A DNA stretch of 64,000 bases, taken from assembly GCA_022843125.1 (NCBI GenBank), contig JALHOG010000011.1, positions 6,869 through 70,868 of the forward strand, in the 5' to 3' direction. A program made the translations under genes and the position numbers. How positions within the stretch are numbered: the stretch's first letter is position 1; every line of letters starts with the position of its first letter. The notes below the pieces were generated by a model. That model was not told the origin of the DNA. It was given only the letters and a program-made list of their open reading frames with translations, and did not search any database. This DNA comes from Ilumatobacteraceae bacterium (lineage in GTDB: Bacteria > Actinomycetota > Acidimicrobiia > Acidimicrobiales > Ilumatobacteraceae). Positions 1 through 64,000 of this stretch are shown piece after piece.

Positions 1-98
1 GTGGCGTGTTCCCCCCGGGTGGGGGGGGCGACGACGCACACGGCCAGGGTTACGGCGAGGATCGAGTGGAGGCATCGTGGATTCGTCATCGTCATCAT
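1..98 (-). CDS. Possible secreted protein, N-terminal fragment cut by the window edge
   Basis: On the minus strand an ATG at 98 (alternatives at 95 and 89) opens a frame that runs off the left edge. Its 32 visible residues look like a signal peptide: a short polar start, a hydrophobic stretch (SILAVTLAVCVVA) and then a polar PPTRGEH segment. No Shine-Dalgarno is visible. The plus-strand frame over the same bases has no such character. A run of eight G lies inside the fragment at about 23-30 and is a possible sequencing weak point. The function cannot be judged from this much sequence. Confidence 0.35.
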   Translation of the reverse strand, partial: MMTMTNPRCLHSILAVTLAVCVVAPPTRGEHA

Positions 99-153
99 TG
101 GACGCGCCGACGGTGCCCGCAGTTCGAATTTCCCGACGGATCCGGATCGTGGC

Positions 154-178
154 TCAGCCGGGCCAGATCACGCTGCCG
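154..178. repeat. 25-bp direct repeat, copy 1
   Basis: This 25-bp stretch is identical to 1389-1413, which is the 3' end of the downstream ABC substrate-binding protein gene (its last residues plus stop). The two copies flank the lipoprotein gene at 286-1320. In this copy the minus-strand frame again reads VDAGSVIWPG-stop, like the end of the SBP. It looks like a leftover gene end from a duplication or recombination. Confidence 0.7.
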
Positions 179-285
179 GCATCGACGCGCTCGTGCGGCA
201 GTTGAAGAGCGACGTCGAGAACGCCCGCGAGCTGCTCGGCGCGTGACCGGCAGCTCGGCTGCTCCCGGGCATCCGACGACCGGTG

Positions 286-1320
286 TCAGGCGATCGCCAC
301 CGGCACTGAACCTGCGACGAGCGGATCGCCCTCCATCGAGGAGAGCCGGTACTGGAGCGTGTACTCCCCGGGCGGGAGGCGGTAGCCGAGCGTCGGGTCG
401 CAACTGGCGATGGTGCTCCCGAACCCGATCGTCGCCGTCTCGCCCGCTGCGATGTCGACCGGGAAGTATGCGGCGGCCAGCTCCTCGGTCAGGACCGCCG
501 ACACCCGTCGCCCTGTTGCGTCGAGCAGCACGGCCGCCGGCCCGGTTTGGCTGTCGTAGGTCAGCGCCGCGCCCGTCATGTTCGTCACCTGCGCTTCGAT
601 CCGGACACGGCCCATGGCGTCGGCGACCAGCGGTGCAGTCGGCGCATCGACGTCGACCGTGACGTCGGAACGGCCCACTGCATCGATGGCCGCCGGGCAC
701 TCTGCCGCCTCGGTCGGCACCGGATAGGAGTACCGACCGAGGCGGATCACGATCCGATCGCCGAATCGTTCCGAGAGGTCGGCCGCAGCATCGAGGGCTG
801 TCGGCGACAGCTCGACCGAAACCGGCCCGCCGAACGGACGAGGTCCGATCGCGAACAACTGCCCCGCGTACGCGGCGTCGATGCCGTCGATGATCACCTC
901 TGCCTCGCTCGCAGCGAGCTCGGCCTGACACACGATCAACTCGTCGGGATGCGGCACGCGCGCGGCGAGCGCCGTGCGATGGGCATCGACGTGCCCGGTG
1001 AACGCGACGACTACCGACGCGTCCGCGTCGGCGTGCCACGTCAGACCGTGGCCGCCGAACGTGTCGGGATGCTCCTCGCCGTAGGCGAGTGCAGCGCTGA
1101 GCGTGGCATCGAGCCGCGACTGCTCGGTGAAGGTCGCCTCGATCACCCGATGACCGGTCGGGATCTCCGGGCACGGCGCCTCGGCGACCGGCTGAGGCTC
1201 CGTCGTCGGCGCGACGGCGGGCCCGGCGGGCGTCACGTTCGACGCTGGCGGCGTGGACCCGATCGGCGAACCACAGGCAGCTCCGATCAACATCATCGAC
1301 AGTGCAACGAGTCGGTGCAT
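286..1320 (-). CDS. Putative lipoprotein, unknown function
   Basis: A 344-residue protein with an export signal at residues 1-16 ending in IGAAC, an imperfect lipobox with candidate lipid-bearing Cys16, followed by a Pro/Thr-rich linker to about residue 48. The N-terminal half is mixed alpha/beta. The C-terminal 110 residues (from about 235) look like an Ig-type beta-sandwich, with an 'AQVTNMTG' strand start, 'DIAAGETATI' and a terminal 'LPPGEYTLQYRL' of the kind seen in BsuPI-like extracellular domains. Several further cysteines could form disulfides. It lies 68 bp beyond the ABC importer SBP gene on the same strand and could share its transcript. I do not recognise the family. Confidence 0.75.
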   Translation of the reverse strand: MHRLVALSMMLIGAACGSPIGSTPPASNVTPAGPAVAPTTEPQPVAEAPCPEIPTGHRVIEATFTEQSRLDATLSAALAYGEEHPDTFGGHGLTWHADADASVVVAFTGHVDAHRTALAARVPHPDELIVCQAELAASEAEVIIDGIDAAYAGQLFAIGPRPFGGPVSVELSPTALDAAADLSERFGDRIVIRLGRYSYPVPTEAAECPAAIDAVGRSDVTVDVDAPTAPLVADAMGRVRIEAQVTNMTGAALTYDSQTGPAAVLLDATGRRVSAVLTEELAAAYFPVDIAAGETATIGFGSTIASCDPTLGYRLPPGEYTLQYRLSSMEGDPLVAGSVPVAIA

Positions 1321-1388
1321 GGTCGACTTGGACGTTCAGCGCTGCGCGGCGGTTCCCGATCGAGCCGAGTCGCCGACACGGACCGGCG

Positions 1389-1413
1389 TCAGCCGGGCCA
1401 GATCACGCTGCCG
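1389..1413. repeat. 25-bp direct repeat, copy 2
   Basis: The last codons and stop of the SBP gene (GSVIWPG-stop on the minus strand). It is identical over 25 bp to 154-178 on the other side of the lipoprotein gene. Confidence 0.7.
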
Positions 1414-2510
1414 TCGTCGGCGTACAGGCCGGCGACGAGATCGGGGTCGAACCGGCCCTCGACCGGGGGAGCGCCGGCGTCGCCGTAGACGCCCACCTCG
1501 TCGTAGGCGGCGATCTGCGCCTCCAACTCCTCGGCGATCGGCACGCCCACCTCGGAGTCGGCGGGCGTCAGCGTCGCGATCGCCTCGGCGTCGGTGCTCC
1601 ACCTGAACAGCTCCCCCTCGGGCGACAGGAAGCTCGGGTTGCCGTTGCCGTTGATCCGCTCGACCGCGATCGCCGCAGCGGCGTCGGGGTCCGAGATCGC
1701 GTCGGCGAGGCCGCGCATCGCGGCGCGCATGAAGTCCTCGGCGGCCGTCGGGTGGGTGTCGAGGAACGTCCGGTTCGTGTAGATCAGGCCGAACGAACCG
1801 GGGATGCCGAACGACGCCGGGTCGTACAGGTCGAACTCGATTCCGGCCCGATCGAGCCCCCCCGGCTCGTTGCTGCGCCAACCCGGGATCGCCACCACGT
1901 CGGGGAGCGCCCAGTGCGCGGTGGGGTCGAAACCTTCGAGCAGCACGGTCTGGTAGTCCTCGCCCTCGACGAGGCCGGCCTCCTGCTGGAGCATCACCGC
2001 GATGGCGGGCGGGAGTGCGCCCTTGACGCCGATCGTCGCGCCGGCCAGGTCGGCCAGCGATGCCGCCTGATCGGGCTTCACCATCAGGACGTCGATCGCG
2101 GCGTGCCCGTCGACCGACAGCGCGACGAGATCGGCCTCGTTCGCCTGCGCGAACGTGGCGACCTCGCTGAAGTTGCCGGCCGAGGCGAACTGGACCTGGT
2201 TGGACGCCACCAGCGGGTAGTTGGCCGTGGAGAAGCTCGGCGTGATCTCGACGTCGAGGCACAGCTCGTCGAAGTAGCCGCGCTCGTCGGCGACGATCAC
2301 CTCGAGGATCGACGCCGCCGCCGCGAAGTCGAAGCCGGTGTTGTACTTGATGGTCCCGGCGGCGCGGTTGGCTTCGCACCGCTCCTCGGGGAAGGCTTCG
2401 CCGGCCTCGACGGCGGGAACATCAGAGGCCCCGCCGTCGGAGTCGTCACCGCACGCGGCGGCGATCAGGACGAGCGGGAGCAGGGGGACGATGAGGGCGC
2501 GCTGGCGCAT
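1389..2510 (-). CDS. ABC transporter substrate-binding lipoprotein, NMT1/THI5-like
   Basis: A 373-residue solute-binding protein. Residues 1-20 form a lipoprotein signal (LIAAAC, Cys20), followed by an acidic linker (GDDSDGG). The body has the NMT1/SsuA/ThiY fold: 'KYNTGFDFAAAASILEVIVADERGYFDE' region near residue 50 and 'FASAGNFSEVATFAQ' near 105. The family binds thiamine-pyrimidine precursors, alkanesulfonates, nitrate or taurine; the ligand cannot be assigned here. A good Shine-Dalgarno (GGAGGA) precedes the ATG. It is the third gene of an ATPase-permease-SBP set on the minus strand, with a 116-bp gap after the permease that could hold an extra promoter or processing site. Confidence 0.9.
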   Translation of the reverse strand: MRQRALIVPLLPLVLIAAACGDDSDGGASDVPAVEAGEAFPEERCEANRAAGTIKYNTGFDFAAAASILEVIVADERGYFDELCLDVEITPSFSTANYPLVASNQVQFASAGNFSEVATFAQANEADLVALSVDGHAAIDVLMVKPDQAASLADLAGATIGVKGALPPAIAVMLQQEAGLVEGEDYQTVLLEGFDPTAHWALPDVVAIPGWRSNEPGGLDRAGIEFDLYDPASFGIPGSFGLIYTNRTFLDTHPTAAEDFMRAAMRGLADAISDPDAAAAIAVERINGNGNPSFLSPEGELFRWSTDAEAIATLTPADSEVGVPIAEELEAQIAAYDEVGVYGDAGAPPVEGRFDPDLVAGLYADDGSVIWPG

Positions 2511-2626
2511 GGTTCCTCCGGAACGGATCGGAATGGGTGGGATTCAGCCAGCGCACGACAGGCCACCGGTCATGAGCAAGAGGGCGACCGGAGGGCCCGA
2601 CTCGTCGTGCGGCAGGGAGCGTAGCG

Positions 2627-3411
2627 TCAGGAAGTCGCTGCGCGTTGGCTCGAATGCCACCGCAGGACGCGCCGTTCGAGCAGGTTGACCCCGACGAGGA
2701 ACAGCACCCCGAGGATCGCCGCGCACACGATCGACCCCCACACGATCGGGTAGCCGCCACCCTGGTTCTGGGTGCCGCGGCGGCCCACCTCGCCCAACCC
2801 GACGCCGGAAGCCACCGATCCGCCCTCGGAGAAGTACGCCGCCGCGAGGCCGAGCCCGGTCCCGAACCGGAGCGCCGTGAACAGCGACGGCAGTGCCGAC
2901 GGCAGGCGCAGGCGCCAGAACACCTCGCGGCGGCCGGCGTCGACCGAGGCGAGCAGCTCGCGGGCAGCGACGTCGGCCGAACGCATCCCCTGCACCGCCG
3001 CGAACACCATCGGCGGGAATGTGACGAACGAGACCATGAACAGGATCGTCGGCGTCCCGGCACCCAACCAATTGACGACCGACGTGATGTAGGCGACCCA
3101 CGGGGTGACCATCACGAGCACGAGCACCGGCTGGACCGCCCACTCGACCGGCCGGGCGGCGGCCAGCACCGCGCCGACCACGACGCCGAGTGCGAGCGCC
3201 ACCCCGACGCCGACCATCGTGTGCCAGGCGGTGAGCCACGTCTGCCCGAGCCAGAAGCGGGGGTTGTCGGCCAGCTCGCCGGCGATGCGCGACGGCTCGA
3301 TGGTGATGAACGGCTTGACGTCGGCGAGCCGCACCCAGAGCTCCCACGTCAGCGTGAAGAGCACGAGGCCGATCACCGCCCACGCAGCGGGTCGTTGGCG
3401 CACGGTCCGGC

Positions 3412-3415
<4 letters not shown>
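2627..3415 (-). CDS. ABC transporter permease, SsuC/TauC type
   Basis: A 262-residue inner-membrane permease of the BPD_transp_1 family with about six hydrophobic segments. The ATPase-docking EAA loop is visible as 'ARELLASVDAGRREVFW' with 'RLPSALP' after it. The start is a GTG at 3415 overlapping the TGA of the upstream ATPase (GTGA), which indicates translational coupling; the open frame extends further upstream only as a shadow of the ATPase gene. It forms the channel for the solute delivered by the NMT1-like lipoprotein encoded downstream. Confidence 0.9.
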
Positions 3416-4188
<773 letters not shown>

Positions 4189-4211
4189 GCGGCCGGAGCG
4201 TATCGGTTGTG

Positions 4212-4241
4212 TTGTGATGTCACCCTGGCCCGCCGTAGCCT
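4212..4241 (+). promoter_or_regulatory. rpsO promoter, divergent with the ABC operon promoter
   Basis: TTGTGA (4212-4217), an 18-nt spacer and TAGCCT (4236-4241) form a SigA-type promoter reading into rpsO, giving a leader of about 90 nt. The minus-strand -10 TACGCT of the ABC operon (4202-4197) sits just upstream, so the two divergent promoters share about 45 bp. Confidence 0.65.
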
Positions 4242-4340
4242 TGCCAGGTCCGTTCGGGCTGGTCATCCGGCTCGGGCGTGATGCGAACGGTCGTCGTCCC
4301 GGCTGCCGGCGCGACCTCCGTCATTCAGGAAGGCATCATC

Positions 4341-4604
4341 ATGGCGCTCCAGGCCAAGTCCGACATCGTTGCGAAGTTCGGTTCGACGACCACCGACACG
4401 GGTTCGCCCGAGGTCCAGGTGGCACTGCTCACCGATCGCATCCAGCACCTCACCGAGCATCTCAAGAAGCACCCGAAGGACCACCACAGCCGGCGCGGCC
4501 TGCTGATGCTCGTCGGTCGTCGCCGTCGCATGCTCGACTACATCAACGCCCTCGACGTCGAGCGCTACCGCAAGCTGATCGCCGAGCTCGGCCTCCGCCG
4601 CTGA
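4341..4604 (+). CDS. rpsO: 30S ribosomal protein S15
   Basis: An 87-residue S15, slightly shorter than the usual 89. The family's core '[15 protein letters not shown]', '[16 protein letters not shown]' and 'RRRMLDYI' is intact. S15 binds the central domain of 16S rRNA early in small-subunit assembly. The ATG at 4341 is set by a strong AGGAAGG Shine-Dalgarno at 4327-4333. It is followed by pnp, the classical rpsO-pnp order, here with a 382-bp spacer carrying its own promoter element and a structured leader. The leader of about 90 nt upstream of rpsO could carry S15 autoregulation, known in other bacteria, but no specific structure was identified. Confidence 0.97.
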
Positions 4605-4787
4605 CCGGGCGGTCCGTTTCGCCGATCGCGGCGTTGCGGAACTCGTCGTTGGCAGGAGCCAACTTCCTCGTCCCGCGCCTTGCGCTCGACGAAACGGCCT
4701 CGCCCGGACACGGGCAACGTCGCCTCCTCGCGCCGTGCGCTCGACGGGCTGGATGGTGGGTTCCGCACGTTCGGTTGCTGCGTGAGG

Positions 4788-4986
4788 TAGCATGACCACT
4801 CGGTGCGCGGAAGGTCCGCGTACTGCACAACACCGAGCGACAACGGTGTTGGTTGCCGGTTGCCGATCCCGTTCCGTGCCTCGAGATTCGAGAGGTATGT
4901 CGTAGCGGGGTTGCCAACTGGGAACCGACCCGGTCGCTCCAGAGCGGCGGCGATACTGAAACGTCGTCGTCGGAAAGGAGCCATTC
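4788..4986 (+). promoter_or_regulatory. pnp promoter -10 and structured 5' leader
   Basis: The 382-bp rpsO-pnp gap has no convincing gene. A -10 hexamer TAGCAT at 4788-4793 without a good -35 predicts a leader of about 185 nt. In it CTCGGTG (4799-4805) can pair with CACCGAG (4831-4837), enclosing a CGCGGA-AGG-TCCGCG hairpin (4806-4820). Alternatively AACACCG (4829-4835) can pair with CGGTGTT (4844-4850). The two pairings share bases and exclude each other. The leader ends in the strong Shine-Dalgarno AAAGGAG (4974-4980) before pnp. PNPase autoregulates through its own leader in E. coli, so a similar control is plausible here. Confidence 0.5.
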
Positions 4987-7455
4987 GTGGCTGATCCCAT
5001 TCGCGTCTCCGGTCCTGTTTCGGGTACCGAGAAGACGTTGACCTTCGAGACGGGCAAGTTTGCCCCGCAGAGCCAGGGGGCCGTCGTGGCCTCCATCGGC
5101 GGTACGAAGGTCCTCACCACCGCCAACGCGGCCAAGGATGTCCGTCCCGGCATCGACTTCTTCCCGTTGACGGTCGACGTCGAGGAGCGCGCCTACGCGG
5201 CAGGCAAGATCCCGGGTTCGTTCTTCCGTCGTGAGGGCCGTCCCACCGAGGAAGCCATCCTCACCTGCCGTCTCACCGACCGCCCGCTGCGCCCGTCGTT
5301 CCCCGACGGTTTCCGCAACGAGGTCCAGGTGGTGACCACCGTGCTCGGCGCCGACCAGCACAACCCGCACGACGTGCTCTCGATCAACGCCGCCTCGGCC
5401 GCGCTCATGATCTCGGGCATCCCCTTCGACGGCCCGATCGGCGCCGTCCGCATGGCCTACTCGACCGACGGTGAGTGGATCGCCCACCCGACGTACGAAG
5501 AGGGTGACGCCGGCACGTTCGAGCTGGTCGTCGCCGGGCGCGAGCTCGACAACGGCGACGTCGCCGTGATGATGGTCGAGGCCGGTGGCACCGAGAAGAG
5601 CTTCTACTACTACGAGGACGGCGCGCCGAAGGTCGACGAGGCCGTGCTCGCGAACGGGCTCGAGGCCTGCAAGGTCTGGATCAAGGAGTCGATCGCGCTC
5701 CAGCGCCAGCTCGTCGCCAGCGTCATCGCGACGTCCGGTCCGATCACGCAGCTGTCGTTCACGCCGGTCCTCGACTACACGCCCGAGGTCTTCGCCGCCG
5801 TCGAGGGCATCGTCACCGACGACATCAACGAGGCGATCAAGATCGCCGGCAAGAACGTGCGCAACCAGGCCACCGAGGCCGCAGCCGCCAAGGCCGTCGA
5901 GGCGTTGTGCGGTGAGGGTGCCGAGTTCGCCGGGCAGGAGAAGGCCGTCAAGGAGGCCGTCCGCTCGCTCACCAAGAAGCTCGTCCGCAAGCGGATCGTC
6001 AACGAGGGCATGCGCATCGACGGCCGCGGTCTGGCCGACCTGCGTCCGGTCTCGGCCGAGGTCGGCGTGCTCCCCACGGCGCACGGCTCGGGCCTGTTCC
6101 AGCGTGGCGAGACCCAGGTCATGAACGTGTGCACCCTCGCGATGCCGCGCATGAACCAGATGATCGACTCGCTGTCGCCGGTCAACGAGAAGCGCTACCT
6201 GCACCACTACAACATGCCGCCGTGGGCCAACGGCGAGACGGGTCGCGTCGGTTCGCCGAAGCGCCGCGAGATCGGCCACGGCGCGCTCGCCGCCCGTGCG
6301 GTCCTCCCCGTGGTCCCCAGCCAGGAGGACTTCGCCTACACGCTGCGTCTCGTCAGCGAGGTCATGGCGTCGAACGGCTCGACCTCGATGGGGTCGGTGT
6401 GCTCGTCGTCGCTGTCGCTGATGGACGCCGGTGTGCCCATCCGTGCGTCGGTCGCCGGCATCGCCATGGGTCTCGTGAAGCAGGACGACCAGTACGTCAC
6501 GCTCACCGACATCCTCGGTGCCGAAGACGCGTTCGGTGACATGGACTTCAAGGTCGCCGGCACCGCCGATGCGATCACCGCCCTCCAGCTCGACACCAAG
6601 ATCGACGGCATCCCCGCCGACGTGCTCACCGCTGCGCTCGCTCAGGCCAAGGTCGCCCGCCTCCAGATCCTCGAGGTCATGGACGCAGCGATCGCGGCGC
6701 CTCGCGACACCGTCGCAGAGACCGCCCCCAAGATCACGACGATCTTCATTCCGATGGACAAGATCGGCGAGGTCATCGGCCCCAAGGGCAAGGTCATCAA
6801 CACGATCCAGCAGGAGACCGGCGCCGACATCAGCGTCGACGACGACGGCGCTCAGGGCATCGTCACGATCGGTGCGGTCGAGGGCTGGAGGATGGAGGAG
6901 GCTCGCGCAGCGATCCTCGCGATCGTCGATCCACCCAAGGCCGAGATCGGCAAGACCTACATGGGTCGGGTCGTCAACATCACCAAGTTCGGTGCGTTCA
7001 TCAACATCCTCCCGGGCCGTGACGGTCTGGTGCACATCTCCAAGCTCGGCCGCGGCAAGCGGATCAACGCTGTCGAAGACGTCCTGGCGCTCGGCGACGA
7101 GATCGAGGTCGTCGTCGAGGAGATCGACGATCGCGGCAAGGTGAGCCTCGTGCCCGCCGGCGATCTGCCCGACGCTCCCGCCGGTGACGGCGCGGCAGCT
7201 GCGCCCAGCGGCGGCGGCAACGGCAACGGCAGTGGTCGCGCGCCGCGCAGCGATGTCGACACGGTGTCGTTCGAGGCGGCGTTCGACGCCCAACTCGCCG
7301 GCGAGCTCGGCGATCTCGGCCCCGCCAGCGAGCGTCCTCGTGAGGACGACGACCGTGGTGGCCGTGGTGGCGATCGTGGCCGTGGCGGCGATCGTGGCCG
7401 TGGCGGCGACCGCGGCGGCGACCGCGGGCGTAGCGGCGGCCGTCGCCACCGCTGA
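4987..7455 (+). CDS. pnp: Polyribonucleotide nucleotidyltransferase (PNPase)
   Basis: An 822-residue PNPase: two RNase PH domains (about 10-140 and 325-555), a KH domain (about 585-645, IGEVIGPKGKVIN) and an S1 domain (about 654-725, GAFINILPGRDGLVHIS). It degrades RNA 3' to 5' by phosphorolysis and can add tails, acting as a trimer. The second PH domain holds the active-site region 'GSVCSSSLSLMDAG'. The tail after residue 730 is an Arg/Gly/Asp-rich low-complexity segment with repeated GGDRGR units, typical of actinobacterial PNPases and likely RNA-binding. The GTG start at 4987 follows a strong Shine-Dalgarno. Confidence 0.97.
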   Translation: MADPIRVSGPVSGTEKTLTFETGKFAPQSQGAVVASIGGTKVLTTANAAKDVRPGIDFFPLTVDVEERAYAAGKIPGSFFRREGRPTEEAILTCRLTDRPLRPSFPDGFRNEVQVVTTVLGADQHNPHDVLSINAASAALMISGIPFDGPIGAVRMAYSTDGEWIAHPTYEEGDAGTFELVVAGRELDNGDVAVMMVEAGGTEKSFYYYEDGAPKVDEAVLANGLEACKVWIKESIALQRQLVASVIATSGPITQLSFTPVLDYTPEVFAAVEGIVTDDINEAIKIAGKNVRNQATEAAAAKAVEALCGEGAEFAGQEKAVKEAVRSLTKKLVRKRIVNEGMRIDGRGLADLRPVSAEVGVLPTAHGSGLFQRGETQVMNVCTLAMPRMNQMIDSLSPVNEKRYLHHYNMPPWANGETGRVGSPKRREIGHGALAARAVLPVVPSQEDFAYTLRLVSEVMASNGSTSMGSVCSSSLSLMDAGVPIRASVAGIAMGLVKQDDQYVTLTDILGAEDAFGDMDFKVAGTADAITALQLDTKIDGIPADVLTAALAQAKVARLQILEVMDAAIAAPRDTVAETAPKITTIFIPMDKIGEVIGPKGKVINTIQQETGADISVDDDGAQGIVTIGAVEGWRMEEARAAILAIVDPPKAEIGKTYMGRVVNITKFGAFINILPGRDGLVHISKLGRGKRINAVEDVLALGDEIEVVVEEIDDRGKVSLVPAGDLPDAPAGDGAAAAPSGGGNGNGSGRAPRSDVDTVSFEAAFDAQLAGELGDLGPASERPREDDDRGGRGGDRGRGGDRGRGGDRGGDRGRSGGRRHR
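7345..7450 (+). repeat. Repetitive Arg/Gly-rich 3' end of pnp
   Basis: In-frame near-repeats of about 15-18 bp (cgtggcggcgatcgtggc-like) encode tandem GGDRGR/GGDRG units in the PNPase tail. Such tracts vary in copy number between strains and can collapse in assemblies. Confidence 0.7.
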
Positions 7456-7474
7456 ACCCGTTCTCGGGAACCTG

Positions 7475-7511
7475 CTGTCAGGGAGCGGCCCAACGGGTCG
7501 CTCCCTGACAG
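7475..7511 (+). terminator. Hairpin terminator after pnp
   Basis: A perfect 13-bp stem (CTGTCAGGGAGCG at 7475-7487 with its complement at 7499-7511) closes an 11-nt loop that contains a further CCC/GGG pair. No T-run follows, as is common for actinobacterial terminators. It sits between pnp and the M16 peptidase gene. Confidence 0.7.
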
Positions 7512-7523
7512 GATTCCGTGCAC

Positions 7524-8783
7524 ATGGCTGAGATCGTCCACCGGCTCCCCAACGGCTTGACCGTCGCGATCGAACCGATGGACTCGACGCGAGCCGTATC
7601 GGTGGGCGTCTGGATCGGGGTCGGGGCACGCGACGAGCCTGCACACGTGGCCGGCGTCAGCCACTTCCTCGAGCACCTGCTGTTCAAGGGCACGCCGACC
7701 AGGACGGCGATCGACATCTCGCAGTCGGTCGACCGGGTGGGCGGCGACATCAACGCCTACACGGCCAAGGAGTACACGGCGTACTACTGCCGCGTGCCCG
7801 CTCGGCACGCCGCGCTCGGCATCGACCTGCTCGGTGACGTGCTCACCGACCCGGCGTTGCGCGACGACGATGTCGACAGCGAACGCCAGGTGATCCTCGA
7901 CGAGCTCGCGATGGACGACGACAGCCCGGAGGACGTCGTCCACCGGGTCTTCGCCGAGCAGGTCTTCGGCGGGCACCCGCTCGGTCGGGAGACCGCCGGA
8001 GAACGCGATTCGGTTCGGTCGATCACGGTCGACGACGTTCGCGAGTTCTTCGCCGCCCACTATCGCACCGGCAACACGGTGGTCGCCGTTGCCGGCGCCG
8101 TCGACGTCGATGAGGTGGTCGAGCGCGTGGCGCACGCGTTCGAACGCATGCCGGCGGGTGACAGCAAGACCGAGCGCGACGCCCCGGACGAGACGGGCTC
8201 CTCGGTCGAGGTCGACGACGACACCGAACAGGTCCACCTCGTGCTCGGCGGTCGTTCGATCTCGCGCACCGACGCGGATCGGGAAGCGCTCGACGTCGTC
8301 AACCACGTCCTCGGCGGCGGACTGTCGAGTCGGCTCTTCGACGAGATCCGCGAGCGGCGTGGGCTCGCCTACTCCGTCTTCTCGTCATCGGCCGCCTACG
8401 TCGACACCGGGATGTGGTCGGTCTATGCCGGCACCCTGCCCGAGCATGCCGCCGAGGTGAGGCGGCTGGTCGGGGTCGAGATCGAGCGGCTGGTCGCCGA
8501 CGGCATCACGGCCGACGAGCTCGACATCGCGCAGGGCTACCTCACCGGTTCGTACGAGATGGGCCTGGAGGATTCCGGCGCCCGCATGTCGCGCCTCGGT
8601 GGGCAGCTCACCGTGCTCGGTGCGTTGCGCCCGATCGAGGAGCAGATCGAGCGGTGGCAGGCCGTCACGCTCGACGACGCACGACGCGTCATCGCACGGG
8701 TGTACGCGGCGCCGTCGCTCGCCGTCACGCTCGGCCCGCGTTCCGCCCGGCAGCGGGGCGCGCGAGTACGTTCGCAGGCATGA
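7524..8783 (+). CDS. M16 family zinc metallopeptidase (processing-peptidase-like)
   Basis: A protein of about 419 residues of the pitrilysin/mitochondrial processing peptidase family. The inverted zinc motif HFLEH is at residues 47-51, with the downstream acidic cluster 'SERQVILDELAMDDD' supplying the third ligand region. The second, inactive-type M16 domain carries 'RRGLAYSVFSS' near residue 280. Such single-chain enzymes, often encoded beside pnp, cleave short peptides or signal fragments. The ATG at 7524 is preferred; an in-frame GTG at 7518 lies very close to the terminator hairpin. It overlaps dapB by four bases at its end. Confidence 0.92.
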   Translation: MAEIVHRLPNGLTVAIEPMDSTRAVSVGVWIGVGARDEPAHVAGVSHFLEHLLFKGTPTRTAIDISQSVDRVGGDINAYTAKEYTAYYCRVPARHAALGIDLLGDVLTDPALRDDDVDSERQVILDELAMDDDSPEDVVHRVFAEQVFGGHPLGRETAGERDSVRSITVDDVREFFAAHYRTGNTVVAVAGAVDVDEVVERVAHAFERMPAGDSKTERDAPDETGSSVEVDDDTEQVHLVLGGRSISRTDADREALDVVNHVLGGGLSSRLFDEIRERRGLAYSVFSSSAAYVDTGMWSVYAGTLPEHAAEVRRLVGVEIERLVADGITADELDIAQGYLTGSYEMGLEDSGARMSRLGGQLTVLGALRPIEEQIERWQAVTLDDARRVIARVYAAPSLAVTLGPRSARQRGARVRSQA

Positions 8784-9589
8784 CCTCCGACGCAACCCGC
8801 ACCGACCCACCCACGCCCATCAGGGTCGGGGTGTGCGGTGCCGGCGGCCGCATGGGCACGGCGATCTGTGCGGCCGTCACGGTCGATCCGGCGCTCGAGC
8901 TCGTCGCCGCAGTCGGCCGGACATCCGCCGGCGAGACACGATCCGGTGTGATCATCAGCGCCGACCTCAAGGCGTTCGCCGATGCGCGCTGCGACGTGGT
9001 GGTCGACGTCACCGTCGCCGACGTGTCGCGAACTCTCGTGCCGTGGTTGGCGATGCACGGCATCCACGCCGTCGTCGGCACGAGCGGCATCGGCGACAGC
9101 GACCTCGACTCGTTCCGGGCGGCGTTCGGCGACGGCCCGGCGCACTGCGTGGTGGCCCCCAACTTCGCGATCTCCGCGGTGCTGGCGATGCGGTTCGCCG
9201 AGATCGCCGCTCGCTACTTCGACACGGCGGAGATCATCGAGCTCCACCACGACCGCAAGATCGATGCGCCCTCCGGGATGGCCACCTCGACCGCACGGCG
9301 CATGGCCGCGGCACGCGGCGACGTGCCCTGGGCTCCCGACCCCACTCAGCACGAGACGGCGACCGGTGCTCGCGGCGGCGTGGTCGACGGTATCCACGTC
9401 CACTCGGTCCGGATGCGCGGGATGATGGCCCACCAGGAGGTGGTCCTCGGAGCGCTCGGACAGACGCTCACGATCCGCCAGGACAGCCTCGACCGCGACA
9501 GCTTCATGCCCGGCGTGCTGCTCGCCTGCAAGCACGTCCACGAGCATCCCGGCCTCGTGGTCGGTCTCGACCGGTACCTCGGCCTCTGA
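8780..9589 (+). CDS. dapB: 4-hydroxy-tetrahydrodipicolinate reductase
   Basis: A 269-residue DapB, the NAD(P)H-dependent second step of diaminopimelate/lysine synthesis. The nucleotide-binding GVCGAGGRMG is near residues 16-25, and the family signature 'ELHHDRKIDAPSGMA' (catalytic His pair, substrate-binding Lys) lies about residues 155-170. The ATG at 8780 overlaps the M16 stop and is preceded at 7 nt by TACGTT (8767-8772), so it may also have its own leaderless transcript. dapA is 10 kb downstream on the same strand. Confidence 0.96.
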   Translation: MTSDATRTDPPTPIRVGVCGAGGRMGTAICAAVTVDPALELVAAVGRTSAGETRSGVIISADLKAFADARCDVVVDVTVADVSRTLVPWLAMHGIHAVVGTSGIGDSDLDSFRAAFGDGPAHCVVAPNFAISAVLAMRFAEIAARYFDTAEIIELHHDRKIDAPSGMATSTARRMAAARGDVPWAPDPTQHETATGARGGVVDGIHVHSVRMRGMMAHQEVVLGALGQTLTIRQDSLDRDSFMPGVLLACKHVHEHPGLVVGLDRYLGL

Positions 9590-9632
9590 CGTTCTCGCGT
9601 ATCCGAACGGCGCCGGCCGGCTCTGTGGTGCC

Positions 9633-10022
9633 ATGAGCGAGAAGCTGGGGCTGGTGGGGTTCATGGTCGTGTTGGCGGGGCTCGACTTCGCCGGCACCGT
9701 GTTCGCGAAGGAGTGGACGATCCACCGAGCACCCTGGATGCTCGCCGCAGGCGCAGTGTCGTTCGTCGCCCTGTTCGTCGTGCTCGTGATCGGTCTGCGC
9801 TACGCGGAGATGTCGATCGTCACCCTCGGGTGGATCGTGGTGCTCCAGGCGGGTGTGCTGATGATCGACCGGGCGCGCTACGGCACCACGATCGCGCCCG
9901 GGGGCTGGGTGGCCATCGTGCTGATCGTGGTGCTGCAGGGCTACCTGGTGCTGGCCGCGACCGAGTCGGCGGCCGGCCCGAGCAGCGTCACTCAGCCGAG
10001 TGCGGCGAGCGCTGCGTCGTAG
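9633..10022 (+). CDS. Small four-helix membrane protein
   Basis: A 129-residue protein with four predicted membrane helices (about 5-25, 32-55, 60-80 and 88-110) and a Ser/Ala-rich tail. Size and layout resemble SMR/EamA-type small transporters, but no SMR active-site Glu motif is visible in helix 1, so the function is unknown. Its last 31 bases overlap the 3' end of tpx on the other strand. Confidence 0.75.
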   Translation: MSEKLGLVGFMVVLAGLDFAGTVFAKEWTIHRAPWMLAAGAVSFVALFVVLVIGLRYAEMSIVTLGWIVVLQAGVLMIDRARYGTTIAPGGWVAIVLIVVLQGYLVLAATESAAGPSSVTQPSAASAAS

Positions 10023-10489
10023 TCGGGCTCGTCGGCGATCTCGCCCACCAGCTCGGTGTGCGCGATGTTGCCGTTCTCGTCGAGCACGACGATCGCCCGG
10101 GCCGACAGGCCGCGCAGCGGACCGTCTTCGAGCTTGACGCCGTAGGTCTCGGTGAAGTCGCTGCGGAACGCCGACGCGACCTTCACGTTCTCGATGCCCT
10201 CGGCGCCACAGAAACGGCCCATCGCGAAGGGCAGATCCTCGGACACGCAGATCACCACGGTGCCCTCACGCTCGGCGGCCTTCTCGTTGAACGTGCGCAC
10301 GCTGGTGGCGCACGTGGGGGTGTCGATGCTCGGGAAGATGTTGAGGATCACCTTCTGGCCGGCGAGCGAACCGAGGGTCACGTCGCCCAGGTCGCCGCCG
10401 GTGAGGGTGAACTCGGGTGCAGGGGAGCCCACCGCAGGGAGGTCGCCGTTGGTGTTGAAAGGATTGCCACGCAGGGTCACTTGAGCCAT
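9992..10489 (-). CDS. tpx: Thiol peroxidase (atypical 2-Cys peroxiredoxin)
   Basis: A 165-residue Tpx. The peroxidatic Cys60 sits in 'SIDTPTCATSV' and the resolving Cys94 in 'GRFCGAEG', the spacing typical of the family. It reduces hydroperoxides using thioredoxin in the cytoplasm. The ATG at 10489 is supported by the conserved N-terminus (VTLRGNPFNTNGDLP) and by CAGACT (10498-10503) 8 nt upstream, a -10 variant seen before other leaderless starts here. The VTT-like membrane gene ends just 14 bp upstream, so read-through is also possible. Confidence 0.95.
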   Translation of the reverse strand: MAQVTLRGNPFNTNGDLPAVGSPAPEFTLTGGDLGDVTLGSLAGQKVILNIFPSIDTPTCATSVRTFNEKAAEREGTVVICVSEDLPFAMGRFCGAEGIENVKVASAFRSDFTETYGVKLEDGPLRGLSARAIVVLDENGNIAHTELVGEIADEPDYDAALAALG

Positions 10490-10503
10490 GGCGGGGGAGT
10501 CTG

Positions 10504-11193
10504 TCAGGAATCGAGCTGGAAGTCTCGACCGCGACGCAGATTGACCAGGATGAACACCACGGTCAACACGATCGAGATGATCAACGCAGGCCGCTGATAG
10601 CGATCGAGGAAGCGGAGCACCGCATCGACCTCGTCGTCGGCGATCTGGGCGACCCACCACCACAGCGACAGCCGCCCGACGATCCCGATCGTGACCAGCG
10701 GGACGAGCCGGCGGGCGGGCACCTTGCTGATGCCGCTGATCGCCGCCACGATGTTCGACCCGACGAAGAACGGGATCACGATCCACTCGGCACGGTGGAA
10801 CAGCTGCAGCGTGTCCTGGATCTGTTTTGCGGACGCCCCGAGGTAGCGCCCGAACCACACCAGCACGTCGCGCCCGAACGCACGGCCGATGAGGTGACAC
10901 ACCGCATACGCCAGGGCGAGGCGGAGCCCTGCGATCAGCCCGAACACCCACCACTCGATGTCGCTGCCGGCGACCAGGAGGAGGTGCCGCACGCGTGCGT
11001 GTAGCGCGATCAGGCCCTCCGGGTTGGTGTTGACCCAGGTGGTCGCGACGGCGGTCGCGAACCAGCCGCAGGCGACGAGGCCGACGAACGCGACCAGCGT
11101 CAGCGGCGCCCACCGGGGTCGGATGTGGGGGAGTCCGGTGACCGCCTCGATCTCGGCTGCATCGGCACCGGGGGCGTCGTCGGGCGGCTGCAC
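10504..11193 (-). CDS. VTT/DedA-like membrane protein
   Basis: A 229-residue integral membrane protein with about five hydrophobic segments. The central 'FFVGSNIVAAISGISKVPARRLVPLVTIG' region resembles the re-entrant loop and following Arg-containing helix of the VTT (DedA/SNARE-associated) family, linked to lipid flipping and membrane homeostasis. Assignment is by motif only. It lies directly upstream of tpx on the same strand. Confidence 0.7.
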   Translation of the reverse strand: MQPPDDAPGADAAEIEAVTGLPHIRPRWAPLTLVAFVGLVACGWFATAVATTWVNTNPEGLIALHARVRHLLLVAGSDIEWWVFGLIAGLRLALAYAVCHLIGRAFGRDVLVWFGRYLGASAKQIQDTLQLFHRAEWIVIPFFVGSNIVAAISGISKVPARRLVPLVTIGIVGRLSLWWWVAQIADDEVDAVLRFLDRYQRPALIISIVLTVVFILVNLRRGRDFQLDS

Positions 11194-11265
11194 GCTGCGA
11201 CGTTATCGGGCGGAACGTTCCTGATCTGGCCGCCCGGACGCTGCTCGGGTACGGTCCGGTCCGGA

Positions 11266-12132
11266 ATGGTGATGCGGTCGATCATGATGCGGCTGCTCCC
11301 GGTCGCTGGGTCAGTAATCGCACTCGTGGCATGCGGCGCGGCGACGACAGTCCCGAACGCCGCGCCCGACACCGGTGGCCGGTCGGTCGGTCGGTTCGTC
11401 GTCGAGTGTGCGCTCGATCGGCTCGCTCCCGATGACCCGATCGTGCACGCAGGCCATCCTGGCGCCAGCCATCTCCACCAGTTCTTCGGCGCGGTCGGCG
11501 TCGGAGCGCTGCCCGATCACGGCGCCTACGTCGGTGGGCCGACCACCTGCGAACGGCCGGGCGAGACGGCGTCGTACTGGGCGCCGGTGCTCGCGATCGA
11601 CGGGAGGACGCCGTTCCCGGCGACCAGGGTCGTCGTCTCGTACCGAGCCGGACCGGGGGTCGAACCGACCGACGTGGTGCCGTACCCGCCCGGTCTGATG
11701 CTGGTCGCGGGGGACGCAACGGCGACCGAGCCCCAGCCGCTGTCGGTCGTGGCGTGGTCGTGCGGTGCCGATGGGAGCCCGGCGGCGACCCCGGCGGTCT
11801 GCGCCGGGGCGTCGAGCCCGCGCATGACCGTCACCTTCCCCGATTGCTGGAACGGCGTCGACACGGCGCCAGCCGACTGGGACGATCCCGCACGCCGTCA
11901 CGTGGTGTACAGCGCCGACGGTGTGTGCCCCGGATCGCACCCGATGCCGATCCCGCAGCTGCAGCTGGCGGTCGACTACCCGCCGGTGGACGCAGATCTG
12001 ATCGCCGGGTTGGCGCTGTCGTCGGGCGACATCCACTCGGGTCACGCCGACTTCTGGAACACGTGGGAGCACGCCGAGCTCCGTGACGCGGTCGTCCGGT
12101 GCATCCACCACGACGTCGACTGCCACGGATGA
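11266..12132 (+). CDS. DUF1996-family secreted lipoprotein
   Basis: About 288 residues. The signal peptide ends in VIALVACG (Cys23), a lipoprotein site. The body matches DUF1996: 'HAGHPGASHLHQFFG' near residue 65, 'YWAPVL' near 105, 'FPDCWNG' near 200, 'PQLQLAVDYP' and 'SGDIHSGHADFWNTW' near 265. The family is secreted in actinobacteria and fungi and sometimes fused to carbohydrate-binding modules; its biochemical role is unknown. Start choice among ATG 11266, ATG 11272 and ATG 11284 is uncertain; TACGGT at 11250-11255 favours the first. Its stop lies within the first unit of a tandem repeat. Confidence 0.88.
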   Translation: MVMRSIMMRLLPVAGSVIALVACGAATTVPNAAPDTGGRSVGRFVVECALDRLAPDDPIVHAGHPGASHLHQFFGAVGVGALPDHGAYVGGPTTCERPGETASYWAPVLAIDGRTPFPATRVVVSYRAGPGVEPTDVVPYPPGLMLVAGDATATEPQPLSVVAWSCGADGSPAATPAVCAGASSPRMTVTFPDCWNGVDTAPADWDDPARRHVVYSADGVCPGSHPMPIPQLQLAVDYPPVDADLIAGLALSSGDIHSGHADFWNTWEHAELRDAVVRCIHHDVDCHG

Positions 12133-12168
12133 GGACTGCCACGGATGAGGACTGCGAGGGATGAGGAC
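12121..12168 (+). repeat. Three tandem 16-bp repeats
   Basis: Three head-to-tail units, TGCCACGGATGAGGAC twice and TGCGAGGGATGAGGAC once. The first contains the last codons and stop of the DUF1996 gene. They lie between two convergent genes and look like slippage duplications. Confidence 0.85.
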
Positions 12169-12182
12169 GTCGGAGTCGGGCG

Positions 12183-12929
12183 CTACATCCGGCCGGCGTC
12201 GATCACGCGCTGGAGGAACTGGCGCGTGCGCGGCTCGTGCGGCGCGCCGAAGAGCTGGTCGGGCGGGCCCTGTTCGAGGATCCGGCCGGCGTCGAGGAAG
12301 CACACCCGATCGGAGATCTCGCGGGCGAAGTGCATCTCGTGGGTGGCGAGCAGCATGGTCATGCCCTCGCGCTTGAGCTCGCGCACGACGTCGAGCACCT
12401 CACCGACGAGCTCGGGGTCGAGCGCCGAGGTGATCTCGTCGAGCAGCATCACCTCGGGCTCCATCTGCAGAGCGCGGACGATCGCCACGCGCTGCTGCTG
12501 GCCACCGGAGCAGCGGTCGGGGTAATCGCCGGCCTTGTCGGCCAGACCGAATCGCGACAGCATCGCCATCGCCTGGTCGTGCGCCTCCCGCTTGGAGCGG
12601 CCCAGCACCTTCCTCGGAGCGAGCGTGACGTTCTCGAGCACGGTCTTGTGGGGGAACAGGTTGAAGCTCTGGAACACCATGCCGATCCGGCGCCGGATCG
12701 GGTCGGGTGGCAGGCCGGGCTCGCTGATGTCGACGCCGTCGAACACGATCTCGCCATCGTCGATCGGTTCGAGAAGGTTCGTGCAGCGGAGCAGCGTCGA
12801 CTTCCCCGACCCGGACGCGCCGATCAGCGTGATCACCTCGCCCCGATCGACGGCGAGGTCGATCCCGTCGAGGACGACCTTGTCGCCGAACGACTTGAGC
12901 ACGTCGCGGTACTCGATCAGCGGCGTCAT
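12183..12929 (-). CDS. Polar amino-acid ABC transporter ATP-binding protein
   Basis: A 248-residue ATPase of the GlnQ/HisP type. Walker A GASGSGKST is at about residues 35-43, the Q-loop region reads 'GMVFQSFNLFPHKTVLENV', the signature is CSGGQQQRVAI and Walker B is 'VMLLDEITSALDPE'. It energises uptake of a polar amino acid with the permease and SBP encoded upstream. The ATG at 12929 overlaps the permease stop (ATGA), so the two are translationally coupled. Last gene of the three-gene minus-strand operon. Confidence 0.95.
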   Translation of the reverse strand: MTPLIEYRDVLKSFGDKVVLDGIDLAVDRGEVITLIGASGSGKSTLLRCTNLLEPIDDGEIVFDGVDISEPGLPPDPIRRRIGMVFQSFNLFPHKTVLENVTLAPRKVLGRSKREAHDQAMAMLSRFGLADKAGDYPDRCSGGQQQRVAIVRALQMEPEVMLLDEITSALDPELVGEVLDVVRELKREGMTMLLATHEMHFAREISDRVCFLDAGRILEQGPPDQLFGAPHEPRTRQFLQRVIDAGRM

Positions 12930-13822
12930 CGGATCGCGGTCCCCGACATGCGGCGCCGCTCCTTGGCCATCAGGTGGTCGGCGAGGCGGGTGAGCGGCAC
13001 TGCCACGGCGATGAACAGCACGGCGGCCACGACGTACGGCGTGAAGTTGAACAGGTCGCTCGTGATGATGTTCGCTCGCCGCAGTGCTTCGACCGGGCCG
13101 AGGAGCGAGATCAACGCCACGTCCTTCTGCAGGCTGACGAGGTCGTTCATGAGGGGCGGGACGACGCGCCGCACCGCCTGCGGCAGCACGACGTGGAGGT
13201 TGGACTGCCACGTGGACAGACCGAGCGAGCGGGCCGCCGCCCGCTGGCTCTCGTGCACGCTCTCGATACCGGCGCGGAACACCTCGCTCACGTACGCCGA
13301 GTAGGTCACGATGAGGGCGACCCCACCCCAGAACAGGTAGCTACCGAAGAACGTGCGGCTGTTGATCAACCCGACCATGCCGAACCCGATGAGGTAGATC
13401 CAGAGGATCACGGGCACGCCGCGCACGCCGTCGGTGTAGAGGGTCGCGAACAACCGCACCGGGTAGAGCAGGGGCGACCGGACGTTGCGCGCGAGCGCGA
13501 TCACCAGCCCGAGCACGAGGATCGTCGGAGCGCACACCAGGAAGATCCGCACGTCGAGCCAGAACGCCCGTGCGATCGGCGGGAAGCTGTCGCGGAAGAC
13601 GCCCCAGTCGAAGAAGCTCTCGCGCACGCGCTGCCACGTGTCGAGCCGAGGCACGAGCACGACGAGCAGGGTGACGACGACGAACGTGCTGAGCGCAGCG
13701 ACGCCGACGGAGCGACGCCGCTGCCGTCGCTCCCACCGCTGCCGCCGTGTGAGGCCGGATGGACGCTGCGAACGCGGCGGAGCCGGTGCCGTGAGGGCAC
13801 CGGCTCCGTCGAGGTCAGTCAT
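12926..13822 (-). CDS. Polar amino-acid ABC transporter permease
   Basis: A 298-residue permease of the HisMQ family. A basic cytoplasmic N-terminus (residues 1-50, TRRQRWERRQRRR) precedes the first helix. The EAA loop 'ESQRAAARSLGLSTWQSNLHVVLPQA' docks the ATPase. It forms the membrane channel, most likely as a homodimer because only one permease is encoded. The ATG at 13822 lies 12 bp after the SBP stop. A TAGGTT hexamer overlapping that stop codon could act as an internal -10. Confidence 0.93.
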   Translation of the reverse strand: MTDLDGAGALTAPAPPRSQRPSGLTRRQRWERRQRRRSVGVAALSTFVVVTLLVVLVPRLDTWQRVRESFFDWGVFRDSFPPIARAFWLDVRIFLVCAPTILVLGLVIALARNVRSPLLYPVRLFATLYTDGVRGVPVILWIYLIGFGMVGLINSRTFFGSYLFWGGVALIVTYSAYVSEVFRAGIESVHESQRAAARSLGLSTWQSNLHVVLPQAVRRVVPPLMNDLVSLQKDVALISLLGPVEALRRANIITSDLFNFTPYVVAAVLFIAVAVPLTRLADHLMAKERRRMSGTAIR

Positions 13823-13833
13823 GGAGGGTGAAC

Positions 13834-14742
13834 CTACCCGAGGCTGATGACCGGGGCCTCGGTGTAGTCGCTCATCCACTCCGTGGTGATGGTGTCGAGC
13901 TCGCCCGACGCCTTCAGCGCCTGGAGGGCGAGGTTCACGCACTCGGTGAGCGGGCTGTCCTTGGCGAGCAGCAGGCCGAACTCGTCGGAGCCGCTCCCTT
14001 CGATCTGGCCGTACACCGTGGTGCCCTCGATCTCGACGGCGGTGATGAACAGCGCCGTGGGCAGGTCGCTCACGATGGCGTCGATCTGGTTGCTCTCGAG
14101 CGCCTGCTTCGCGGCGGCGTTGTCCTGGAAGACGAAGATCTCCTGCGTCGGCTGGATCTGCTCCTCGACGTAGGTGACGCTGGTGGTGCCGGACGCGACG
14201 CCGATCTTCAGCGCCTGCAGCGCTTCGAGCGTGGCGGCCTCGGCGGCGGGGGAGTCGGCGAGGCCGAAGATGGCCTGGGACGCCGAGTAGTAACCCTCGC
14301 TGAAGTCGACGACCTGGGCGCGCTCCTCGGTGATCGTGTACTGCTGCAGGTTGAAGTCGAAGTCCTTCGGGCCGGGAGCGATCGCGGTCTCGAACGGGGT
14401 GCGCACCCAGGTGACTGCGTCACCCTCGAACCCGAGCTCGCTGGCGACGGCCATCGCCACAGCGGCCTCGAAGCCCTGCCCGTCCTCCGGGGTGGCATCG
14501 TTGATGACGTACGGCGGGAACGCAGGCTCGCCGGTGGCGATCGTGAGCACACCGTCGGTGATGGTGTTGCCGGCGGCGCAGTCGGCGGCCGAAGCGGCGT
14601 CGGCTGGTGCGTCGGTCGCGGCGGGTGCGTCGGGTGCGTCGGTGGCCGCCGGTTCGACCGTCTCGTCGTCGCCGCAGGCGGCGAGCACGAGGCTGCCGAC
14701 GGCGAGCACCGCGAGAGCGGCATGGCGGGGATGGGTTCGCAT
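13834..14742 (-). CDS. Polar amino-acid ABC transporter substrate-binding lipoprotein
   Basis: A 302-residue SBP_bac_3 protein. Lipobox LVLAAC (Cys23), then a Thr/Ala/Asp-rich linker with repeated ATDAPDAP units to about residue 50. The ligand domain starts at 'GVLTIATGEPAFPPYV' and contains 'GFEAAVAMAVASELG', 'RAQVVDFSEGYY' and 'IGVASGTTS', all characteristic. The ligand is probably a polar amino acid. A clear Shine-Dalgarno (AAGGAG) precedes the ATG. The promoter lies in the 126-bp divergent region shared with the TetR gene; a candidate minus-strand -10 TACCGT is at 14787-14782. Confidence 0.94.
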   Translation of the reverse strand: MRTHPRHAALAVLAVGSLVLAACGDDETVEPAATDAPDAPAATDAPADAASAADCAAGNTITDGVLTIATGEPAFPPYVINDATPEDGQGFEAAVAMAVASELGFEGDAVTWVRTPFETAIAPGPKDFDFNLQQYTITEERAQVVDFSEGYYSASQAIFGLADSPAAEAATLEALQALKIGVASGTTSVTYVEEQIQPTQEIFVFQDNAAAKQALESNQIDAIVSDLPTALFITAVEIEGTTVYGQIEGSGSDEFGLLLAKDSPLTECVNLALQALKASGELDTITTEWMSDYTEAPVISLG

Positions 14743-14831
14743 GGTGGTGATCTCCTTCAGGTGTTCACGCTGAGAGACGAAACGGTAGCGGCCCGCGGCT
14801 GCGCCGTGCAGGACCCTTGTCGAACCCGACC

Positions 14832-14868
14832 TTGACGCTGAGACGGTTTTCGTCTTATCGTCTCAGGC
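14832..14868 (+). promoter_or_regulatory. Promoter and operator of the tetR gene at 14869
   Basis: TTGACG (14832-14837), an 18-nt spacer and TATCGT (14856-14861) lie 7 nt before the GTG start, a leaderless promoter. An inverted repeat TGAGACG (14839-14845) / CGTCTCA (14859-14865) overlaps the spacer and -10, with an inner AGACG-gtttt-CGTCT pair. This is the expected place for a TetR autorepression operator. A related half-site (CTGAGAGACGAAACGG) recurs near 14770 in front of the divergent SBP gene. Confidence 0.65.
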
Positions 14869-15471
14869 GTGGTGGGGGACGACCTGGACACGCGAATCCT
14901 CGATGCCGCCAAGCGCTGCTGTGAGCAGTGGGGGGTGGCCAAGGTGACGATCGACGACATCGTCGCGGCCAGCGGCGCCTCCCGGGCCACGATCTACCGG
15001 TTGTTCCCCGGCGGCAAGGACGTGTTGTTCGAGGCGCTGCGGGTCCGCGAGCTCACCGACTTCTTCGACGTGCTCACCGCGGCGGTGAGCGCCGGCGGCG
15101 ATGGCGATGGCGAGCCCGACGATGTCGAGTCGCTGATCGTCCGCCTCGTCACCACGGCGACCGCCGAGCTGCGCAACGATCAGCACCTCGCGATCATGCT
15201 CGCCACAGCACCCGGCGAGACGCTCGGCCAACTGACCGTCGAAGGGTTGCCGCGGATCATCCGGGTCGCCGCCGACTACCTGGTGCCGTTGGTGAAGCCC
15301 CACATCGAGCCGCTCGACCCGGCGTTGCTGATCGACCTGCTCGTGCGTCTCACGATCTCGTACTTCCTCGCGCCCAGCGACCTCGTCGATCTCGGCGATC
15401 CGCGCTCGGCGCGAGCAGTGCTGCGCCCGGCGCTGCACGCCTACCTCAACGGTCACCCCACCGCCTGCTGA
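14869..15471 (+). CDS. TetR/AcrR family transcriptional regulator
   Basis: A 200-residue TetR repressor. The N-terminal helix-turn-helix (about 8-55) reads 'DTRILDAAKRCCEQWG', 'VTIDDIVAASGASRATIYRLFPGGKD'; the rest is the variable ligand-binding domain. It probably represses itself and the ferritin-like protein gene 21 bp downstream through the palindrome over its promoter, and perhaps the divergent amino-acid importer. The inducer is unknown. The GTG start is chosen from the leaderless promoter spacing. Confidence 0.92.
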   Translation: MVGDDLDTRILDAAKRCCEQWGVAKVTIDDIVAASGASRATIYRLFPGGKDVLFEALRVRELTDFFDVLTAAVSAGGDGDGEPDDVESLIVRLVTTATAELRNDQHLAIMLATAPGETLGQLTVEGLPRIIRVAADYLVPLVKPHIEPLDPALLIDLLVRLTISYFLAPSDLVDLGDPRSARAVLRPALHAYLNGHPTAC

Positions 15472-15492
15472 ATCCCATCCCGAGGAGCATCC

Positions 15493-16644
15493 ATGTCTGC
15501 CACGCACGCCAGTAACGAAGAGATCATCGGTCGCGCCGACATCAACGACATCGAGGCGATCCTCGCGGTGAGCAACACCGACGTCGACGAGGTCGAGCAC
15601 ATCGTCAAGGACAACGCCGATGCGATCTTCACGTGGGACTACTCGCTCGCCCGTCCGCAGCTCCGCAAGCTGTACGAGAAGGCCAAGGTCGGCCAGTGGA
15701 ACGCCACGACCGATCTCCCGTGGGACCAGGAAGTCGACCTCGAAAAGGTGGTCTCGTCCGACCAGGCAGCACTCCAGTCGGGCCTCACACCCGATCACTA
15801 CGTCGGCACGGTCGTCGAGAAGTGGGGCAAGCAGGAGTGGCTCGCGTTCGGCATCGACCAGCGGCGCTGGACGCTGTCGCAGTTCCTCCACGGCGAGCAG
15901 GGCGCACTGCTCTGCACGGCCAAGATCGTGGAGACCGTGCCGTGGTACGACGCCAAGCTGTACGCCTCCACGCAGGTGGTCGACGAGGCCCGTCACGTCG
16001 AGGTGTTCGCCCGGTACCTCGACGAGAAGCTCGGCGGTGGCTTCCAGGTCAACGCCCACCTGCGCATGCTCCTCGACGACATCATCGAGGACTCACGCTG
16101 GGACATGACCTACCTCGGTATGCAGGTGATGGTCGAGGGCCTCGCCCTCGCCGCGTTCGGGTTCCTGCACCAGATGACCGAGGAACCGCTCCTCAAGCAG
16201 CTCCTGCGATACGTCATGAGCGACGAGGCCCGCCACGTCGCCTTCGGCGTGTTGTCGCTCAAGGAGGTCTATGACGGCATGACCGACGCCGAGATGAAGG
16301 ACCGCCAGGAGTTCGCGTTCGAAGCTGCGATCCGCATGCGCGACCGCTTCCTGTCGCAGGAGGTCTGGGAGAAGCACGGCGTCAACCCGCGCGACGTGGT
16401 GCCGCTGGTGCTGAAGGACCCGACCCGCGACATCTTCCAGCAGATGCTGTTCTCCAAGATCGTCCCGAACTGCAAGAAGCTCGGCCTGCTCGACCGGAAC
16501 GACCAGTGGCTGCGCCGCCGGTTCGAGGAGATGAACGTCATCCAGTTCGAGGACTGGGAGGACACCGGGTCGGAGTACATCAAGTTCGAGCTCGACGCCC
16601 AGCAGTCCGACGAGCGTGAGCCGCAGCCGGTCGCCGGCGACTGA
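15493..16644 (+). CDS. Diiron ferritin-like / R2-type oxidoreductase of unknown substrate
   Basis: A 383-residue, mainly helical protein with a four-helix-bundle diiron centre: Glu in 'FLHGEQGALLCTAKIVE', EARH in 'VDEARHVEVFARYL', Glu in 'VMVEGLALAAFGF' and a second EARH in 'SDEARHVAFG'. This E / ExxH / E / ExxH pattern is that of ribonucleotide-reductase-R2-like and AurF-like oxygenases. The lack of a partner reductase subunit argues against an RNR role. A Shine-Dalgarno (GAGGAG) precedes the ATG. It forms an operon with the TetR regulator directly upstream, so it is probably induced by that regulator's ligand. Confidence 0.85.
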   Translation: MSATHASNEEIIGRADINDIEAILAVSNTDVDEVEHIVKDNADAIFTWDYSLARPQLRKLYEKAKVGQWNATTDLPWDQEVDLEKVVSSDQAALQSGLTPDHYVGTVVEKWGKQEWLAFGIDQRRWTLSQFLHGEQGALLCTAKIVETVPWYDAKLYASTQVVDEARHVEVFARYLDEKLGGGFQVNAHLRMLLDDIIEDSRWDMTYLGMQVMVEGLALAAFGFLHQMTEEPLLKQLLRYVMSDEARHVAFGVLSLKEVYDGMTDAEMKDRQEFAFEAAIRMRDRFLSQEVWEKHGVNPRDVVPLVLKDPTRDIFQQMLFSKIVPNCKKLGLLDRNDQWLRRRFEEMNVIQFEDWEDTGSEYIKFELDAQQSDEREPQPVAGD

Positions 16645-16808
16645 CATCCCGTTCGCGAACACGCCAAACGTGGTCGCTCAGCGTGAACATGCTGTTGCGC
16701 GACGCGCGACCTCCAGCGAACTCGTCGCGAATTTCCCTTCCGACCCTGGTGTCGAGGGTCCACGTGGAGTAGACGAGAGACGTCCCAACTCACTGGAGGT
16801 ACACGTTC
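16645..16808 (+). other. Intergenic region before the nucleotidase gene
   Basis: 164 bp without a gene. It holds a perfect palindrome GTTCGCGAAC at 16651-16660, just after the diiron gene stop, and a good Shine-Dalgarno (GGAGG) about 10 nt before the next ATG. No convincing -35/-10 pair was found. Confidence 0.4.
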
Positions 16809-19007
16809 ATGCAACGTTTTCGAAGCCAGCGCGCCGTGGCGGCGGCGTTCGTGGCGGCGGGTTCGATAGCTGCCGCATCGATCGCACCGATCGGTTTCGC
16901 TCAGGCGTCCCACACGCGCACTCCGACGGCGTCGATCGCTGACGCCACCGCATCGGAAGGTGACGGCGAGATCACCTTCGACATCACGCTCGACCGGCCG
17001 GCGACGCAGCGCGTGCGTGGCGTCGTCGTGTTCCTGTCGGGGTCGGCCCGATTCGGTCGCGACTTCCAGACCGTGCTCGCACCGGTCACGATCCCGCGTG
17101 GTTCGACATCGACGACCGTGTCGGCGCAACTCGTGGACGATGCGATCACCGAGCCGGACGAGAATCTGTCCGCACGATTGATCCTGTTCAGCGGCGCTCG
17201 CCTCGGCGACGGTCGGGCCGCCGGCCTCATCACCGACGACGCGCTCACGGTCAACCTCCTCCACATCAACGACCACCACTCCAACGTTGCGCCGGCGGTC
17301 ATCAACGCGAACCTCGGAACCGCAGGTGGCGCACTCCGCTACGACGGCGGCGGCTTCCCGGCGATCTCGGCGAAGATGAAGGAACTCGAGGCGACGCTGC
17401 CCAACGTGGTCAAGATCCACGCCGGTGACGCGATCACCGGGACCCTGTTCTACTCGCTGTTCAAGGGTGAGGCCGATGCTGCGCTCATGAACGAGGTGTG
17501 CTTCGACATCTTCCAGCTCGGCAACCACGAGTTCGACGACTCCGACGCGCAGCTCAAGCAGTTCCTCGATTGGCTCAACGCAGGTGACTGCGGTACGACG
17601 ACCCTCGGCGCCAACGTGGTGCCCGCTGTCGGCACGCCGCTCGCACCCACCTCGCCGAACGACTACATCCAGCCGTACGTCATCAAGCAGTTCGGCGCCG
17701 AGGAGGTCGGCTTCGTCGGCATCAACATCGCCCAGAAGACGCGCGTGTCGAGCCAGCCACTCCCGACCACCGAGTTCCTCGACGAGGTCGAGACGGCGCA
17801 GCGCTACGTCGACGAGTTGGACGCACTGGGCGTCGAGAACATCGTGCTCGTCACCCACTACACGTACGCGAACGACCTCGCGCTCGCCGCGCAGGTGACC
17901 GGTGTCGACGCCATCATCGGTGGCGACTCCCACACGCTGCTCGGCGACGGCTTCGGCCCGTTCAGCGGCCCCGGTACCGGCCCGTACCCGACCCGCGTCG
18001 TCAACGCCGACGGCGATCCGGTGTGCGTGGTCCAGGCGTGGCAGTACGCGCGAGTGCTCGGCGAGTTCAACCTGAGCTTCGATCAGGGCAAGAACGTCGG
18101 CTGTGGCGGGACCCCGCACCTCCTGGTGAGCAACTTCGTCCGCCAGGTGCCGGGCAGCAGCCCGGCCGTGTTCCAGCCGATCCCGGCCGACGAGCTGGCG
18201 GCCGTCCAGGCGATCGTCGATGCGGCGCCCTCGGTGTCCCTCGTGACCCCGAACGCTGCCTCGCAGGCGATCCTCGCCTCGTTCTCGGGTCAGGTCAACG
18301 TGCTCAACCAGCAGGTCATCGCCAGCGCTGCCGAGCCGCTCTGCATCCGTCGCATCCCGGATCGTCCGCGCAGCGGCATCTGTGCTGCCAACACGGTCGC
18401 TGCGTCCGGGGCCACGCAGGAGGTCAACGGCGGCTTCATCCAGCAGATCGTCACCGACGCGTTCCTCGCTCGGGCGTTCCGTGCCGACATCGCGTTGCAG
18501 AACGCCGGCGGCGTTCGGGTCGATCTCCCGACCGGCAACATCACCCTCGGTGATGCTTACCGACTCCTGCCGTTCTCCAACACGCTCGTCGAGATGGAGA
18601 TGACCGGAGCCGAGATCGCCCAGGTGCTGGAGGAAGCGGTCGCGAACTATCAGAACAACGGTGGTTCCGACGGCTCGTATCCGTACGGCTCGGCAATCCG
18701 CTGGGACGTCAACGAGGGCGCTCCGACCGGGAGTCGGTTCTCGAACATCGAGGTCCGCGCCGACGACGGCACGTGGGGTCCGATCGACCCGGCGGCGACG
18801 TACATCGTGGTGACCAACAGCTTCCTGGCCTCCGGTCAGGACGGCTGGACGACGTTCGGCGCGGTGACCGCCGACGGTCGCACCGTCGACACGTTCATCA
18901 ACTACGCCCAGGGCTTCATCGACTGGGTCGAGCAGGACCTCGGAGGCGGCGCGGTGAGCGTGCCCGCACCCGAGAACTTCTCGACACAGAGCTTCATCCC
19001 CGGCTGA
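16809..19007 (+). CDS. Secreted 5'-nucleotidase/2',3'-cyclic phosphodiesterase with N-terminal Calx-beta domain
   Basis: A 732-residue exported protein. Signal peptide about residues 1-34 (ending FAQASH). Residues about 38-145 form a Calx-beta domain (ASEGDGEITFDITLDRPA, EPDENLSARL), a calcium-binding adhesion-type module. The UshA-type metallophosphatase domain follows (LLHINDHHSN, IHAGDAITGT, QLGNHEFDD, 'IIGGDSHTLLG'). The C-terminal 5'-nucleotidase domain carries the base-stacking and substrate region (LQNAGGVRVDLP, 'YRLLPFSNTLVEMEMTG'). It should hydrolyse extracellular nucleotides for phosphate and nucleoside salvage. Followed by a strong terminator hairpin, so probably monocistronic. 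Confidence 0.92.
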   Translation: MQRFRSQRAVAAAFVAAGSIAAASIAPIGFAQASHTRTPTASIADATASEGDGEITFDITLDRPATQRVRGVVVFLSGSARFGRDFQTVLAPVTIPRGSTSTTVSAQLVDDAITEPDENLSARLILFSGARLGDGRAAGLITDDALTVNLLHINDHHSNVAPAVINANLGTAGGALRYDGGGFPAISAKMKELEATLPNVVKIHAGDAITGTLFYSLFKGEADAALMNEVCFDIFQLGNHEFDDSDAQLKQFLDWLNAGDCGTTTLGANVVPAVGTPLAPTSPNDYIQPYVIKQFGAEEVGFVGINIAQKTRVSSQPLPTTEFLDEVETAQRYVDELDALGVENIVLVTHYTYANDLALAAQVTGVDAIIGGDSHTLLGDGFGPFSGPGTGPYPTRVVNADGDPVCVVQAWQYARVLGEFNLSFDQGKNVGCGGTPHLLVSNFVRQVPGSSPAVFQPIPADELAAVQAIVDAAPSVSLVTPNAASQAILASFSGQVNVLNQQVIASAAEPLCIRRIPDRPRSGICAANTVAASGATQEVNGGFIQQIVTDAFLARAFRADIALQNAGGVRVDLPTGNITLGDAYRLLPFSNTLVEMEMTGAEIAQVLEEAVANYQNNGGSDGSYPYGSAIRWDVNEGAPTGSRFSNIEVRADDGTWGPIDPAATYIVVTNSFLASGQDGWTTFGAVTADGRTVDTFINYAQGFIDWVEQDLGGGAVSVPAPENFSTQSFIPG

Positions 19008-19032
19008 CCGGAGCGATTCGGTCACTTCACGT

Positions 19033-19071
19033 CCGCCGGCGGCGCCACGTTCGTCGTGGTGCCGCCGGCGG
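19033..19071 (+). terminator. Terminator after the nucleotidase gene
   Basis: A 16-bp GC-rich stem (CCGCCGGCGGCGCCAC at 19033-19048 with 19056-19071, one G-T wobble) closing a 7-nt loop in the gap before dapA. No T-run follows. Confidence 0.75.
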
Positions 19072-19150
19072 AGCGGTCGTTCCCGATCCGAGGCAAACCG
19101 GAACGTCTTCATCGTTGTCGCGCTGCGCGTTCGTGCGCCACGATGGGGCA

Positions 19151-20059
19151 ATGCCACACTTCGGCCGAGTCCTGTCGGCGATGATCACCCCGTTCGACGA
19201 GAACGGCGCACTCGATCTCGATGTCGCCGCCCAGCTCGCACGCCACCTCCAGTCCAACGGTCACGACGGTCTCGTCATCGCCGGCACCACCGGTGAGGCG
19301 CCCGTGCTCGACGACGACGAGCGGGTCAGCCTGTTCGCGGCCGTGATCGAGGCGGTCACGATCCCGGTGGTTGCCGGCACCGGCACCAACGACACGCGCC
19401 ACTCGGTCCAGATGACCAAGGAGGCCAAGGCGCTCGGCGCGGCCGGGGTGCTCGCCGTGTGCCCGTACTACAACCGCCCATCCCAGGCCGGGATCGCCGC
19501 ACACATGCGGGCGATCGCCGACGCCAGCGACCTGCCCGTGATGATCTACGACATCCCGGTGCGCAGCGGGCGCAAGATCTCGACCGCGACCCTGCTGGAG
19601 TTGGCGAACGACGTGCCCAACGTCGTCGCGCTCAAGGACGCGGCCGGCAACCCCGGCGAGACAGCGGCGCTGATCAGCGCCGCCCCGCACGGTTTCGAGG
19701 TCTACAGCGGTGACGACGGCCTCACGCTCCCGCTCCTCGCGAGCGGGATCGTCGGCACGGTCGGTGTCGCCACCCACTGGACCGCCGACGACCACCAGCT
19801 CATGTTCGACCTGTGGGAGAAGGGCGACGTGGTCGGCGCCCGCCTCGTCAACAGCCGGCTGCTGCCCAGCTTCGCGTTCGAGACGGGTGACGACGCGCCG
19901 AACCCGATCCCCACCAAGGCGATGATGCGCCACCTCGGATTTGCTGTCGGACAGGCCCGATTGCCGATGGGGCCGGCGCCCGCGTTCGTCGAGGAACGCG
20001 CCCCCGAGGTGCTCGCCGACCTGCAACGGTGGCGAGACGCCTATCCTGAGCGACCTTGA
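19151..20059 (+). CDS. dapA: 4-hydroxy-tetrahydrodipicolinate synthase
   Basis: A 302-residue DapA, a TIM-barrel lyase condensing pyruvate with aspartate semialdehyde to start lysine/DAP synthesis. Visible signatures: 'GLVIAGTTGEAPVLDDDE' (about 38-55), 'LAVCPYYNRPSQAGI', 'MIYDIPVRSGRKI' with the catalytic Tyr, and the Schiff-base Lys in 'NVVALKDAAGNP' (about residue 162). The ATG is preceded at 6 nt by CACGAT, a plausible leaderless -10. Its stop overlaps the TTG start of rnj (TTGA). Confidence 0.97.
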   Translation: MPHFGRVLSAMITPFDENGALDLDVAAQLARHLQSNGHDGLVIAGTTGEAPVLDDDERVSLFAAVIEAVTIPVVAGTGTNDTRHSVQMTKEAKALGAAGVLAVCPYYNRPSQAGIAAHMRAIADASDLPVMIYDIPVRSGRKISTATLLELANDVPNVVALKDAAGNPGETAALISAAPHGFEVYSGDDGLTLPLLASGIVGTVGVATHWTADDHQLMFDLWEKGDVVGARLVNSRLLPSFAFETGDDAPNPIPTKAMMRHLGFAVGQARLPMGPAPAFVEERAPEVLADLQRWRDAYPERP

Positions 20060-21759
20060 CAGCTCTACCTGTACGCATCATCTTCCTCGGCGGCCTCGGG
20101 GAAATCGGCCGCAACTGCATGGCGATCGAGCAGGGGAGCGGCAGCGACCGCTCGATCGTGCTCATCGACTGCGGTCTCATGTTTCCCGACGCCGACATGC
20201 ACGGCATCGACCTCGTGCTGCCCGACTTCACCTATCTGCGTGAGCACGCCAACCAGATCGCCGGCCTGGTGGCGACGCACGGTCACGAGGACCACGTCGG
20301 GGGCATCCAGTACCTGCTGCGCGACCGCGACGGCATCGGGCACCTGCGCGACTCGCCGCTGCCGGTCTACGGTGCCAAGCTCACGCTCGGCCTCGCCCGC
20401 AACCGGATCGAGGAGGCGGGCCTGCTCGGCCGCATCGACATGCGGCCGGTCCAGGACCTCGAGGTCGTTCAGATCGGACCGTTCTCGGTCGAGTTCATCC
20501 CGGTCACCCACTCGGTGCCCCATGCGCACGCGATCGCCGTCACCACCTCGCAGGGCGTCATCCTGCACTCGGGCGACTGGAAGCTCGACCTCGATCCGGT
20601 CGACGGCCGGCGCACCGAGCTGTCCCGTCTCGGCCAGCTCACGGCGGGCAAGGGCGTCCGGCTGCTCATGGGCGACTCGACCAATGCCGAGGAGCACGGT
20701 CACGCCCCCAGCGAGACGTCGATCGGCCCGGTGCTCCGAGGCCTGTTCGCCGATCATCGCGGCCGGCGCATCGTCACGGCCAGCTTCGCGAGCCACCTGC
20801 ACCGCATCCAGCAGATCGCCGACGCGGCGATCGCCGACGGCCGCAAGGTCGCCACGCTCGGGTTGAGCATGAAGAAGAACGTGCGGCTCGGGCTCGAGCT
20901 GGGCGTGTTGCGGATCCCCGAATCCGCGCTGATCGACATCGAGCAGATCAGCGACTACGAGCCCGGCCAGATCTGCGTCATCTCGACCGGATCACAGGGT
21001 GAGCCGATGTCGGCGCTGTCGCTCCTCGCTCGCGACGAGAACAAGTTCGTCAAGCTCGGCGAGCACGACACCGTGATCCTGTCCAGCCACGCGATCCCCG
21101 GCAACGAGAGCAACGTCAACAAGGTGATCGACGGCCTGCTGCGACGCGGCGCCGAGGTGATCCACTCGGGCATCGCCGACGTGCACGCCACCGGGCACGC
21201 TCAGGCCGAGGAGATCAAGACGTACCTCTCGCTGGTCAAGCCCGAGTGGTACGTCCCGATCCACGGCGAGTTCCGGCACATGATGGCCAACGGCCGGCTC
21301 GGCGAGCAGATGGGCCTGCCCCACGATCGCGTCGTCATGTGCGAGGACGGCGACGTCATCGAGCTCAGCGACGACGGGATCGAGCACGTCGGCCGTGTGC
21401 CGGCCGGCTACGTGTACGTCGACGGCATCGTCGGTGACGTCGGTCAGGGCGTGATCCGCGACCGGCGCGTCCTCGGCGAAGAGGGCGTTGTCGTCGTGGT
21501 GGTCACCGTCGACGTGCAGACCGGCAAGGTGCTCGTCGGTCCCGACATCATCACCCGCGGGTGGGTGTACGCACCCGAAGCGGAAGACCTGCTTGACGAA
21601 GCGTGTGACGTGGTGTCCGATGCAGTCGAGCGGGCGTTCGCGAGCGGCGTGCGCGACGTCGAGGCGCTCGAACGTGACGTGCGTCGCGCAGCCGGCAAGT
21701 TCGTCAACGAGCGCACACGCCGGCGGCCGATGATCGTCCCGGTCGTCATGGCGACCTGA
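20056..21759 (+). CDS. rnj: Ribonuclease J
   Basis: A 567-residue RNase J, a metallo-beta-lactamase/beta-CASP 5'-exo- and endoribonuclease. The zinc motif THGHEDHVGG is near residue 73-82; further ligands are in 'THSVPHAHA' and 'ILHSGDWKLD'; beta-CASP residues are in 'IVTASFASHLHRI' and 'VISTGSQGEPMSAL'; the C-terminal domain ends 'ERTRRRPMIVPV'. The start is TTG at 20056, overlapping the dapA stop. TATCCT at 20042-20047, inside dapA, lies 8 nt upstream, so rnj may have a private leaderless promoter besides read-through from dapA. Confidence 0.96.
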   Translation: MTALPVRIIFLGGLGEIGRNCMAIEQGSGSDRSIVLIDCGLMFPDADMHGIDLVLPDFTYLREHANQIAGLVATHGHEDHVGGIQYLLRDRDGIGHLRDSPLPVYGAKLTLGLARNRIEEAGLLGRIDMRPVQDLEVVQIGPFSVEFIPVTHSVPHAHAIAVTTSQGVILHSGDWKLDLDPVDGRRTELSRLGQLTAGKGVRLLMGDSTNAEEHGHAPSETSIGPVLRGLFADHRGRRIVTASFASHLHRIQQIADAAIADGRKVATLGLSMKKNVRLGLELGVLRIPESALIDIEQISDYEPGQICVISTGSQGEPMSALSLLARDENKFVKLGEHDTVILSSHAIPGNESNVNKVIDGLLRRGAEVIHSGIADVHATGHAQAEEIKTYLSLVKPEWYVPIHGEFRHMMANGRLGEQMGLPHDRVVMCEDGDVIELSDDGIEHVGRVPAGYVYVDGIVGDVGQGVIRDRRVLGEEGVVVVVVTVDVQTGKVLVGPDIITRGWVYAPEAEDLLDEACDVVSDAVERAFASGVRDVEALERDVRRAAGKFVNERTRRRPMIVPVVMAT

Positions 21760-21774
21760 CGTGGCGGGCTGAGC

Positions 21775-22272
21775 GTGCGCAGGGTGTTCGCGGCGGCCGC
21801 GCTCGCCGCCGTTGCCCTCGTCGGCGCAGTGGCGTGTTCGGGAGACGACGACGGCGGTCCGGAACCGCGTGCCGATCTGATCTCGCCGGCGCTCGAGGCT
21901 GTCGCCGCGGCTCGTGACGGCGCACCGGAGCTCCTCGAGGTGTCTGCCACGCTGGAGCACGTCGACGTGATCGTGCGCGACACCGAAGGGACCGGGGTGC
22001 TCTACCGGTACGACGACGACGGCCTCACCGGCCCGGTCGAACCGCGCGACGACCTGCGTGAGTCGTTCACCCCAGCCGACGTCACGATCGATCCGGAACG
22101 GGTCTTCGTCGGCATCCGCTCCGAGCTCGACCGCGCGACCATCATCGATCTCGCGGTCCGTCGCGAGGGTGGTGTCGTCGTGATCGATGCCACGGTGGCC
22201 AGCGAGGCCGGTGGGATCATCCTGGTGCTGCTCGGCCCGGAGGGCGCGATCCTCGGCACGCAAGCCGTCTGA
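21775..22272 (+). CDS. Small putative lipoprotein
   Basis: A 165-residue protein starting with GTG. The signal peptide ends in LVGAVACSG (Cys21), a lipoprotein site, followed by an acidic linker (GDDDGG). The remaining 130 residues are mixed beta/alpha with no recognised motif. It sits between rnj and ftsK, 15 bp after the rnj stop, probably in the same transcript. Function unknown. Confidence 0.75.
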   Translation: MRRVFAAAALAAVALVGAVACSGDDDGGPEPRADLISPALEAVAAARDGAPELLEVSATLEHVDVIVRDTEGTGVLYRYDDDGLTGPVEPRDDLRESFTPADVTIDPERVFVGIRSELDRATIIDLAVRREGGVVVIDATVASEAGGIILVLLGPEGAILGTQAV

Positions 22273-22299
22273 GCAGTCGTAGCGCCGCGGAGCGCGCGA

Positions 22300-22333
22300 T
22301 TGACCCGTTCGGCGCGTCGAACGTTGGTACGGT
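22300..22333 (+). promoter_or_regulatory. Putative ftsK promoter with palindrome
   Basis: TTGACC (22300-22305) is followed by an inverted repeat CGTTCG-gcgcgt-CGAACG (22306-22323) and TACGGT (22328-22333), which ends 10 nt before the ftsK ATG. TTGACC to TACGGT is 22 nt, too long for a standard promoter, so the true -35/-10 pair is unclear. The palindrome is the firmer observation. Confidence 0.35.
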
Positions 22334-22343
22334 GGATCGAACG

Positions 22344-24920
22344 ATGAGCACCTGGGGAGCTTCGAAGAAGCCGCGCGGTCAGACGTCCGGTCAGACGCGT
22401 GGAGGCCAGCGCCCGCAGGTACGCGGCCCGAAGTCCGGACCTGCCTCGACCCAGCGGGCCAAAGCGGCCACCGGGGGAGCGGTTCGCGATCTCACGCCGC
22501 CGGGGATGCGCCGTCGCGACACCGCCCAGACCGAGTTGCGCCAGGCGGTCGCCGGCCGCGAGCACGAGTTCGCCGGGATCGCCATGATCGTCGTCGGTGC
22601 CCTGATCGGGCTCGGGATCTACGTCGATCTGGCCGGTCCGCTCGGCCGTGCGGTCGAGACGTTCATCGGGTGGTTCCTCGGGCTCGGACGGTACGTGCTC
22701 CCGATCGTGTTGGTCTCAGCCGGGATCGCCCTGGTCAAGAAGGGTCAGTCGTCGAGCCCGGTGCGGCTCGGTATCGGCTGGGGGATGATCGGCGCCGCCG
22801 TGCTGGGGTTCTTGCACGTCGTGCGCGACCCGGCATCGTTCACCGACCTCGACGGCCTCGGCGATGCGGGTGGCTGGGTCGGCGCCGTGATCGGCGAGCC
22901 GCTCGAAGCGCTCGTCGCCACGGTCGGAGCCGTCGTCGTGCTGATCGCCCTGCTCGTCGGCGGCGCCCTGCTGATCACGCAGACGTCGGTGCGCACGATG
23001 GCGATGCACACCGGCCGCGGCGTCGGCGCCGTAGCGAAGCCGCTCGGCCTGGCCACCCGGCGCGCCCTGTCCGACCTGTCGACGCTCAGCAGCGAGCGCG
23101 GCGATCGTCCAGACGCAGATCGCAGCCGTGAGCCCCGGGCCGGCCGCGGCAAGCGGCGCCACAGCGGCGCGACCGGACGCGTCGCCGGCGAACCCCTCGC
23201 TCCATCGCTGTACGACGGCGCGGCCGACGACGACGCGCTCTACGAGAGCGGCCCGACCGGAGCGCCCGCGGCAGCACCCGCCGAGGCGAAGCGGCGCAAG
23301 AAGCCCGCCGCCAAGACCACCGACCAGTCCGCGTTGCCGATCGACGGCAAGCGGATCGGCGAGTGGGTGCTGCCGCCGATCAGCCACCTCAAGCAGGCCG
23401 GGCAGCAGGCCGTCAACATGGTCGAGATCGAGGCGCGCGGCCGAACGCTGCAGGAGTCGCTCGCATCGCACGGCGTCGACACGCAACTGGTCGGCATGAC
23501 CGTCGGCCCCACGGTCACCCGGTATGAGCTCGAGCTCGGTGCCGGCGTCAAGGTGGCCCGCGTCACGAGCCTCCAGAAGGACATCGCGTATGCGATGGCG
23601 GCGGTCGACGTCCGCATCCTCGCCCCGATTCCCGGCCGGTCGGCGATCGGCGTCGAGGTACCGAACCATCAGCGCCAGCTCGTCGCGCTCGGCGATCTGA
23701 TGGTGTCGCCCGAGGCGGTCCAGGCCACCCATCCGCTCGAGGTCGCCGTCGGGAAGGACATCGCCGGGCGGGCTGTGTTCCTCGATCTCTCCACCACACC
23801 GCACCTGCTGATCGCGGGCGCCACCGGCGCCGGCAAGTCGAGCGGCATCAACTGCATCATCACGTCGCTGCTGATGCGCACCACACCCGACCAGGTGCGC
23901 CTGATCCTCATCGACCCCAAGCAGGTCGAGATGGGGCAGTACCAGCGCCTGCCGCACCTGCTCACCCAGCCCGTCACCAACCCGAAGAAGGCAGCGAACG
24001 CGCTCGGCTGGGCGGTCAAGGAGATGGAGCGGCGCTACGACGTCCTGTCCGAGGTCGGGTTCCGCGACATCGGCGGCTACAACGCCGCGGTCGCGAAGAA
24101 CGAGATCGAGCCGCCACCCGGCGTGCCCGCCGACCAGTCGCCGTACGAGCACATGCCGTACATCGTGGTCGTGGTCGACGAGCTCAACGACCTGATGATG
24201 GTCGCTGCACGCGACGTCGAGGAGTCGATCACCCGCATCGCCCAGAAGGCGCGTGCGGTCGGCATCCACCTGATCGTCGCCACCCAGCGGCCGTCGGTGA
24301 ACGTGATCACCGGTGTGATCAAGGCCAACATCCCTGCCCGGATGGCGTTCGCCGTGTCGTCGCTCACCGATTCTCGCGTGATCCTCGATCAGCCCGGCGC
24401 CGAGAAGCTCGTCGGCAAGGGCGACATGCTGCTGCTGCCGGGCAACACCTCGGTGCCGAGCCGCATCCAGGGTTCGTGGGTGAGCGAGGAGGAGGTACGC
24501 AAGGTCGTCGCGCACTGGCGCAAGCAGGCGCCCGAACCGGTCTACTCCACCAACGTCGAAGGGGATGACGAGCCGGGTGGTTCGGCGGGCCGGATGGCAC
24601 CGATGCCGGGCACCGGGCCGGGCCAGGGTTCGTTCGGCTTGGCGCTCGACGTCACGTCCGACGCGAACGCGTTCTCCGCCGGCGACGACGACGAGGACCG
24701 TGTGATGATGCGCCAGGCGATGGAGCACGTGGTGCGCAGCCAGCTCGGCTCGACCTCGATGCTGCAGCGCAAGCTCAAGATCGGTTTCGCTCGTGCCGGT
24801 CGCATCATGGACCTGCTCGAGCAGCGCGGTGTGGTCGGCCCGAGTGAGGGGTCGAAGGCGCGTGAGGTGCTCATGACCGTGGAGGAGTTCGAACTCCTCC
24901 AGCAGAACGGTCAGCTCTGA
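22344..24920 (+). CDS. ftsK: DNA translocase FtsK/SpoIIIE
   Basis: An 858-residue FtsK. A basic N-terminus (1-70) precedes four membrane helices (about 75-225) anchoring it at the septum, then a charged linker (about 235-340). The RecA-like motor has Walker A GATGAGKSSG near residue 493 and Walker B 'YIVVVVDELNDLMMV' near 608. The C-terminal gamma winged helix (about 790-855, 'SMLQRKLKIGFARAGRIMDLLE') reads KOPS-like DNA signals. It pumps chromosome ends across the closing division septum. ATG 22344 is preferred over the in-frame GTG 22332. Confidence 0.97.
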   Translation: MSTWGASKKPRGQTSGQTRGGQRPQVRGPKSGPASTQRAKAATGGAVRDLTPPGMRRRDTAQTELRQAVAGREHEFAGIAMIVVGALIGLGIYVDLAGPLGRAVETFIGWFLGLGRYVLPIVLVSAGIALVKKGQSSSPVRLGIGWGMIGAAVLGFLHVVRDPASFTDLDGLGDAGGWVGAVIGEPLEALVATVGAVVVLIALLVGGALLITQTSVRTMAMHTGRGVGAVAKPLGLATRRALSDLSTLSSERGDRPDADRSREPRAGRGKRRHSGATGRVAGEPLAPSLYDGAADDDALYESGPTGAPAAAPAEAKRRKKPAAKTTDQSALPIDGKRIGEWVLPPISHLKQAGQQAVNMVEIEARGRTLQESLASHGVDTQLVGMTVGPTVTRYELELGAGVKVARVTSLQKDIAYAMAAVDVRILAPIPGRSAIGVEVPNHQRQLVALGDLMVSPEAVQATHPLEVAVGKDIAGRAVFLDLSTTPHLLIAGATGAGKSSGINCIITSLLMRTTPDQVRLILIDPKQVEMGQYQRLPHLLTQPVTNPKKAANALGWAVKEMERRYDVLSEVGFRDIGGYNAAVAKNEIEPPPGVPADQSPYEHMPYIVVVVDELNDLMMVAARDVEESITRIAQKARAVGIHLIVATQRPSVNVITGVIKANIPARMAFAVSSLTDSRVILDQPGAEKLVGKGDMLLLPGNTSVPSRIQGSWVSEEEVRKVVAHWRKQAPEPVYSTNVEGDDEPGGSAGRMAPMPGTGPGQGSFGLALDVTSDANAFSAGDDDEDRVMMRQAMEHVVRSQLGSTSMLQRKLKIGFARAGRIMDLLEQRGVVGPSEGSKAREVLMTVEEFELLQQNGQL

Positions 24921-24959
24921 CGCCAACCGGCAGGGCCGCGCACCTAGCATCCCGGGATC

Positions 24960-26777
24960 ATGCGTCGCTCTCGATCGTTCTCGTTCGTCGTCGGTCTCGC
25001 GCTCGTCGCAGCTGCCTGCTCCTCCGGCGACGGTGAGGTCTCGGAGGTGTCTGCCGTGCCCGACTCGGCCGCCGCCACGTCCACGCCAGCCACGACGGCC
25101 GGACCGACCGCTTCCACGGAGCCTGCCCCTGACGCCACACTTGCGCCAACCACCACTGACGCGCCGGTCGAACCGTCGGACGGTGGGCTCGAGTGGGCGC
25201 CGTGTGACGATCAGATCGCGCAGCTCGCGCCCACCGAGTGCGCGACGTTGGAGGTACCCCGCGACCACACCGATCCCGACGGTCCGCAGCTCGACATCGC
25301 CGTCGCCCGGATCGACTCTGCGAGCGACGCCGACCAGATCGGCTCGCTCGTGATCAACCCCGGTGGTCCTGGCGGGTCGGGCGTCGAGTACCTGGTCCAG
25401 GCTGCCCTCAGCATTCCCGTCGAGGTGCAGGAGCGCTTCGACATCGTCAGCTTCGACCCGCGCGGGGTCGGGGCGAGCACGTCGGTCGAATGTGACATTC
25501 CGCTCGACGACGAGGTGGCACTGCTCGACGAGGGCGACGACGCCGGCTGGGCCGCCCTCGTGGCCGAGGCCGAGGAGCTGCTCGACACCTGCACGCCCGA
25601 GTCGGTCGACCTGATGCCGTGGGTGGGCACCAACAACGCTGCCCGCGATCTCGACCTCCTGCGCGCGGCGCTCGGCGATGAACAGCTCACCTACATCGGA
25701 TACTCGTACGGCACCCAGCTCGGCACCGCGTACGCCGAACTGTTCCCCGATCGGGTGCGGGCGCTCGTGCTCGATGGCGCGGTCACGCCGTCCACCGACA
25801 TGACCGACGTGAACGGCCAGCAGGCAGTTGGGTTCGATCGCGCGCTCCAGCGCTTCGCCGCGGCGTGCGACGCCGACGACGACTGTCTGCTGCAGGAGCT
25901 CGGTCCCACGCTCGACGTCATCGCCGGCCTCCGCGACGAGATCGCCGAGATCGGTTCGTTCCCGGTGACGGAACCCGGCCGCCAGCTCACCCTGGGCGAA
26001 CTCGACCTCGCGATCGCTGCCGCCCTCTACAGCCAGGACGCGTGGACGTACCTCGCCCAGGCGCTCTACGTGGCCGAGGTCGAGCAAGACGGCACGATCC
26101 TGCAGGTGCTGACCGACAGCTACCTCGGACGGCAGGGCGACGGCACGTACTCGAATCAGACCGAGGCGAATGCCGCGATCAACTGTGCCGACCAGGCAGA
26201 CCGCCCAGCGCCCGACGACGTCCGGACCGAGACCGAGACCGCAGCCGCACAGTCGGAGTTCTTCGACAGCTTCCTGCGTGCGTCGACAGGCTGCATCGGG
26301 TTCCCCGAGTCAGCCGAACCGTTCGTTCCCGGCCAGGGTGAGGGCGCCCCGACCATCCTCGTGATCGGCACCACCGGCGATCCGGCGACGCCGTACGAAT
26401 GGGCGGTCGAGCTCACCGACTTCCTCGCCGACGCTGTGCTCTACACCGTGGAGGGCGACGGCCACACCGCCTACGGCAGCATCGACTGCGTCGCCGACGC
26501 AGTCAACGCGTACCTGATCGACCTCGAGATTCCGGTCGAGCGCTCCTGCCAGGACGACGCCGACACGAACGTGTTCCAGCCCGCCGGCGAGAGCGAGGCC
26601 GAGCAGATCATCACCTACCTCGACTGCCTCCGCGAGAACGGGCTCGAGGTGCCCGAGGTGGGCGTCGGCGATCTGCTCACCGACCGGTTCACCGACGAGA
26701 TCCTTCCGCTGTTCGACCCGTCGAACCCCGACTTCGTCACGGCAGCGGGCGCATGCCTCGACGCGGCGCCGGTCTGA
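24960..26777 (+). CDS. Secreted alpha/beta hydrolase, TAP-like (tripeptidyl aminopeptidase family) lipoprotein
   Basis: A 605-residue exported hydrolase. Signal peptide with lipoprotein site LVAAACSSG (Cys20), then a Thr/Pro-rich linker to about residue 75. The alpha/beta fold carries the oxyanion motif 'INPGGPGGSG', 'FDIVSFDPRGVGAST', the nucleophile Ser249 in GYSYG, and the C-terminal TAP-like part 'VIGTTGDPATPYEWA' and 'GDGHTAYG' with the Asp and His of the triad. An extra segment of about 85 residues follows the TAP domain (residues 520-605) without recognised motif. TAGCAT at 24945-24950 lies 9 nt before the ATG, suggesting a leaderless message. Confidence 0.92.
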   Translation: MRRSRSFSFVVGLALVAAACSSGDGEVSEVSAVPDSAAATSTPATTAGPTASTEPAPDATLAPTTTDAPVEPSDGGLEWAPCDDQIAQLAPTECATLEVPRDHTDPDGPQLDIAVARIDSASDADQIGSLVINPGGPGGSGVEYLVQAALSIPVEVQERFDIVSFDPRGVGASTSVECDIPLDDEVALLDEGDDAGWAALVAEAEELLDTCTPESVDLMPWVGTNNAARDLDLLRAALGDEQLTYIGYSYGTQLGTAYAELFPDRVRALVLDGAVTPSTDMTDVNGQQAVGFDRALQRFAAACDADDDCLLQELGPTLDVIAGLRDEIAEIGSFPVTEPGRQLTLGELDLAIAAALYSQDAWTYLAQALYVAEVEQDGTILQVLTDSYLGRQGDGTYSNQTEANAAINCADQADRPAPDDVRTETETAAAQSEFFDSFLRASTGCIGFPESAEPFVPGQGEGAPTILVIGTTGDPATPYEWAVELTDFLADAVLYTVEGDGHTAYGSIDCVADAVNAYLIDLEIPVERSCQDDADTNVFQPAGESEAEQIITYLDCLRENGLEVPEVGVGDLLTDRFTDEILPLFDPSNPDFVTAAGACLDAAPV

Positions 26778-26789
26778 TCCCGACGGCGC

Positions 26790-28037
26790 TCACAGCAGCT
26801 CGCTGGCTGCGTGGATCACGAGCCCGGCGAGACCGCCCACCAACGTGCCGTTGATGCGGATGAACTGCAGGTCGCGACCCACCTGGAGTTCCATCTTGCG
26901 GGCGGTCGCGTCGCCGTCCCACTGCTCGACGGTGTTGGCGATCAGGTCGCTGACCTCACTGCGATAGTGGTCGATCACATAGGCGACCGTGCGCTCGACC
27001 CACGAGTCGACCTTGCGCTGCAGCTCGGGCTCGTCGGCCAGGCGCTCGCCGATCCGCTGCAGGCTCGTGGTCATCCGGTCGCGCAGCTCGCTGTCGGGGT
27101 CGGTGGCGGCCTCGGTGATGCCGCGCTTCATGCCGAGCCACAACGTCTCGAGCCACCTGCGCACCTCGGGGTGTTCGAGCAGCTCGCGCTTGAGGTCCTC
27201 GCCCTTGGCGAGCAGCTCCGGATCGTCCTTGAGTCGCTCGGCGAAGGCCCGCACCCGCACCTCGATCGACTGCCGCACTTCGTGCTCGGGGTGGCCGCCG
27301 ACCTCGCTCAGGAAGCGCCCGACGGCGGCGTAGATCTTGTCGAAGATGCGGTCGTCGATCGGCTCGGGCACCCACCACGGCGACTCATGATCGAGGCGCT
27401 GACGGAACGTGTGGCGGTTGTCGTCGAGAAACCCGTGCAGACCGATCAGGACGGCGTCGAGGAGCCGCTGGTGGTGGCCGCCCTCGATGCTGAGGTCGAT
27501 CGCCTTCCCGACCAGCGGGGCGACCGGGGTGGCGTCGACGCGGTGGCGCACGATGCGTTCGAGGCCGTCCTGGACCTCCTTGTCGTCGAGCACCTCCAAG
27601 GTGCCGGCGAGGGCGTCGCCCAAGCCCTCGCTGGCGCGGCGGGCGTTGGCCGGTTGGCTCAGCCAGTGCCCGAGCCGGCGGCCGACACCCGCTTGTGCGA
27701 GACGCTGGGAGAGCACCTCCTGGGTGAGGAAGTTGCCCTCGACGAAATCGCCGAGGCTGCGGCCGATCTGGTCCTTGCGGCGCGGGATGATCGCCGTGTG
27801 GGGGATCGGGATGCCCAACGGGTGACGGAACAGCGCCGTGACGGCGAACCAGTCGGCGAGCGCGCCGACCATCGCCGCCTCCGCGAACGACTGCACGTAA
27901 CCGACCCAGCCCTCGGCGCCGATGATCGTGGTCGCGACGTAGAGGGCGGCCGATGCGAGCAGGAGCGACAGCGCGACCAACTTCATCCGCTGCAGCCCGC
28001 GCTGCTTGTCGAGGTCGGCGGGGGAGTCGGCGAGCAT
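26790..28037 (-). CDS. DUF445 membrane protein
   Basis: A 415-residue DUF445 protein (YjiN/YheB group). An N-terminal membrane segment (about 18-38) is followed by the signature 'EAAMVGALADWFAVTALFRHPLGIPIPHTAIIP' region (positions about 52-84, key residues ADWFAV and FRHP), a long amphipathic helical region and a C-terminal membrane helix (GTLVGGLAGLVIHA). The role is unknown. TAGGGT at 28051-28046 lies 8 nt before the ATG, a leaderless promoter. The gene is convergent with the hydrolase gene and divergent from the YgjV-like gene. Confidence 0.92.
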   Translation of the reverse strand: MLADSPADLDKQRGLQRMKLVALSLLLASAALYVATTIIGAEGWVGYVQSFAEAAMVGALADWFAVTALFRHPLGIPIPHTAIIPRRKDQIGRSLGDFVEGNFLTQEVLSQRLAQAGVGRRLGHWLSQPANARRASEGLGDALAGTLEVLDDKEVQDGLERIVRHRVDATPVAPLVGKAIDLSIEGGHHQRLLDAVLIGLHGFLDDNRHTFRQRLDHESPWWVPEPIDDRIFDKIYAAVGRFLSEVGGHPEHEVRQSIEVRVRAFAERLKDDPELLAKGEDLKRELLEHPEVRRWLETLWLGMKRGITEAATDPDSELRDRMTTSLQRIGERLADEPELQRKVDSWVERTVAYVIDHYRSEVSDLIANTVEQWDGDATARKMELQVGRDLQFIRINGTLVGGLAGLVIHAASELL

Positions 28038-28090
28038 CGGCAGCGACCCTATCCGTGTATCAGAACGGCGACCGAGCGTCCTGTGCCGGC

Positions 28091-28366
28091 GTGGCGGAGA
28101 TGATCGGGTTCATGGCGTCGGCTGCGATCGTGCTGAGTCTCACGATGCGATCGATGACGCACCTGCGGTTGGTGGGGTTGTGCGGCGCGGTGCTGTTCGT
28201 GACCTACGGCGTCCTCGCGGAGGCATGGCCCGTCGTGGTGACGAACTGTGTGACGTCGGCGGTCCATGTCAGCCGGTTGCGGGCTGCGGGTCCGGGCAAT
28301 CAGGCGGGGCCGAGCAGGTCCCAGGCGTTGCCGGCGATGTCGCGGAACACGGCGACCGTGCCGTAG
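28091..28366 (+). CDS. YgjV-like small inner-membrane protein
   Basis: About 91 residues (GTG 28091, or ATG 28100 for three fewer residues). Three hydrophobic segments with 'MIGFMASAAIVLSLTMRSMTHLR', 'LVGLCGAVLFVTYGVLAEAWPVV' and 'TNCVTSAVHVSRLR' regions match the layout of the YgjV family (PF10688 type), whose function is unknown. The last 67 bp overlap the 3' end of the convergent glyoxalase-fusion gene. The C-terminal 30 residues may be loosely constrained. Confidence 0.72.
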   Translation: MAEMIGFMASAAIVLSLTMRSMTHLRLVGLCGAVLFVTYGVLAEAWPVVVTNCVTSAVHVSRLRAAGPGNQAGPSRSQALPAMSRNTATVP

Positions 28367-29376
28367 GCCTCGTGCCGCGGCTCCTCGTCGAACCGCACGC
28401 CGTGCGCCAGCATGCGCTCGTACTGGGCGGCGAAGTCGTCGACGTGGAGGAAGAAGCCGACGCGCCCGCCGAGCTGGTCACCCAGACGCGCCTGTTGCGC
28501 CTGGCCGTCGGCCAGGGCGAGCAGGATCCCCGTCTCGGCGCCCGGCGGGCGCACCACCACCCAGCGCTTCGGGCGGCCGTCGTCGGTGGTGCTCGGCGAG
28601 TCGTCGACGAGGTCGAAGCCGAGCGCGTCGACGAAGAAGCGGATCGCCTGGTCGTAGTCGTCGACGACGATGGTGACGAGCCCGAGCCTGGCACCGACGC
28701 GGGTGCTCGGTCGCTCACCGTGATCGCAGTTGCGGTGCGCCTCGCGCTCGTCGTGGGCGCGCTGGAGATCGTCGAGGGTCTCGCCGTCGTACTCGAACCG
28801 GTCGTCGTCGATCGGTGTGTCGACGTCGAGCTCCGTCAGCGTGGCGTGCGCGTCGACGCCGAGCGACCGCAGCTCGAGCACGCATCCGGTCGCGTCGTCG
28901 ATCGTCACGGCGAGGTCGTGCTCCTTGTACGCCGGTGGCCGGAGCACGAACCGCCAGCCGCGCCGTCCGTCGACCTCGACCGGCTCGCCGTGCTGGTCGC
29001 GTGGCATGGAGTAGTCGTTCGGGTTGCGGTAGCCGACGCCGAGCTCGTGCCCGGCGACCATCCGGCGCGGGTCGCCCGGCCCGTACCACGAAATGCCGTG
29101 CGTGATCCGCTGGATCCGGCCAGGTGCTTCACGCAGGTACGTGACCCCACCGTGGTGCATCGCACGCAGTCCGAGCTCGTCCTCGATCCGGATCGACGAC
29201 CGGCCTTCCACCGTGCTGCGGCGGAACCAGAACCGCACCGTCCGCTCGGACGCCGAGTGGTCGTCGGGCTCGTGATACCGAACGACCCCCGACGCGCAGG
29301 AGAACGTCGCCCCCTCCATCCGAGCGAGCATCTCCGCCCACGTGGGCCGTCGCCCTGCCACATCGTCACCGTCCAC
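28300..29376 (-). CDS. Two-domain protein: N-terminal unknown domain fused to a C-terminal glyoxalase/VOC domain
   Basis: About 358 residues. Residues 1-225 ('MEGATFSCASGVVRY', 'SIRIEDELGLRAMHHGG', 'AYKEHDLAVTIDDATGCVLELRS') resemble proteins that read outer-leaflet or lipoprotein status such as MucB/RseB-like beta folds, but the match is only impressionistic. Residues 235-358 are a vicinal-oxygen-chelate domain (LVTIVVDDYDQAIRFF, 'GRVGFFLHVDDF', 'YGTVAVFRDIAGNAWDLLG') of the glyoxalase/bleomycin-resistance type. GTG 29376 is chosen because TACGGT (29389-29384) is 7 nt upstream. The fusion is unusual. It is divergent from the VapBC pair. Confidence 0.8.
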   Translation of the reverse strand: MDGDDVAGRRPTWAEMLARMEGATFSCASGVVRYHEPDDHSASERTVRFWFRRSTVEGRSSIRIEDELGLRAMHHGGVTYLREAPGRIQRITHGISWYGPGDPRRMVAGHELGVGYRNPNDYSMPRDQHGEPVEVDGRRGWRFVLRPPAYKEHDLAVTIDDATGCVLELRSLGVDAHATLTELDVDTPIDDDRFEYDGETLDDLQRAHDEREAHRNCDHGERPSTRVGARLGLVTIVVDDYDQAIRFFVDALGFDLVDDSPSTTDDGRPKRWVVVRPPGAETGILLALADGQAQQARLGDQLGGRVGFFLHVDDFAAQYERMLAHGVRFDEEPRHEAYGTVAVFRDIAGNAWDLLGPA

Positions 29377-29454
29377 GAGGCGCACCGTACGCGACCGCGG
29401 TGCCGCCGGCGACCTGGAGCAGCTTGTTGCTGTGGCGTCGTCGGGCGTGATGTA

Positions 29455-29466
29455 TATGATCGATGT
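29455..29466 (+). promoter_or_regulatory. Promoter -10 and repeat elements of the vapBC operon
   Basis: TATGAT (29455-29460) ends 6 nt before the antitoxin ATG. The surrounding TGATGTAT...GATGTATG direct repeat makes a likely RHH operator for autorepression. Confidence 0.55.
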
Positions 29467-29685
29467 ATGTCCTCGACGCGGACCCAGATCTACCTCACCG
29501 ACGAGCAACGGCGTCGGATCGATCGTGTCGCCGCAGCGACGGGCATGACCATGGCCGAGGTCGTTCGGCGCGCTGTCGACGACTACCTCGACGACGAGCC
29601 GGACCCCGAGCGTGCGCTCGCCGCCACGTTCGGTTCGGCCCCCGACGCCGACGTCCCCGATCGCAGTACCTGGCAGCGTGGCTGA
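29467..29685 (+). CDS. vapB: Ribbon-helix-helix antitoxin, VapB-like
   Basis: 72 residues. The N-terminal ribbon-helix-helix (residues 3-42: 'TQIYLTDEQRRRIDRVAAA', 'GMTMAEVVRRAVDDYL') is the CopG/MetJ DNA-binding fold; the acidic tail likely wraps the toxin. It should neutralise the PIN-domain protein encoded next and autorepress the pair. The start follows the leaderless -10 TATGAT. Its stop overlaps the toxin GTG start by 8 nt. Confidence 0.88.
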   Translation: MSSTRTQIYLTDEQRRRIDRVAAATGMTMAEVVRRAVDDYLDDEPDPERALAATFGSAPDADVPDRSTWQRG

Positions 29686-30025
29686 CCTGCTCGTCGACAC
29701 CGACGTCTTCGTCGACCACCTCCGTGGCGCGCACGAACTGCGGGCGAAGGGCCATCGCCTCCACTACTCGGTGGTCACCCGTGCCGAGCTGTTCGCCGGG
29801 AGCACCGCCACCGACCTGTCGACCCAAGTGCTCGCTCCGTTCCGCGAGGTCGACGTGACTCGAGCGATCGCCGAACGCGCCGGCAGGATCGTCCGTGAGT
29901 TCGGGTCCAGACTCCCCGATGCGCTGATCGCTGCGACCGCGCTCGAACATGGCCTCGCTCTCGTCACCCGGAACCGCAAGGACTTCGATCCGATCCGAGG
30001 CATCCGCATCAGAGCACTCCGCTGA
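29678..30025 (+). CDS. vapC: PIN-domain ribonuclease toxin, VapC-like
   Basis: 115 residues of PIN domain. The acidic active-site residues are visible: Asp in 'LLVDTDVFVDHL', Glu in 'VTRAELFAG', Asp in 'RLPDALIAATAL' and Asp in 'NRKDFDPI'. VapC toxins cut tRNA or rRNA when freed from the antitoxin; the target here is unknown. The GTG start at 29678 overlaps the antitoxin gene, the usual arrangement. Confidence 0.9.
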   Translation: MADLLVDTDVFVDHLRGAHELRAKGHRLHYSVVTRAELFAGSTATDLSTQVLAPFREVDVTRAIAERAGRIVREFGSRLPDALIAATALEHGLALVTRNRKDFDPIRGIRIRALR

Positions 30026-30411
30026 GCGTGCGCACACAGCCGTGGCGATCCCAAGGGAGACTGTTCCAGCCCATCGCTGGACAGCAAGAACTGTTCCCGA
30101 CACCGCTCCGGGTGTTGGCTACGGCAGGCGATCCGACCTGAACAGATTGGACTCGCGATCGCTGTGCCACGTTGCCCGGCAGGACAGCTAGTGCGAGGAG
30201 CAAGGTCAGCCGTTGCGTCAGGGCGCTGACCTGTGCCCGTCTGAGGCCGACCCAGTCGGCGGCGGTCGTAAGGGCGTTCGCCGCGGGGCTGGTGGCGGTC
30301 GGAGGGGTGGCTTGGCGGGGTGAATCTGCCCGCAGCAGGACGACAGCAGAGTCGAGTCACGCTGAAGGGTGCGCACCACGACAGTCACGTTCGCCGTGGG
30401 AGACTGCTTGC
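30026..30411. other. 386-bp gap with a hairpin, no recognised gene
   Basis: No frame in either strand looks coding. A hairpin CTGT-t-CCAGC / GCTGG-ACAG (30061-30084, 5-nt loop, one bulged T) could terminate the vapBC message. The flanking GGGA / TCCC and a weak CACC-gctccg-GGTG arm lie next to it. The rest (30130-30400) shows nothing I recognise, and may be decayed accessory DNA. Confidence 0.4.
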
Positions 30412-30861
30412 ATGTCGATCAGCATCAGCGGTGTTGCCACGGCGGCGCCACGACGTGGCCGACGGGCTCGACTGGTCGTGGGCGCCGTTCTGGTCCTGCT
30501 GCTGGGCGCCGGCTTTGCTGCCACGCAGCTCATCCATCGGACCGAAGTGCTCGGCGTAGCTCGCGTGGAAGCGGGCTCCGACGACGAGACTCTGACTGTC
30601 ATCGCCAGTCACAACGACTGCACCAACGACCCGACGGCGCGGATCGTTCACCAAACGTCAGATGCGGTCACCGTACGGGCGGAGCGACGGCGCGGTTTCC
30701 CTGCCGACGCGTGCGACGACGTCGGCGCGCAGACGCCATTCCGGCTCGTGTTGACCGAACCGCTCGGCGAACGCACGATTGTCGTTGAGGCCCCGTACGG
30801 CCCGAACGAGTGTGTGGTCGACGGTGTCGCGAGCGTGCGGTGCGTCACGATCGGTCCGTGA
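30412..30861 (+). CDS. Hypothetical single-pass membrane protein
   Basis: 149 residues: a basic N-terminus (PRRGRRARL), one membrane helix (about 20-42, VVGAVLVLLLGAGFAATQL) and an extracytoplasmic beta-rich domain with four cysteines that could form two disulfides. No family recognised. GAGACT about 6 nt before the ATG may be a leaderless -10. Confidence 0.6.
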   Translation: MSISISGVATAAPRRGRRARLVVGAVLVLLLGAGFAATQLIHRTEVLGVARVEAGSDDETLTVIASHNDCTNDPTARIVHQTSDAVTVRAERRRGFPADACDDVGAQTPFRLVLTEPLGERTIVVEAPYGPNECVVDGVASVRCVTIGP

Positions 30862-30875
30862 CCCCATGACGCCAG

Positions 30876-31283
30876 CTATGCGATCGTCGATCCCCAGATG
30901 ACGGATCCTTCGACGAGCAGCAGCTCGCCACCTGCCTCGTCGGTGTAGAGCGCGATGCAGCCGCGGTGTCGCTTGGTGTTGCGGACCTGCGGGAGCGCCG
31001 AGCTGAGGTGGCGCACCTGCGCGGGGTCGAGCCACTCGTATCCGCAGTAGCCGCCGCAGCCGCACGGGTCCCACACGACGACGGCGCCGCCTGCCGCGGC
31101 GCGCTGGGCCGTCGGCTGGTCGACCGAGGGTGCGGTGAGCCGGTACCGGCGCCCTGCCTGATCGACGAACTCCTCGTCACCGTGGAGGCCCGGCGCAAGA
31201 GCGGCCGGCGCGTCGGGTACCCGCGTCTCCACCTCGCGGACCAGGTCGGCGAAGGTCTTCTGCTGCTGCGGCCTCCGACCCAT
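30876..31283 (-). CDS. Hypothetical cysteine-cluster protein
   Basis: 135 residues, soluble. A compact cluster 'DPCGCGGYCGYEWLDP' (near residues 72-87) has four Cys in eight residues plus one further Cys in 'HRGCIALYTDE', possibly a metal site. The C-terminal 60 residues look well folded ('LLLVEGSVIWG'). Family not recognised. It lies 38 bp downstream of the HNH gene start side and convergent with the preceding membrane protein gene. Start ATG 31283. Confidence 0.6.
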   Translation of the reverse strand: MGRRPQQQKTFADLVREVETRVPDAPAALAPGLHGDEEFVDQAGRRYRLTAPSVDQPTAQRAAAGGAVVVWDPCGCGGYCGYEWLDPAQVRHLSSALPQVRNTKRHRGCIALYTDEAGGELLLVEGSVIWGSTIA

Positions 31284-31321
31284 CCGCCAACTGTGTCACG
31301 TTCGCGGCGGTACGCCGGTCG

Positions 31322-32530
31322 TCAGTTGTTGTGCCAGGTGTTGGCTTGGTCGCGGCGTTCGCGGAGGGCGTTGGGGTGGGCCCAGCCGAGGCCGACCCAG
31401 TCGTAGGGGATGCCGTCGGGTGGCGGGTCGGGCGGATGACTCTGCGGGACGGGCCGGCCTGTGGCGTCGGTGAACTGGATGCCGTCGGGGGTGTCGGCGT
31501 TGCCGTGGATGCCGAGTTCGCCTTTGTGGTGCATGCGGTGATGCCGTGGGCAGAGGCTGAGGAGGCTGGGGGTGTCGGTGGGGCCGCCGTCTTCCCAGTG
31601 GATGATGTGGTGGATCTCGACGAACCGGTCAGCGGTGCAGCCCGGGACGCGGCAGCCGCGGTCGCGGCGTTCGATGCGGCGGGTGCGGTCGGGGACGATG
31701 TGCTGGGTGCGTCCGACGCTGAACGGGATGCCGTTGTTCTCGTGGACGATGGCGCCGAGCCCGTCGCAGGAGCAGAGGCGGGCGAGGTTCATGGGGATGC
31801 GCCAGCCGTCGGTGGTGGTGGTCGCACCGGTGTCGGTGTCGTGGTGGAACCAGGTGCGGAAGCGGTCGCGACGATCTCGCGACGGCACGGCATCCAACGA
31901 GCGTTCGGCGATGTCGACGAGGGCGTCGGTCCAGGTGGCGTCGGTGTTGCCGTCGTCGAACAGTCGGTCTTTCGATTCGGTGAACGCGGCTTCGATGCAT
32001 TTGCCGAGATCGATGTCGAGGTCGCCGGTGAGCTTCCACCGGTTGTCGCGGATGCCGAACGACAGCCGATTCGACGGCGCTCGGGCTGCTGCCTCTTCGG
32101 CGGGTTCGTCGGGGTCGTGCTCGAACGCGTCGTCGCGGATAGCGCGGCGCAGGCGTGACACGGTGCCGATCTCCGCGAAGCCGAGCACCTGCTGCTGTGC
32201 CCAGTCGGGGGCTTTCACCAACTCGGTCATCTGATCGACGGACACCACACCCTGGTCGAACGCTTCGAACAGGACCGGGTACCGGTCACGGACCTTCGCC
32301 AACCGGACCACCTGGCCGGCGTGCTCGGGCGACAAGCCGGATCGCCACGCCAGCCACGCGGCCGGGGTCTTCATCCCTGCTTCGGACGTCTCCCCCGCGG
32401 CGATCGCGGCGGCGGTGACCTCCACCAGCCGCGCCATCGCAGTGTTCAACACCCCGGCGAGGTGCGCGACCTCCGCAGCGACATCGCGGACCACAGGCGG
32501 TGCTGCGTCGAGCGTGGCAACCGAAGACAT
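31322..32530 (-). CDS. DUF222 protein with C-terminal HNH endonuclease domain
   Basis: 402 residues. The N-terminal two thirds match DUF222 (helical; 'AAWLAWRSGLSPEHAGQVVRLA', 'FDQGVVSVDQMTEL'). The HNH nuclease is near residues 300-355: 'RDRGCRVPGCTADRF', 'EIHHIIHWEDGGPTD' and 'LCPRHHRMHH' with the zinc-type cysteines. These genes are abundant, repeated and poorly understood in actinobacteria, and often behave as mobile or selfish elements. ATG 32530 is fixed by a strong leaderless promoter. Confidence 0.93.
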   Translation of the reverse strand: MSSVATLDAAPPVVRDVAAEVAHLAGVLNTAMARLVEVTAAAIAAGETSEAGMKTPAAWLAWRSGLSPEHAGQVVRLAKVRDRYPVLFEAFDQGVVSVDQMTELVKAPDWAQQQVLGFAEIGTVSRLRRAIRDDAFEHDPDEPAEEAAARAPSNRLSFGIRDNRWKLTGDLDIDLGKCIEAAFTESKDRLFDDGNTDATWTDALVDIAERSLDAVPSRDRRDRFRTWFHHDTDTGATTTTDGWRIPMNLARLCSCDGLGAIVHENNGIPFSVGRTQHIVPDRTRRIERRDRGCRVPGCTADRFVEIHHIIHWEDGGPTDTPSLLSLCPRHHRMHHKGELGIHGNADTPDGIQFTDATGRPVPQSHPPDPPPDGIPYDWVGLGWAHPNALRERRDQANTWHNN

Positions 32531-32536
32531 ACTGAC

Positions 32537-32565
32537 ATCGTACAGGTGTTCGACCCAAGGTGCAA
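32537..32565 (-). promoter_or_regulatory. Promoter of the HNH gene
   Basis: On the minus strand TTGCAC (32565-32560), a 17-nt spacer and TACGAT (32542-32537) lie 6 nt before the ATG at 32530. One of the best -35/-10 pairs in the window, and leaderless. Confidence 0.7.
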
Positions 32566-32614
32566 CTAGTCGAACGGGATTCCTCTGCGCATCGGTCGGG
32601 TCGGCAATACGGGC

Positions 32615-32646
32615 ATGGCGGAAATCGCCATAAATCACGCTAAGGT
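32615..32646 (+). promoter_or_regulatory. Palindrome and -10 before the small membrane protein gene
   Basis: A perfect inverted repeat ATGGCG-gaaat-CGCCAT (32615-32631) lies just upstream of TAAGGT (32641-32646), which ends 6 nt before the ATG at 32653. The palindrome occupies the -35 to spacer area and may bind a regulator. Confidence 0.5.
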
Positions 32647-32652
32647 GCGCTA

Positions 32653-32862
32653 ATGATTCAACTGTTGAGAAAAGTCGGCCTGTCCCAAGACGTCCTGTAC
32701 GTACTCGGCCTCGCCTCGGTGGGAGCGAGCATCGCCATCTGGAACGCCAAGAAGGGCGTCGACCACGCCCATGCCGAGCGCTTCGGGATCTTCGTGGGCT
32801 TGTGGGCCCCGACGTTCTTCGCGATCGGCAACGGTCTCACGAAGGACCGCACCGACGCCTGA
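32653..32862 (+). CDS. Small conserved-looking membrane protein
   Basis: 69 residues with two hydrophobic segments: 'DVLYVLGLASVGASIAIW' and 'FGIFVGLWAPTFFAIGNGL', joined by a charged loop (NAKKGVDHAHAER). The composition is well ordered and not that of a chance frame. The leaderless -10 TAAGGT 6 nt upstream supports it. Function unknown. Confidence 0.7.
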   Translation: MIQLLRKVGLSQDVLYVLGLASVGASIAIWNAKKGVDHAHAERFGIFVGLWAPTFFAIGNGLTKDRTDA

Positions 32863-32894
32863 CGGTCGGTCGGGTGGAGCGCGACCGGGTCCGG

Positions 32895-33521
32895 TCAGAC
32901 GTCTGGGCGTTGGCCGGGGTCGGGGGGCTCGGTGCGGGTGCGCTTGAGTTCCCAGAAGCCGTCCATGGTGGTGAACGCTTCCATCGCGTCCCACACCTTC
33001 AGCGATTGCTCACGGTCCGGTACCCGGGTGATGACCGGGCCGAAGATGCCGCGCTTGATGCCGTCGGCGGCGGTGAAGGCGATGATGGGGGTGCCGACGT
33101 CGTTGCCGACCAGGGCGAGGCCGACGTCCATGCCGGTGCGGATCGCTTCGTCCCAGCGGGTGTCGTCAGCGGCCGCGGCGAGTGCGGGGTCGAGGCCGAC
33201 GCGCTCGAGTGCTGCGCCGAAGTCGATGTCGCGGTCCTTGTCGTGGTGGATCAGCGTCCCGCACTGCCAGTACCAGTCGAAGACCTTCGCGTCGCCGTGC
33301 TCGGCGCGGATCGCTTCCATGATCCGCAGCGCACGGTGGCCGAGCAGCGCGCCGGCGTAGTACGGCGACTCCGGATCGGGGTCGTTCTTGAACAGCAGAC
33401 TGATCGGCTGCCAGTTGATCTGCAGCTCACGCTGCGGTGCCACCTGATCGACGACCCAACGGGCCGTCACCCAGCACCACGGTCAAATCGGGTCGACCCA
33501 GAAGTCCACATCGGTTGCCAT
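32895..33521 (-). CDS. Mycothiol-dependent reductase, Rv2466c family, with predicted selenocysteine at an in-frame TGA
   Basis: A DsbA/FrnE-type thioredoxin-fold protein of 208 residues if the TGA at codon 13 (33485-33483) is read as Sec. Codons 1-12 read MATDVDFWVDPI; then TGA; then PWCWVTARWVVDQV. In the Rv2466c family this site is DP[LI]CPWCW, so the TGA exactly replaces the nucleophilic first Cys, giving UPWC. The rest is intact: cis-Pro loop 'DVGTPIIAF', 'FGPVITRVP' and the C-terminal hallmark 'FWELKRTRTEPP'. Known members are mycothiol/mycoredoxin-linked reductases. ATG 33521 has the -10 variant CAGACT (33533-33528) 6 nt upstream. Ordinary gene calling would start at GTG 33470 and lose the active site. 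A nonsense mutation or base error is the alternative. Confidence 0.85.
33450..33468 (-). promoter_or_regulatory. Candidate bacterial SECIS stem-loop
   Basis: On the minus strand GACGGCCC (33468-33461), a GTT loop (33460-33458) and GGGTCGTC (33457-33450) form an 8-bp stem with one G-T wobble. The loop begins 23 nt after the TGA (22 nt between), and its first base is G. Published bacterial SECIS criteria ask for a loop of 3-14 nt with a G in the first two positions, 16-37 nt from the UGA. All are met. Confidence 0.65.
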
Positions 33522-33538
33522 CGGCGCAGTCTGACACG

Positions 33539-33550
33539 TTGCGCGCGCAA
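33539..33550. promoter_or_regulatory. 12-bp palindrome between the Sec reductase and rimO
   Basis: TTGCGCGCGCAA is a perfect palindrome in the 76-bp divergent region, located just upstream of the CAGACT -10 of the reductase and about 34 bp upstream of the rimO -10. It could be an operator. Confidence 0.4.
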
Positions 33551-33583
33551 ACACACGTCCGGCTCGAAGATGACCCGCACGGG

Positions 33584-33589
33584 TAGCCT
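33584..33589 (+). promoter_or_regulatory. rimO -10 element (leaderless)
   Basis: TAGCCT ends 8 nt before the GTG of rimO, with no Shine-Dalgarno. The same hexamer precedes trpD, tRNA-Arg, carD and the gene at 60066. Confidence 0.6.
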
Positions 33590-33597
33590 CGTCGTTC

Positions 33598-34902
33598 GTG
33601 TCCCAGCGCTTCTACGTCGAGACGCTCGGCTGCCCCAAGAACCAGGTCGACTCCGACAAGCTGATCGGCACCCTGCTCGCCGACGGCATGAGCCCGACCG
33701 ACGATCCGTCGGCAGCCGACCTCGTGGTCGTCAACACGTGCGCGTTCATCGACGAGGCCCGCAAGGAGTCGATCGACACGATCCTCGCCCTCGACGACCA
33801 GCGCCAGGAGGGCGCGCGGCTCGTGGTCACCGGGTGCATGGCCGAGCGATACGGCGACGAGCTCGCCGAAGCCCTGCCCGAGGTCGACCAGGTCGCCGGG
33901 TTCGGCGTGCCCCTTCAACGGCCGGCGTCGGCTGCCAACGGCCGCAACCTGATCCCCGTCACCTCGGCACCGCTGCCCGAGCTCGATCTCCTCAACCTGC
34001 CGCGGCCGCGCTCCACTTCTCCGTGGGCGTACGTCAAGATCGCCGAGGGCTGCGACCGGTCGTGCGGCTTCTGTGCCATTCCGTCGTTCCGCGGGCCGCA
34101 GCGCAGCCGCGACATCGAGCAGATCCTGACCGAGGTCGATCAGCTCGCTGCGCGCGAGATCGTCCTCGTCGCACAGGACCTCGCCTCGTACGGCAAGGAC
34201 CGGCCCGACGAGCTCGGCGCCGGTTCGATCGTCCCGCTCGTACGCGCGGTCAGCGAGCGCGCCGACTGGCTCCGGCTGCTCTACCTGTACCCGAGCGATC
34301 TCACCGACGAGCTGATCGACGCGATCTGCGACACCGGTGTGCCGTACTTCGACCTGTCGCTCCAGCACGTCAGCAAGCCGCTGCTCCGTCGCATGCGCCG
34401 GTGGGGCGACGGCGACCGCTTCCTGCGCCGCATCGCCGACATCCGCGACCGCGAGCCCGACGCCGCGTTCCGCAGCAACTTCATCGTCGGCTACCCCGGC
34501 GAGACCGAGGCCGACCACGATCAGCTCCTCCGCTTCGTCGAGGAGGCCCAGCTCGACTGGTGCGGATTCTTCGCCTACTCGCCGGAGGACGGCACCTACG
34601 CCTACACCCTCGACGGTGCCGTCGACCGGGGGCTGATGAACGACCGGCTCGCCGAGCTGCGCGAGATGCAGGACGAGATCACCGCCACCCGGCGAGACGC
34701 GTTGATCGGACGCACGCTCCGGGTGCTCGTCGATTCGCCCGGCATCGCCCGCAGCGTTCGCGAAGCGCCCGAGATCGATGGTGTGATCCACGTCGGGCAA
34801 GATGTGGTGGTGGGGGAGTTCACCGAGGTCGAGATCGTTGACGCGCTCGGCCCCGACCTCGTCGCATCGGGCGGTGCCGTGCCCGAGGAGGATGACGACT
34901 GA
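33598..34902 (+). CDS. rimO: Ribosomal protein S12 methylthiotransferase
   Basis: A 434-residue radical SAM enzyme that adds a methylthio group to an Asp of ribosomal protein S12. N-terminal UPF0004 domain with 'ETLGCPKNQVDSDKLIG' and two more cluster cysteines ('VVNTCAFID', 'VTGCMAERYG'). The radical SAM motif CxxxCxxC is in 'GCDRSCGFCAIPSFRGPQ' near residue 155-165. A C-terminal TRAM domain starts near 365. The LGCPKN motif separates RimO from MiaB. First gene of a rimO-pgsA-cinA operon with overlapping stop/start codons. Confidence 0.96.
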   Translation: MSQRFYVETLGCPKNQVDSDKLIGTLLADGMSPTDDPSAADLVVVNTCAFIDEARKESIDTILALDDQRQEGARLVVTGCMAERYGDELAEALPEVDQVAGFGVPLQRPASAANGRNLIPVTSAPLPELDLLNLPRPRSTSPWAYVKIAEGCDRSCGFCAIPSFRGPQRSRDIEQILTEVDQLAAREIVLVAQDLASYGKDRPDELGAGSIVPLVRAVSERADWLRLLYLYPSDLTDELIDAICDTGVPYFDLSLQHVSKPLLRRMRRWGDGDRFLRRIADIRDREPDAAFRSNFIVGYPGETEADHDQLLRFVEEAQLDWCGFFAYSPEDGTYAYTLDGAVDRGLMNDRLAELREMQDEITATRRDALIGRTLRVLVDSPGIARSVREAPEIDGVIHVGQDVVVGEFTEVEIVDALGPDLVASGGAVPEEDDD

Positions 34903-35477
34903 TGCCGGTCGCCCCTGACGCGCTCGCCACGTGGGCCAACGCGATCACGGTCGCCCGGATCCTGCTGACGCCGATCATGTTCGCGCTGATCCCCGACCAC
35001 GAGCGCGGGTCGTGGATCGCGTTCGGGATGTGGTTCGTGCTGTGCATGAGCGACCTGATCGACGGCTATCTCGCCCGCCGCCACGGCACCACCTCGTCCG
35101 GCGCGTTCCTCGACCCGCTCGCCGACAAGGTGCTCGTCCTCAGCGCGATGTTCGCCCTCGTGCGCAACGACATGTTCTGGTGGTTGCCGGTCGCGCTGAT
35201 CGCGGGGCGTGAGCTGGTGATCAGCGTCTACCGCACATTCGTCGCCGCCAAGGGCGTGAGCGTGCCGGCCAGCAAGCTCGGCAAGTGGAAGACGTTCGTG
35301 CAGCAGCTCGCCGTCGCCTTCGCCCTGTGGCCGTGGTTTGCAGTCGACGTCAAGTGGCTGTGGGTCGCACTGCTGTGGCTTGCCGTCGGCCTGTCGCTCG
35401 CGAGTGGCGCGCACTACCTGTGGCACGCGATCCGCCGGCAACGCTCCGTCGCCGCCTCCCAGTCGCAGGTGGCCTGA
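34902..35477 (+). CDS. pgsA: CDP-diacylglycerol-glycerol-3-phosphate 3-phosphatidyltransferase family protein
   Basis: A 191-residue membrane CDP-alcohol phosphatidyltransferase with about five helices. The catalytic motif DxxDGxxAR(x8)GxxxDxxxD is present as 'DLIDGYLARRHG' followed by 'GAFLDPLADK' (about residues 50-75). It should make phosphatidylglycerophosphate for anionic phospholipids; a phosphatidylinositol-phosphate synthase role is less likely by this context. Its ATG overlaps the rimO stop (TGATG), and its stop overlaps the cinA ATG in the same way. Confidence 0.92.
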   Translation: MPVAPDALATWANAITVARILLTPIMFALIPDHERGSWIAFGMWFVLCMSDLIDGYLARRHGTTSSGAFLDPLADKVLVLSAMFALVRNDMFWWLPVALIAGRELVISVYRTFVAAKGVSVPASKLGKWKTFVQQLAVAFALWPWFAVDVKWLWVALLWLAVGLSLASGAHYLWHAIRRQRSVAASQSQVA

Positions 35478-36742
35478 TGCGTTGCGACGTGTTGGCCGTC
35501 GGCACCGAGCTGCTGCTCGGTCAGATCATCGACTCCAACTCCGCCTGGATGGGTGAGCAGCTCGCCGCGCACGGCATCGACTCGCTGCTGCAGGTGAAGG
35601 TGGGCGACAACGTCGGGCGCATCGTCGCCCAGCTCGAACGGCTGCTCGTCGATGCCGACGCCGTGATCATCTGCGGCGGTCTCGGCCCCACCCACGACGA
35701 CCTCACCCGCGACGCGATCGCGGCCGTGATGGACACCCGCCTCGAACCCGACGAGGCCGTCGCCGAAGTGATCCGGGAGATGTTCGCGAGTCGCGGCCGC
35801 CGGATGCCCGACAACAACCTGCGGCAGGCGATGGTCCCGGTCGGCGCGCGCATCATCCCGCAGACCCGGGGAACCGCCCCCGGTCTGATCTGCCCCGTCA
35901 CGATCGACGGACCCGAAGGGCCCGAGGAGCGGATCGTGTTCGCCGTGCCGGGCGTTCCGCACGAGATGCGCGACATGTTCGAGCGGGCGATCCTGCCTGA
36001 ACTGCAGCTCCGCTCCGGCGAACCGTGGGTGATCGCGAGCCGCACGCTGCGCACGTGGGGCGAGAGCGAGAGCGGCCTCAACGAACGGCTCGATGCGGTC
36101 ATCGCCGAGCTCGACGACGTCGGCAACCCGACGCTCGCGTTCCTGGCCAGCGGCTGGGAAGGGCTGAAGGTGCGCCTCACCGCCAAGGCGACCGACCTCA
36201 GGGCGTGCGACGTGCTGCTCGACGAGTGGGAGCAGCGGGTGCGCAACGAGGTCGGTGATGTCGTGTTCGGTGTCGAGCAGGGCGGCGACCCGGTCACGAT
36301 GGAGTCGGTCGTACTCGACCTGCTGCGGTCGCGGGGCTGGTCGCTCGGGCTGGCCGAGTCGGTCACCGGCGGGCTGGTCGGCGCCCGGATCACCGGAGTG
36401 CCCGGTGCGAGCGAGGTGTTCCGCGGGTCGATCGTGTCGTACGCGACCGAGGTGAAGCAGTCGGTCCTCGATGTCCCGCCGGGTCCGGTGGTCAGCGAGG
36501 CGGCCGCACTGGCGATGGCGCACGGCGCCCGCCGGGTGCTGGCCGCCGATGTCGGGCTCGCCCTCACCGGTGTCGCCGGCCCCACCGAGCAGGACGGCCA
36601 GCCCGTCGGCACGCTCTGCATCGGCCTCGTCTGGCCCGACGGCGAACTCACCCAGACGGTCCGCCTCCCCGGCCAGCGCGAGCAGATGCGGCAGTTCAGC
36701 GTGATCACCAGCCTCGACCTCCTCCGCCGCACCCTCGCCTGA
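35477..36742 (+). CDS. cinA: CinA-like nicotinamide mononucleotide deamidase / molybdopterin-binding fold protein
   Basis: A 421-residue CinA. N-terminal MoCF/COG1058 domain (MRCDVLAVGTELLLGQIIDSN; 'VIICGGLGPTHDDLT'; 'AVPGVPHEM') and C-terminal PncC domain from about 270 ('WSLGLAESVTGGLVGARITGVPGASEVFRG', key residues ESVTGG; 'GVAGPTEQDGQPVGT'). The N-terminal part hydrolyses ADP-ribose-type compounds and the C-terminal part deamidates NMN for NAD recycling. Third gene of the rimO-pgsA-cinA operon. Confidence 0.95.
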   Translation: MRCDVLAVGTELLLGQIIDSNSAWMGEQLAAHGIDSLLQVKVGDNVGRIVAQLERLLVDADAVIICGGLGPTHDDLTRDAIAAVMDTRLEPDEAVAEVIREMFASRGRRMPDNNLRQAMVPVGARIIPQTRGTAPGLICPVTIDGPEGPEERIVFAVPGVPHEMRDMFERAILPELQLRSGEPWVIASRTLRTWGESESGLNERLDAVIAELDDVGNPTLAFLASGWEGLKVRLTAKATDLRACDVLLDEWEQRVRNEVGDVVFGVEQGGDPVTMESVVLDLLRSRGWSLGLAESVTGGLVGARITGVPGASEVFRGSIVSYATEVKQSVLDVPPGPVVSEAAALAMAHGARRVLAADVGLALTGVAGPTEQDGQPVGTLCIGLVWPDGELTQTVRLPGQREQMRQFSVITSLDLLRRTLA

Positions 36743-36782
36743 CCCGCCACCTGACCCGCCACCCGACCCGCGCCGGTATCGC

Positions 36783-36788
36783 TAGCCT
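36783..36788 (+). promoter_or_regulatory. tRNA-Arg promoter -10
   Basis: TAGCCT ends 8 nt before the first base of tRNA-Arg, a position consistent with a start a few bases upstream of the mature 5' end. No clear -35 was found. Confidence 0.55.
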
Positions 36789-36796
36789 GGTGCGAG

Positions 36797-36870
36797 GCCC
36801 CTGTAGCTCAGTTGGATAGAGCAAGTCCCTTCTAATGACAAGGTCGCAGGTTCGAATCCTGCCGGGGGCG
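36797..36870 (+). tRNA. tRNA-Arg (anticodon TCT)
   Basis: A 74-nt cloverleaf. The acceptor stem GCCCCTG / CGGGGGC has one G-T pair; D-arm GCTC...GAGC; anticodon loop CTTCTAA with TCT; T-arm GCAGG-TTCGAAT-CCTGC; discriminator G; no encoded CCA. The anticodon stem AGTCC/TGACA has only three Watson-Crick pairs, with A-A at 27-43 and C-T at 31-39. It decodes AGA (and AGG by wobble), rare codons in this GC-rich genome. Confidence 0.93.
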
Positions 36871-36873
36871 CTG

Positions 36874-36879
36874 TAGCCT
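36874..36879 (+). promoter_or_regulatory. carD promoter -10
   Basis: TAGCCT starting 4 nt after the tRNA 3' end, giving a leader of about 68 nt before the TTG of carD, which unlike many genes here has a Shine-Dalgarno (GAGGT, 36944-36948). Confidence 0.5.
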
Positions 36880-36953
36880 GGGGAAGCCGTTCCGGCGTGT
36901 GGGAACGCTCCGATCACATCTGGCTTGTCCCTCTCCATGCATCGAGGTCTGCG

Positions 36954-37481
36954 TTGAACTTCAAGAAGGGCGACACCGTCATCTACCCCCAGCACGGCGC
37001 TTGCGTCGTCAAGGGCACGAAGAAGATGGAGGCCTTTGGCGAGAAGCGTGAGTACCTCATCCTCGAGACCGTGATCAGCGAGATGACGCTGAAGGTCCCG
37101 GTCGACATGGCCGAAGGGGTCGGCGTGCGTCCGCCCGTGAGCGCCGACGAACTCGAAGACCTCGTGGCCGTGCTCGCCAAGCCCGACCCGCGCGTGCCCT
37201 CCAACTGGAGCCGCCGGTTCAAGAACCACCAGGAGAAGCTGAAGAGCGGCGACGTCTACCAGGTGGCCGAGGTGGTCCGGAACCTCGCCGCCCGCAACCG
37301 TGATGCATCGCTGTCGGCCGCCGAGCGCACCATGTACGAGCGGGCGCGCGTCAACCTGATCAGCGAGATCTCGCCCGCCCTCAAGGTCACCTCCGAGGAG
37401 GCCGAGGCCTACCTCGACGACGCGCTCGCCAAGGGCGTGCTCAAGCCCGAGAAGCCCGAGAAGAAGGTCGTCAAGAAGTAG
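36954..37481 (+). CDS. carD: CarD family RNA polymerase-binding transcription regulator
   Basis: A 175-residue CarD. The N-terminal RNAP-interaction Tudor-like domain reads 'FKKGDTVIYPQHGACVV' (residues 3-19) to about 65; the C-terminal helical DNA-binding domain carries 'PSNWSRRFKNHQEKLKSGDVYQVAEVVRNLA' (key residues WSRR, the Trp that stabilises the open complex). A Lys/Glu-rich tail (EKPEKKVVKK) follows. It stabilises open complexes at rRNA and other promoters and is usually essential. TTG 36954 is chosen from the GAGGT Shine-Dalgarno 5 nt upstream and the conserved N-terminus; the longer GTG/ATG frame lacks conservation. Confidence 0.95.
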   Translation: MNFKKGDTVIYPQHGACVVKGTKKMEAFGEKREYLILETVISEMTLKVPVDMAEGVGVRPPVSADELEDLVAVLAKPDPRVPSNWSRRFKNHQEKLKSGDVYQVAEVVRNLAARNRDASLSAAERTMYERARVNLISEISPALKVTSEEAEAYLDDALAKGVLKPEKPEKKVVKK

Positions 37482-37500
37482 TTCTGCCAGACTCGACGCC

Positions 37501-38373
37501 ATGGCACGTGTGGCGTTTCTCGGGTTGGGGGTGATGGGCGGTCCGATGGCCGGCCATCTGGCGAAGGCGGGGCACGACGTCGTCGTGTACAACCGCACCG
37601 CCGCGAAGTCGTTGGAGTGGGTGGTCGAGCACGGGCACCTGGCATCGCCGACACCTGGTGAGGCCGCCGAAGGAGCCGACTTCGTGATGATGTGCGTCGG
37701 CAACGACGACGACGTCCGCGAGGTCGCGTTGGGCGAGCACGGCGCCGTGCACGGCATGCAGCCAGGGTCGACCCTCGTCGACCACACGACCGCCTCCGCC
37801 GACGTCGCCCGCGAGCTCGCCGCAGCCTGTGCCGAGCGCGGCATCGGCTTCGTCGACGCACCTGTCTCCGGCGGCCAGGCCGGCGCGCAGAACGGGCAGC
37901 TCACCGTGATGTGCGGCGCCGACGACGAAGCCGTCTTCGCCGCAGCACGCGAGATCGTGATGGCGTACGCCCGCGAGTGCCGCCGGCTCGGCCCGGCAGG
38001 CGCCGGCCAGACCACGAAGATGGTCAACCAGATCTGCATCGCCGGTCTCGTGCAGGGCTTGGCCGAGGGCATCAACTTCGCGCAGAAGGCCGGGCTCGAC
38101 GTCGACGAGGTGATCGCCACGATCAGCAAGGGCGCAGCCGGCAGCTGGCAGATGGAGAACCGGTCGCCCACGATGGCCACCGGCACGTTCGACTTCGGCT
38201 TCGCCGTCGAGTGGATGCGCAAAGACCTCGCGATCTGTCTGGCCGAGGCCGACCGGATCGGTGCCCGTCTCCCCGTGACCGCCCTCGTCGACCAGTTCTA
38301 CGCCCAGGTGATCGAACGCGGCGGCCGCCGCTGGGACACGAGCTCCCTGGTGCACCTGCTCCAGAACCCGTAG
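37501..38373 (+). CDS. NAD(P)-dependent beta-hydroxyacid dehydrogenase (3-hydroxyisobutyrate dehydrogenase family)
   Basis: A 290-residue enzyme. The Rossmann motif GLGVMGGPMAGHL is at residues 8-20; the substrate-binding 'DAPVSGGQAGAQNG' is near 120; the catalytic Lys is in 'GAGQTTKMVNQ' near 172. Family members oxidise 3-hydroxyisobutyrate or reduce tartronate semialdehyde or succinic semialdehyde; the substrate is not predictable. CAGACT (37488-37493) lies 7 nt before the ATG, a likely leaderless -10, 19 bp after the carD stop. Confidence 0.92.
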   Translation: MARVAFLGLGVMGGPMAGHLAKAGHDVVVYNRTAAKSLEWVVEHGHLASPTPGEAAEGADFVMMCVGNDDDVREVALGEHGAVHGMQPGSTLVDHTTASADVARELAAACAERGIGFVDAPVSGGQAGAQNGQLTVMCGADDEAVFAAAREIVMAYARECRRLGPAGAGQTTKMVNQICIAGLVQGLAEGINFAQKAGLDVDEVIATISKGAAGSWQMENRSPTMATGTFDFGFAVEWMRKDLAICLAEADRIGARLPVTALVDQFYAQVIERGGRRWDTSSLVHLLQNP

Positions 38374-38390
38374 CCAGGACGTCCGGCCGG

Positions 38391-39617
38391 TCAGCGCACC
38401 GCCAGCGGCAGGTGGTCGACGCCGCGGATCGTGATCCGCTCGCGCCAGTGCGGCTCGCCGGCGAGCTCGATCGACGGGAAGCGGCGGATCAGGCGCGTGA
38501 TCGCGAGCCCGGCTTCGAGCTTCGCGAGCGAGGCTCCCAGGCAGTAGTGGATGCCGCCGCCGAACGCCAGGTGCTTGGCCGCGTTCGGCCGGTCGAGCCG
38601 CAGCGCGCCCGGATCGTCGAAGACAGCGGGGTCGTGGTTGCCTGCGCCGAGCACGGTGAGCACCAGCCGGCCCGGCTCGACGACGATCGGCTCGCCGTCG
38701 GCACCGCGGAGCTCGATCGGGACGAGCGGGACGCGCGCAGTCTGCTGGACCGGGCCGTCGAAGCGGAGCAGCTCGTCGATCGCCGAGGCGTCGAGACCGG
38801 GGTCGCCACGCCAGCGGGCGAGCTCGTCGGGGTGTCGCAGCAGGGCGTGCACCCCGTTCCCGATCAGGTTCACCGTGGTCTCGTGCCCGGCCACGTAGAG
38901 CAGCACGACGAACGAGATCAACTCCGCAGGGCTCAACGTGTCACCGTCGTCCTCGACGGCGATCAGCCCCGACAGCACGTCGTCGCCGGGGTTGGCGCGG
39001 CGATGCTCGATGATGTCGACCAGGTACGGGACGAGTTGCATGATCGCCGCTTCGCCGGCTGCGAAGTCGTCGAGCGACGCGTCGAGCTCGAGGGTGGCGG
39101 TGAGCGCCTGGCTCCAGTCGCGCAGTTCGTCGCCGCGCTCGGTGGGCATGTCGAGCAGCTCGGAGATCACGAGGAACGGCACCGGGAACGCGAGGTCGTC
39201 GATCAGCTCGATCGTGCCGCGCTCGGCCGCGACGTCGAGGCGGGCATCGACCATCGCCTCGATGCGCGGGCGGAGCCGCTCCACCGCGGTCGGGGTGAAC
39301 GCCTTCGACACGAGGCGACGCAGCCGGGTGTGGTCGGGCGGGTCGAGGTTGAGGATCGTCTTCGCCGTCCGGCGCTCGCGGCGGCGCCGGGCGAGCGGGT
39401 CGCTCTCGTCGATGAGGAGGTGCTCGTCGATGTCGCGGCTGACGTCGTTGGTGCGGAGCAGGCGGGCGACGTCGTCGTAGCGGGTCACCACCACAGGGCC
39501 GCCGGGTACGTCGAGCACCGGTGCCTCGGTGCGCATCCGGCGGTAGGTGGGGTAGGGGTCGGCCTTGAACGCCGGGTCGGCCGGGTTCCAGAGCTCGCGG
39601 GCGGGGACCGCGGTCAC
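38391..39617 (-). CDS. Cytochrome P450
   Basis: A 408-residue soluble bacterial P450. The I-helix oxygen motif is AGHETT (about residue 240), the K-helix ExxR region is 'DELLRFDGPVQQTARV' and the heme-binding loop is FGGGIHYCLG with the axial Cys near residue 350. It needs a ferredoxin and reductase, not encoded nearby. The GTG at 39617 overlaps the stop of the SDR gene (GTGA), so the pair is translationally coupled and probably acts on the same substrate, for example alcohol oxidation plus hydroxylation of a terpenoid, steroid or lipid (inference). Confidence 0.94.
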   Translation of the reverse strand: MTAVPARELWNPADPAFKADPYPTYRRMRTEAPVLDVPGGPVVVTRYDDVARLLRTNDVSRDIDEHLLIDESDPLARRRRERRTAKTILNLDPPDHTRLRRLVSKAFTPTAVERLRPRIEAMVDARLDVAAERGTIELIDDLAFPVPFLVISELLDMPTERGDELRDWSQALTATLELDASLDDFAAGEAAIMQLVPYLVDIIEHRRANPGDDVLSGLIAVEDDGDTLSPAELISFVVLLYVAGHETTVNLIGNGVHALLRHPDELARWRGDPGLDASAIDELLRFDGPVQQTARVPLVPIELRGADGEPIVVEPGRLVLTVLGAGNHDPAVFDDPGALRLDRPNAAKHLAFGGGIHYCLGASLAKLEAGLAITRLIRRFPSIELAGEPHWRERITIRGVDHLPLAVR

Positions 39618-40423
39618 GAGGCGTGCCCCTCGCCGTCGGCGTCGATGATGCCGTGGTTCCAGCGGTACACCCGGGGCTCGATGCCGGGCCACACGATCCA
39701 CTGGGCGCCCTGCACGCGCTCGGTGAGCGATCGCACCACGACCTCGGCGATGTGGTCCGGTTCCATCAGCGGCAGGCCGCGCTGCTCGACGATGGAGCGC
39801 AGTTCGGGGCCGACGATCGCGGTGTCGACGAACCCGGGACAGATCGCGCTGACGCACACGTCGGGCGTGTCGGGGAGCTGCTCGATCCCCGCCGCGATCG
39901 ACCTGACGAGGCCGACCACCGCGTGCTTCGTGAGCCCGTAGATCGGATCGAGCGCGATCGGGTGCAAGCCCGCCATCGACGCCGTGACGACGATGTCGCC
40001 CGAGCCGCGCGCCACCATCGCCGGCATCACGGCCCGCGCCCCGAACACGACGCCGTCGACGTTGATGCCCATGATCCGGCGGTATGCGTCATCCGTGAGC
40101 GCCATGATCGGCTGGCCCGGCATCGGGGCGATGCCGGAGGTCGAGATGCCGGCGTTGAGGAACGCCAGGTCGAACGGGCCCGCGGTGTCGACCACCCGCT
40201 GCCAGGCATCCGGATCGGCCACGTCGAGGTGCTCGAACCGGCCACCGATCTCCTCGGCGACCGCTTCGCCGGCGTCGCGGTCGACGTCGGTGACGACCAC
40301 CGACGCGCCCCGCCGCGCGAACGCGACCGCGGTGGCGCGACCGATCCCGCGGGCGCCGCCCGTCACGATCGCGCTCCGCCCGGCAAGAGCCGGGGCGCTC
40401 GCTGCGGCGTGTTGTGTCTGCAT
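39614..40423 (-). CDS. Short-chain dehydrogenase/reductase
   Basis: A 269-residue classical SDR. Cofactor motif TGGARGIGRA (residues 21-30), acidic 'VVVTDVDRD' after beta-2 favouring NAD(H), 'LAFLNAGIS' (NAG motif), catalytic Ser in 'VVTASMAGL' and YxxxK in 'PIYGLTKHAVVG', plus 'ICPGFVDT'. First gene of the operon with the P450, divergent from a TetR regulator, with a 26-bp inverted repeat between them. Start ATG 40423; no Shine-Dalgarno is obvious. Confidence 0.94.
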   Translation of the reverse strand: MQTQHAAASAPALAGRSAIVTGGARGIGRATAVAFARRGASVVVTDVDRDAGEAVAEEIGGRFEHLDVADPDAWQRVVDTAGPFDLAFLNAGISTSGIAPMPGQPIMALTDDAYRRIMGINVDGVVFGARAVMPAMVARGSGDIVVTASMAGLHPIALDPIYGLTKHAVVGLVRSIAAGIEQLPDTPDVCVSAICPGFVDTAIVGPELRSIVEQRGLPLMEPDHIAEVVVRSLTERVQGAQWIVWPGIEPRVYRWNHGIIDADGEGHAS

Positions 40424-40428
40424 TGACC

Positions 40429-40454
40429 GTATGTAAACAGAGCTGTATACATAC
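40429..40454. promoter_or_regulatory. TetR operator between SDR-P450 operon and tetR
   Basis: An inverted repeat of 12-bp arms, GTATGTAAACAG and CTGTATACATAC, around a central AG, with one mismatch. Outside it the symmetry continues as CATTGAC...GTCAATG up to both start codons, except for one inserted C. It lies exactly in the 35-bp gap between the two divergent ATGs, so binding would block both genes. Confidence 0.75.
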
Positions 40455-40458
40455 GTCA

Positions 40459-41046
40459 ATGTCGGAGACGCAGCACCGCCTGCCGCGGGCCGAGCGGCGC
40501 ACCCAGTTGATCGGTGCCGCCGCGTCGGTGTTCCTCGCCGGTGGCTACGACGGCACGTCGATGGAACAGGTCGCCGACGCCGCGGGCGTGACGCGCCTGA
40601 TCGTGTACCGGGTGTTCGAGTCGAAGGAAGCGCTCTACCGCGCCGTCCTCGCATCGGTCACCGACGACCTCCGCGTGGAGTGGGAGGCGGCGCTGGCGAC
40701 CGACATCGACGCTCTGCCGGGCGGGATCGCCGGTGTGGTGCTGCGCGCCGCCCGCCGCCACCCCGATGCGTTTCGGCTGCTCTGGCGGCACGCATCGCAC
40801 GAGCCGCTGTTCGCCGCGGAGGCCGACGCGTTCCGCGTGATCGTCGCCGACTTCGCCGCCGGGTTCCTCGCGCCCTACCTCGCTGACCGCACCGTCCGCC
40901 GCTGGGCGTCGGCGGCGATCGTCGACCACCTCTACGGCGGCATCTGCACCTGGCTCGACACCGGCGCGTTCAGTCGCGACGACGAGTTCGCCGTCACCCT
41001 CCAAGCCGGCATGCGCGCGATGGTCGACGCCTGGTCGAACTCCTGA
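40459..41046 (+). CDS. TetR/AcrR family transcriptional regulator
   Basis: A 195-residue TetR repressor. Helix-turn-helix about residues 10-57: 'RRTQLIGAAASVFLAGGYDG', 'SMEQVADAAGVTRLIVYRVFESKEALY'. The C-terminal ligand domain is unspecific. Divergent from the SDR-P450 operon with a near-perfect 26-bp palindrome between; it most likely represses both directions until the operon's substrate binds. ATG 40459 is the first after the operator. Confidence 0.93.
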   Translation: MSETQHRLPRAERRTQLIGAAASVFLAGGYDGTSMEQVADAAGVTRLIVYRVFESKEALYRAVLASVTDDLRVEWEAALATDIDALPGGIAGVVLRAARRHPDAFRLLWRHASHEPLFAAEADAFRVIVADFAAGFLAPYLADRTVRRWASAAIVDHLYGGICTWLDTGAFSRDDEFAVTLQAGMRAMVDAWSNS

Positions 41047-41090
41047 ACGACGGACCCTGGCGCGCTCGATCTGGCAGGATCGACGACCGA

Positions 41091-41834
41091 ATGAGCGTGC
41101 TGCCTGCTGTGGAGTTGTTGCCCGTGCCGGCTGCCGGTCGGCGGTTCGTCGCCGAGCGCGTCGTGCGCCTCGGTGACGTCGACCCGTCGGGGGAGTTGCG
41201 GATCGACGCGATCGCGACCTACCTCCAGGACGTCGCGGGCGACGACGCGCTCGACGCCGCGGTCGGCGGGGCGCTCGCATGGCTGGTACGGCGGACGCTG
41301 ATCCGCGTCGACCGGCCGCCCGTCGGCAACGAACGGCTCACGCTCACCACGTTCTGCACCGGGTGGGGTCGGAGCTGGGCGGAGCGGCGCACCACGCTCA
41401 CCGGCGACGACGGTGGGCATGTCGAGGCGGCGAGCCTGTGGGTGCAGATCGACGTGACCACCGGGCGCCCGGCGCGCCTGGCCGATGACTTCTTCGCCAC
41501 GTGGGGCGAGGCGGCGGGGGAGCGGACCGTGTCGTCGAAGCTGTCGCTGCCGTCGACGCCGCCCGACGGGGCAGCCTCACAGCCGTGGACGTTCCGGCGC
41601 GCCGACCTCGACCAGTTCGCCCACGTCAACAACGCAGCGGTGTGGACCGCCGTCGAGGAGATGCTGCAGGGCGATGGCCGATCACGGGCAGGCCTCACCG
41701 CCGAGGTCGAGTACCTCGCACCCGCCTCCGCAGGCACGGAGATGCAACTCGTGCGGTCAGGCGAACACGCCTGGCTCGTGGCCGACGCCAAGACGATCGT
41801 CGCAACGCGCGCCTCGCGCCCGTCGATCAGGTGA
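41091..41834 (+). CDS. Acyl-ACP thioesterase family protein
   Basis: A 247-residue double-hotdog protein similar to FatA/acyl-ACP thioesterases. First hotdog: 'VVRLGDVDPSGELRIDAIATYLQDVAGDDA' region (residues 22-52). Second hotdog: 'FRRADLDQFAHVNNAAVWTAVEE' (about 165-187) with the family's D-x-HVNN substrate loop. It releases fatty acids or related acyl groups from carrier proteins; the chain length is unknown. Its end overlaps the convergent PPK2 gene by 8 bp. Confidence 0.87.
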   Translation: MSVLPAVELLPVPAAGRRFVAERVVRLGDVDPSGELRIDAIATYLQDVAGDDALDAAVGGALAWLVRRTLIRVDRPPVGNERLTLTTFCTGWGRSWAERRTTLTGDDGGHVEAASLWVQIDVTTGRPARLADDFFATWGEAAGERTVSSKLSLPSTPPDGAASQPWTFRRADLDQFAHVNNAAVWTAVEEMLQGDGRSRAGLTAEVEYLAPASAGTEMQLVRSGEHAWLVADAKTIVATRASRPSIR

Positions 41835-42597
41835 AGCCGTCGCCCCAGGAGGGGCTCTCGAAGCGTTCGATGCCGGCCTCGACCTCCTGGACGAGCGTCT
41901 CGAGGACCGTCACCCGGGCCCACTTCTTCTGCTCGCCCGACACGAGGTGCCACGGGGCGAGCTCGTGGTCGGTGCGCTTGAACATCTCCTCGACCGCATC
42001 GGTGTAGCGGTCGATCTTGTCGCGGTTGCGCCAATCTTCGGCGGTGAGCTTCCAGGCTCGCAACGGGTCGTCGCGTCGGCTCTCGAAGCGCTTGAGCTGC
42101 TCGTGGGGGCTGATCTGCATCCAGAACTTGACGACCATCACGCCCTCGAGCACGAGGTTGCGTTCGAACTGCACGATCTCGTCGTAGGCGCGCTTCCACT
42201 GGTCCTCGGTGGCGTACCCCTCCACCCGCTCGACGAGCACGCGCCCGTACCACGACCGGTCGAACAGGGCCATGCCGCCCATGCCAGGGACCTCTTTCCA
42301 GAAGCGCCACAGGAAGTGCTTGCGCTTCTCGTCGTAGCTCGGCTTGGCGAACGCCGACACCCGGTAGTGGCGCGGATCGAGCGGCTCGACGATGCGCTTG
42401 ATCGCCCCGCCCTTACCACCGGCGTCGGAACCCTCGAACACCACGAGCACACCCGGCCCGAACTCTGGCCCGTCCGGCAGCAGGCCACCGATCTGGAGGC
42501 GGAGCTGCAGCAGGCGACGCTGCGCAGCGACGAGGCGCTTCTGATAGTCGTCGTCGTCGAGGCGTGCGTTCAGGTCGAGCTTGTCGAGTCGGCTCAT
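41827..42597 (-). CDS. ppk2: Polyphosphate kinase 2 family protein
   Basis: A 256-residue PPK2. Walker A 'FEGSDAGGKGGAIKR' (about 54-68), lid/Walker B 'FDRSWYGRVLVERVEG' (about 113-128), 'KFWMQISPHEQLKRFESR' and 'RTDHELAPWHLV'. It transfers phosphate between polyphosphate and nucleoside (mono/di)phosphates, to make ADP/ATP or GTP from polyP. A Shine-Dalgarno (GGGAG) precedes the ATG. It lies downstream of the aminotransferase gene on the same strand with a 47-bp gap. Confidence 0.94.
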   Translation of the reverse strand: MSRLDKLDLNARLDDDDYQKRLVAAQRRLLQLRLQIGGLLPDGPEFGPGVLVVFEGSDAGGKGGAIKRIVEPLDPRHYRVSAFAKPSYDEKRKHFLWRFWKEVPGMGGMALFDRSWYGRVLVERVEGYATEDQWKRAYDEIVQFERNLVLEGVMVVKFWMQISPHEQLKRFESRRDDPLRAWKLTAEDWRNRDKIDRYTDAVEEMFKRTDHELAPWHLVSGEQKKWARVTVLETLVQEVEAGIERFESPSWGDGFT

Positions 42598-42644
42598 GGT
42601 GCTCCCTGTGGTGTGCTGGTGCTGGGGGTGTCAGGGACGAGGCG

Positions 42645-43859
42645 TCACGCCGACACCGCGGTGTGCACGGCGTCGATGATCCGGTCGATCTGTTCGTCGG
42701 TGATGACGAGCGGGGGGCAGAACGTGCACGAGTGCGATGCGATGCCGCGTGTGATCACGCCCAGCCCACGAATGCGGTCGCGAACGGCCTGCGCGTCCTG
42801 ATCCGGGCGCAGGCCGATCGCCCACACGGCGCCGGCTCCGCGGACGTGGTCGATCAGGCCGTCGGCGGCGATCGAGCCGAGACCGGTCGACAGCCGGTGC
42901 CCGATGCGATGCGCCTCACCGAGCAGGCCCTCCCGCTCCATGATCGCGAGGTTGGTGAGCCCGGCGGCGCACGCGGTCGGGTGGCCCGAGTAGGTGTAGC
43001 CGGTCTTGAGCACGTAGCTCGGGTCGGCCTCCAACGGGTCGAGCACCCGACGCCCGACGACGACACCGCCGAGCGGCTGGTACCCCGAGGTCACCGCCTT
43101 CGCGAACGACGTGAGGTCGGGCGTGACACCGAAGTGCTCGGCCCCGAACCACTCGCCGAGCCGCCCGAAGCCCGTGATCACCTCGTCGAAGATCAGCAGC
43201 GCCCCGTGTTGGTCGCACAGACGCCGCATCGACTCGAGATACCCCGGTTCCGGGGGCCACACACCGCCCGCCCCCTGGACAGGCTCGGTGATCACCGCGG
43301 CGACCTCGTCGCTGCGCTCGGCCATGAGCTGGGCGAGCGCCTCGATGTCGTCGCTCGGCACCTGGACGACCTCGGGGAGCAGTGGCCCCCAGCCCTCCTT
43401 GTTGGGTGGGAGCCCCTGCGCTGTGGTGCCGCCGTAGTTCGTGCCGTGGTAGCCGCGCATCCGGCTGATGATGAGCGTGCGCTCGGGATGGCCGGCCAGG
43501 ACGTGGGCCAACCGCGCCAGCTTCATCGCGGTGTCGACCGCCTCGGAGCCCGACTGGCAGAAGAAGACGCGGGCATCGGGAACGGGGGAGAGGCCGGCGA
43601 TCTGCTCGGCGAGCTGATCGGCCGGCTCGTTCGTGAACGGGTCGAAGCAGGAGTAGGCGGCGAGGGTGGCGGCCTGCTTGCCGATCGCATCGGCCATCTC
43701 CTGACGGCCGTGGCCGATCGCGCAGTACCAGAGGCTGGCCATCGCGTCGACGTACTCGTTGCCGTCGGCATCCCAGATCAATGCCCCCTCACCACGCACG
43801 ATCGTGGTGAACCGCTCGCGGGCGGGGCTGGCGAAGGGGTGCAGGAAGGCGCCGGTCAC
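42645..43859 (-). CDS. Class III PLP-dependent aminotransferase
   Basis: A 404-residue fold-type I enzyme of the omega-transaminase/BioA/GabT group. 'SLWYCAIGHGRQEMADAI' near residue 40, 'FCQSGSEAVDTAMKLAR' near 95, 'LLIFDEVITGFGRLGEWF' (PLP-N1 Asp) near 215, and the PLP-Lys in 'TSFAKAVTSGYQPLGG' near 255. It moves an amino group between an amine or beta/omega-amino acid and a keto acid; the substrate is unknown. GTG 43859 has TACGGT (43873-43868) 8 nt upstream. Divergent from the Fur-family gene. Confidence 0.93.
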   Translation of the reverse strand: MTGAFLHPFASPARERFTTIVRGEGALIWDADGNEYVDAMASLWYCAIGHGRQEMADAIGKQAATLAAYSCFDPFTNEPADQLAEQIAGLSPVPDARVFFCQSGSEAVDTAMKLARLAHVLAGHPERTLIISRMRGYHGTNYGGTTAQGLPPNKEGWGPLLPEVVQVPSDDIEALAQLMAERSDEVAAVITEPVQGAGGVWPPEPGYLESMRRLCDQHGALLIFDEVITGFGRLGEWFGAEHFGVTPDLTSFAKAVTSGYQPLGGVVVGRRVLDPLEADPSYVLKTGYTYSGHPTACAAGLTNLAIMEREGLLGEAHRIGHRLSTGLGSIAADGLIDHVRGAGAVWAIGLRPDQDAQAVRDRIRGLGVITRGIASHSCTFCPPLVITDEQIDRIIDAVHTAVSA

Positions 43860-43908
43860 GGCGGTCGACCGTAGTGCCCACGCCGGGCGGAGATCGTGTC
43901 CGCACGTT

Positions 43909-43945
43909 TTGTCAGTTCGCAACCGATGCGAATAAGGTGGTCGAC
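43909..43945 (+). promoter_or_regulatory. Promoter and operator of the Fur/PerR-rubrerythrin operon
   Basis: TTGTCA (43909-43914), an 18-nt spacer and TAAGGT (43933-43938), 7 nt before the GTG. A perfect inverted repeat TTCGCA-accga-TGCGAA (43916-43932) fills the spacer, where a repressor would block RNA polymerase. Autoregulation by the Fur-family protein is the simplest reading. Confidence 0.7.
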
Positions 43946-44362
43946 GTGCGTTCACCCGTCGAGCTCGTCGATGCGTTCCGAACCCAAGGCTTGAAGGTCA
44001 CGCCGCAACGCCAGCTGTTGTTCCGGCTCCTGCACGACAACACCCAGCATCCCACCGCCGATGCCCTCTTCGCCCAGGCGAGCGCACAGATGCCCGGCAT
44101 CTCGCTGCGCACCGTCTACCAGACGCTGAGCGACCTCACGGCAATGGGCGAGCTCCAGCAGGTGTCGTTCGACACCGGCCCCGCCCACTTCGACCCCAAC
44201 GTCGCCGACCACCACCACGCGGTCTGCGACGTCTGCGGCGCCATCATCGACGTCTACGTCGACGGCGCCGACCAGCTCGCGATCGACGGTCTCGACGGGT
44301 TCCGGCCCGCCTCGGCCTCGATCGTGTTCCACGGCTCCTGCGCAGCGTGCGCCGGAACGTGA
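43946..44362 (+). CDS. Fur/PerR family metal-dependent transcriptional repressor
   Basis: About 138 residues. Winged helix with '[20 protein letters not shown]' and the recognition region '[20 protein letters not shown]'; dimerisation domain with the metal region '[18 protein letters not shown]' and a structural zinc pair CDVC / CAAC. The operon with rubrerythrin argues for a PerR-like peroxide sensor, but the metal and effector cannot be proven from sequence. The leaderless GTG at 43946 is chosen from the promoter. Confidence 0.92.
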
Positions 44363-44406
44363 CCCCAACAACCCACTGACATCCACCGCCACGAGGAGTA
44401 CACCCA

Positions 44407-44823
44407 ATGGCCGACCTGCACGGCACCAAGACCCATGAGAACCTCAAGGAGGCGTTCGCCGGCGAGAGCCAGGCCAACCGCCGCTACCTGTGGTTCGCCC
44501 AGAAGGCCGACATCGAGGGCTACCCCGATGCCGCCGCCCTGTTCCGGAGCGTCGCCGAGGGTGAGACCGGCCACGCGCACGGCCACCTCGAGTACCTCGC
44601 CGAAGTCGGCGACCCCGCCTCGGGCGAGCCGATCGGCGACACCGAGCAGAACTTCAAGGCGTCCATCGCCGGCGAGACCTACGAGTACACCCAGATGTAC
44701 CCGGGCTTCGCGAAGACCGCCCGCGAGGAAGGCTTCGACGAGATCGCTGACTGGTTCGAGACGCTCGCACGCGCCGAGAAGAGCCACGCCGGTCGCTTCG
44801 GCCAGGGCCTCGAGGCCCTCTGA
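44407..44823 (+). CDS. rbr: Rubrerythrin (ferritin-like domain only)
   Basis: 138 residues. The diiron four-helix bundle shows Glu in '[17 protein letters not shown]', ExxH in '[11 protein letters not shown]', Glu in '[13 protein letters not shown]' and ExxH in '[11 protein letters not shown]'. The C-terminal rubredoxin domain of classical rubrerythrins is absent. It reduces hydrogen peroxide to water; electrons must come from another protein, possibly the Fe-S protein encoded next. 44 bp downstream of the Fur-family gene, with a Shine-Dalgarno (GAGGAG) before the ATG. Confidence 0.94.
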
Positions 44824-44834
44824 TCAACTCCCGT

Positions 44835-44878
44835 CGGTGAGAGCGATCACGCGCTCCGGCGCGTGATCGCTCTCACCG
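44835..44878 (+). terminator. Long perfect hairpin after rubrerythrin
   Basis: A 20-bp perfect stem (44835-44854 with 44859-44878) closing the 4-nt loop TCCG, 11 bp after the rbr stop. No T-run. It may terminate or, as the operon seems to continue, stabilise the fur-rbr message and reduce expression of the downstream genes. Confidence 0.75.
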
Positions 44879-44956
44879 GGTTGATGGAAAAGTCGGCGCG
44901 CGCTCGGGCGCGCGTGCCGGCCGAGACGTTCTGAAGCCCGACGGAGAGCAGCCGCC

Positions 44957-46270
44957 ATGACCATCACCTACGACCCGAAGCATCCGAAGTACCTCGACGA
45001 GGCCGACGTCCGCGACGAGCTCACCCGGGTGTACGACCTCTGTCACGGGTGCCGGCTGTGCTTCAAGTTCTGCACCTCGTTCCCGACGCTGTTCGAGATG
45101 ATCGACCGCTTCGACGACCAGGACGCCGGCCGGCTCACACCGGCTGAGCAGGACCAGGTCATCGACGAGTGCTTCCAGTGCAAGCTCTGCTACGTCAACT
45201 GCCCGTACATCCCCGAGCTCCACGAGTGGGCGCTCGACTTCCCGCGGCTCATGCTGCGGGCCGAGGCGATGCGCTACGCGACCGGCCAGAAGCCGATCCG
45301 CCAGCGGGTCACCACCCAGGCGATGGCACGCACCGACCTGCTCGGCGTGGTCGCGAGTGCCACCGCTCCGCTCGCCAACAAGGTCATCCAGGCGCCCGAG
45401 GGATCCGCGGTCCGCAAGGCGGTCGCCAAGGTCACCGGCGTGTCGTCGGTACGCATGCTGCCGCCGTACGCGAAGCAGCGGTTCTCCACCTGGTTCAAGA
45501 AGCGCACGCCGAACGTCGTCGGGAAGCGCCAGGGCTCGGTCACCGTCTACCCCACCTGTCTCGTCGAGTACCAGGAGACCGGTATCGGCAAAGACCTCGT
45601 GAACGTCTACGAGCGCAACGGCATCGAGTGCTCGGTGACCGAGGCCGGCTGCTGCGGCGCACCCTGGCTGCACTCGGGAGACCTGAAGCACTTCACCAAG
45701 GTCGCCGAGCAGAACGTGAAGACCCTCGCGGCCGAGGTGCGCCGTGGCGGCGACATCGTCGTCACCCAGCCCACCTGCGGCTACGTCCTGAAGAAGGACT
45801 ACATCGACTACGTGGGCGGACCCGACGCCCAACTCGTCGCCGAACACACCTACGACGCCGCCGAATACCTGATGAAGGTGCACAAGGCCGACGACACCGA
45901 GCTCGACACGAACTTCACCGGACCCGTGCCGGAGAACATCACGTACCACACCGCGTGCCACCTACGGGCCCAGAACATCGGGTTCAAGAGCCGCGACCTG
46001 ATGAAGCTCACCGGCGCCAAGGTCAAGCTGGTGCAGCAGTGCTCGGGCATCGACGGGATGTGGGGCTTCCGCGCCGAGAACGAGGAGATCTCGATCCCGA
46101 TCGCGAAGAAGCTGGCCGACCAGATCGAGAAAGCTGGTGGCCTCGAGCCCGGCAACGTCGTGACCGGCGACTGCAACCTCGCGAACACGGCCATCGCCGA
46201 GCAGACGGGAACGACGCCGCTCCACCCGATCTCGCTCGTCGCACGCGCCTACGGCATCCCGCCCGAGTGA
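44957..46270 (+). CDS. Heterodisulfide-reductase-like Fe-S protein (GlpC/HdrD type)
   Basis: 437 residues. Two 4Fe-4S ferredoxin motifs: 'CHGCRLCFKFCTSFP' (about residues 29-43) and 'CFQCKLCYVNCPYIP' (about 74-88). Two CCG domains follow: 'YPTCLVEYQETG...AGCCGAPW' and 'YHTACHLRAQNIG...QQCSGIDGMWG'. Such proteins pass electrons between membrane or flavin donors and thiol or diiron acceptors. Its place between rubrerythrin and DUF3501 is a conserved pattern, suggesting it feeds electrons to rubrerythrin (inference). Confidence 0.93.
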   Translation: MTITYDPKHPKYLDEADVRDELTRVYDLCHGCRLCFKFCTSFPTLFEMIDRFDDQDAGRLTPAEQDQVIDECFQCKLCYVNCPYIPELHEWALDFPRLMLRAEAMRYATGQKPIRQRVTTQAMARTDLLGVVASATAPLANKVIQAPEGSAVRKAVAKVTGVSSVRMLPPYAKQRFSTWFKKRTPNVVGKRQGSVTVYPTCLVEYQETGIGKDLVNVYERNGIECSVTEAGCCGAPWLHSGDLKHFTKVAEQNVKTLAAEVRRGGDIVVTQPTCGYVLKKDYIDYVGGPDAQLVAEHTYDAAEYLMKVHKADDTELDTNFTGPVPENITYHTACHLRAQNIGFKSRDLMKLTGAKVKLVQQCSGIDGMWGFRAENEEISIPIAKKLADQIEKAGGLEPGNVVTGDCNLANTAIAEQTGTTPLHPISLVARAYGIPPE

Positions 46271-46313
46271 GCAGCACCGCACACCCGGAACCCGTACCCC
46301 CCAACGGAGTGAC

Positions 46314-46925
46314 ATGACGGCCATGACCGAACCCGCATCCCGCAAACTGACCCTCGGCGACATCGCCGACGTTCGCGCCTACGAGCGTGAGCGCGACACG
46401 TTCCGCCCCCGCATGATCGAGCTGAAGCGGCGCCGTCGCGTTCATCTCGGCACGGTGGTGACGTTCGTGTTCGAGAACCGCGACACCATCCGGTTCCAGA
46501 TCCAGGAGATGGCACGCGTCGAGAAGCTGATCACCGACGAAGAGATCCAGACCGAGCTCGACATCTACAACCCGATGGTCCCCGAGCCGGGACAGGTGTG
46601 CGCCACGATGTTCATCGAGCTCACCTCCGACGACCAGATGCGCGAGTGGCTGCCCAAGTTGGCCAACGTCGAGCGTTCTGCGCTGCTGGTGCTCTCCAAC
46701 GGCGACCGCGTGCGCGGCGTCCTCGACGCTCAGCACGAGCAGGGGCTCACCCGTGAACACGTCACCGCCGCCGTGCACTATCTGCGCTGGGATCTCACGC
46801 CTGACCAGGTCGAGGCCTTTGCCGCCGGAGCTGTCCGGCTCGAGATCGATCATCCGGCCTATCTCGAGGCGGCCGAGCTGTCGGAGACCACCCACGCGGA
46901 GTTGCTCGCCGACCTCGTCGTGTGA
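46314..46925 (+). CDS. DUF3501 family protein
   Basis: 203 residues matching DUF3501 ('[32 protein letters not shown]', key RPRMIELK; '[20 protein letters not shown]'; '[12 protein letters not shown]'). The function is unknown; the gene regularly follows rubrerythrin and the two-CCG Fe-S protein. A Shine-Dalgarno (GGAG) lies before the ATG. Last gene of the redox module. Confidence 0.9.
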
Positions 46926-47053
46926 ACGGCCGAGTGTGAACGGCGTATGACAGCGCTTGCAAGAACCGTGAATTACCGAGGCAAACCTCTGGAAATCGTC
47001 ACGACCCGGACGTAGTGTCCCCACTCGAACGGCCGAGCTGGGGGTCTACCAAG
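46926..47053 (+). other. Intergenic region upstream of whiB with candidate promoter
   Basis: 128 bp. TAGTGT at 47013-47018 is a candidate -10 with a leader of about 30 nt. 'GGAAAT' at 46991-46996 upstream could be a stress-sigma -35 but the partner motif is weak. Confidence 0.3.
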
Positions 47054-47296
47054 GTGTCGAAGACACATGAGTTCGCATGGAGGATGCTCGGGGCCTGTCG
47101 CGGCCTCGACGCCGGGATCTTCTATCCGGACACCGACGAGGACGCGGCGATCGCGAAGCGGGTGTGCGAGGAGTGCGGCGTTCGCGCAGCATGCCTCGAC
47201 CACGCGCTCGCGAGCCGCGAGAAGGTCGGGGTCTGGGGCGGAGCCACCGAGCGTGAGCGGCGACGCATCCTGCGCCAACGCCGCCGAACCGCCTGA
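47054..47296 (+). CDS. WhiB family 4Fe-4S transcriptional regulator
   Basis: 80 residues. Four cluster cysteines: one in 'MLGACRGLD', a CEEC pair in 'RVCEECGVRAACLDHAL' and the last Cys of it, followed by the family G-V-W-G-G turn 'EKVGVWGGATERERRRI' and a basic tail. Wbl proteins bind sigma factor region 4 and respond to redox or NO. Restricted to Actinomycetota, which supports the phylum call. The GTG at 47054 gives the standard length. Confidence 0.95.
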   Translation: MSKTHEFAWRMLGACRGLDAGIFYPDTDEDAAIAKRVCEECGVRAACLDHALASREKVGVWGGATERERRRILRQRRRTA

Positions 47297-47317
47297 GCGG
47301 GCTGGTGGCTGCAGCAC

Positions 47318-47323
47318 TAGCCT
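47318..47323 (+). promoter_or_regulatory. trpD -10 element (leaderless)
   Basis: TAGCCT ends 8 nt before the ATG of trpD; no Shine-Dalgarno. Confidence 0.6.
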
Positions 47324-47331
47324 GCGGCGCC

Positions 47332-48381
47332 ATGTCTTCCATCGACGAGCACGGCGGCTGGCCGGGGCTGCTGACCCTGCTGCTCGATCGGCACCACCTC
47401 ACCGCCGAGCAGGCCCGTGCTGCGATGACCACCATCCTGAGCGGTGATGCAACGCCCGCTCAGCTGATCGGGTTCGTCGTAGCGCTGCGCGCCAAGGGTG
47501 AGAGCGCCGAGGAGCTGTCGGGGCTGCTCGATGCGGTGCTCGCCGCAGCCGAAGTGGTGCCGCTCACCGAGAACCAGCGCGACGCCACCGTCGACATCGT
47601 CGGCACCGGCGGCGATCACTCTCATTCGATCAACGTGTCGACGATGGCGGCGATCGTGACCGCAGCGTCCGGGGTCCCGGTGTGCAAGCACGGGGCGCGG
47701 GCGGCGTCGTCGAAGTGTGGCACCGCTGACGTGCTCGAGGAGCTCGGCGTCGCTGTGGCGCTGTCACCTGAGGGCGTCAAGCACTGCATCGATGCTGCCG
47801 GGATCGGGTTCTGCCTGGCCACCTCGTTTCACCCTGCGTTCCGATTCGCCGGCCCGTCGCGCCGCGAGATCGGCATCCCGACCGTGTTCAACCTGCTCGG
47901 TCCGATGGCAAACCCCGGTCGTGTCCGACGCCAGGTCATCGGTGTGGCGAACGCCGCGTTCGCCGAGCGCATGGTCGAGACCCTCCGCTCCCACGGGTCA
48001 CGACACGCTTGGGTGGTGCACGGCATGGGGCTCGACGAGCTCACGACCACGGGCCGCAGCGACGTGATCGAGCTCGACCACGGCACCGTGCGTCACTTCC
48101 GCATCGACCCCGAACAACTCGGCCTGGCGCGGGCGCACGACGAGGACCTCGTCGGTGGCGACCCGGCGGTCAACGCCGCTGTGGTTCACAGCGTGTTGGG
48201 CGGCGAGGCCGGCCCGCACCGCGACATCGTGGTGCTCAACGCCGGAGCCGGGCTCGTGGTGGGCGGCAAGGTGCCGTCCATCGCCGAGGGCATCGAACTC
48301 GCCCAGCGCGCGATCGACAGCGGAGCTGCCGCCGAGACGCTCGCCCGGCTGATCACGGCGTCCCAGGAAGCAGCCGCCTGA
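47332..48381 (+). CDS. trpD: Anthranilate phosphoribosyltransferase
   Basis: 349 residues. Visible family motifs: 'DIVGTGGDHSHSINVST' (PRPP-binding GTGGD), 'VCKHGARAASSKCGTADVLEELG' (KHG and the acceptor region), 'FAGPSRREIGIPTVFNLLGP' and 'HAWVVHGMGLDELTTTG'. It condenses anthranilate with PRPP in tryptophan synthesis. The GNRA/S segment usually read as KHGNRAASS is KHGARAASS here, one substitution. Other trp genes are not in the window; the neighbour is thrB, 2 bp downstream. Confidence 0.95.
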   Translation: MSSIDEHGGWPGLLTLLLDRHHLTAEQARAAMTTILSGDATPAQLIGFVVALRAKGESAEELSGLLDAVLAAAEVVPLTENQRDATVDIVGTGGDHSHSINVSTMAAIVTAASGVPVCKHGARAASSKCGTADVLEELGVAVALSPEGVKHCIDAAGIGFCLATSFHPAFRFAGPSRREIGIPTVFNLLGPMANPGRVRRQVIGVANAAFAERMVETLRSHGSRHAWVVHGMGLDELTTTGRSDVIELDHGTVRHFRIDPEQLGLARAHDEDLVGGDPAVNAAVVHSVLGGEAGPHRDIVVLNAGAGLVVGGKVPSIAEGIELAQRAIDSGAAAETLARLITASQEAAA

Positions 48382-48383
48382 CC

Positions 48384-49250
48384 GTGTCGTGGGCGATCCG
48401 GGTGCCGGCGTCGTCGGCCAACCTCGGCGCCGGCTTCGATGTGCTCGGCATGGCGCTCACGCTCCACGCCGAGGTGGGCATCGGAACGTCTCCGTCGGGG
48501 GCCCGAGATGTCGACGGGCACCATCCGGCCGACATCGCGTTCCGACGGCTCGGCGGCACGGGCCCGCTCTGGATGCGCTCACCGATCCCGGCCGGCCGCG
48601 GGCTCGGCTTCAGCGGTGCTGCTCGCGTGGGCGGCGCGGCGGCGGCGATCGTGCAACGTGACGGTGCACCTGCGCTCGACACCGACGCCGCACGCGGTGA
48701 GGTGCTCGCGCTCACCGCCGAGTTGGAGCAGCACGCCGACAACGTCGCCGCGTCGATCTTCGGTGGCGTCGTGGTGGCGGCCGGTCGCCATGTCAGTCGC
48801 GTGCCGCTCGCCTTCAATCCGGCGGTCGTGGTGTGGGTGCCCGATGCGGCAACCACGTCGACCGATCACTCCCGCAGCCGCCTCGATGCGAGCGTGTCCC
48901 GCGGTGACGCGGTGTTCAACATCGGCCGGGCGGCGATGTTCGTGGCCGCCTGCGCTACGGGCGACCATGCCGCGCTCCGCGCCGCCACCGAGGACCGGCT
49001 GCACCAGGCCCAACGCCTCGCACAGGTGCCCGAGTCGGCGCGGGCACTCGACGCTGCGCTCGCCGCCGATGCGTGGGCGGCGTGGCTGTCGGGGAGCGGA
49101 CCCACCATCGCCGCGCTGTGCGAGTCGGGCCGCGCCGACGACCTCGCCGCGGCGCTGCCCGACACCGGGCGGGCGAAGATCCTGCGGATCGATCACGAGG
49201 GCGCGGTCGTCAGTGCCCCGACGTCGGACGACGACGGCGTCACCGGCTGA
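48384..49250 (+). CDS. thrB: Homoserine kinase (GHMP family), variant ATP loop
   Basis: 288 residues. N-terminus 'IRVPASSANLGAGFDVLGMAL' (key SANLGAGFD) is the ThrB signature; motif 3 is 'AWLSGSGPTIAAL'. It phosphorylates homoserine for threonine synthesis. The ATP-binding motif 2, normally PxxxGLGSSAA, reads PAGRGLGFSGAARVGG, with the first Ser replaced by Phe and the following Ser-Ala by Ser-Gly. Activity may be altered, or the family variant is natural. GTG start 2 bp after trpD; the 3' end overlaps the convergent nuclease gene by 58 bp. Confidence 0.88.
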   Translation: MSWAIRVPASSANLGAGFDVLGMALTLHAEVGIGTSPSGARDVDGHHPADIAFRRLGGTGPLWMRSPIPAGRGLGFSGAARVGGAAAAIVQRDGAPALDTDAARGEVLALTAELEQHADNVAASIFGGVVVAAGRHVSRVPLAFNPAVVVWVPDAATTSTDHSRSRLDASVSRGDAVFNIGRAAMFVAACATGDHAALRAATEDRLHQAQRLAQVPESARALDAALAADAWAAWLSGSGPTIAALCESGRADDLAAALPDTGRAKILRIDHEGAVVSAPTSDDDGVTG

Positions 49251-50944
49251 CTCGCTGTTGCGTGATCGGGTGAGTCGTGGTGCAGCCGGGGGAGCGCGTC
49301 CGATGCCGACACCGGGAACTGCCAGGTGCCGCTGCAGGTGAGCACCTCGAGGCTGTCGGCGCGCTGGTCGAACGAGCGGGCGAGACACAGCGCCTCGTCG
49401 ATCTGGGCCCGTGACAGCGGCCTCCCCGGTTCCGGCGCCGGTGGCGGATCGACCGGCAGGGCACGTCCGGCGGTGCCGGCGATCGTGACGTCGACCAATC
49501 GGGCGGCGTCGACGACCCATGTGGCGTCACCGCGGCGCACCGTGCAGCGTCCGGCGGCGAGCAGGGCTGCGACCAGACGGTCGCGGCGCACGGCGCCGAG
49601 GAGCGCCGACAGTCGGTCGCGCACCATCGCCGCCTCCTCATAGCGCTGAGCCGCAGCCAACTCGGCCATGCGGCCGGTGAGGTGGGCGACGACAGTCGAC
49701 GGGTTGCCGGTCATCGCTCGCCGCGCTCCGTCGACCGCTGCGGCGTAGCCGGCCGGGTCGGCCAGCCCGGCGCACGGGCAGTGGGTGACGCCCATCTGCG
49801 CAGGCGTGCACGCCACCGCACCCGGCGCCGGCACGTGGGACGCAGTGAGGCGCGTTGCGCAGCGGCGCAGGGGGAGTGCCGACTGCAGCCCTTCGACCAC
49901 GAGTTGGGCCATCGCCCGCGACGGCAACGGCCCGAGGTGGACGCCGGTCCGGCCCGGATCCTTGACGATGGTGAGGCGCGGCCATGCCGCGTCGTCGTCG
50001 AGGCGGACGAAGCAGTACTTGTCGGCTCGGGTGCCGGCCCGGTTGTAGCGCGGGAGCATGCGGGCGATCAACCTCGACTCGACGATCTCGGCCGACAGCG
50101 GATCGGAGAGCTCGAGATGGCGTACGCCCTGCATTTCGCGCAGCATCGGCCCGATGCCTCGCCGGTCGTCGCGGCCGAAGTAGCTGCGCACCCGCTGACG
50201 CAGGTTGGTGGCCTTGCCGACGTACAGCACCTCGTCGCGGGCTCCGCAGAACAGGTAGACGCCGGGGCTGCGGGGCAGCTTCGCGGTCATCGTGAGCTTG
50301 CCCGCCTGAGGGTGGCCGGCCAGCTTCGCGAGGTTCACGAGGTCGTCGACGCCGACCACCCCGAGGCCGGTCGCGCGCTCGATCAGCAGATGCAGGAGGT
50401 CGGTGGTCGCGAGCGCGTCGTCGAGCGCGCGGTGGGTCGGTTTGTGGTCGAGGCGGAGGCGGTCGGCAAGGGTGCCGAGGCGGCAGTTCGGCACCTCGTC
50501 ACGCAGGAGCCTGCGTGCGAGAGCGGCGGTGTCGACCACGGCGGGTCGATAGTCAGCTCGATCGTCGCGACCGAGTGCAGCGCGCAGGAAACCCAGGTCG
50601 AACGATGCGTTGTGGGCGACGAACACCGCGTCGCCGAGGAAGTCGACGAGGGTGCCGAGCACCGTCTCGATGCGCGGTGCGGTGCACACGACGGCGTCGG
50701 TGAGCCCGGTCAGCACCGTGATCTGCGGTGGGATCGCCCGGCCCGGATTGACGAGCGTGTGGAACGTGCCGATGCACTCGCCGCCCCGGACCTTCACGAC
50801 GCCGATCTCGGTGATCATGTCGTCGTTGCGGTTGCCGCCCGTGGTCTCGAGGTCGAGTACGCAGAACGTCGCCTCGCGCAGGGGCGTGCCCCGCTCGTCG
50901 AGGTACTCGTCGAAGCTGCGTTGTCCCGACACCGCGTACGCCAT
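49193..50944 (-). CDS. DEDDh 3'-5' exonuclease fused to a UvrC-type GIY-YIG nuclease domain
   Basis: 583 residues. N-terminal DnaQ-epsilon-like exonuclease (about 25-190): 'FCVLDLETTGGNRNDDMITEIG' (key D-E-T), 'FVAHNASFDLGFLR' and 'HRALDDALAT'. Then a GIY-YIG domain (about 225-300): 'GVYLFCGARDEVLYVGKATNLRQRVRSYF'. A UVR-like segment (AAAQRYEEAAMVRDRLSAL) is near residue 445. The C-terminal half lacks the UvrC RNase H and HhH domains. This fusion, related to Rv2191, is typical of actinobacteria and presumed to act in DNA repair. The 3' end overlaps thrB. Confidence 0.92.
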   Translation of the reverse strand: MAYAVSGQRSFDEYLDERGTPLREATFCVLDLETTGGNRNDDMITEIGVVKVRGGECIGTFHTLVNPGRAIPPQITVLTGLTDAVVCTAPRIETVLGTLVDFLGDAVFVAHNASFDLGFLRAALGRDDRADYRPAVVDTAALARRLLRDEVPNCRLGTLADRLRLDHKPTHRALDDALATTDLLHLLIERATGLGVVGVDDLVNLAKLAGHPQAGKLTMTAKLPRSPGVYLFCGARDEVLYVGKATNLRQRVRSYFGRDDRRGIGPMLREMQGVRHLELSDPLSAEIVESRLIARMLPRYNRAGTRADKYCFVRLDDDAAWPRLTIVKDPGRTGVHLGPLPSRAMAQLVVEGLQSALPLRRCATRLTASHVPAPGAVACTPAQMGVTHCPCAGLADPAGYAAAVDGARRAMTGNPSTVVAHLTGRMAELAAAQRYEEAAMVRDRLSALLGAVRRDRLVAALLAAGRCTVRRGDATWVVDAARLVDVTIAGTAGRALPVDPPPAPEPGRPLSRAQIDEALCLARSFDQRADSLEVLTCSGTWQFPVSASDALPRLHHDSPDHATASQPVTPSSSDVGALTTAPS

Positions 50945-51051
50945 GGACGAGCGATCCAACCACGAACACACGTTCCCGTCAAGAACATCCGTTCGACCGG
51001 TCCGGCCGAGTGATCCGGAGAAGGGTCGATCACGGCGGGAAGCCGCACCGG

Positions 51052-51057
51052 TACGCT
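51052..51057 (+). promoter_or_regulatory. -10 element of the NYN nuclease gene (leaderless)
   Basis: TACGCT ends 6 nt before the ATG at 51064. Confidence 0.5.
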
Positions 51058-51063
51058 CGCGAC

Positions 51064-52296
51064 ATGGAGGCATCGCGCGACGCTGTGATCGAGACGCGGC
51101 ACCTCCGCACGGCGCTCGAGTTCGCACTCGCGATGGTGCGCGAGGGCCAGAAGATCAAGCCTCCGCTGAGGTACCCGCCGGCCCTGAAGAAGTTCCTCAA
51201 GTTGTCGCGGATCCCGACGGCGACGCTCCCGGCGGTCCGGCGTGTGATCGAGGGCGACGAGCCCTTCCGTGCCGCACTCGGCAAGGGTGCGCTCCCCGAG
51301 CTCGTCGATCCGATCGGCCGGCTGTGGCTGCAGCGTCCCGTCGGCTGGGAGGCCGAGGCGAGACAGCTCGCCCTCGACGCCGACGCGGCGGCTGACGCAG
51401 CTGACGCCGCATCGGCGTTCAAGCGAGCCGACAAGCGACGCGAGGCAGCCGAGCAGGCGGCTGCCCGGGTGCGTGCCGAGTTGCTCGTCACCGAGGAGCG
51501 CCTCGCCGAGCGCGAGGTCGTCATCGACGGCTTGCGGTCCGACGTCGTGAAGCTCACCGAGATGATCGACGAACTGCGCGTCGAGCTCGTCGACACACGC
51601 AACGAAACCCGCCACGCTCGCGACCGCGAGGCCGCTGCCGTCGCGAAGCTCGACGCCGCGCTGTCGGCGCGGGAGGCGGCGGTGTCGGAGCGGGGCAGCG
51701 CCGAGCGCGTCCGCGACCAGGTGCTCGCCGACCGTGCGGCCCTGGCCGCCGAGCGGTCTGAACTGGCGAGGATGGCAGCGCTCGCCGAGTCGCTCGCCGA
51801 GCAGCTCGCCGCACTGGCCAGCCCGCCCACGTCGGGTGCTGCGAAGCCTGCGGCGCGCAAGCCGCTGTCGATCCCCAGCGGGGTGCTCGGGTCGTCCGAC
51901 GCAGCGAGCGAGTTCCTGCTGCGGTCGGGCGCATCCGTGCTCGTCGACGGCTACAACGTGTCGAAGTCGGCGTGGCCCGACCTCGACCTCGCCGGCCAGC
52001 GGGTGGTGCTCCTCGACGCGGTCGAGAACGTCGCCCGCCGCTTCGGGTGCGACATCACCGTCGTGTTCGACGGCGCCGACATCGTCGGGGCCAGGGCCGA
52101 CCGGCGTCGCATCATCCGCGTGGTGTTCTCGCCGGACGACATGATCGCCGACGACGTGATCCGCGACGAGGTGCGCCGGCTCCCGGTGACCCGCGCCGTC
52201 GTCGTGGTCACCAACGACCAGCAGATCGTCCGCGACGTGCGCGGCATGGGCGCCAACACGATGGCGAGCGAGCAGCTGATCGCGCTGATGCGCTGA
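51064..52296 (+). CDS. NYN (YacP-like) RNase domain protein with long coiled coil
   Basis: 410 residues. Residues 1-95 are a folded helical region; about 100-265 is a long, Ala/Glu/Arg-rich coiled coil; the C-terminal NYN domain starts near 298 with 'ASVLVDGYNVSKSAWPDL' and carries 'RFGCDITVVFDGADIVG', 'VVFSPDDMIADDVIRDEV' and 'VVVVTNDQQIVRDVRGMG' with the PIN-like acidic residues. YacP/Rae1 relatives are ribosome-associated RNases. The coiled coil suggests a scaffold or oligomer. Divergent from the DEDDh nuclease. Confidence 0.9.
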   Translation: MEASRDAVIETRHLRTALEFALAMVREGQKIKPPLRYPPALKKFLKLSRIPTATLPAVRRVIEGDEPFRAALGKGALPELVDPIGRLWLQRPVGWEAEARQLALDADAAADAADAASAFKRADKRREAAEQAAARVRAELLVTEERLAEREVVIDGLRSDVVKLTEMIDELRVELVDTRNETRHARDREAAAVAKLDAALSAREAAVSERGSAERVRDQVLADRAALAAERSELARMAALAESLAEQLAALASPPTSGAAKPAARKPLSIPSGVLGSSDAASEFLLRSGASVLVDGYNVSKSAWPDLDLAGQRVVLLDAVENVARRFGCDITVVFDGADIVGARADRRRIIRVVFSPDDMIADDVIRDEVRRLPVTRAVVVVTNDQQIVRDVRGMGANTMASEQLIALMR

Positions 52297-52299
52297 GCG

Positions 52300-53517
52300 T
52301 CACCCGACGACGTCGAAGGTCAGGCCAGCGTTCGCGACGAGGCGGTCGATGAGGAGGTCACCGAACATCGTCGCCGGGGTCCAGAACCCGCCGCCCACCT
52401 GGGTGCGGTCGACATCAGCGAATGCGAGCGCCGCCTCGGCGAGCATCTTGGCGGTCGATCCGTAGCCGGGGTCCTGGTCGCCCGTGACCTTCGTGACGAG
52501 GTGGCCGCCGCCCGGCGTGTGCCCGTAGAGGCGCAGGTCGTAGAAGCCCGCCTCCTGCGCCTCGGGGCTCGGGCCCTCGCCCGGCTCGGGCACGAGCTTG
52601 TCGACGAGCCAACGGGTGGGCTTCACCGATGCGGCCAACATGAAGCCGCCCATCGCGCCCGTGACGGCACCGGACGCCACCGCGCCCTTGATGCCGGCGC
52701 CGGTCAGCATCGCCTCGTCGTACTGGAAGCCGTCGCCCCACGGACGCCCGAGCAGCGCATGCGTCCGCTGGACGACCCGAGTGTTGGTGGCGGCCATCAC
52801 GAACGGCGCCACCCAGCCGCCGGACAGTTCATCGCGTACAGGCGTCGTGACGTTCGGTTGGCGGGGGCCGCTGCGCATGCCGTCGGGAGCGAGCGCGTAC
52901 GGGTTGCCGAGCAGCGCCCGCAACTCGCGGTCGTGCTTCACCTCGTCGACGATGTTGAGCATGCTGGCGACGGTGCCGCCGCTCGCCCCGCCCTTGGCGG
53001 CCTTCACCCGCAACCCGATCCGGTGGCACCACTCGCCGAACCGGGCCTGCGCCTCGCGCTGGGTGAACCACACGCCCAGGTCGCTCGGGATCGAGTCGAA
53101 CCCACAGGCGTGCACGATCCGGGCCCCCGACGCCTCGGCTTCGTCCTGGTGGGCATCGATCATGGCGCGCATCCACTGCGGTTCGCCGGTGAGGTCGCAG
53201 TAGTCGGTGCCGGCCGACGCGACAGCGGCAACGAGCGGTGAGCCGTACTTGGCGTACGGCCCGACGGTGGACGCGACGACCGCGGTCGACCGGGCGAGCT
53301 CGCGCATCGCGTCGGCGTCGGCGGCATCGGCGACGGTGACGGGGACGTCGGCACCGGTCGATGCCGCTACCTGCTCGAGCTTGCTGCGGCTCCGCCCGGC
53401 GATCGCCCATCGGACATCACCGCCGGTACCGACCCGCTCGACGAGCCGACGACACAGGATCTGCCCCACGAAGCTCGTCGCCCCGAACACCACCAGGTCA
53501 TAGTCGCGATCGCTCAT
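52300..53517 (-). CDS. Saccharopine dehydrogenase-like NAD(P)-binding protein (trans-acting enoyl reductase type)
   Basis: 405 residues. Rossmann motif 'VVFGATSFVGQILCRRLVE' at the N-terminus, 'WAIAGRSRSKLEQ', 'VVASTVGPYAKYGSPLV' and 'DYCDLTGEPQWMRAMID', as in the Rv2449c/Rv2953 group of trans-acting enoyl reductases and putative saccharopine dehydrogenases. The C-terminal part (about 300-405) includes a Gly/Ala-rich hydrophobic stretch. Possibly a lipid enoyl reductase (inference). ATG 53517; an in-frame GTG lies two codons upstream. Confidence 0.88.
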   Translation of the reverse strand: MSDRDYDLVVFGATSFVGQILCRRLVERVGTGGDVRWAIAGRSRSKLEQVAASTGADVPVTVADAADADAMRELARSTAVVASTVGPYAKYGSPLVAAVASAGTDYCDLTGEPQWMRAMIDAHQDEAEASGARIVHACGFDSIPSDLGVWFTQREAQARFGEWCHRIGLRVKAAKGGASGGTVASMLNIVDEVKHDRELRALLGNPYALAPDGMRSGPRQPNVTTPVRDELSGGWVAPFVMAATNTRVVQRTHALLGRPWGDGFQYDEAMLTGAGIKGAVASGAVTGAMGGFMLAASVKPTRWLVDKLVPEPGEGPSPEAQEAGFYDLRLYGHTPGGGHLVTKVTGDQDPGYGSTAKMLAEAALAFADVDRTQVGGGFWTPATMFGDLLIDRLVANAGLTFDVVG

Positions 53518-53586
53518 CACCACAGCCTCTCATCAGTCGTGCCGGTGCGTGGTACGGCATGCGGATCGGCATGGGACACTCTGCGG

Positions 53587-54147
53587 ATGATCCGAGCGCG
53601 ACGTCCGTCCGACACGGCCCTCGCGGCACTGCGCGAGCGGTGCGCCGATGATGCGTTCACGTACTCCCCGGTCGGCGTCACCGAACCCGGCGTGCCGACT
53701 CCACCCGGTTTTCGGCGTGAGCGGTGGACGACCGAGCTCGGGTACGGCGCCGACGTCTTCGACGCCGCGGCGGCGACGGTGATGTCGTGGGGGATGCAGC
53801 GCGGGTCCGGTCTCGTGGTGGTCGCCGGTGGACCGCCCGCCGCGGGCGACGTCGTGGCGATGGCTGCGCCGCTGCCGATCGGCTGGATCGACGTCACGTG
53901 TCGCGTGATCGCCGTGATCGACGAACCGGACCGTCAGGGTTTCGTGTACGGCACCTTGCCGATCCACCCGGAGACCGGGGAGGAGTCGTTCGCCGTGGTG
54001 CGCCACGCGGACGGCACGGTGTCGCTCGACATCGTGGCCGTCTCGCGATCCAGTCACCCGCTGTCGCGACTCGCCCCACCGATCGCGCGCCGGCTCCAGG
54101 CGTCGGCGGTGAGGCGCTACCAGCAGGCCGTGCGCGCGGCTGTGTAG
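53587..54147 (+). CDS. DUF1990 family protein
   Basis: 186 residues matching DUF1990: 'FTYSPVGVTEPGVPTPPGFRRER', 'RQGFVYGTLPIHPETGEESFAV' (key YGTLPxHPExGEE), 'DIVAVSRSSHPLSRLAPP'. Function unknown. ATG 53587 has GACACT ending 6 nt upstream, a -10-like hexamer. Divergent from the enoyl-reductase-like gene. Confidence 0.9.
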   Translation: MIRARRPSDTALAALRERCADDAFTYSPVGVTEPGVPTPPGFRRERWTTELGYGADVFDAAAATVMSWGMQRGSGLVVVAGGPPAAGDVVAMAAPLPIGWIDVTCRVIAVIDEPDRQGFVYGTLPIHPETGEESFAVVRHADGTVSLDIVAVSRSSHPLSRLAPPIARRLQASAVRRYQQAVRAAV

Positions 54148-54205
54148 ATCGTCGGCGCGGAAAATCCGGGCTCGGACCGTCGCCGGTCCGTACGATCCCC
54201 GCTCC

Positions 54206-55237
54206 ATGGCGAGGATGCAGATCCGTACCGGTGCGCTTGGCGCCTTTCTGTTCGCCGTTGTTGCAGCGTGCGGGGGTGGAGACGACGCAGCGCCGGTGTC
54301 GACCGCACCCGTGATCGACGAGAGCGCCGCGGCAACGACGGCGACGCCGGTCGCGTCGTCGACGGCCCCGTCGACGGCTCCGACGGTCGCGTCCACGGCG
54401 CCGCCGCCACCGACCGTGGCCACCCTGCCCGAAGGCCTTCCGTGGGACGGTCCGCGCTTCGACGCAGCGATCGAACCCACGATGGCGGCGCTCTCCTCGG
54501 GGTTCGCGCAACCCTTCGACGCTGCGGTCGTCGGCCCCGAGATCGCCGTTCCAGTACCCACGCCCGTTCCGGCTCCGGCCGTGGTCACCGGCGCCGGCTG
54601 GGTGTCGGAGTACGAGTCGTTCGACGGCTCGTACGACCTCACGTTCGCGGTCGGCCTCGACCCCTCCGCCGGCGGTGCCACGCTCACGCCCGAAGCGCTC
54701 GAGGCGTGGAGCGCAGCGCCCGGCGTCCCGGGCTGGACGTCCCCGTCGTTCGCCGAGTCGGGTTCGCTGTTCACCTCGCTGCTGATCGACGCGGCCGATC
54801 AGCGACTCGTCTACGTGCTCGACACCGACGCGGCATCCAGCGGGCGGCCGGTGCTCAACCTCGAGTGGTCACCCGCGACCGATGCCCTCCGCGAGCCCGA
54901 CTGGTTGGCGTCGCTGCCCCGCCCGGACGGCGGCGTGCCGACCGAGATCTCCGTCGGACGCGGACTCGTGCTGGTCGGGTTCGCCTCGGGGTTCGACGGC
55001 AACGTGTTCGTGCGGTTCGACTATGCCCCGACCGAGCTCCAGACGATGATCGACTACTTCGAGCAGGGCGTGCTGGTCGGCGCCGGGTTCGACTACGAGC
55101 CGTCACCGCTGTCGAACACCAGCTACCGCCGCGACGTCGTGATCGGTGACTGGTCGGGCGAGGTGTCGATCGGCGAGGTGACATCGGGTGACGAGGTGAC
55201 GGCGCTCCAGGTCATCTGGAGCCTGACCCGGGTCTGA
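54206..55237 (+). CDS. Putative lipoprotein of unknown function
   Basis: 343 residues. Signal peptide ending in AVVAACGGG (Cys22), a Thr/Ala/Pro-rich linker to about residue 75 (low-complexity TAPSTAPTVASTAPPPP), then a folded domain of about 265 residues without recognised motif ('YDLTFAVGLDPS', 'FASGFDGNVFVRFDYAP', 'MIDYFEQGVLVGAGFDY'). TACGAT (54191-54196) lies 9 nt before the ATG, again leaderless. Function unknown. Confidence 0.8.
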   Translation: MARMQIRTGALGAFLFAVVAACGGGDDAAPVSTAPVIDESAAATTATPVASSTAPSTAPTVASTAPPPPTVATLPEGLPWDGPRFDAAIEPTMAALSSGFAQPFDAAVVGPEIAVPVPTPVPAPAVVTGAGWVSEYESFDGSYDLTFAVGLDPSAGGATLTPEALEAWSAAPGVPGWTSPSFAESGSLFTSLLIDAADQRLVYVLDTDAASSGRPVLNLEWSPATDALREPDWLASLPRPDGGVPTEISVGRGLVLVGFASGFDGNVFVRFDYAPTELQTMIDYFEQGVLVGAGFDYEPSPLSNTSYRRDVVIGDWSGEVSIGEVTSGDEVTALQVIWSLTRV

Positions 55238-55265
55238 GCGCCTGGTCGCGCCGCCGCGCTCGTTC

Positions 55266-55465
55266 GGCGCGTCGTGAATCGTCACGCGGTCGGGTGCTGG
55301 TCGGGCGCGTCGTGAATCGTCACGCGACGGGTGTGGTTCGGTGCGGCGTGGATCGTGGCGCCGGCTGATGTCGTTCCGGCGGGCGCGTGACGATTCGAGA
55401 CGGCGGCGAGCGAGGTCCGGCGCGCACGTGACGATTCGACGCGCATGTGACGATTCGAGACGACG
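55266..55465. repeat. Cluster of six inverted and direct copies of a GAATCGTCACGCG-type repeat
   Basis: The 264-bp gap between the convergent lipoprotein and GntR genes holds two identical 23-bp forward copies (55266-55288 and 55304-55326), a degenerate forward copy (about 55341-55361) and three reverse copies with core GTGACGATTC (55384-55402, 55422-55444, 55441-55465). Forward and reverse copies share the core GAATCGTCAC and can pair into a large hairpin. It looks like a REP-type intergenic element. Confidence 0.8.
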
Positions 55466-55501
55466 CCGACGAGGTGGTGCGCCCCGGTGCGATCCCCGGC
55501 C

Positions 55502-55873
55502 TCAGAGCGCTCGCCAGGCGCGTCGCAGGGCGGCTACGGCGTCGTCCTCCCCGGCGCCGAGCTGTCTGGCGCTGATGACGAGCTGCTCGGCGGCGAGTTG
55601 CAGCTCGACCGCAGCCTCTCGTCGCGACGTCTGCGCTGCCTCCGACACGTAGGTGCCGTTCCGGCCGTGCCGCTCGATCACGGCGTCGCCCTCGAGCAGC
55701 TCGTAGGCGCGTTCGATCGTCCCCTTGGCGAGCCCGAGGTCGGAGGCGAGCTGGCGGATCGTCGGCAACCGCGTGCCGGGCGTGAGCGTCCCGGCCGCCA
55801 CCATGCGGCGGATCTGCTCGCGCACCTGCTCGTAGACCGGCAGCGCCCGCTCCGGGTCGACCGACAGGATCAT
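55502..55873 (-). CDS. GntR family regulator (YtrA-like)
   Basis: 123 residues: a winged helix at the N-terminus ('PVYEQVREQIRRMVAAGTLTPG', 'LPTIRQLASDLGLAKGTIERAYELLE', key residues LAKGTIERAY) plus a short helical tail. Short GntR proteins of the YtrA group control ABC or membrane-protein operons by autorepression. The ATG overlaps the stop of the upstream membrane protein (ATGA), so both come from one transcript, probably repressed at the palindrome in front of that gene. Confidence 0.93.
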   Translation of the reverse strand: MILSVDPERALPVYEQVREQIRRMVAAGTLTPGTRLPTIRQLASDLGLAKGTIERAYELLEGDAVIERHGRNGTYVSEAAQTSRREAAVELQLAAEQLVISARQLGAGEDDAVAALRRAWRAL

Positions 55874-56754
55874 GCGAGCACCGGCGCGGGGCGTTCGCGG
55901 AGCACCCAGTCGAGCCCGAGCCGCCGGTTCCGCCACCACAGCCCCATCGCGTAGGCCTGCGCGGGGATCCCGAGCAACCCCACCGCGATGGCGTCGTCGC
56001 TCATCCGGAATCCAGCGGTCGCGACGAGGCTGAGGCCGAAGTAGGTGCACGGCCACGCCAGGTTGCGGTCGATCGCCAGCTCGCGGGCGAGATCGTCGGC
56101 GCCGCGCAGCGAGTCGGGGAGCGCTGGGCGTGGCCGGCGTGCGACCCGGCGCTGCACGAGGTGCCCGACTGCGATCACCGCAACCGCTCCGCCCGCGAGC
56201 GCCACGCTCGACCAGGAGCGCACCGCGAGCGCGACCACGGCGAACAGTGCGCCGAGGGCGGCCGTGGCCGCCATGTGCCAGCCGGCGAACGGCCACAGGT
56301 AGTTCCGGACCGACCGCACCTCGAGGCGGGCGGTGCGCGGGCCGGAGGGCCGCCGCAGGTGGTGGAGCTCGGCGGCGACCGCACCCGCGGCGATGCCCGC
56401 GAACCCCCACACGAACGGATTGCCGTCGGCGCGGGCGCCGAGCAACCACACGATGACGCCGCACAGCCCACCGACGAACCTGAACCAGCGGGCGCGCTCG
56501 ATCCACCGGGTGAGCAGGCGCTGCTGGTCGGGGTCGGCGGCGAGTGCAGCGGCGATCTCCGACGCCTCGGCATCGACGCCGGCGACGCGGAGGACGATCG
56601 AGAGCGCCCAGATCACTCCCACGCAGATCATGACGACCGGGATGACGGCGGCGACCCGAGTCAGGAGGATGACCGCCGCGGCGGTGCTGATCGCCGCCAG
56701 AGCGATCAACCATCGCCACGCGCCGAGCCGGCTCGATCCACTTGACTGTCTCAT
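55870..56754 (-). CDS. Hypothetical multi-pass membrane protein
   Basis: 294 residues with about eight hydrophobic segments in two groups separated by a polar region (about 195-220). No transport motif recognised. It is translated together with the YtrA-like GntR regulator, the usual arrangement for membrane partners of YtrA regulators. ATG 56754 lies inside the operator. TTGACA upstream and TATTGT (56769-56764) could be its promoter, with 9 nt from -10 to the ATG. Confidence 0.75.
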   Translation of the reverse strand: MRQSSGSSRLGAWRWLIALAAISTAAAVILLTRVAAVIPVVMICVGVIWALSIVLRVAGVDAEASEIAAALAADPDQQRLLTRWIERARWFRFVGGLCGVIVWLLGARADGNPFVWGFAGIAAGAVAAELHHLRRPSGPRTARLEVRSVRNYLWPFAGWHMAATAALGALFAVVALAVRSWSSVALAGGAVAVIAVGHLVQRRVARRPRPALPDSLRGADDLARELAIDRNLAWPCTYFGLSLVATAGFRMSDDAIAVGLLGIPAQAYAMGLWWRNRRLGLDWVLRERPAPVLA

Positions 56755-56790
56755 TGTCCTAAGACAATATGACAAACGCGGTGGTGTCAA
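56753..56790 (-). promoter_or_regulatory. Promoter and palindromic operator of the membrane-GntR operon
   Basis: A perfect inverted repeat ATTGTC-ctaa-GACAAT (56753-56768) covers the start codon, with TTGACA (minus strand 56790-56785) and TATTGT (56769-56764), spacer 15 nt, just upstream. The position fits autorepression by the GntR protein. Confidence 0.6.
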
Positions 56791-56825
56791 GCAGCACCAC
56801 TGGAGCTCACACCGGGAGTCGCACC

Positions 56826-57461
56826 GTGGACACGATGGAACGAACCGATCCGATCGACCAGCTCGTGCCGCGGCCGCGGCCTCTCCCGGTCCGCCTGGTG
56901 TTCGGGCTGCTGATCGTCGGGCTGGCCGGCGTGGCGGCGTCGCTCGTCGGGTTCGGCTACGTCACGCCGACGCCCGACTGCTGCGACAGCGGTGGCGGCA
57001 CACCGGTGCTCGGGCTCGCCTCCGACCGCGAATCGGCGGTCCTCCTCGTGCCGCTCTCCAACCCGAGCGGGCGCTCGCTGATCGTGGAGCGTGCCGATGT
57101 CGACCTGCCGGGCGCCCGTGTGCTCGACGTGGCGATCGACGTCGACGATCCGCCCGGGCCGCGATTCCCCCCGGCGCCGACCGCGCTCCCGGCCGTCGTG
57201 GCTGGCAACGCGACTGCGCAGTTGGTGATCCGATTCGTCCCCGACGAATGTCGCTGGAACTCGTTCGACCCGTGGGGCAGCGCCGTGCTGCACGTCGAGG
57301 TCGATCACGACCTGCTGCCGTCGATCGGGCGGGACGTCCGTTTCGGCTCCCTCGTCGATGCCGGAACGGGCGATCTCCTGGTTCTGCCGCCTTCGGGGGC
57401 AGACGCAGCGGCGTCGATGCGCGATCCGCTGATGGCCGCCTGCGCCATGCTCGCCGCGTAG
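56826..57461 (+). CDS. Hypothetical single-pass membrane protein
   Basis: About 211 residues. A cytoplasmic N-terminus, a membrane helix (about 22-45, 'VFGLLIVGLAGVAASLVGFG'), then a secreted beta-rich domain with 'CCDSGGG' just after the membrane and two later Cys (DECRWNS; MAACAM). GTG 56826 is chosen because CCGGGAG lies 8 nt upstream; ATG 56835 is the alternative. Family not recognised. Confidence 0.6.
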   Translation: MDTMERTDPIDQLVPRPRPLPVRLVFGLLIVGLAGVAASLVGFGYVTPTPDCCDSGGGTPVLGLASDRESAVLLVPLSNPSGRSLIVERADVDLPGARVLDVAIDVDDPPGPRFPPAPTALPAVVAGNATAQLVIRFVPDECRWNSFDPWGSAVLHVEVDHDLLPSIGRDVRFGSLVDAGTGDLLVLPPSGADAAASMRDPLMAACAMLAA

Positions 57462-57515
57462 CGCACGGCGCCGGCCCGGCAGCTGTTGCAACACCCCCTC
57501 GTCATGCTGGCGTGC

Positions 57516-57815
57516 ATGACTGATCACCTGCACCATCGGGTTGGGGACGTGGCGGCGCGGCGCACGGGCGGACAAGTCGTCCGCCTGGGCGACACCGCCC
57601 GGCGCACCTTCAGCATCTCCTGCGACGACTGCTCGCAGCAGTGCACCGCGGCGTGTGACGACTGTGTCGTCACACACGTGCTGCGCCAGGCCGACGAGGC
57701 CGAACCGAGCGCCGAGGTCAACGGCATGATCCTCGACGTCGACCAGGCGCGGGTCGTCCGCCTCATGACCAAGGCCGGGCTCGTCCCCGAGCTGAAGTTC
57801 GAGATCGCCGGCTGA
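57516..57815 (+). CDS. Small conserved-looking Cys-rich protein
   Basis: 99 residues. A four-Cys-pair-like cluster 'SCDDCSQQCTAACDDCVV' near residues 35-52 has Cys-x2-Cys and Cys-x2-Cys pairs, suggesting a metal-binding knuckle; the rest is helical with 'VRLMTKAGLVPELKFEIAG' at the end. CATGCT lies 7 nt before the ATG. It lies 32 bp upstream of queG. Function unknown. Confidence 0.65.
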   Translation: MTDHLHHRVGDVAARRTGGQVVRLGDTARRTFSISCDDCSQQCTAACDDCVVTHVLRQADEAEPSAEVNGMILDVDQARVVRLMTKAGLVPELKFEIAG

Positions 57816-57835
57816 CGTCACCGCATCACGGCCCC

Positions 57836-57841
57836 TACGCT
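57836..57841 (+). promoter_or_regulatory. queG -10 element (leaderless)
   Basis: TACGCT ends 6 nt before the ATG at 57848. Confidence 0.5.
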
Positions 57842-57847
57842 GCTCGG

Positions 57848-58912
57848 ATGCGCAGGCCCGATCCGCTTCCCACGTGGGAGGAGATCGTCGCGCTCGGCGC
57901 CGAGCACGGGCTCACCCACATGGGCGTCGCCCCTGCCGACGTGCTGCAGCGGGCCCGGACTGCGCTGCACGAGCGCAAGGCGGCGGGGCTCCACGCCGGG
58001 ATGGGCTTCACCTACCGCAACCCCGATCGATCGACCGACCCGGAGCGGGCGGTGGCCGGCGCCCGATCGATCATCGTCGCCGCGCGCCCGTACCGCAGCA
58101 CCGACGAGCCCGACCGGCCCGAGGGGGCGCAGGCGCGGGTCGGGCGGTACGCCTGGGTCGATCACTACGCGCCGTTGCGCGACGGATTGCGGGCCATCAC
58201 CCAACGGATTCGACACGCCGGTCAGCGGGCGGTCCTGTTCGCCGACGACAACTCGATCGTCGACCGCGAGGTGGCCCATCTCGCCGGGATCGGCTGGTTC
58301 GGCAAGAACGCCAACATCCTCGTCCCTGGGGCGGGGAGCTACTTCGTGCTGGGCTGCGTCGTCACCACCGCCGAGTACCCGGTGGGCGCACCGCTCGACG
58401 ACGGCTGCGGTTCGTGCCGGCGCTGCCTCGACGGCTGTCCGACGGGAGCGATCATCGCGCCCGGGGTCGTCGACGCCCGGCGTTGCCTCGCCTGGCTGGT
58501 GCAGCAGCCGGGCACCTTCCCCGTCGAGTACCGCGAGTCGCTCGGCGACCGCCTGTACGGGTGCGACGACTGCCAGGAGGTCTGCCCGCCCACGGTCCGC
58601 CTCGGCGAGCGGCACCGGGTCCCGCTCGACGGTGACCACCCACCGCAGGCGTGGGTCGACGTGCTCGACATGCTCGACGCCACCGACGACGAGTTGATCG
58701 TCCGGTACGGACGCTGGTACCTCGCCGATCGCGATCCGCGCTGGTGGCGGCGCAACGCGCTCGTGGTGCTCGGTAACGTCGCCGCCGACCTGCGCGGCGC
58801 CCACCTCGAGCGTGCCCGCCTCACCCTCGAGCGCTACCGTGCCGACCCGGACGCGATCCTCGCCGAGCACGCCGACTGGTCGGCTCGCCGACTCGCGTCG
58901 GTCACGGCATGA
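57848..58912 (+). CDS. queG: Epoxyqueuosine reductase
   Basis: 354 residues. The B12-binding-type N-terminal domain (DUF1730) contains 'HAGMGFTYRNPDRSTDPE' and 'FADDNSIVDREVAHLAGIGWFGKN'. Two 4Fe-4S clusters: 'CGSCRRCLDGCPTGAI' and 'CDDCQEVCPP'. It reduces epoxyqueuosine to queuosine in tRNA, the last step of Q synthesis, using cobalamin. A 4-bp ATGA overlap joins it to the glycosyltransferase gene. Confidence 0.95.
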   Translation: MRRPDPLPTWEEIVALGAEHGLTHMGVAPADVLQRARTALHERKAAGLHAGMGFTYRNPDRSTDPERAVAGARSIIVAARPYRSTDEPDRPEGAQARVGRYAWVDHYAPLRDGLRAITQRIRHAGQRAVLFADDNSIVDREVAHLAGIGWFGKNANILVPGAGSYFVLGCVVTTAEYPVGAPLDDGCGSCRRCLDGCPTGAIIAPGVVDARRCLAWLVQQPGTFPVEYRESLGDRLYGCDDCQEVCPPTVRLGERHRVPLDGDHPPQAWVDVLDMLDATDDELIVRYGRWYLADRDPRWWRRNALVVLGNVAADLRGAHLERARLTLERYRADPDAILAEHADWSARRLASVTA

Positions 58913-60024
58913 AGCACCTGCTGGTCACGAACGACTTCCCGCCGAAGATCGGCGGCATCCAATCGCTGCTGTGGGAGTGGTGGCGCCGCCTGCCGCCCGA
59001 CCGCTTTGCCGTGCTCACGAGCCCGTATCAGGGGGCGGCCGAGTTCGACCGCGAGCAGCCGTTCCGAGTCGAGCGGGTGCCCGAGCCGGTGCTCCTCCCG
59101 CACCCCGTCATGGTGCGCAGGATCGACGCGCTGGCTCGCGAGTTCGGGGCCGAACTCGTGGTGCTCGACCCTGCGGTCCCGCTCGGACTCGTCGGCCCGT
59201 CGCTGCGCCTGCCGTACGACGTCGTGCTGCACGGCGCCGAGGTCACCGTGCCCGGTCGGCTGCCCGGCTCGAAGCAGGGTCTCGCGTACGTGCTGCGCAA
59301 CGCGCGGCACGTCATCGCTGCGGGCTCGTACCCGGCAGCGGAAGCCGAGCGGGCCGCAGGCCGCGAGCTGCCCACCACGATCGTGCCGCCGGGCGTCGAC
59401 ACCAGCCGCTTCCGCCCGCTCACCCAGGCCGAGCGCGACGAGACCCGTCGCCGGTTCAACCTGCCGGTCGACGCGCGCGTCGTGGTCGGCGTGTCCAGGC
59501 TGGTCCCGCGCAAGGGGTTCGACACCGCGATCCGTGCGATCGCTCGCCTGCGCGAGACCCACCCCGACGTCGTGCTCGCGATCGCCGGCACCGGTCGCGA
59601 CGCCGACCGGCTGAGTCGGCTCGCCGTCGAGCTCGGTGCGCCGGTGCGGTTCCTCGGGCGGGTCTCCCATGACGACCTGCCGTTCGTCTACGGATGCGCC
59701 GACGTGTTCACGATGTTGTGCCGCAACCGGTGGGGCGGGCTCGAGCAGGAGGGGTTCGGCATCGTGTTCGTCGAGGCGGCGGCATGCGGTGTGCCGCAGG
59801 TCGCGGGCGACAGCGGGGGAGCCGCCGACGCGGTCGCCGATGGCGAGACCGGTCTGATCGTGCGCCACCCCGACCGGGTGGCAGACGCCGCCGACGCAAT
59901 CCGCCGCCTGCTCGACGACGACACCGAGCGCGTCCGGATGGGCGCCGCCGCCCGCCGCCGCGCCGAGACCGAGTTCGACTACGACGTGCTCGCCGCCCGA
60001 CTCGGCAACGCCCTCGCTGTCTGA
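58909..60024 (+). CDS. GT4 glycosyltransferase, PimB'-like mannosyltransferase
   Basis: 371 residues. N-terminus MKHLLVTNDFPPKIGGIQSL and 'YDVVLHGAEVTVPGRLPG' resemble the PimB' (Rv2188c) enzymes that add the second mannose to phosphatidylinositol mannosides. The C-terminal GT-B domain has 'VVGVSRLVPRKGFDTAI', 'FLGRVSHDDLPFVYGCADVF' and the donor-binding 'EGFGIVFVEAAACGVPQVAG'. In mycobacteria it is also near the SRPBCC gene that lies 0.5 kb downstream here. Not certain to be PimB' rather than another GT4 lipid mannosyltransferase. Confidence 0.9.
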   Translation: MKHLLVTNDFPPKIGGIQSLLWEWWRRLPPDRFAVLTSPYQGAAEFDREQPFRVERVPEPVLLPHPVMVRRIDALAREFGAELVVLDPAVPLGLVGPSLRLPYDVVLHGAEVTVPGRLPGSKQGLAYVLRNARHVIAAGSYPAAEAERAAGRELPTTIVPPGVDTSRFRPLTQAERDETRRRFNLPVDARVVVGVSRLVPRKGFDTAIRAIARLRETHPDVVLAIAGTGRDADRLSRLAVELGAPVRFLGRVSHDDLPFVYGCADVFTMLCRNRWGGLEQEGFGIVFVEAAACGVPQVAGDSGGAADAVADGETGLIVRHPDRVADAADAIRRLLDDDTERVRMGAAARRRAETEFDYDVLAARLGNALAV

Positions 60025-60053
60025 ACGAGTTCACGCGTCGGCTGGGGGATCCG

Positions 60054-60059
60054 TAGCCT
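60054..60059 (+). promoter_or_regulatory. -10 element of the gene at 60066
   Basis: TAGCCT ends 6 nt before the GTG at 60066, leaderless. Confidence 0.5.
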
Positions 60060-60065
60060 GGCGCT

Positions 60066-60572
60066 GTGATCGTGCGCGGCAACCTGGTGGCGACCCTCGT
60101 GTTCGCTGCGACTGCCACCTATGCGGCGGTCGACTTCTCGACCACCGCCCAGTGGGTGGGTGCCGTGACGGCGATGGTGCTGTTCTCGATCGGCGTCGTC
60201 GCATTCCTCTGGTCGTACTGGAGCGCCATCCAACGCAGCCGCGAGGACGAGATCGCGGTCAGCCAGCTGTACCTACTGCTCGGCACCGCAATTCCCAAAC
60301 CCATCCGACGCGGGATGAACCTCCTGCTGGTGGCCCAGTTCGCGATCGCGTTCGCCACCGCGCTCGCCCGGCCGAACGGCCCCGACGGCAACCCGGGATC
60401 GTCGCTCGCCGTCGGGTTCCTCGTGCCCATGCTCGGCTTCGGCCTCAACGGCCTCTGGGCAGTGCAGCACGGCCGATTCCATCCGCGCCTGGAGCTGCGC
60501 TCCGCGACCGTTCCGGGCGCGGATGTCCCTGCAACCGACGATGAAATCGGGCAGAATGCAGACCATGGCTGA
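60066..60572 (+). CDS. Hypothetical four-helix membrane protein
   Basis: 168 residues, four hydrophobic segments (about 6-26, 32-52, 85-105 and 115-140) and a basic loop 'AIQRSREDEIA'. The C-terminal 30 residues are soluble. The GTG start is fixed by the leaderless TAGCCT. It lies between the PimB'-like and SRPBCC genes, a position that in mycobacteria is held by an uncharacterised gene, so a conserved partner of this cluster is possible (inference). Confidence 0.75.
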   Translation: MIVRGNLVATLVFAATATYAAVDFSTTAQWVGAVTAMVLFSIGVVAFLWSYWSAIQRSREDEIAVSQLYLLLGTAIPKPIRRGMNLLLVAQFAIAFATALARPNGPDGNPGSSLAVGFLVPMLGFGLNGLWAVQHGRFHPRLELRSATVPGADVPATDDEIGQNADHG

Positions 60573-61020
60573 GACCGCGACCGACACCATCACCATTGCG
60601 GCGCCGCTCGACCAGGTGTGGGCCATCGCCACCGACCTCGAGCGGTACCCGGCATGGGCACACGACGTGAAGGACGTCGTCATCACGAGCCGTGATGACG
60701 AGGGTCGTCCCAGTCACGTCGAGTTCCGCACCTCGGCGCTCGGGCGCAGCACTCATTACACCCTCCAGTACGACTACTCCGACGCACCGGCGACGCTTGC
60801 GTGGACGATGGTGAAGGGTGACATCCAGCGTTCCATCGAGGGTGCGTACCGGTTCCAACCCGCCGGCGACGGCGCGACGATCGTGCAGTACGACCTCGCG
60901 ATCGAACTCGTCGTCCCCCTTCCCGGATTCGTCAAGCGACGGGCCGAGCGCCGCATCCTGAACGCCATCAAGGAGATGAAGGCCTTTGCCGAGACGCCGG
61001 GTGCCCCGGCGCACGCGTAG
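60565..61020 (+). CDS. SRPBCC (COQ10/polyketide-cyclase-like) protein
   Basis: 151 residues. START-like helix-grip fold: 'ITIAAPLDQVWAIATDLERYPAWAHDVKDV', 'HYTLQYDYSDAPATLAWTMVKGD', 'YDLAIELVVPLPGFVKRRAERRILNAI'. Resembles TB16.3 (Rv2185c), a hydrophobic-ligand carrier. CAGAAT (60552-60557) is 7 nt before the ATG, which overlaps the previous gene by 8 bp. Confidence 0.88.
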   Translation: MAETATDTITIAAPLDQVWAIATDLERYPAWAHDVKDVVITSRDDEGRPSHVEFRTSALGRSTHYTLQYDYSDAPATLAWTMVKGDIQRSIEGAYRFQPAGDGATIVQYDLAIELVVPLPGFVKRRAERRILNAIKEMKAFAETPGAPAHA

Positions 61021-61032
61021 GTCGTCGTCCAC

Positions 61033-61986
61033 GTGTCAGCTTCCACCGGCCGGACGATCGGTATCGACGTCGGCGGGACCAAGTGCCTCGGTGTCGCGCT
61101 CGACCGCGACGGCCACGTCGTCGCCGAGGATCGTCGACCCACACCGCGCGGGCCCGGGAGCCTCCCCAAGCTGATCGACACGCTCGCCGAGCTCGCCGAC
61201 GAACTCGGCCCGTTCGACGAGATCGGCGTCGGCGTGCCCGGGCTCGTCACCCACGAAGGCGTCCTGCGGGCGGCGCCCAACCTCGACGGGGTGGCCGATT
61301 TCGACGTCGCCGGGCTGCTCGGTCAGCGGGTGGGGCAGCGCGTGCACGTCGACAACGACGCCACCTGTGCCGCCGTGTCGGAGTGGCTGTACGGCGCCGG
61401 CAAGGGGGCGTCCGACATGGTGCTCGTGACGCTCGGCACGGGCATCGGCGGTGGGCTCGTGATGAGCGGCAAGCTCCAGCGCGGCAAGCACGGGTTCGCG
61501 GGCGAGTACGGCCACATCGTGGTCGACCCCGACGGCCCGCCGTGCCCGTGCGGGCGGCGCGGCTGCTGGGAGCGCTACGCCTCCGGCTCCGGACTCGCGC
61601 GCCTCGCCCGCGAGGCAGCCGTCGGCCGCCGTGTCAACCGCGTGCTCGACCTCGCCGGCGGCGACCCCGAATCGGTACGGGGTGAGATGGTGATGCAGGC
61701 CGCCCGCGAGGGCGATGCCGATGCGCTCCGCGTGATCGACGACTTCGGTCGCTGGGTCGCGCTCGGCCTCGTCAACCTCACCAACGCCCTCGACCCCGAG
61801 ATGTTCGTCCTCGGTGGTGGGCTCGCAGCAGGGTCAGACCTCTACCTCGGGCCGATCCAGTACTGGTTCAAGGAGTTGATCTACCAGCCGGACCTCAGGC
61901 CGATGCCCGAGGTCGCGTTCGCCCACTGGAACGAGCGCGCCGGAGCGGTCGGCGCGGCCCTGCTCCACAGCGTCCACGACAGCTGA
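61033..61986 (+). CDS. ROK family sugar kinase (glucokinase-like)
   Basis: 317 residues. ATP-phosphate motif 'GIDVGGTKCLGVALD' (DVGGTK), the 'GVPGLVTHEGV' loop, the catalytic Asp region 'VHVDNDATCAAVSEW', 'LGTGIGGGLV', and the ROK zinc motif 'CPCGRRGCWERYASG'. Members phosphorylate glucose (ATP or polyphosphate) or N-acetyl sugars. Polyphosphate use cannot be judged. The GTG start follows the SRPBCC stop by 12 bp. Confidence 0.93.
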   Translation: MSASTGRTIGIDVGGTKCLGVALDRDGHVVAEDRRPTPRGPGSLPKLIDTLAELADELGPFDEIGVGVPGLVTHEGVLRAAPNLDGVADFDVAGLLGQRVGQRVHVDNDATCAAVSEWLYGAGKGASDMVLVTLGTGIGGGLVMSGKLQRGKHGFAGEYGHIVVDPDGPPCPCGRRGCWERYASGSGLARLAREAAVGRRVNRVLDLAGGDPESVRGEMVMQAAREGDADALRVIDDFGRWVALGLVNLTNALDPEMFVLGGGLAAGSDLYLGPIQYWFKELIYQPDLRPMPEVAFAHWNERAGAVGAALLHSVHDS

Positions 61987-62029
61987 CCCGTTCTGCCCCG
62001 AGGCAGTCGATCGGCCGTCGCGACGGGCT

Positions 62030-62548
62030 TCACCCGCCGCCCGGCACCGGGTGGACGTAGTTGGCCCTCGCGTCGTCGATCTCGCGCCAGGCCGCCGCGC
62101 GACCGGCCATCCCCTGCGACGAGGAGTGCTTGTCGGGCTCGAGCGCCTTGTAGACCTCGAAGAAGTGCTGGATCTCGGCGCGCAGCGCCGGGGTCAGGTC
62201 TTCCAGGTCATGGACGTTCGCCCACCGCGGCTCCTTCGGAGGAACGCAGATGAGCTTCGCGTCCTCGCCCGCCTCGTCCTGCATGTAGAGCACGCCGACG
62301 GGCCGGGCCTCCACCCACACACCCGGGTAGACGGGATCTTCCAGGAGCACCAGGGCATCGAGCGGGTCACCGTCGCCGCCGAGCGTGTCGGGGACGAACC
62401 CGTAGTCGGCGGGGTACGTGGTCGCCGTGAAGAGCCGGCGGTCGAGGAAGACCCGCCCGCCCTCGTGGTCGATCTCGTACTTGTTGCGCGAGCCGCGCGG
62501 GATCTCGATGACCACGAAGATGCAGCCGGGGGAGGGTTCTTTACTCAC
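62030..62548 (-). CDS. ppa: Inorganic pyrophosphatase (family I)
   Basis: 172 residues from GTG 62548 (an upstream GTG 62566 adds six). Active-site motifs: 'IEIPRGSRNKYEIDHEGG', 'YPADYGFVPDTLGGDGDPLDALVL' (the DxDPxD signature) and 'EDAKLICVPPKEPRW' with 'ARANYVH' at the end. It hydrolyses pyrophosphate to drive biosynthesis. Divergent from the aminotransferase gene. The shared 39-bp gap carries the aminotransferase -10. Confidence 0.95.
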   Translation of the reverse strand: MSKEPSPGCIFVVIEIPRGSRNKYEIDHEGGRVFLDRRLFTATTYPADYGFVPDTLGGDGDPLDALVLLEDPVYPGVWVEARPVGVLYMQDEAGEDAKLICVPPKEPRWANVHDLEDLTPALRAEIQHFFEVYKALEPDKHSSSQGMAGRAAAWREIDDARANYVHPVPGGG

Positions 62549-62573
62549 TCGATCATGGTGCCACACGAGGCTG

Positions 62574-62579
62574 TAGCGT
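62574..62579 (+). promoter_or_regulatory. Aminotransferase -10 element (leaderless)
   Basis: TAGCGT ends 8 nt before the ATG at 62588. Confidence 0.55.
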
Positions 62580-62587
62580 CCCGGGTC

Positions 62588-63793
62588 ATGGAATTCCGCC
62601 GGATCACCAATCTGCCGCCGTATGTGTTCACGATCATCAACAACTTGAAGATCGAGGCACGTCGGGCAGGCGCAGATGTGATCGACCTGGGGTTCGGCAA
62701 CCCCGACATCCCGTCACCGCAGATCGCCGTCGACAAGCTCGCCGAAGCAGCCCGCAACCCGCGCAACCACCGGTACTCGCTGAGCCGCGGGCTCCCAAAA
62801 CTGCGTGAGGCGATCGCCGGCTACTACAAGCGCACATGGGACGTCGATCTCGACCCGGAGCTCGAGATCACCAACACCATCGGGTCGAAGGAGGGCTTCT
62901 CGCACCTGATGTGGGTGCTGCTCGACCGCGGCGACGCAGCGATCGTGCCGAGCCCGAGCTACCCGATCCACATCTACGGCCCGCTGTTCGCCGGAGCCGA
63001 TCTGCGTCAGGTGCCGATGAAGGGCCTCAGCCACCCCGACGCACGTGAGAACTTCACCGAAGACTTCTTCAACAGCCTCCACACTGCGTACGACGTGGGC
63101 TGGCCGAAGCCGAAGGTGCTCGTCATCTCGTTCCCGCACAACCCCACCGGCGCCACCGTCGATCTGCCGTTCATGCAGCGCGTCGTCGACTTCTGCCGCG
63201 AACGCGAAATGATCGTCGTCCACGACTTCGCGTACGCCGACGTGGGTTTCAACGGCATCCAGCCGCCGTCGATCCTCCAGGCGCAGGGCGCCAAGGAGGT
63301 GGCGGTCGAGCAGTACTCGATGACGAAGAGCTTCTCGATGGCCGGCTGGCGGAGCGCGTTCATGGTCGGCAACGCCGAGGTCGTGCAGGCGCTCGTGAAG
63401 CTGAAGAGCTATCTCGACTACGGCACCTTCCAGCCGATCCAGATCGCATCGACCGTCACGCTCAACGAGCAACCCGACTTCCCGAAGGAGATCTGCGCGA
63501 TCTACGAGCGGCGCTGCGATGCGCTGATCGACGGGCTCGGCAAGCTCGGGTGGGACGTCCCCAAGCCGGGCGGCTCGATGTTCGTGTGGGCACCCATTCC
63601 CGAGCCATATGCCGACATGAACTCGGTCGAGTTCTGTTCGATGGTGATCAAGGAATGCAACGTGGCACTGTCGCCGGGCGTCGGCTTCGGCCCTGGCGGC
63701 GAGGGCTATGCTCGGTTCGCCCTGATCGAGAACGAGCAACGGATCCAGCAGGGCCTCCGCAACCTCCGCAAGGGACTCACCAAGCTGGGATGA
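62588..63793 (+). CDS. Pyridoxal-phosphate aminotransferase, AlaC/DapL-like
   Basis: 401 residues, class I/II fold. 'DLGFGNPDIPSPQIAVDKL' near residue 30, 'NTIGSKEGFSHLMWVLLD' near 98, 'VISFPHNPTGATVDL' (N and PTG) near 180, 'IVVHDFAYADVGFNG' and the PLP-Lys in 'YSMTKSFSMAGWRSAFMVGN' near 240, 'YARFALIENEQRI' at the end. It fits the glutamate-pyruvate aminotransferase (AlaC/YfdZ) or LL-diaminopimelate aminotransferase-like group. dapA and dapB in the window would make a DAP role interesting, but AlaC is equally likely. Start set by TAGCGT 8 nt upstream. Confidence 0.93.
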   Translation: MEFRRITNLPPYVFTIINNLKIEARRAGADVIDLGFGNPDIPSPQIAVDKLAEAARNPRNHRYSLSRGLPKLREAIAGYYKRTWDVDLDPELEITNTIGSKEGFSHLMWVLLDRGDAAIVPSPSYPIHIYGPLFAGADLRQVPMKGLSHPDARENFTEDFFNSLHTAYDVGWPKPKVLVISFPHNPTGATVDLPFMQRVVDFCREREMIVVHDFAYADVGFNGIQPPSILQAQGAKEVAVEQYSMTKSFSMAGWRSAFMVGNAEVVQALVKLKSYLDYGTFQPIQIASTVTLNEQPDFPKEICAIYERRCDALIDGLGKLGWDVPKPGGSMFVWAPIPEPYADMNSVEFCSMVIKECNVALSPGVGFGPGGEGYARFALIENEQRIQQGLRNLRKGLTKLG

Positions 63794-63880
63794 CTCGGGT
63801 CGGTGCAGACCGGGTGCCACGCACCAGGTGTTCGCCACCAACCGTCACTTCGCTGTCACGCTCCGGATACACACCGTGGA

Positions 63881-63886
63881 TACTCT
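63881..63886 (+). promoter_or_regulatory. -10 element of the ACT-domain gene
   Basis: TACTCT ends 7 nt before the GTG at 63894, leaderless. Confidence 0.5.
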
Positions 63887-63893
63887 GCCGCCC

Positions 63894-64000
63894 GTGCACA
63901 CCGTCGTCGTTCGCGTCTGGCTCCCCGATCGTCCCGGCGCGCTCGGTCAGGTCGCGAGCCGGATCGGTGCGGTCAAGGGCGACGTCCTCGACATCGAGGT
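63894..64000 (+). CDS. ACT-domain protein, 5' end only (cut by the window)
   Basis: The visible 35 codons read a beta-alpha-beta start of an ACT domain: 'VVVRVWLPDRPGALGQVA' with the D-R-P-G-A-L motif and 'GDVLDIE'. ACT domains bind amino acids and regulate metabolic enzymes. The GTG start follows the leaderless -10. The rest lies outside the window. Confidence 0.8.
   Translation, partial: MHTVVVRVWLPDRPGALGQVASRIGAVKGDVLDIE

Follow-up and report, generated by a model that had tools for sequence, protein, structure and literature searches.

The locus is very probably a genuine, widely conserved selenoprotein gene of the Rv2466c type, in which selenocysteine (Sec) is predicted in place of the nucleophilic cysteine. 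Minus-strand gene of 208 codons, located near the middle of the window, the whole stretch of 64,000 nucleotides that was analysed. Sec codon TGA, at the position of Cys19 of Rv2466c, followed by a SECIS-like hairpin inside the coding sequence. As judged from aligned loci, the position and the conservation of this TGA are far beyond chance. We infer selenium in the product. The features of the gene are as follows.

32895..33521, minus strand: predicted gene of a Sec-containing Rv2466c-type reductase, 208 residues, Sec at codon 13 (frame, PF22234, PDB matches).
33528..33533, minus strand: CAGACT, possible -10 element of a leaderless promoter (CANACT in close loci; function putative).
33519..33521, minus strand: ATG start, 12 codons ahead of the TGA (pre-TGA protein conservation; upstream start codons in TGA genes).
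33483..33485, minus strand: in-frame TGA at codon 13, predicted to encode selenocysteine (opposite Cys19 of Rv2466c in the alignment; TGA conservation).
33474..33476, minus strand: TGC, resolving Cys of the U-P-W-C motif, Cys16 (aligned with Cys22 of Rv2466c).
33468..33470, minus strand: internal GTG, the start expected from a standard caller, active site lost (ORF list).
33450..33468, minus strand: SECIS-like hairpin of bacterial type within the coding sequence, with a stem of 8 bp and a GTT loop at 33460-33458 (model constraints, conservation, covariation).

Reading frame and protein family

Re-read from the sequence, the minus-strand frame from ATG 33521 is MATDVDFWVDPI, TGA, PWCWVTARW...; apart from this one TGA (33485-33483) no stop interrupts it before the one at 32895, exactly as the first-pass annotation had described it. 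CAGACT (33533-33528) ends 6 nt before this ATG, likewise as described. CANACT was found 6-7 nt before the start position in seven of seven close loci examined, which had been chosen after the element was seen upstream; it fits, without proving, a promoter giving leaderless mRNA. The ORF listed in the same frame is 32895..33470, starts from GTG, comprises 191 aa and lacks the active site, in agreement with the earlier expectation that a standard caller would start at GTG 33470 and lose that site.

Downstream of the TGA, the protein matches Pfam PF22234 (Rv2466c-like) at E 9.5e-33. With the TGA read as a residue, the match extends from residue 12 on, at E 3.5e-38 and 132 bits (gathering score 27), and is the only PF22234 match in the window's genome at E 0.001. 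Best PDB relatives by sequence are 4ZIL, 4NXI and 5XUR (Rv2466c) together with 4WKW, aligned over residues 5 to 201. In the gap-free alignment, codon 13 corresponds to Cys19 and codon 16 to residue 22 (Cys in 4ZIL, Ser in the C22S structure 5XUR); the claim that the TGA occupies the nucleophile of the CPWC motif of Rv2466c is borne out by this alignment and by the PF22234 assignment. The available text of PMC8280269 and PMC11841060 assigns the nucleophilic role to the first Cys of the motif (Cys19) and the resolving role to the second (Cys22). The active site UPWC fits the CPWC/CPFC pattern, in which the first residue is the nucleophile, provided that Sec is accepted as a Cys equivalent. An AlphaFold2 prediction for the window protein, with Cys in place of the TGA and 22 aligned sequences, has a mean pLDDT of 95; in a fold search with this model, all ten top PDB matches come from Rv2466c chains or from 4WKW of M. 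leprae, at a TM-score of about 0.8.

Shared with Rv2466c (Mrx2, mycothiol-dependent nitroreductase) are PF22234, the predicted fold, the P-W-C half of the motif and the GTP motif; different are the TGA-encoded predicted Sec for Cys19 and the SECIS-like hairpin in the coding sequence of the window gene. Corynebacterium glutamicum NCgl2339 and NCgl2478 (DsbA-Mrx1 cluster, C-P-F-C) are likewise DsbA-like with a nucleophilic first and a resolving second Cys, and serve as a model of the mechanism; unlike the window protein they are Cys enzymes, and NCgl2478 is reduced by MSH/Mtr/NADPH (PMC8280269, available text).

Codon 13 in relatives and the selenocysteine machinery

A search of 395 genomes of the class gave a match to the protein at E<=1e-20 in at least 187. 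Seventy class loci were fetched: the top 50, with E values up to 1.1e-68, and a selection of 20 from further down, G366 among them for its TGA flag. Codon 13 is TGA in 45 of the 70 and TGC or TGT in 25. The comparison of orthologues proposed with the first-pass annotation gave TGA in 44 of the best 50 class loci (TGC/TGT in 6) and in 79 of 80 loci (TGC in 1) kept from 214 relatives in a second, named collection, which overlaps the first. Across the 150 loci examined, codon 13 alternates between TGA and TGC/TGT only. Titles in the second collection include Ilumatobacter, Candidatus Microthrix, Ferrithrix and many Acidimicrobiia, with many MAGs titled Acidimicrobiaceae or marine actinobacterium; the few titled 'Actinomycetes bacterium' are taken as loosely named, because one of them (L195) has a protein row identical to that of G359, a genome of the window's class.

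Phylum-wide, 68 of 396 genomes had a match at E<=1e-30; among the matches listed, no TGA form was found outside the class. The sole TGA flag outside the class among these matches (G581) proved to be a Cys codon. Of seven distant TGA-flagged loci fetched (L121-L127), only L123 has TGA at codon 13; six have Cys there, the flag coming from elsewhere in the match. Further distant TGA forms may exist beyond the matches listed.

Six of the eight window ORFs checked end in TGA; a change of the genetic code was rejected on this ground. The same count speaks for the gene being simply broken, the TGA being a nonsense mutation or sequencing error and the product absent or truncated. Against this, the TGA is kept at codon 13 in the overlapping sets above, from many assemblies, and the protein is conserved on both sides of it: F 0.96, W 1.0, D 1.0 and P 1.0 at codons -6, -5, -3 and -2, with FW.DP before and PWCW after the TGA nearly invariant. 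An ATG or GTG start codon lies within 20 codons upstream of the TGA in 123 of 124 TGA genes. The window gene has no second in-frame stop. A pseudogene is refuted because the frame is kept in more than 100 distinct sequences (109 unique); the probability of a broken gene is practically nil, and the earlier judgement that a nonsense mutation or base error is unlikely is strengthened by TGA conservation to an exclusion.

The reading of the TGA as Sec agrees with the gene content of the window's genome, where a search for Sec machinery had been recommended. tRNA-Sec (selC) is present on contig C123 at 63.5 bits (gathering score 47), with anticodon TCA by ARAGORN. selB is a 572-aa ORF at 291 bits (cut-off 242), and selD reaches 330 bits (cut-off 125). 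Of selA, the C-terminal third alone (positions 235-366) was found; it opens contig C30 and directly precedes selB, and an edge of the draft assembly explains this best.

Formate dehydrogenase alpha matches were found in the same genome. The best (810 bits, contig C6) is without TGA. The second (G000:C67:18241-20112), at 662.5 bits just below the cut-off of 666.25, contains one in-frame TGA, as do the counterpart genes of the relatives G002 and G157. The site in G002 (L219 1501-3372, minus strand; the one copy read) is ...CNRT, TGA, HAP..., i.e. a UHxP motif, which is listed for selenocysteine formate dehydrogenase alpha in the available table of a review (PMC13188914). From the TGA-bearing match it follows that Sec decoding probably serves further genes in the window's genome. 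Formate dehydrogenase alpha has the recoding mechanism in common with the window gene, but is an unrelated enzyme with another fold and another chemistry.

tRNA-Sec is over the cut-off in 261 of 395 class genomes (filters may lose weak matches) and, being common in the class anyway, discriminates little. The TGA form was read in 46 genomes (44 of the main clade, G366 and G254), of which 40 have tRNA-Sec over the cut-off. selB is over the cut-off in five of the other six (G359, G324, G302, G353, G232, G345); in G345, 68% complete, neither tRNA-Sec nor selB was over the cut-off. Strong tRNA-Sec matches also occur in very small class genomes (about 1 Mb) of group f34/g88. Neither of its listed members, G005 and G011, matches PF22234; selenoproteins of other kinds can be expected in these genomes.

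SECIS-like hairpin

Stem 33468-33461 paired with 33457-33450. The bacterial SECIS model in the available text of PMC13188914 has a loop of 3-9 nt, a stem of 4-16 bp, G in the first two loop positions, a distance of 16-37 nt from the TGA and a free energy of <= -7.5 kcal/mol. With a 3-nt GTT loop, 8-9 bp, 22 nt and -13.1 kcal/mol, the hairpin lies inside this published range in loop, stem, G position, spacing and energy, as had been claimed. The first-pass annotation placed the hairpin 22 nt after the TGA: this is correct for the loop and incorrect for the stem, which begins 14 nt after the TGA, while the 8 bp and the GTT loop stand. The figure of 22 nt is retained because it is the loop distance that counts in the SECIS model. 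Rfam models on 33300-33700, at E up to 1, gave only a psbNH fragment, on the other strand and outside the hairpin.

Among 1392 TGA triplets of the window (both strands, all frames, own included), a comparable hairpin of >=7 bp follows 166, and one as stable follows 45 (3.2%). The hairpin as sole evidence was rejected for this reason; since such hairpins are common in the GC-rich DNA of the window, the argument rests on conservation of the hairpin. A hairpin of >=7 bp in the model range is present in 122 of 124 TGA genes (missing in L113 and L177) and in 1 of 26 Cys genes. The first set contributes 45 TGA sequences, 41 of them distinct; 97.0% of their cells are paired, with changes on both sides in two pairs. 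For the 25 Cys sequences the paired share is 57.5%, where shuffling gives a mean of 52.8%. Of 500 shuffles, 2 are as high in pairing, 11 reach the covariation score and 250 the count of double-change pairs.

The single Cys gene with the hairpin (L062, G027:C1:127246-127878) has TGC at codon 13 and still a SECIS-like stem without a mismatch, which may be left over from a change of Sec to Cys. It follows that the stem is not strictly tied to TGA.

As the collections overlap, unique sequences were used for statistics (109 of the 123 main-clade TGA genes). Pair 21-33 links two synonymous third codon positions, one in a Thr and the other in a Val codon. Its states in the 109 sequences are GC 94, AU 7, GU 4, UA 1, UG 1, CG 1 and mismatch 1, i.e. 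standard in 108. Among the 108 sequences keeping Thr and Val, 107 are paired; in 20000 shuffles, which ignore relatedness, the mean is 95.2 and the highest value 101. At the four-fold codons +5, +6, +7, +10 and +11 the commonest codon is used in 0.99, 0.90, 0.94, 0.87 and 0.97 of sequences; at eight other four-fold codons (-11 to +59, residue conserved >=0.85) it is used in 0.31-0.71. Some two- and three-fold codons outside the hairpin reach the uniformity of those inside it (up to 0.96); codons of these two kinds were left out of the comparison.

These data bear on two further readings. The TGA could be a true stop, with a product started from GTG 33470 and the conserved TGA and hairpin acting in translational control. 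The frame after the TGA matches PF22234 unaided, and codon +5 is GTG in about 98% of TGA genes. Such a product, however, would lack both active-site residues and the first strand, yet FW.DP and PWCW are nearly invariant; the GTG lies inside the hairpin, where synonymous choices are generally frozen; and the TGA alternates only with TGC/TGT in the 150 loci examined. This reading is highly improbable. Equally improbable is decoding of the TGA as an ordinary amino acid, by reassignment to Trp or Cys or by near-cognate readthrough. Readthrough would likewise keep the frame open, but TGA terminates most window ORFs checked, Sec machinery is present, the alternating codon in relatives encodes Cys only, and the SECIS-like hairpin is conserved with covariation. 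Sec insertion is the reading followed below.

Sec/Cys exchange, affiliation and predicted function

A quick tree was built from 107 rows of 160, the second-collection loci being thinned to every third plus one Cys row; some branches are long. The Sec label needs 6 changes on this tree, 3 of them forced by well-supported branches, against 29.7 for shuffled labels. As the tree is unrooted, gain and loss are inseparable. One supported clade (98) contains 70 Sec and 7 Cys rows. The Cys rows L048, L092 and L159 stand beside the window's group of Sec rows (support 86), and L048 and L159 share with the window gene a neighbour which we take to be rimO. From this position and the common neighbour, exchange of Sec and Cys in place is suggested by the sequences, in either direction.

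The rimO-like gene adjoins the homologue in 9 of 110 loci, own included (flanks 0.1-3 kb); with so few loci and short flanks, a conserved neighbourhood was rejected as a clue to function. Window ORF 31322-32638 (minus strand), presumably an HNH/DUF222 protein, had no counterpart next to the homologue in any of the other 109 loci searched (short flanks).

A separate, single-thiol branch includes two TGA genes without the resolving Cys.

L113, G366:C14, 1120-1179, minus strand: TGA at the catalytic position, UPFA.
L123, G254:C9, from 598, plus strand: TGA at the catalytic position, UPWA.

Cys relatives in this branch include L122 (CPWA) and L124 and L127, which read CPWA or CPFA. By eye, a hairpin with a single T-T mismatch stands at the corresponding position in L113 and L123. 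L113 fails the 7-bp hairpin test; L123 was scanned at 5 bp only, and no stable hairpin was found there.

It is possible, and on the whole rather doubtful, that the window protein is a selenoprotein which simply belongs to the catalogued family 'DsbA-like protein form 1' (PF01323, UxxC), recorded in marine metagenomes since 2005. The window protein also reaches the cut-off of PF01323 (28.2 against 25.6 bits, residues 5-50 only, with UxxC), and many of the loci belong to the MAGs with Acidimicrobiaceae or marine titles. NCBIfam, on the other side, has no model matching the window protein at E 0.001. COG2761 is presumably FrnE, and the fold match to the entry named FrnE (5xwh; E 2.1e-5, 18% identity) is far weaker than that to Rv2466c (4zil; E 2.6e-15, 35% identity). 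The Sargasso DsbA-like family is assigned to COG2761 (PMC1088965, available text). In the available part of the 2026 review, which counts 119 selenoprotein families or subfamilies, Table 1 lists DsbA-like form 1 with PF01323 and UxxC and has no PF22234, Rv2466c or mycothiol entry (PMC13188914). Marine surveys of 2005 and 2008 report DsbA-like UxxC selenoproteins (PMC1088965, PMC2398784, available text); in the latter, the GOS paper, one of three DsbA groups has UxxC with weak PF01323 similarity only. Form 1 resembles the window protein in belonging to the DsbA superfamily and in having Sec first in UxxC; it differs in being filed under PF01323/COG2761, with representative NIP15863.1 (PMC13188914, PMC1088965, PMC2398784). 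Some of the proteins of the marine surveys could be of the Rv2466c-type clade, and there is a real chance that the clade sits inside this older, loosely defined group.

The kind is known; the Sec form of Rv2466c appears to be unnamed in the literature searched. No name for it was found in the available text of that literature, including PMC12013277 and PMC9312934, with subscription papers, supplements and RefSeq annotation outside its scope. Within the same scope, no paper was found joining Rv2466c with selenocysteine or UPWC with selenocysteine, and papers joining Ilumatobacter with selenocysteine or Acidimicrobi- with selenoprotein had titles on other subjects. A wider proposal, given about an even chance, is that the clade represents an unnamed selenoprotein family spread through the class Acidimicrobiia. 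It would be the Sec counterpart of the mycothiol reductase Rv2466c, and mycothiol metabolism would thereby gain its first selenium enzyme; the main clade would have switched between Sec and Cys in place more than once, and the single-thiol UPWA/UPFA branch would hold Sec separately.

For the selenoprotein of Rv2466c type, the following course is proposed. Transcription would begin at or just upstream of ATG 33521. UGA at codon 13 would be read as Sec by SelB with Sec-tRNA, decoding being helped by the SECIS-like hairpin in the coding sequence, with its loop 22 nt downstream, probably through recruitment of SelB. The selenolate of Sec is the proposed attacking group towards oxidised or mixed-disulfide substrates, with Cys16 resolving the selenenyl-sulfide. 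By analogy with Rv2466c and the corynebacterial relatives, mycothiol may reduce the enzyme; its role as reductant is uncertain. An mshC-like match in the window's genome scores 318.7 bits over positions 172-409, below the NCBI curated cut-off of 485.1, and the best mshA-like match scores 148 bits only. In two single-contig relatives of the same genus, G002 and G157, the mshA-like match is full-length at 391 bits, below the cut-off of 462.5; the corresponding stretch in the window's genome may lie beyond a contig edge. selB and the mshA-like glycosyltransferase gene are about 7 kb apart in both relatives (G002:C1:765588-774450; G157:C1:3840585-3849699).

The gene is probably mis-annotated in many genomes, as a caller's start at the downstream GTG would drop the active site. 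Natural Sec/Cys pairs, solved structures and a worked-out Cys mechanism make the gain from selenium directly measurable in this family. If mycothiol is the partner, the enzyme would link selenium biology to the thiol system of Actinomycetota.
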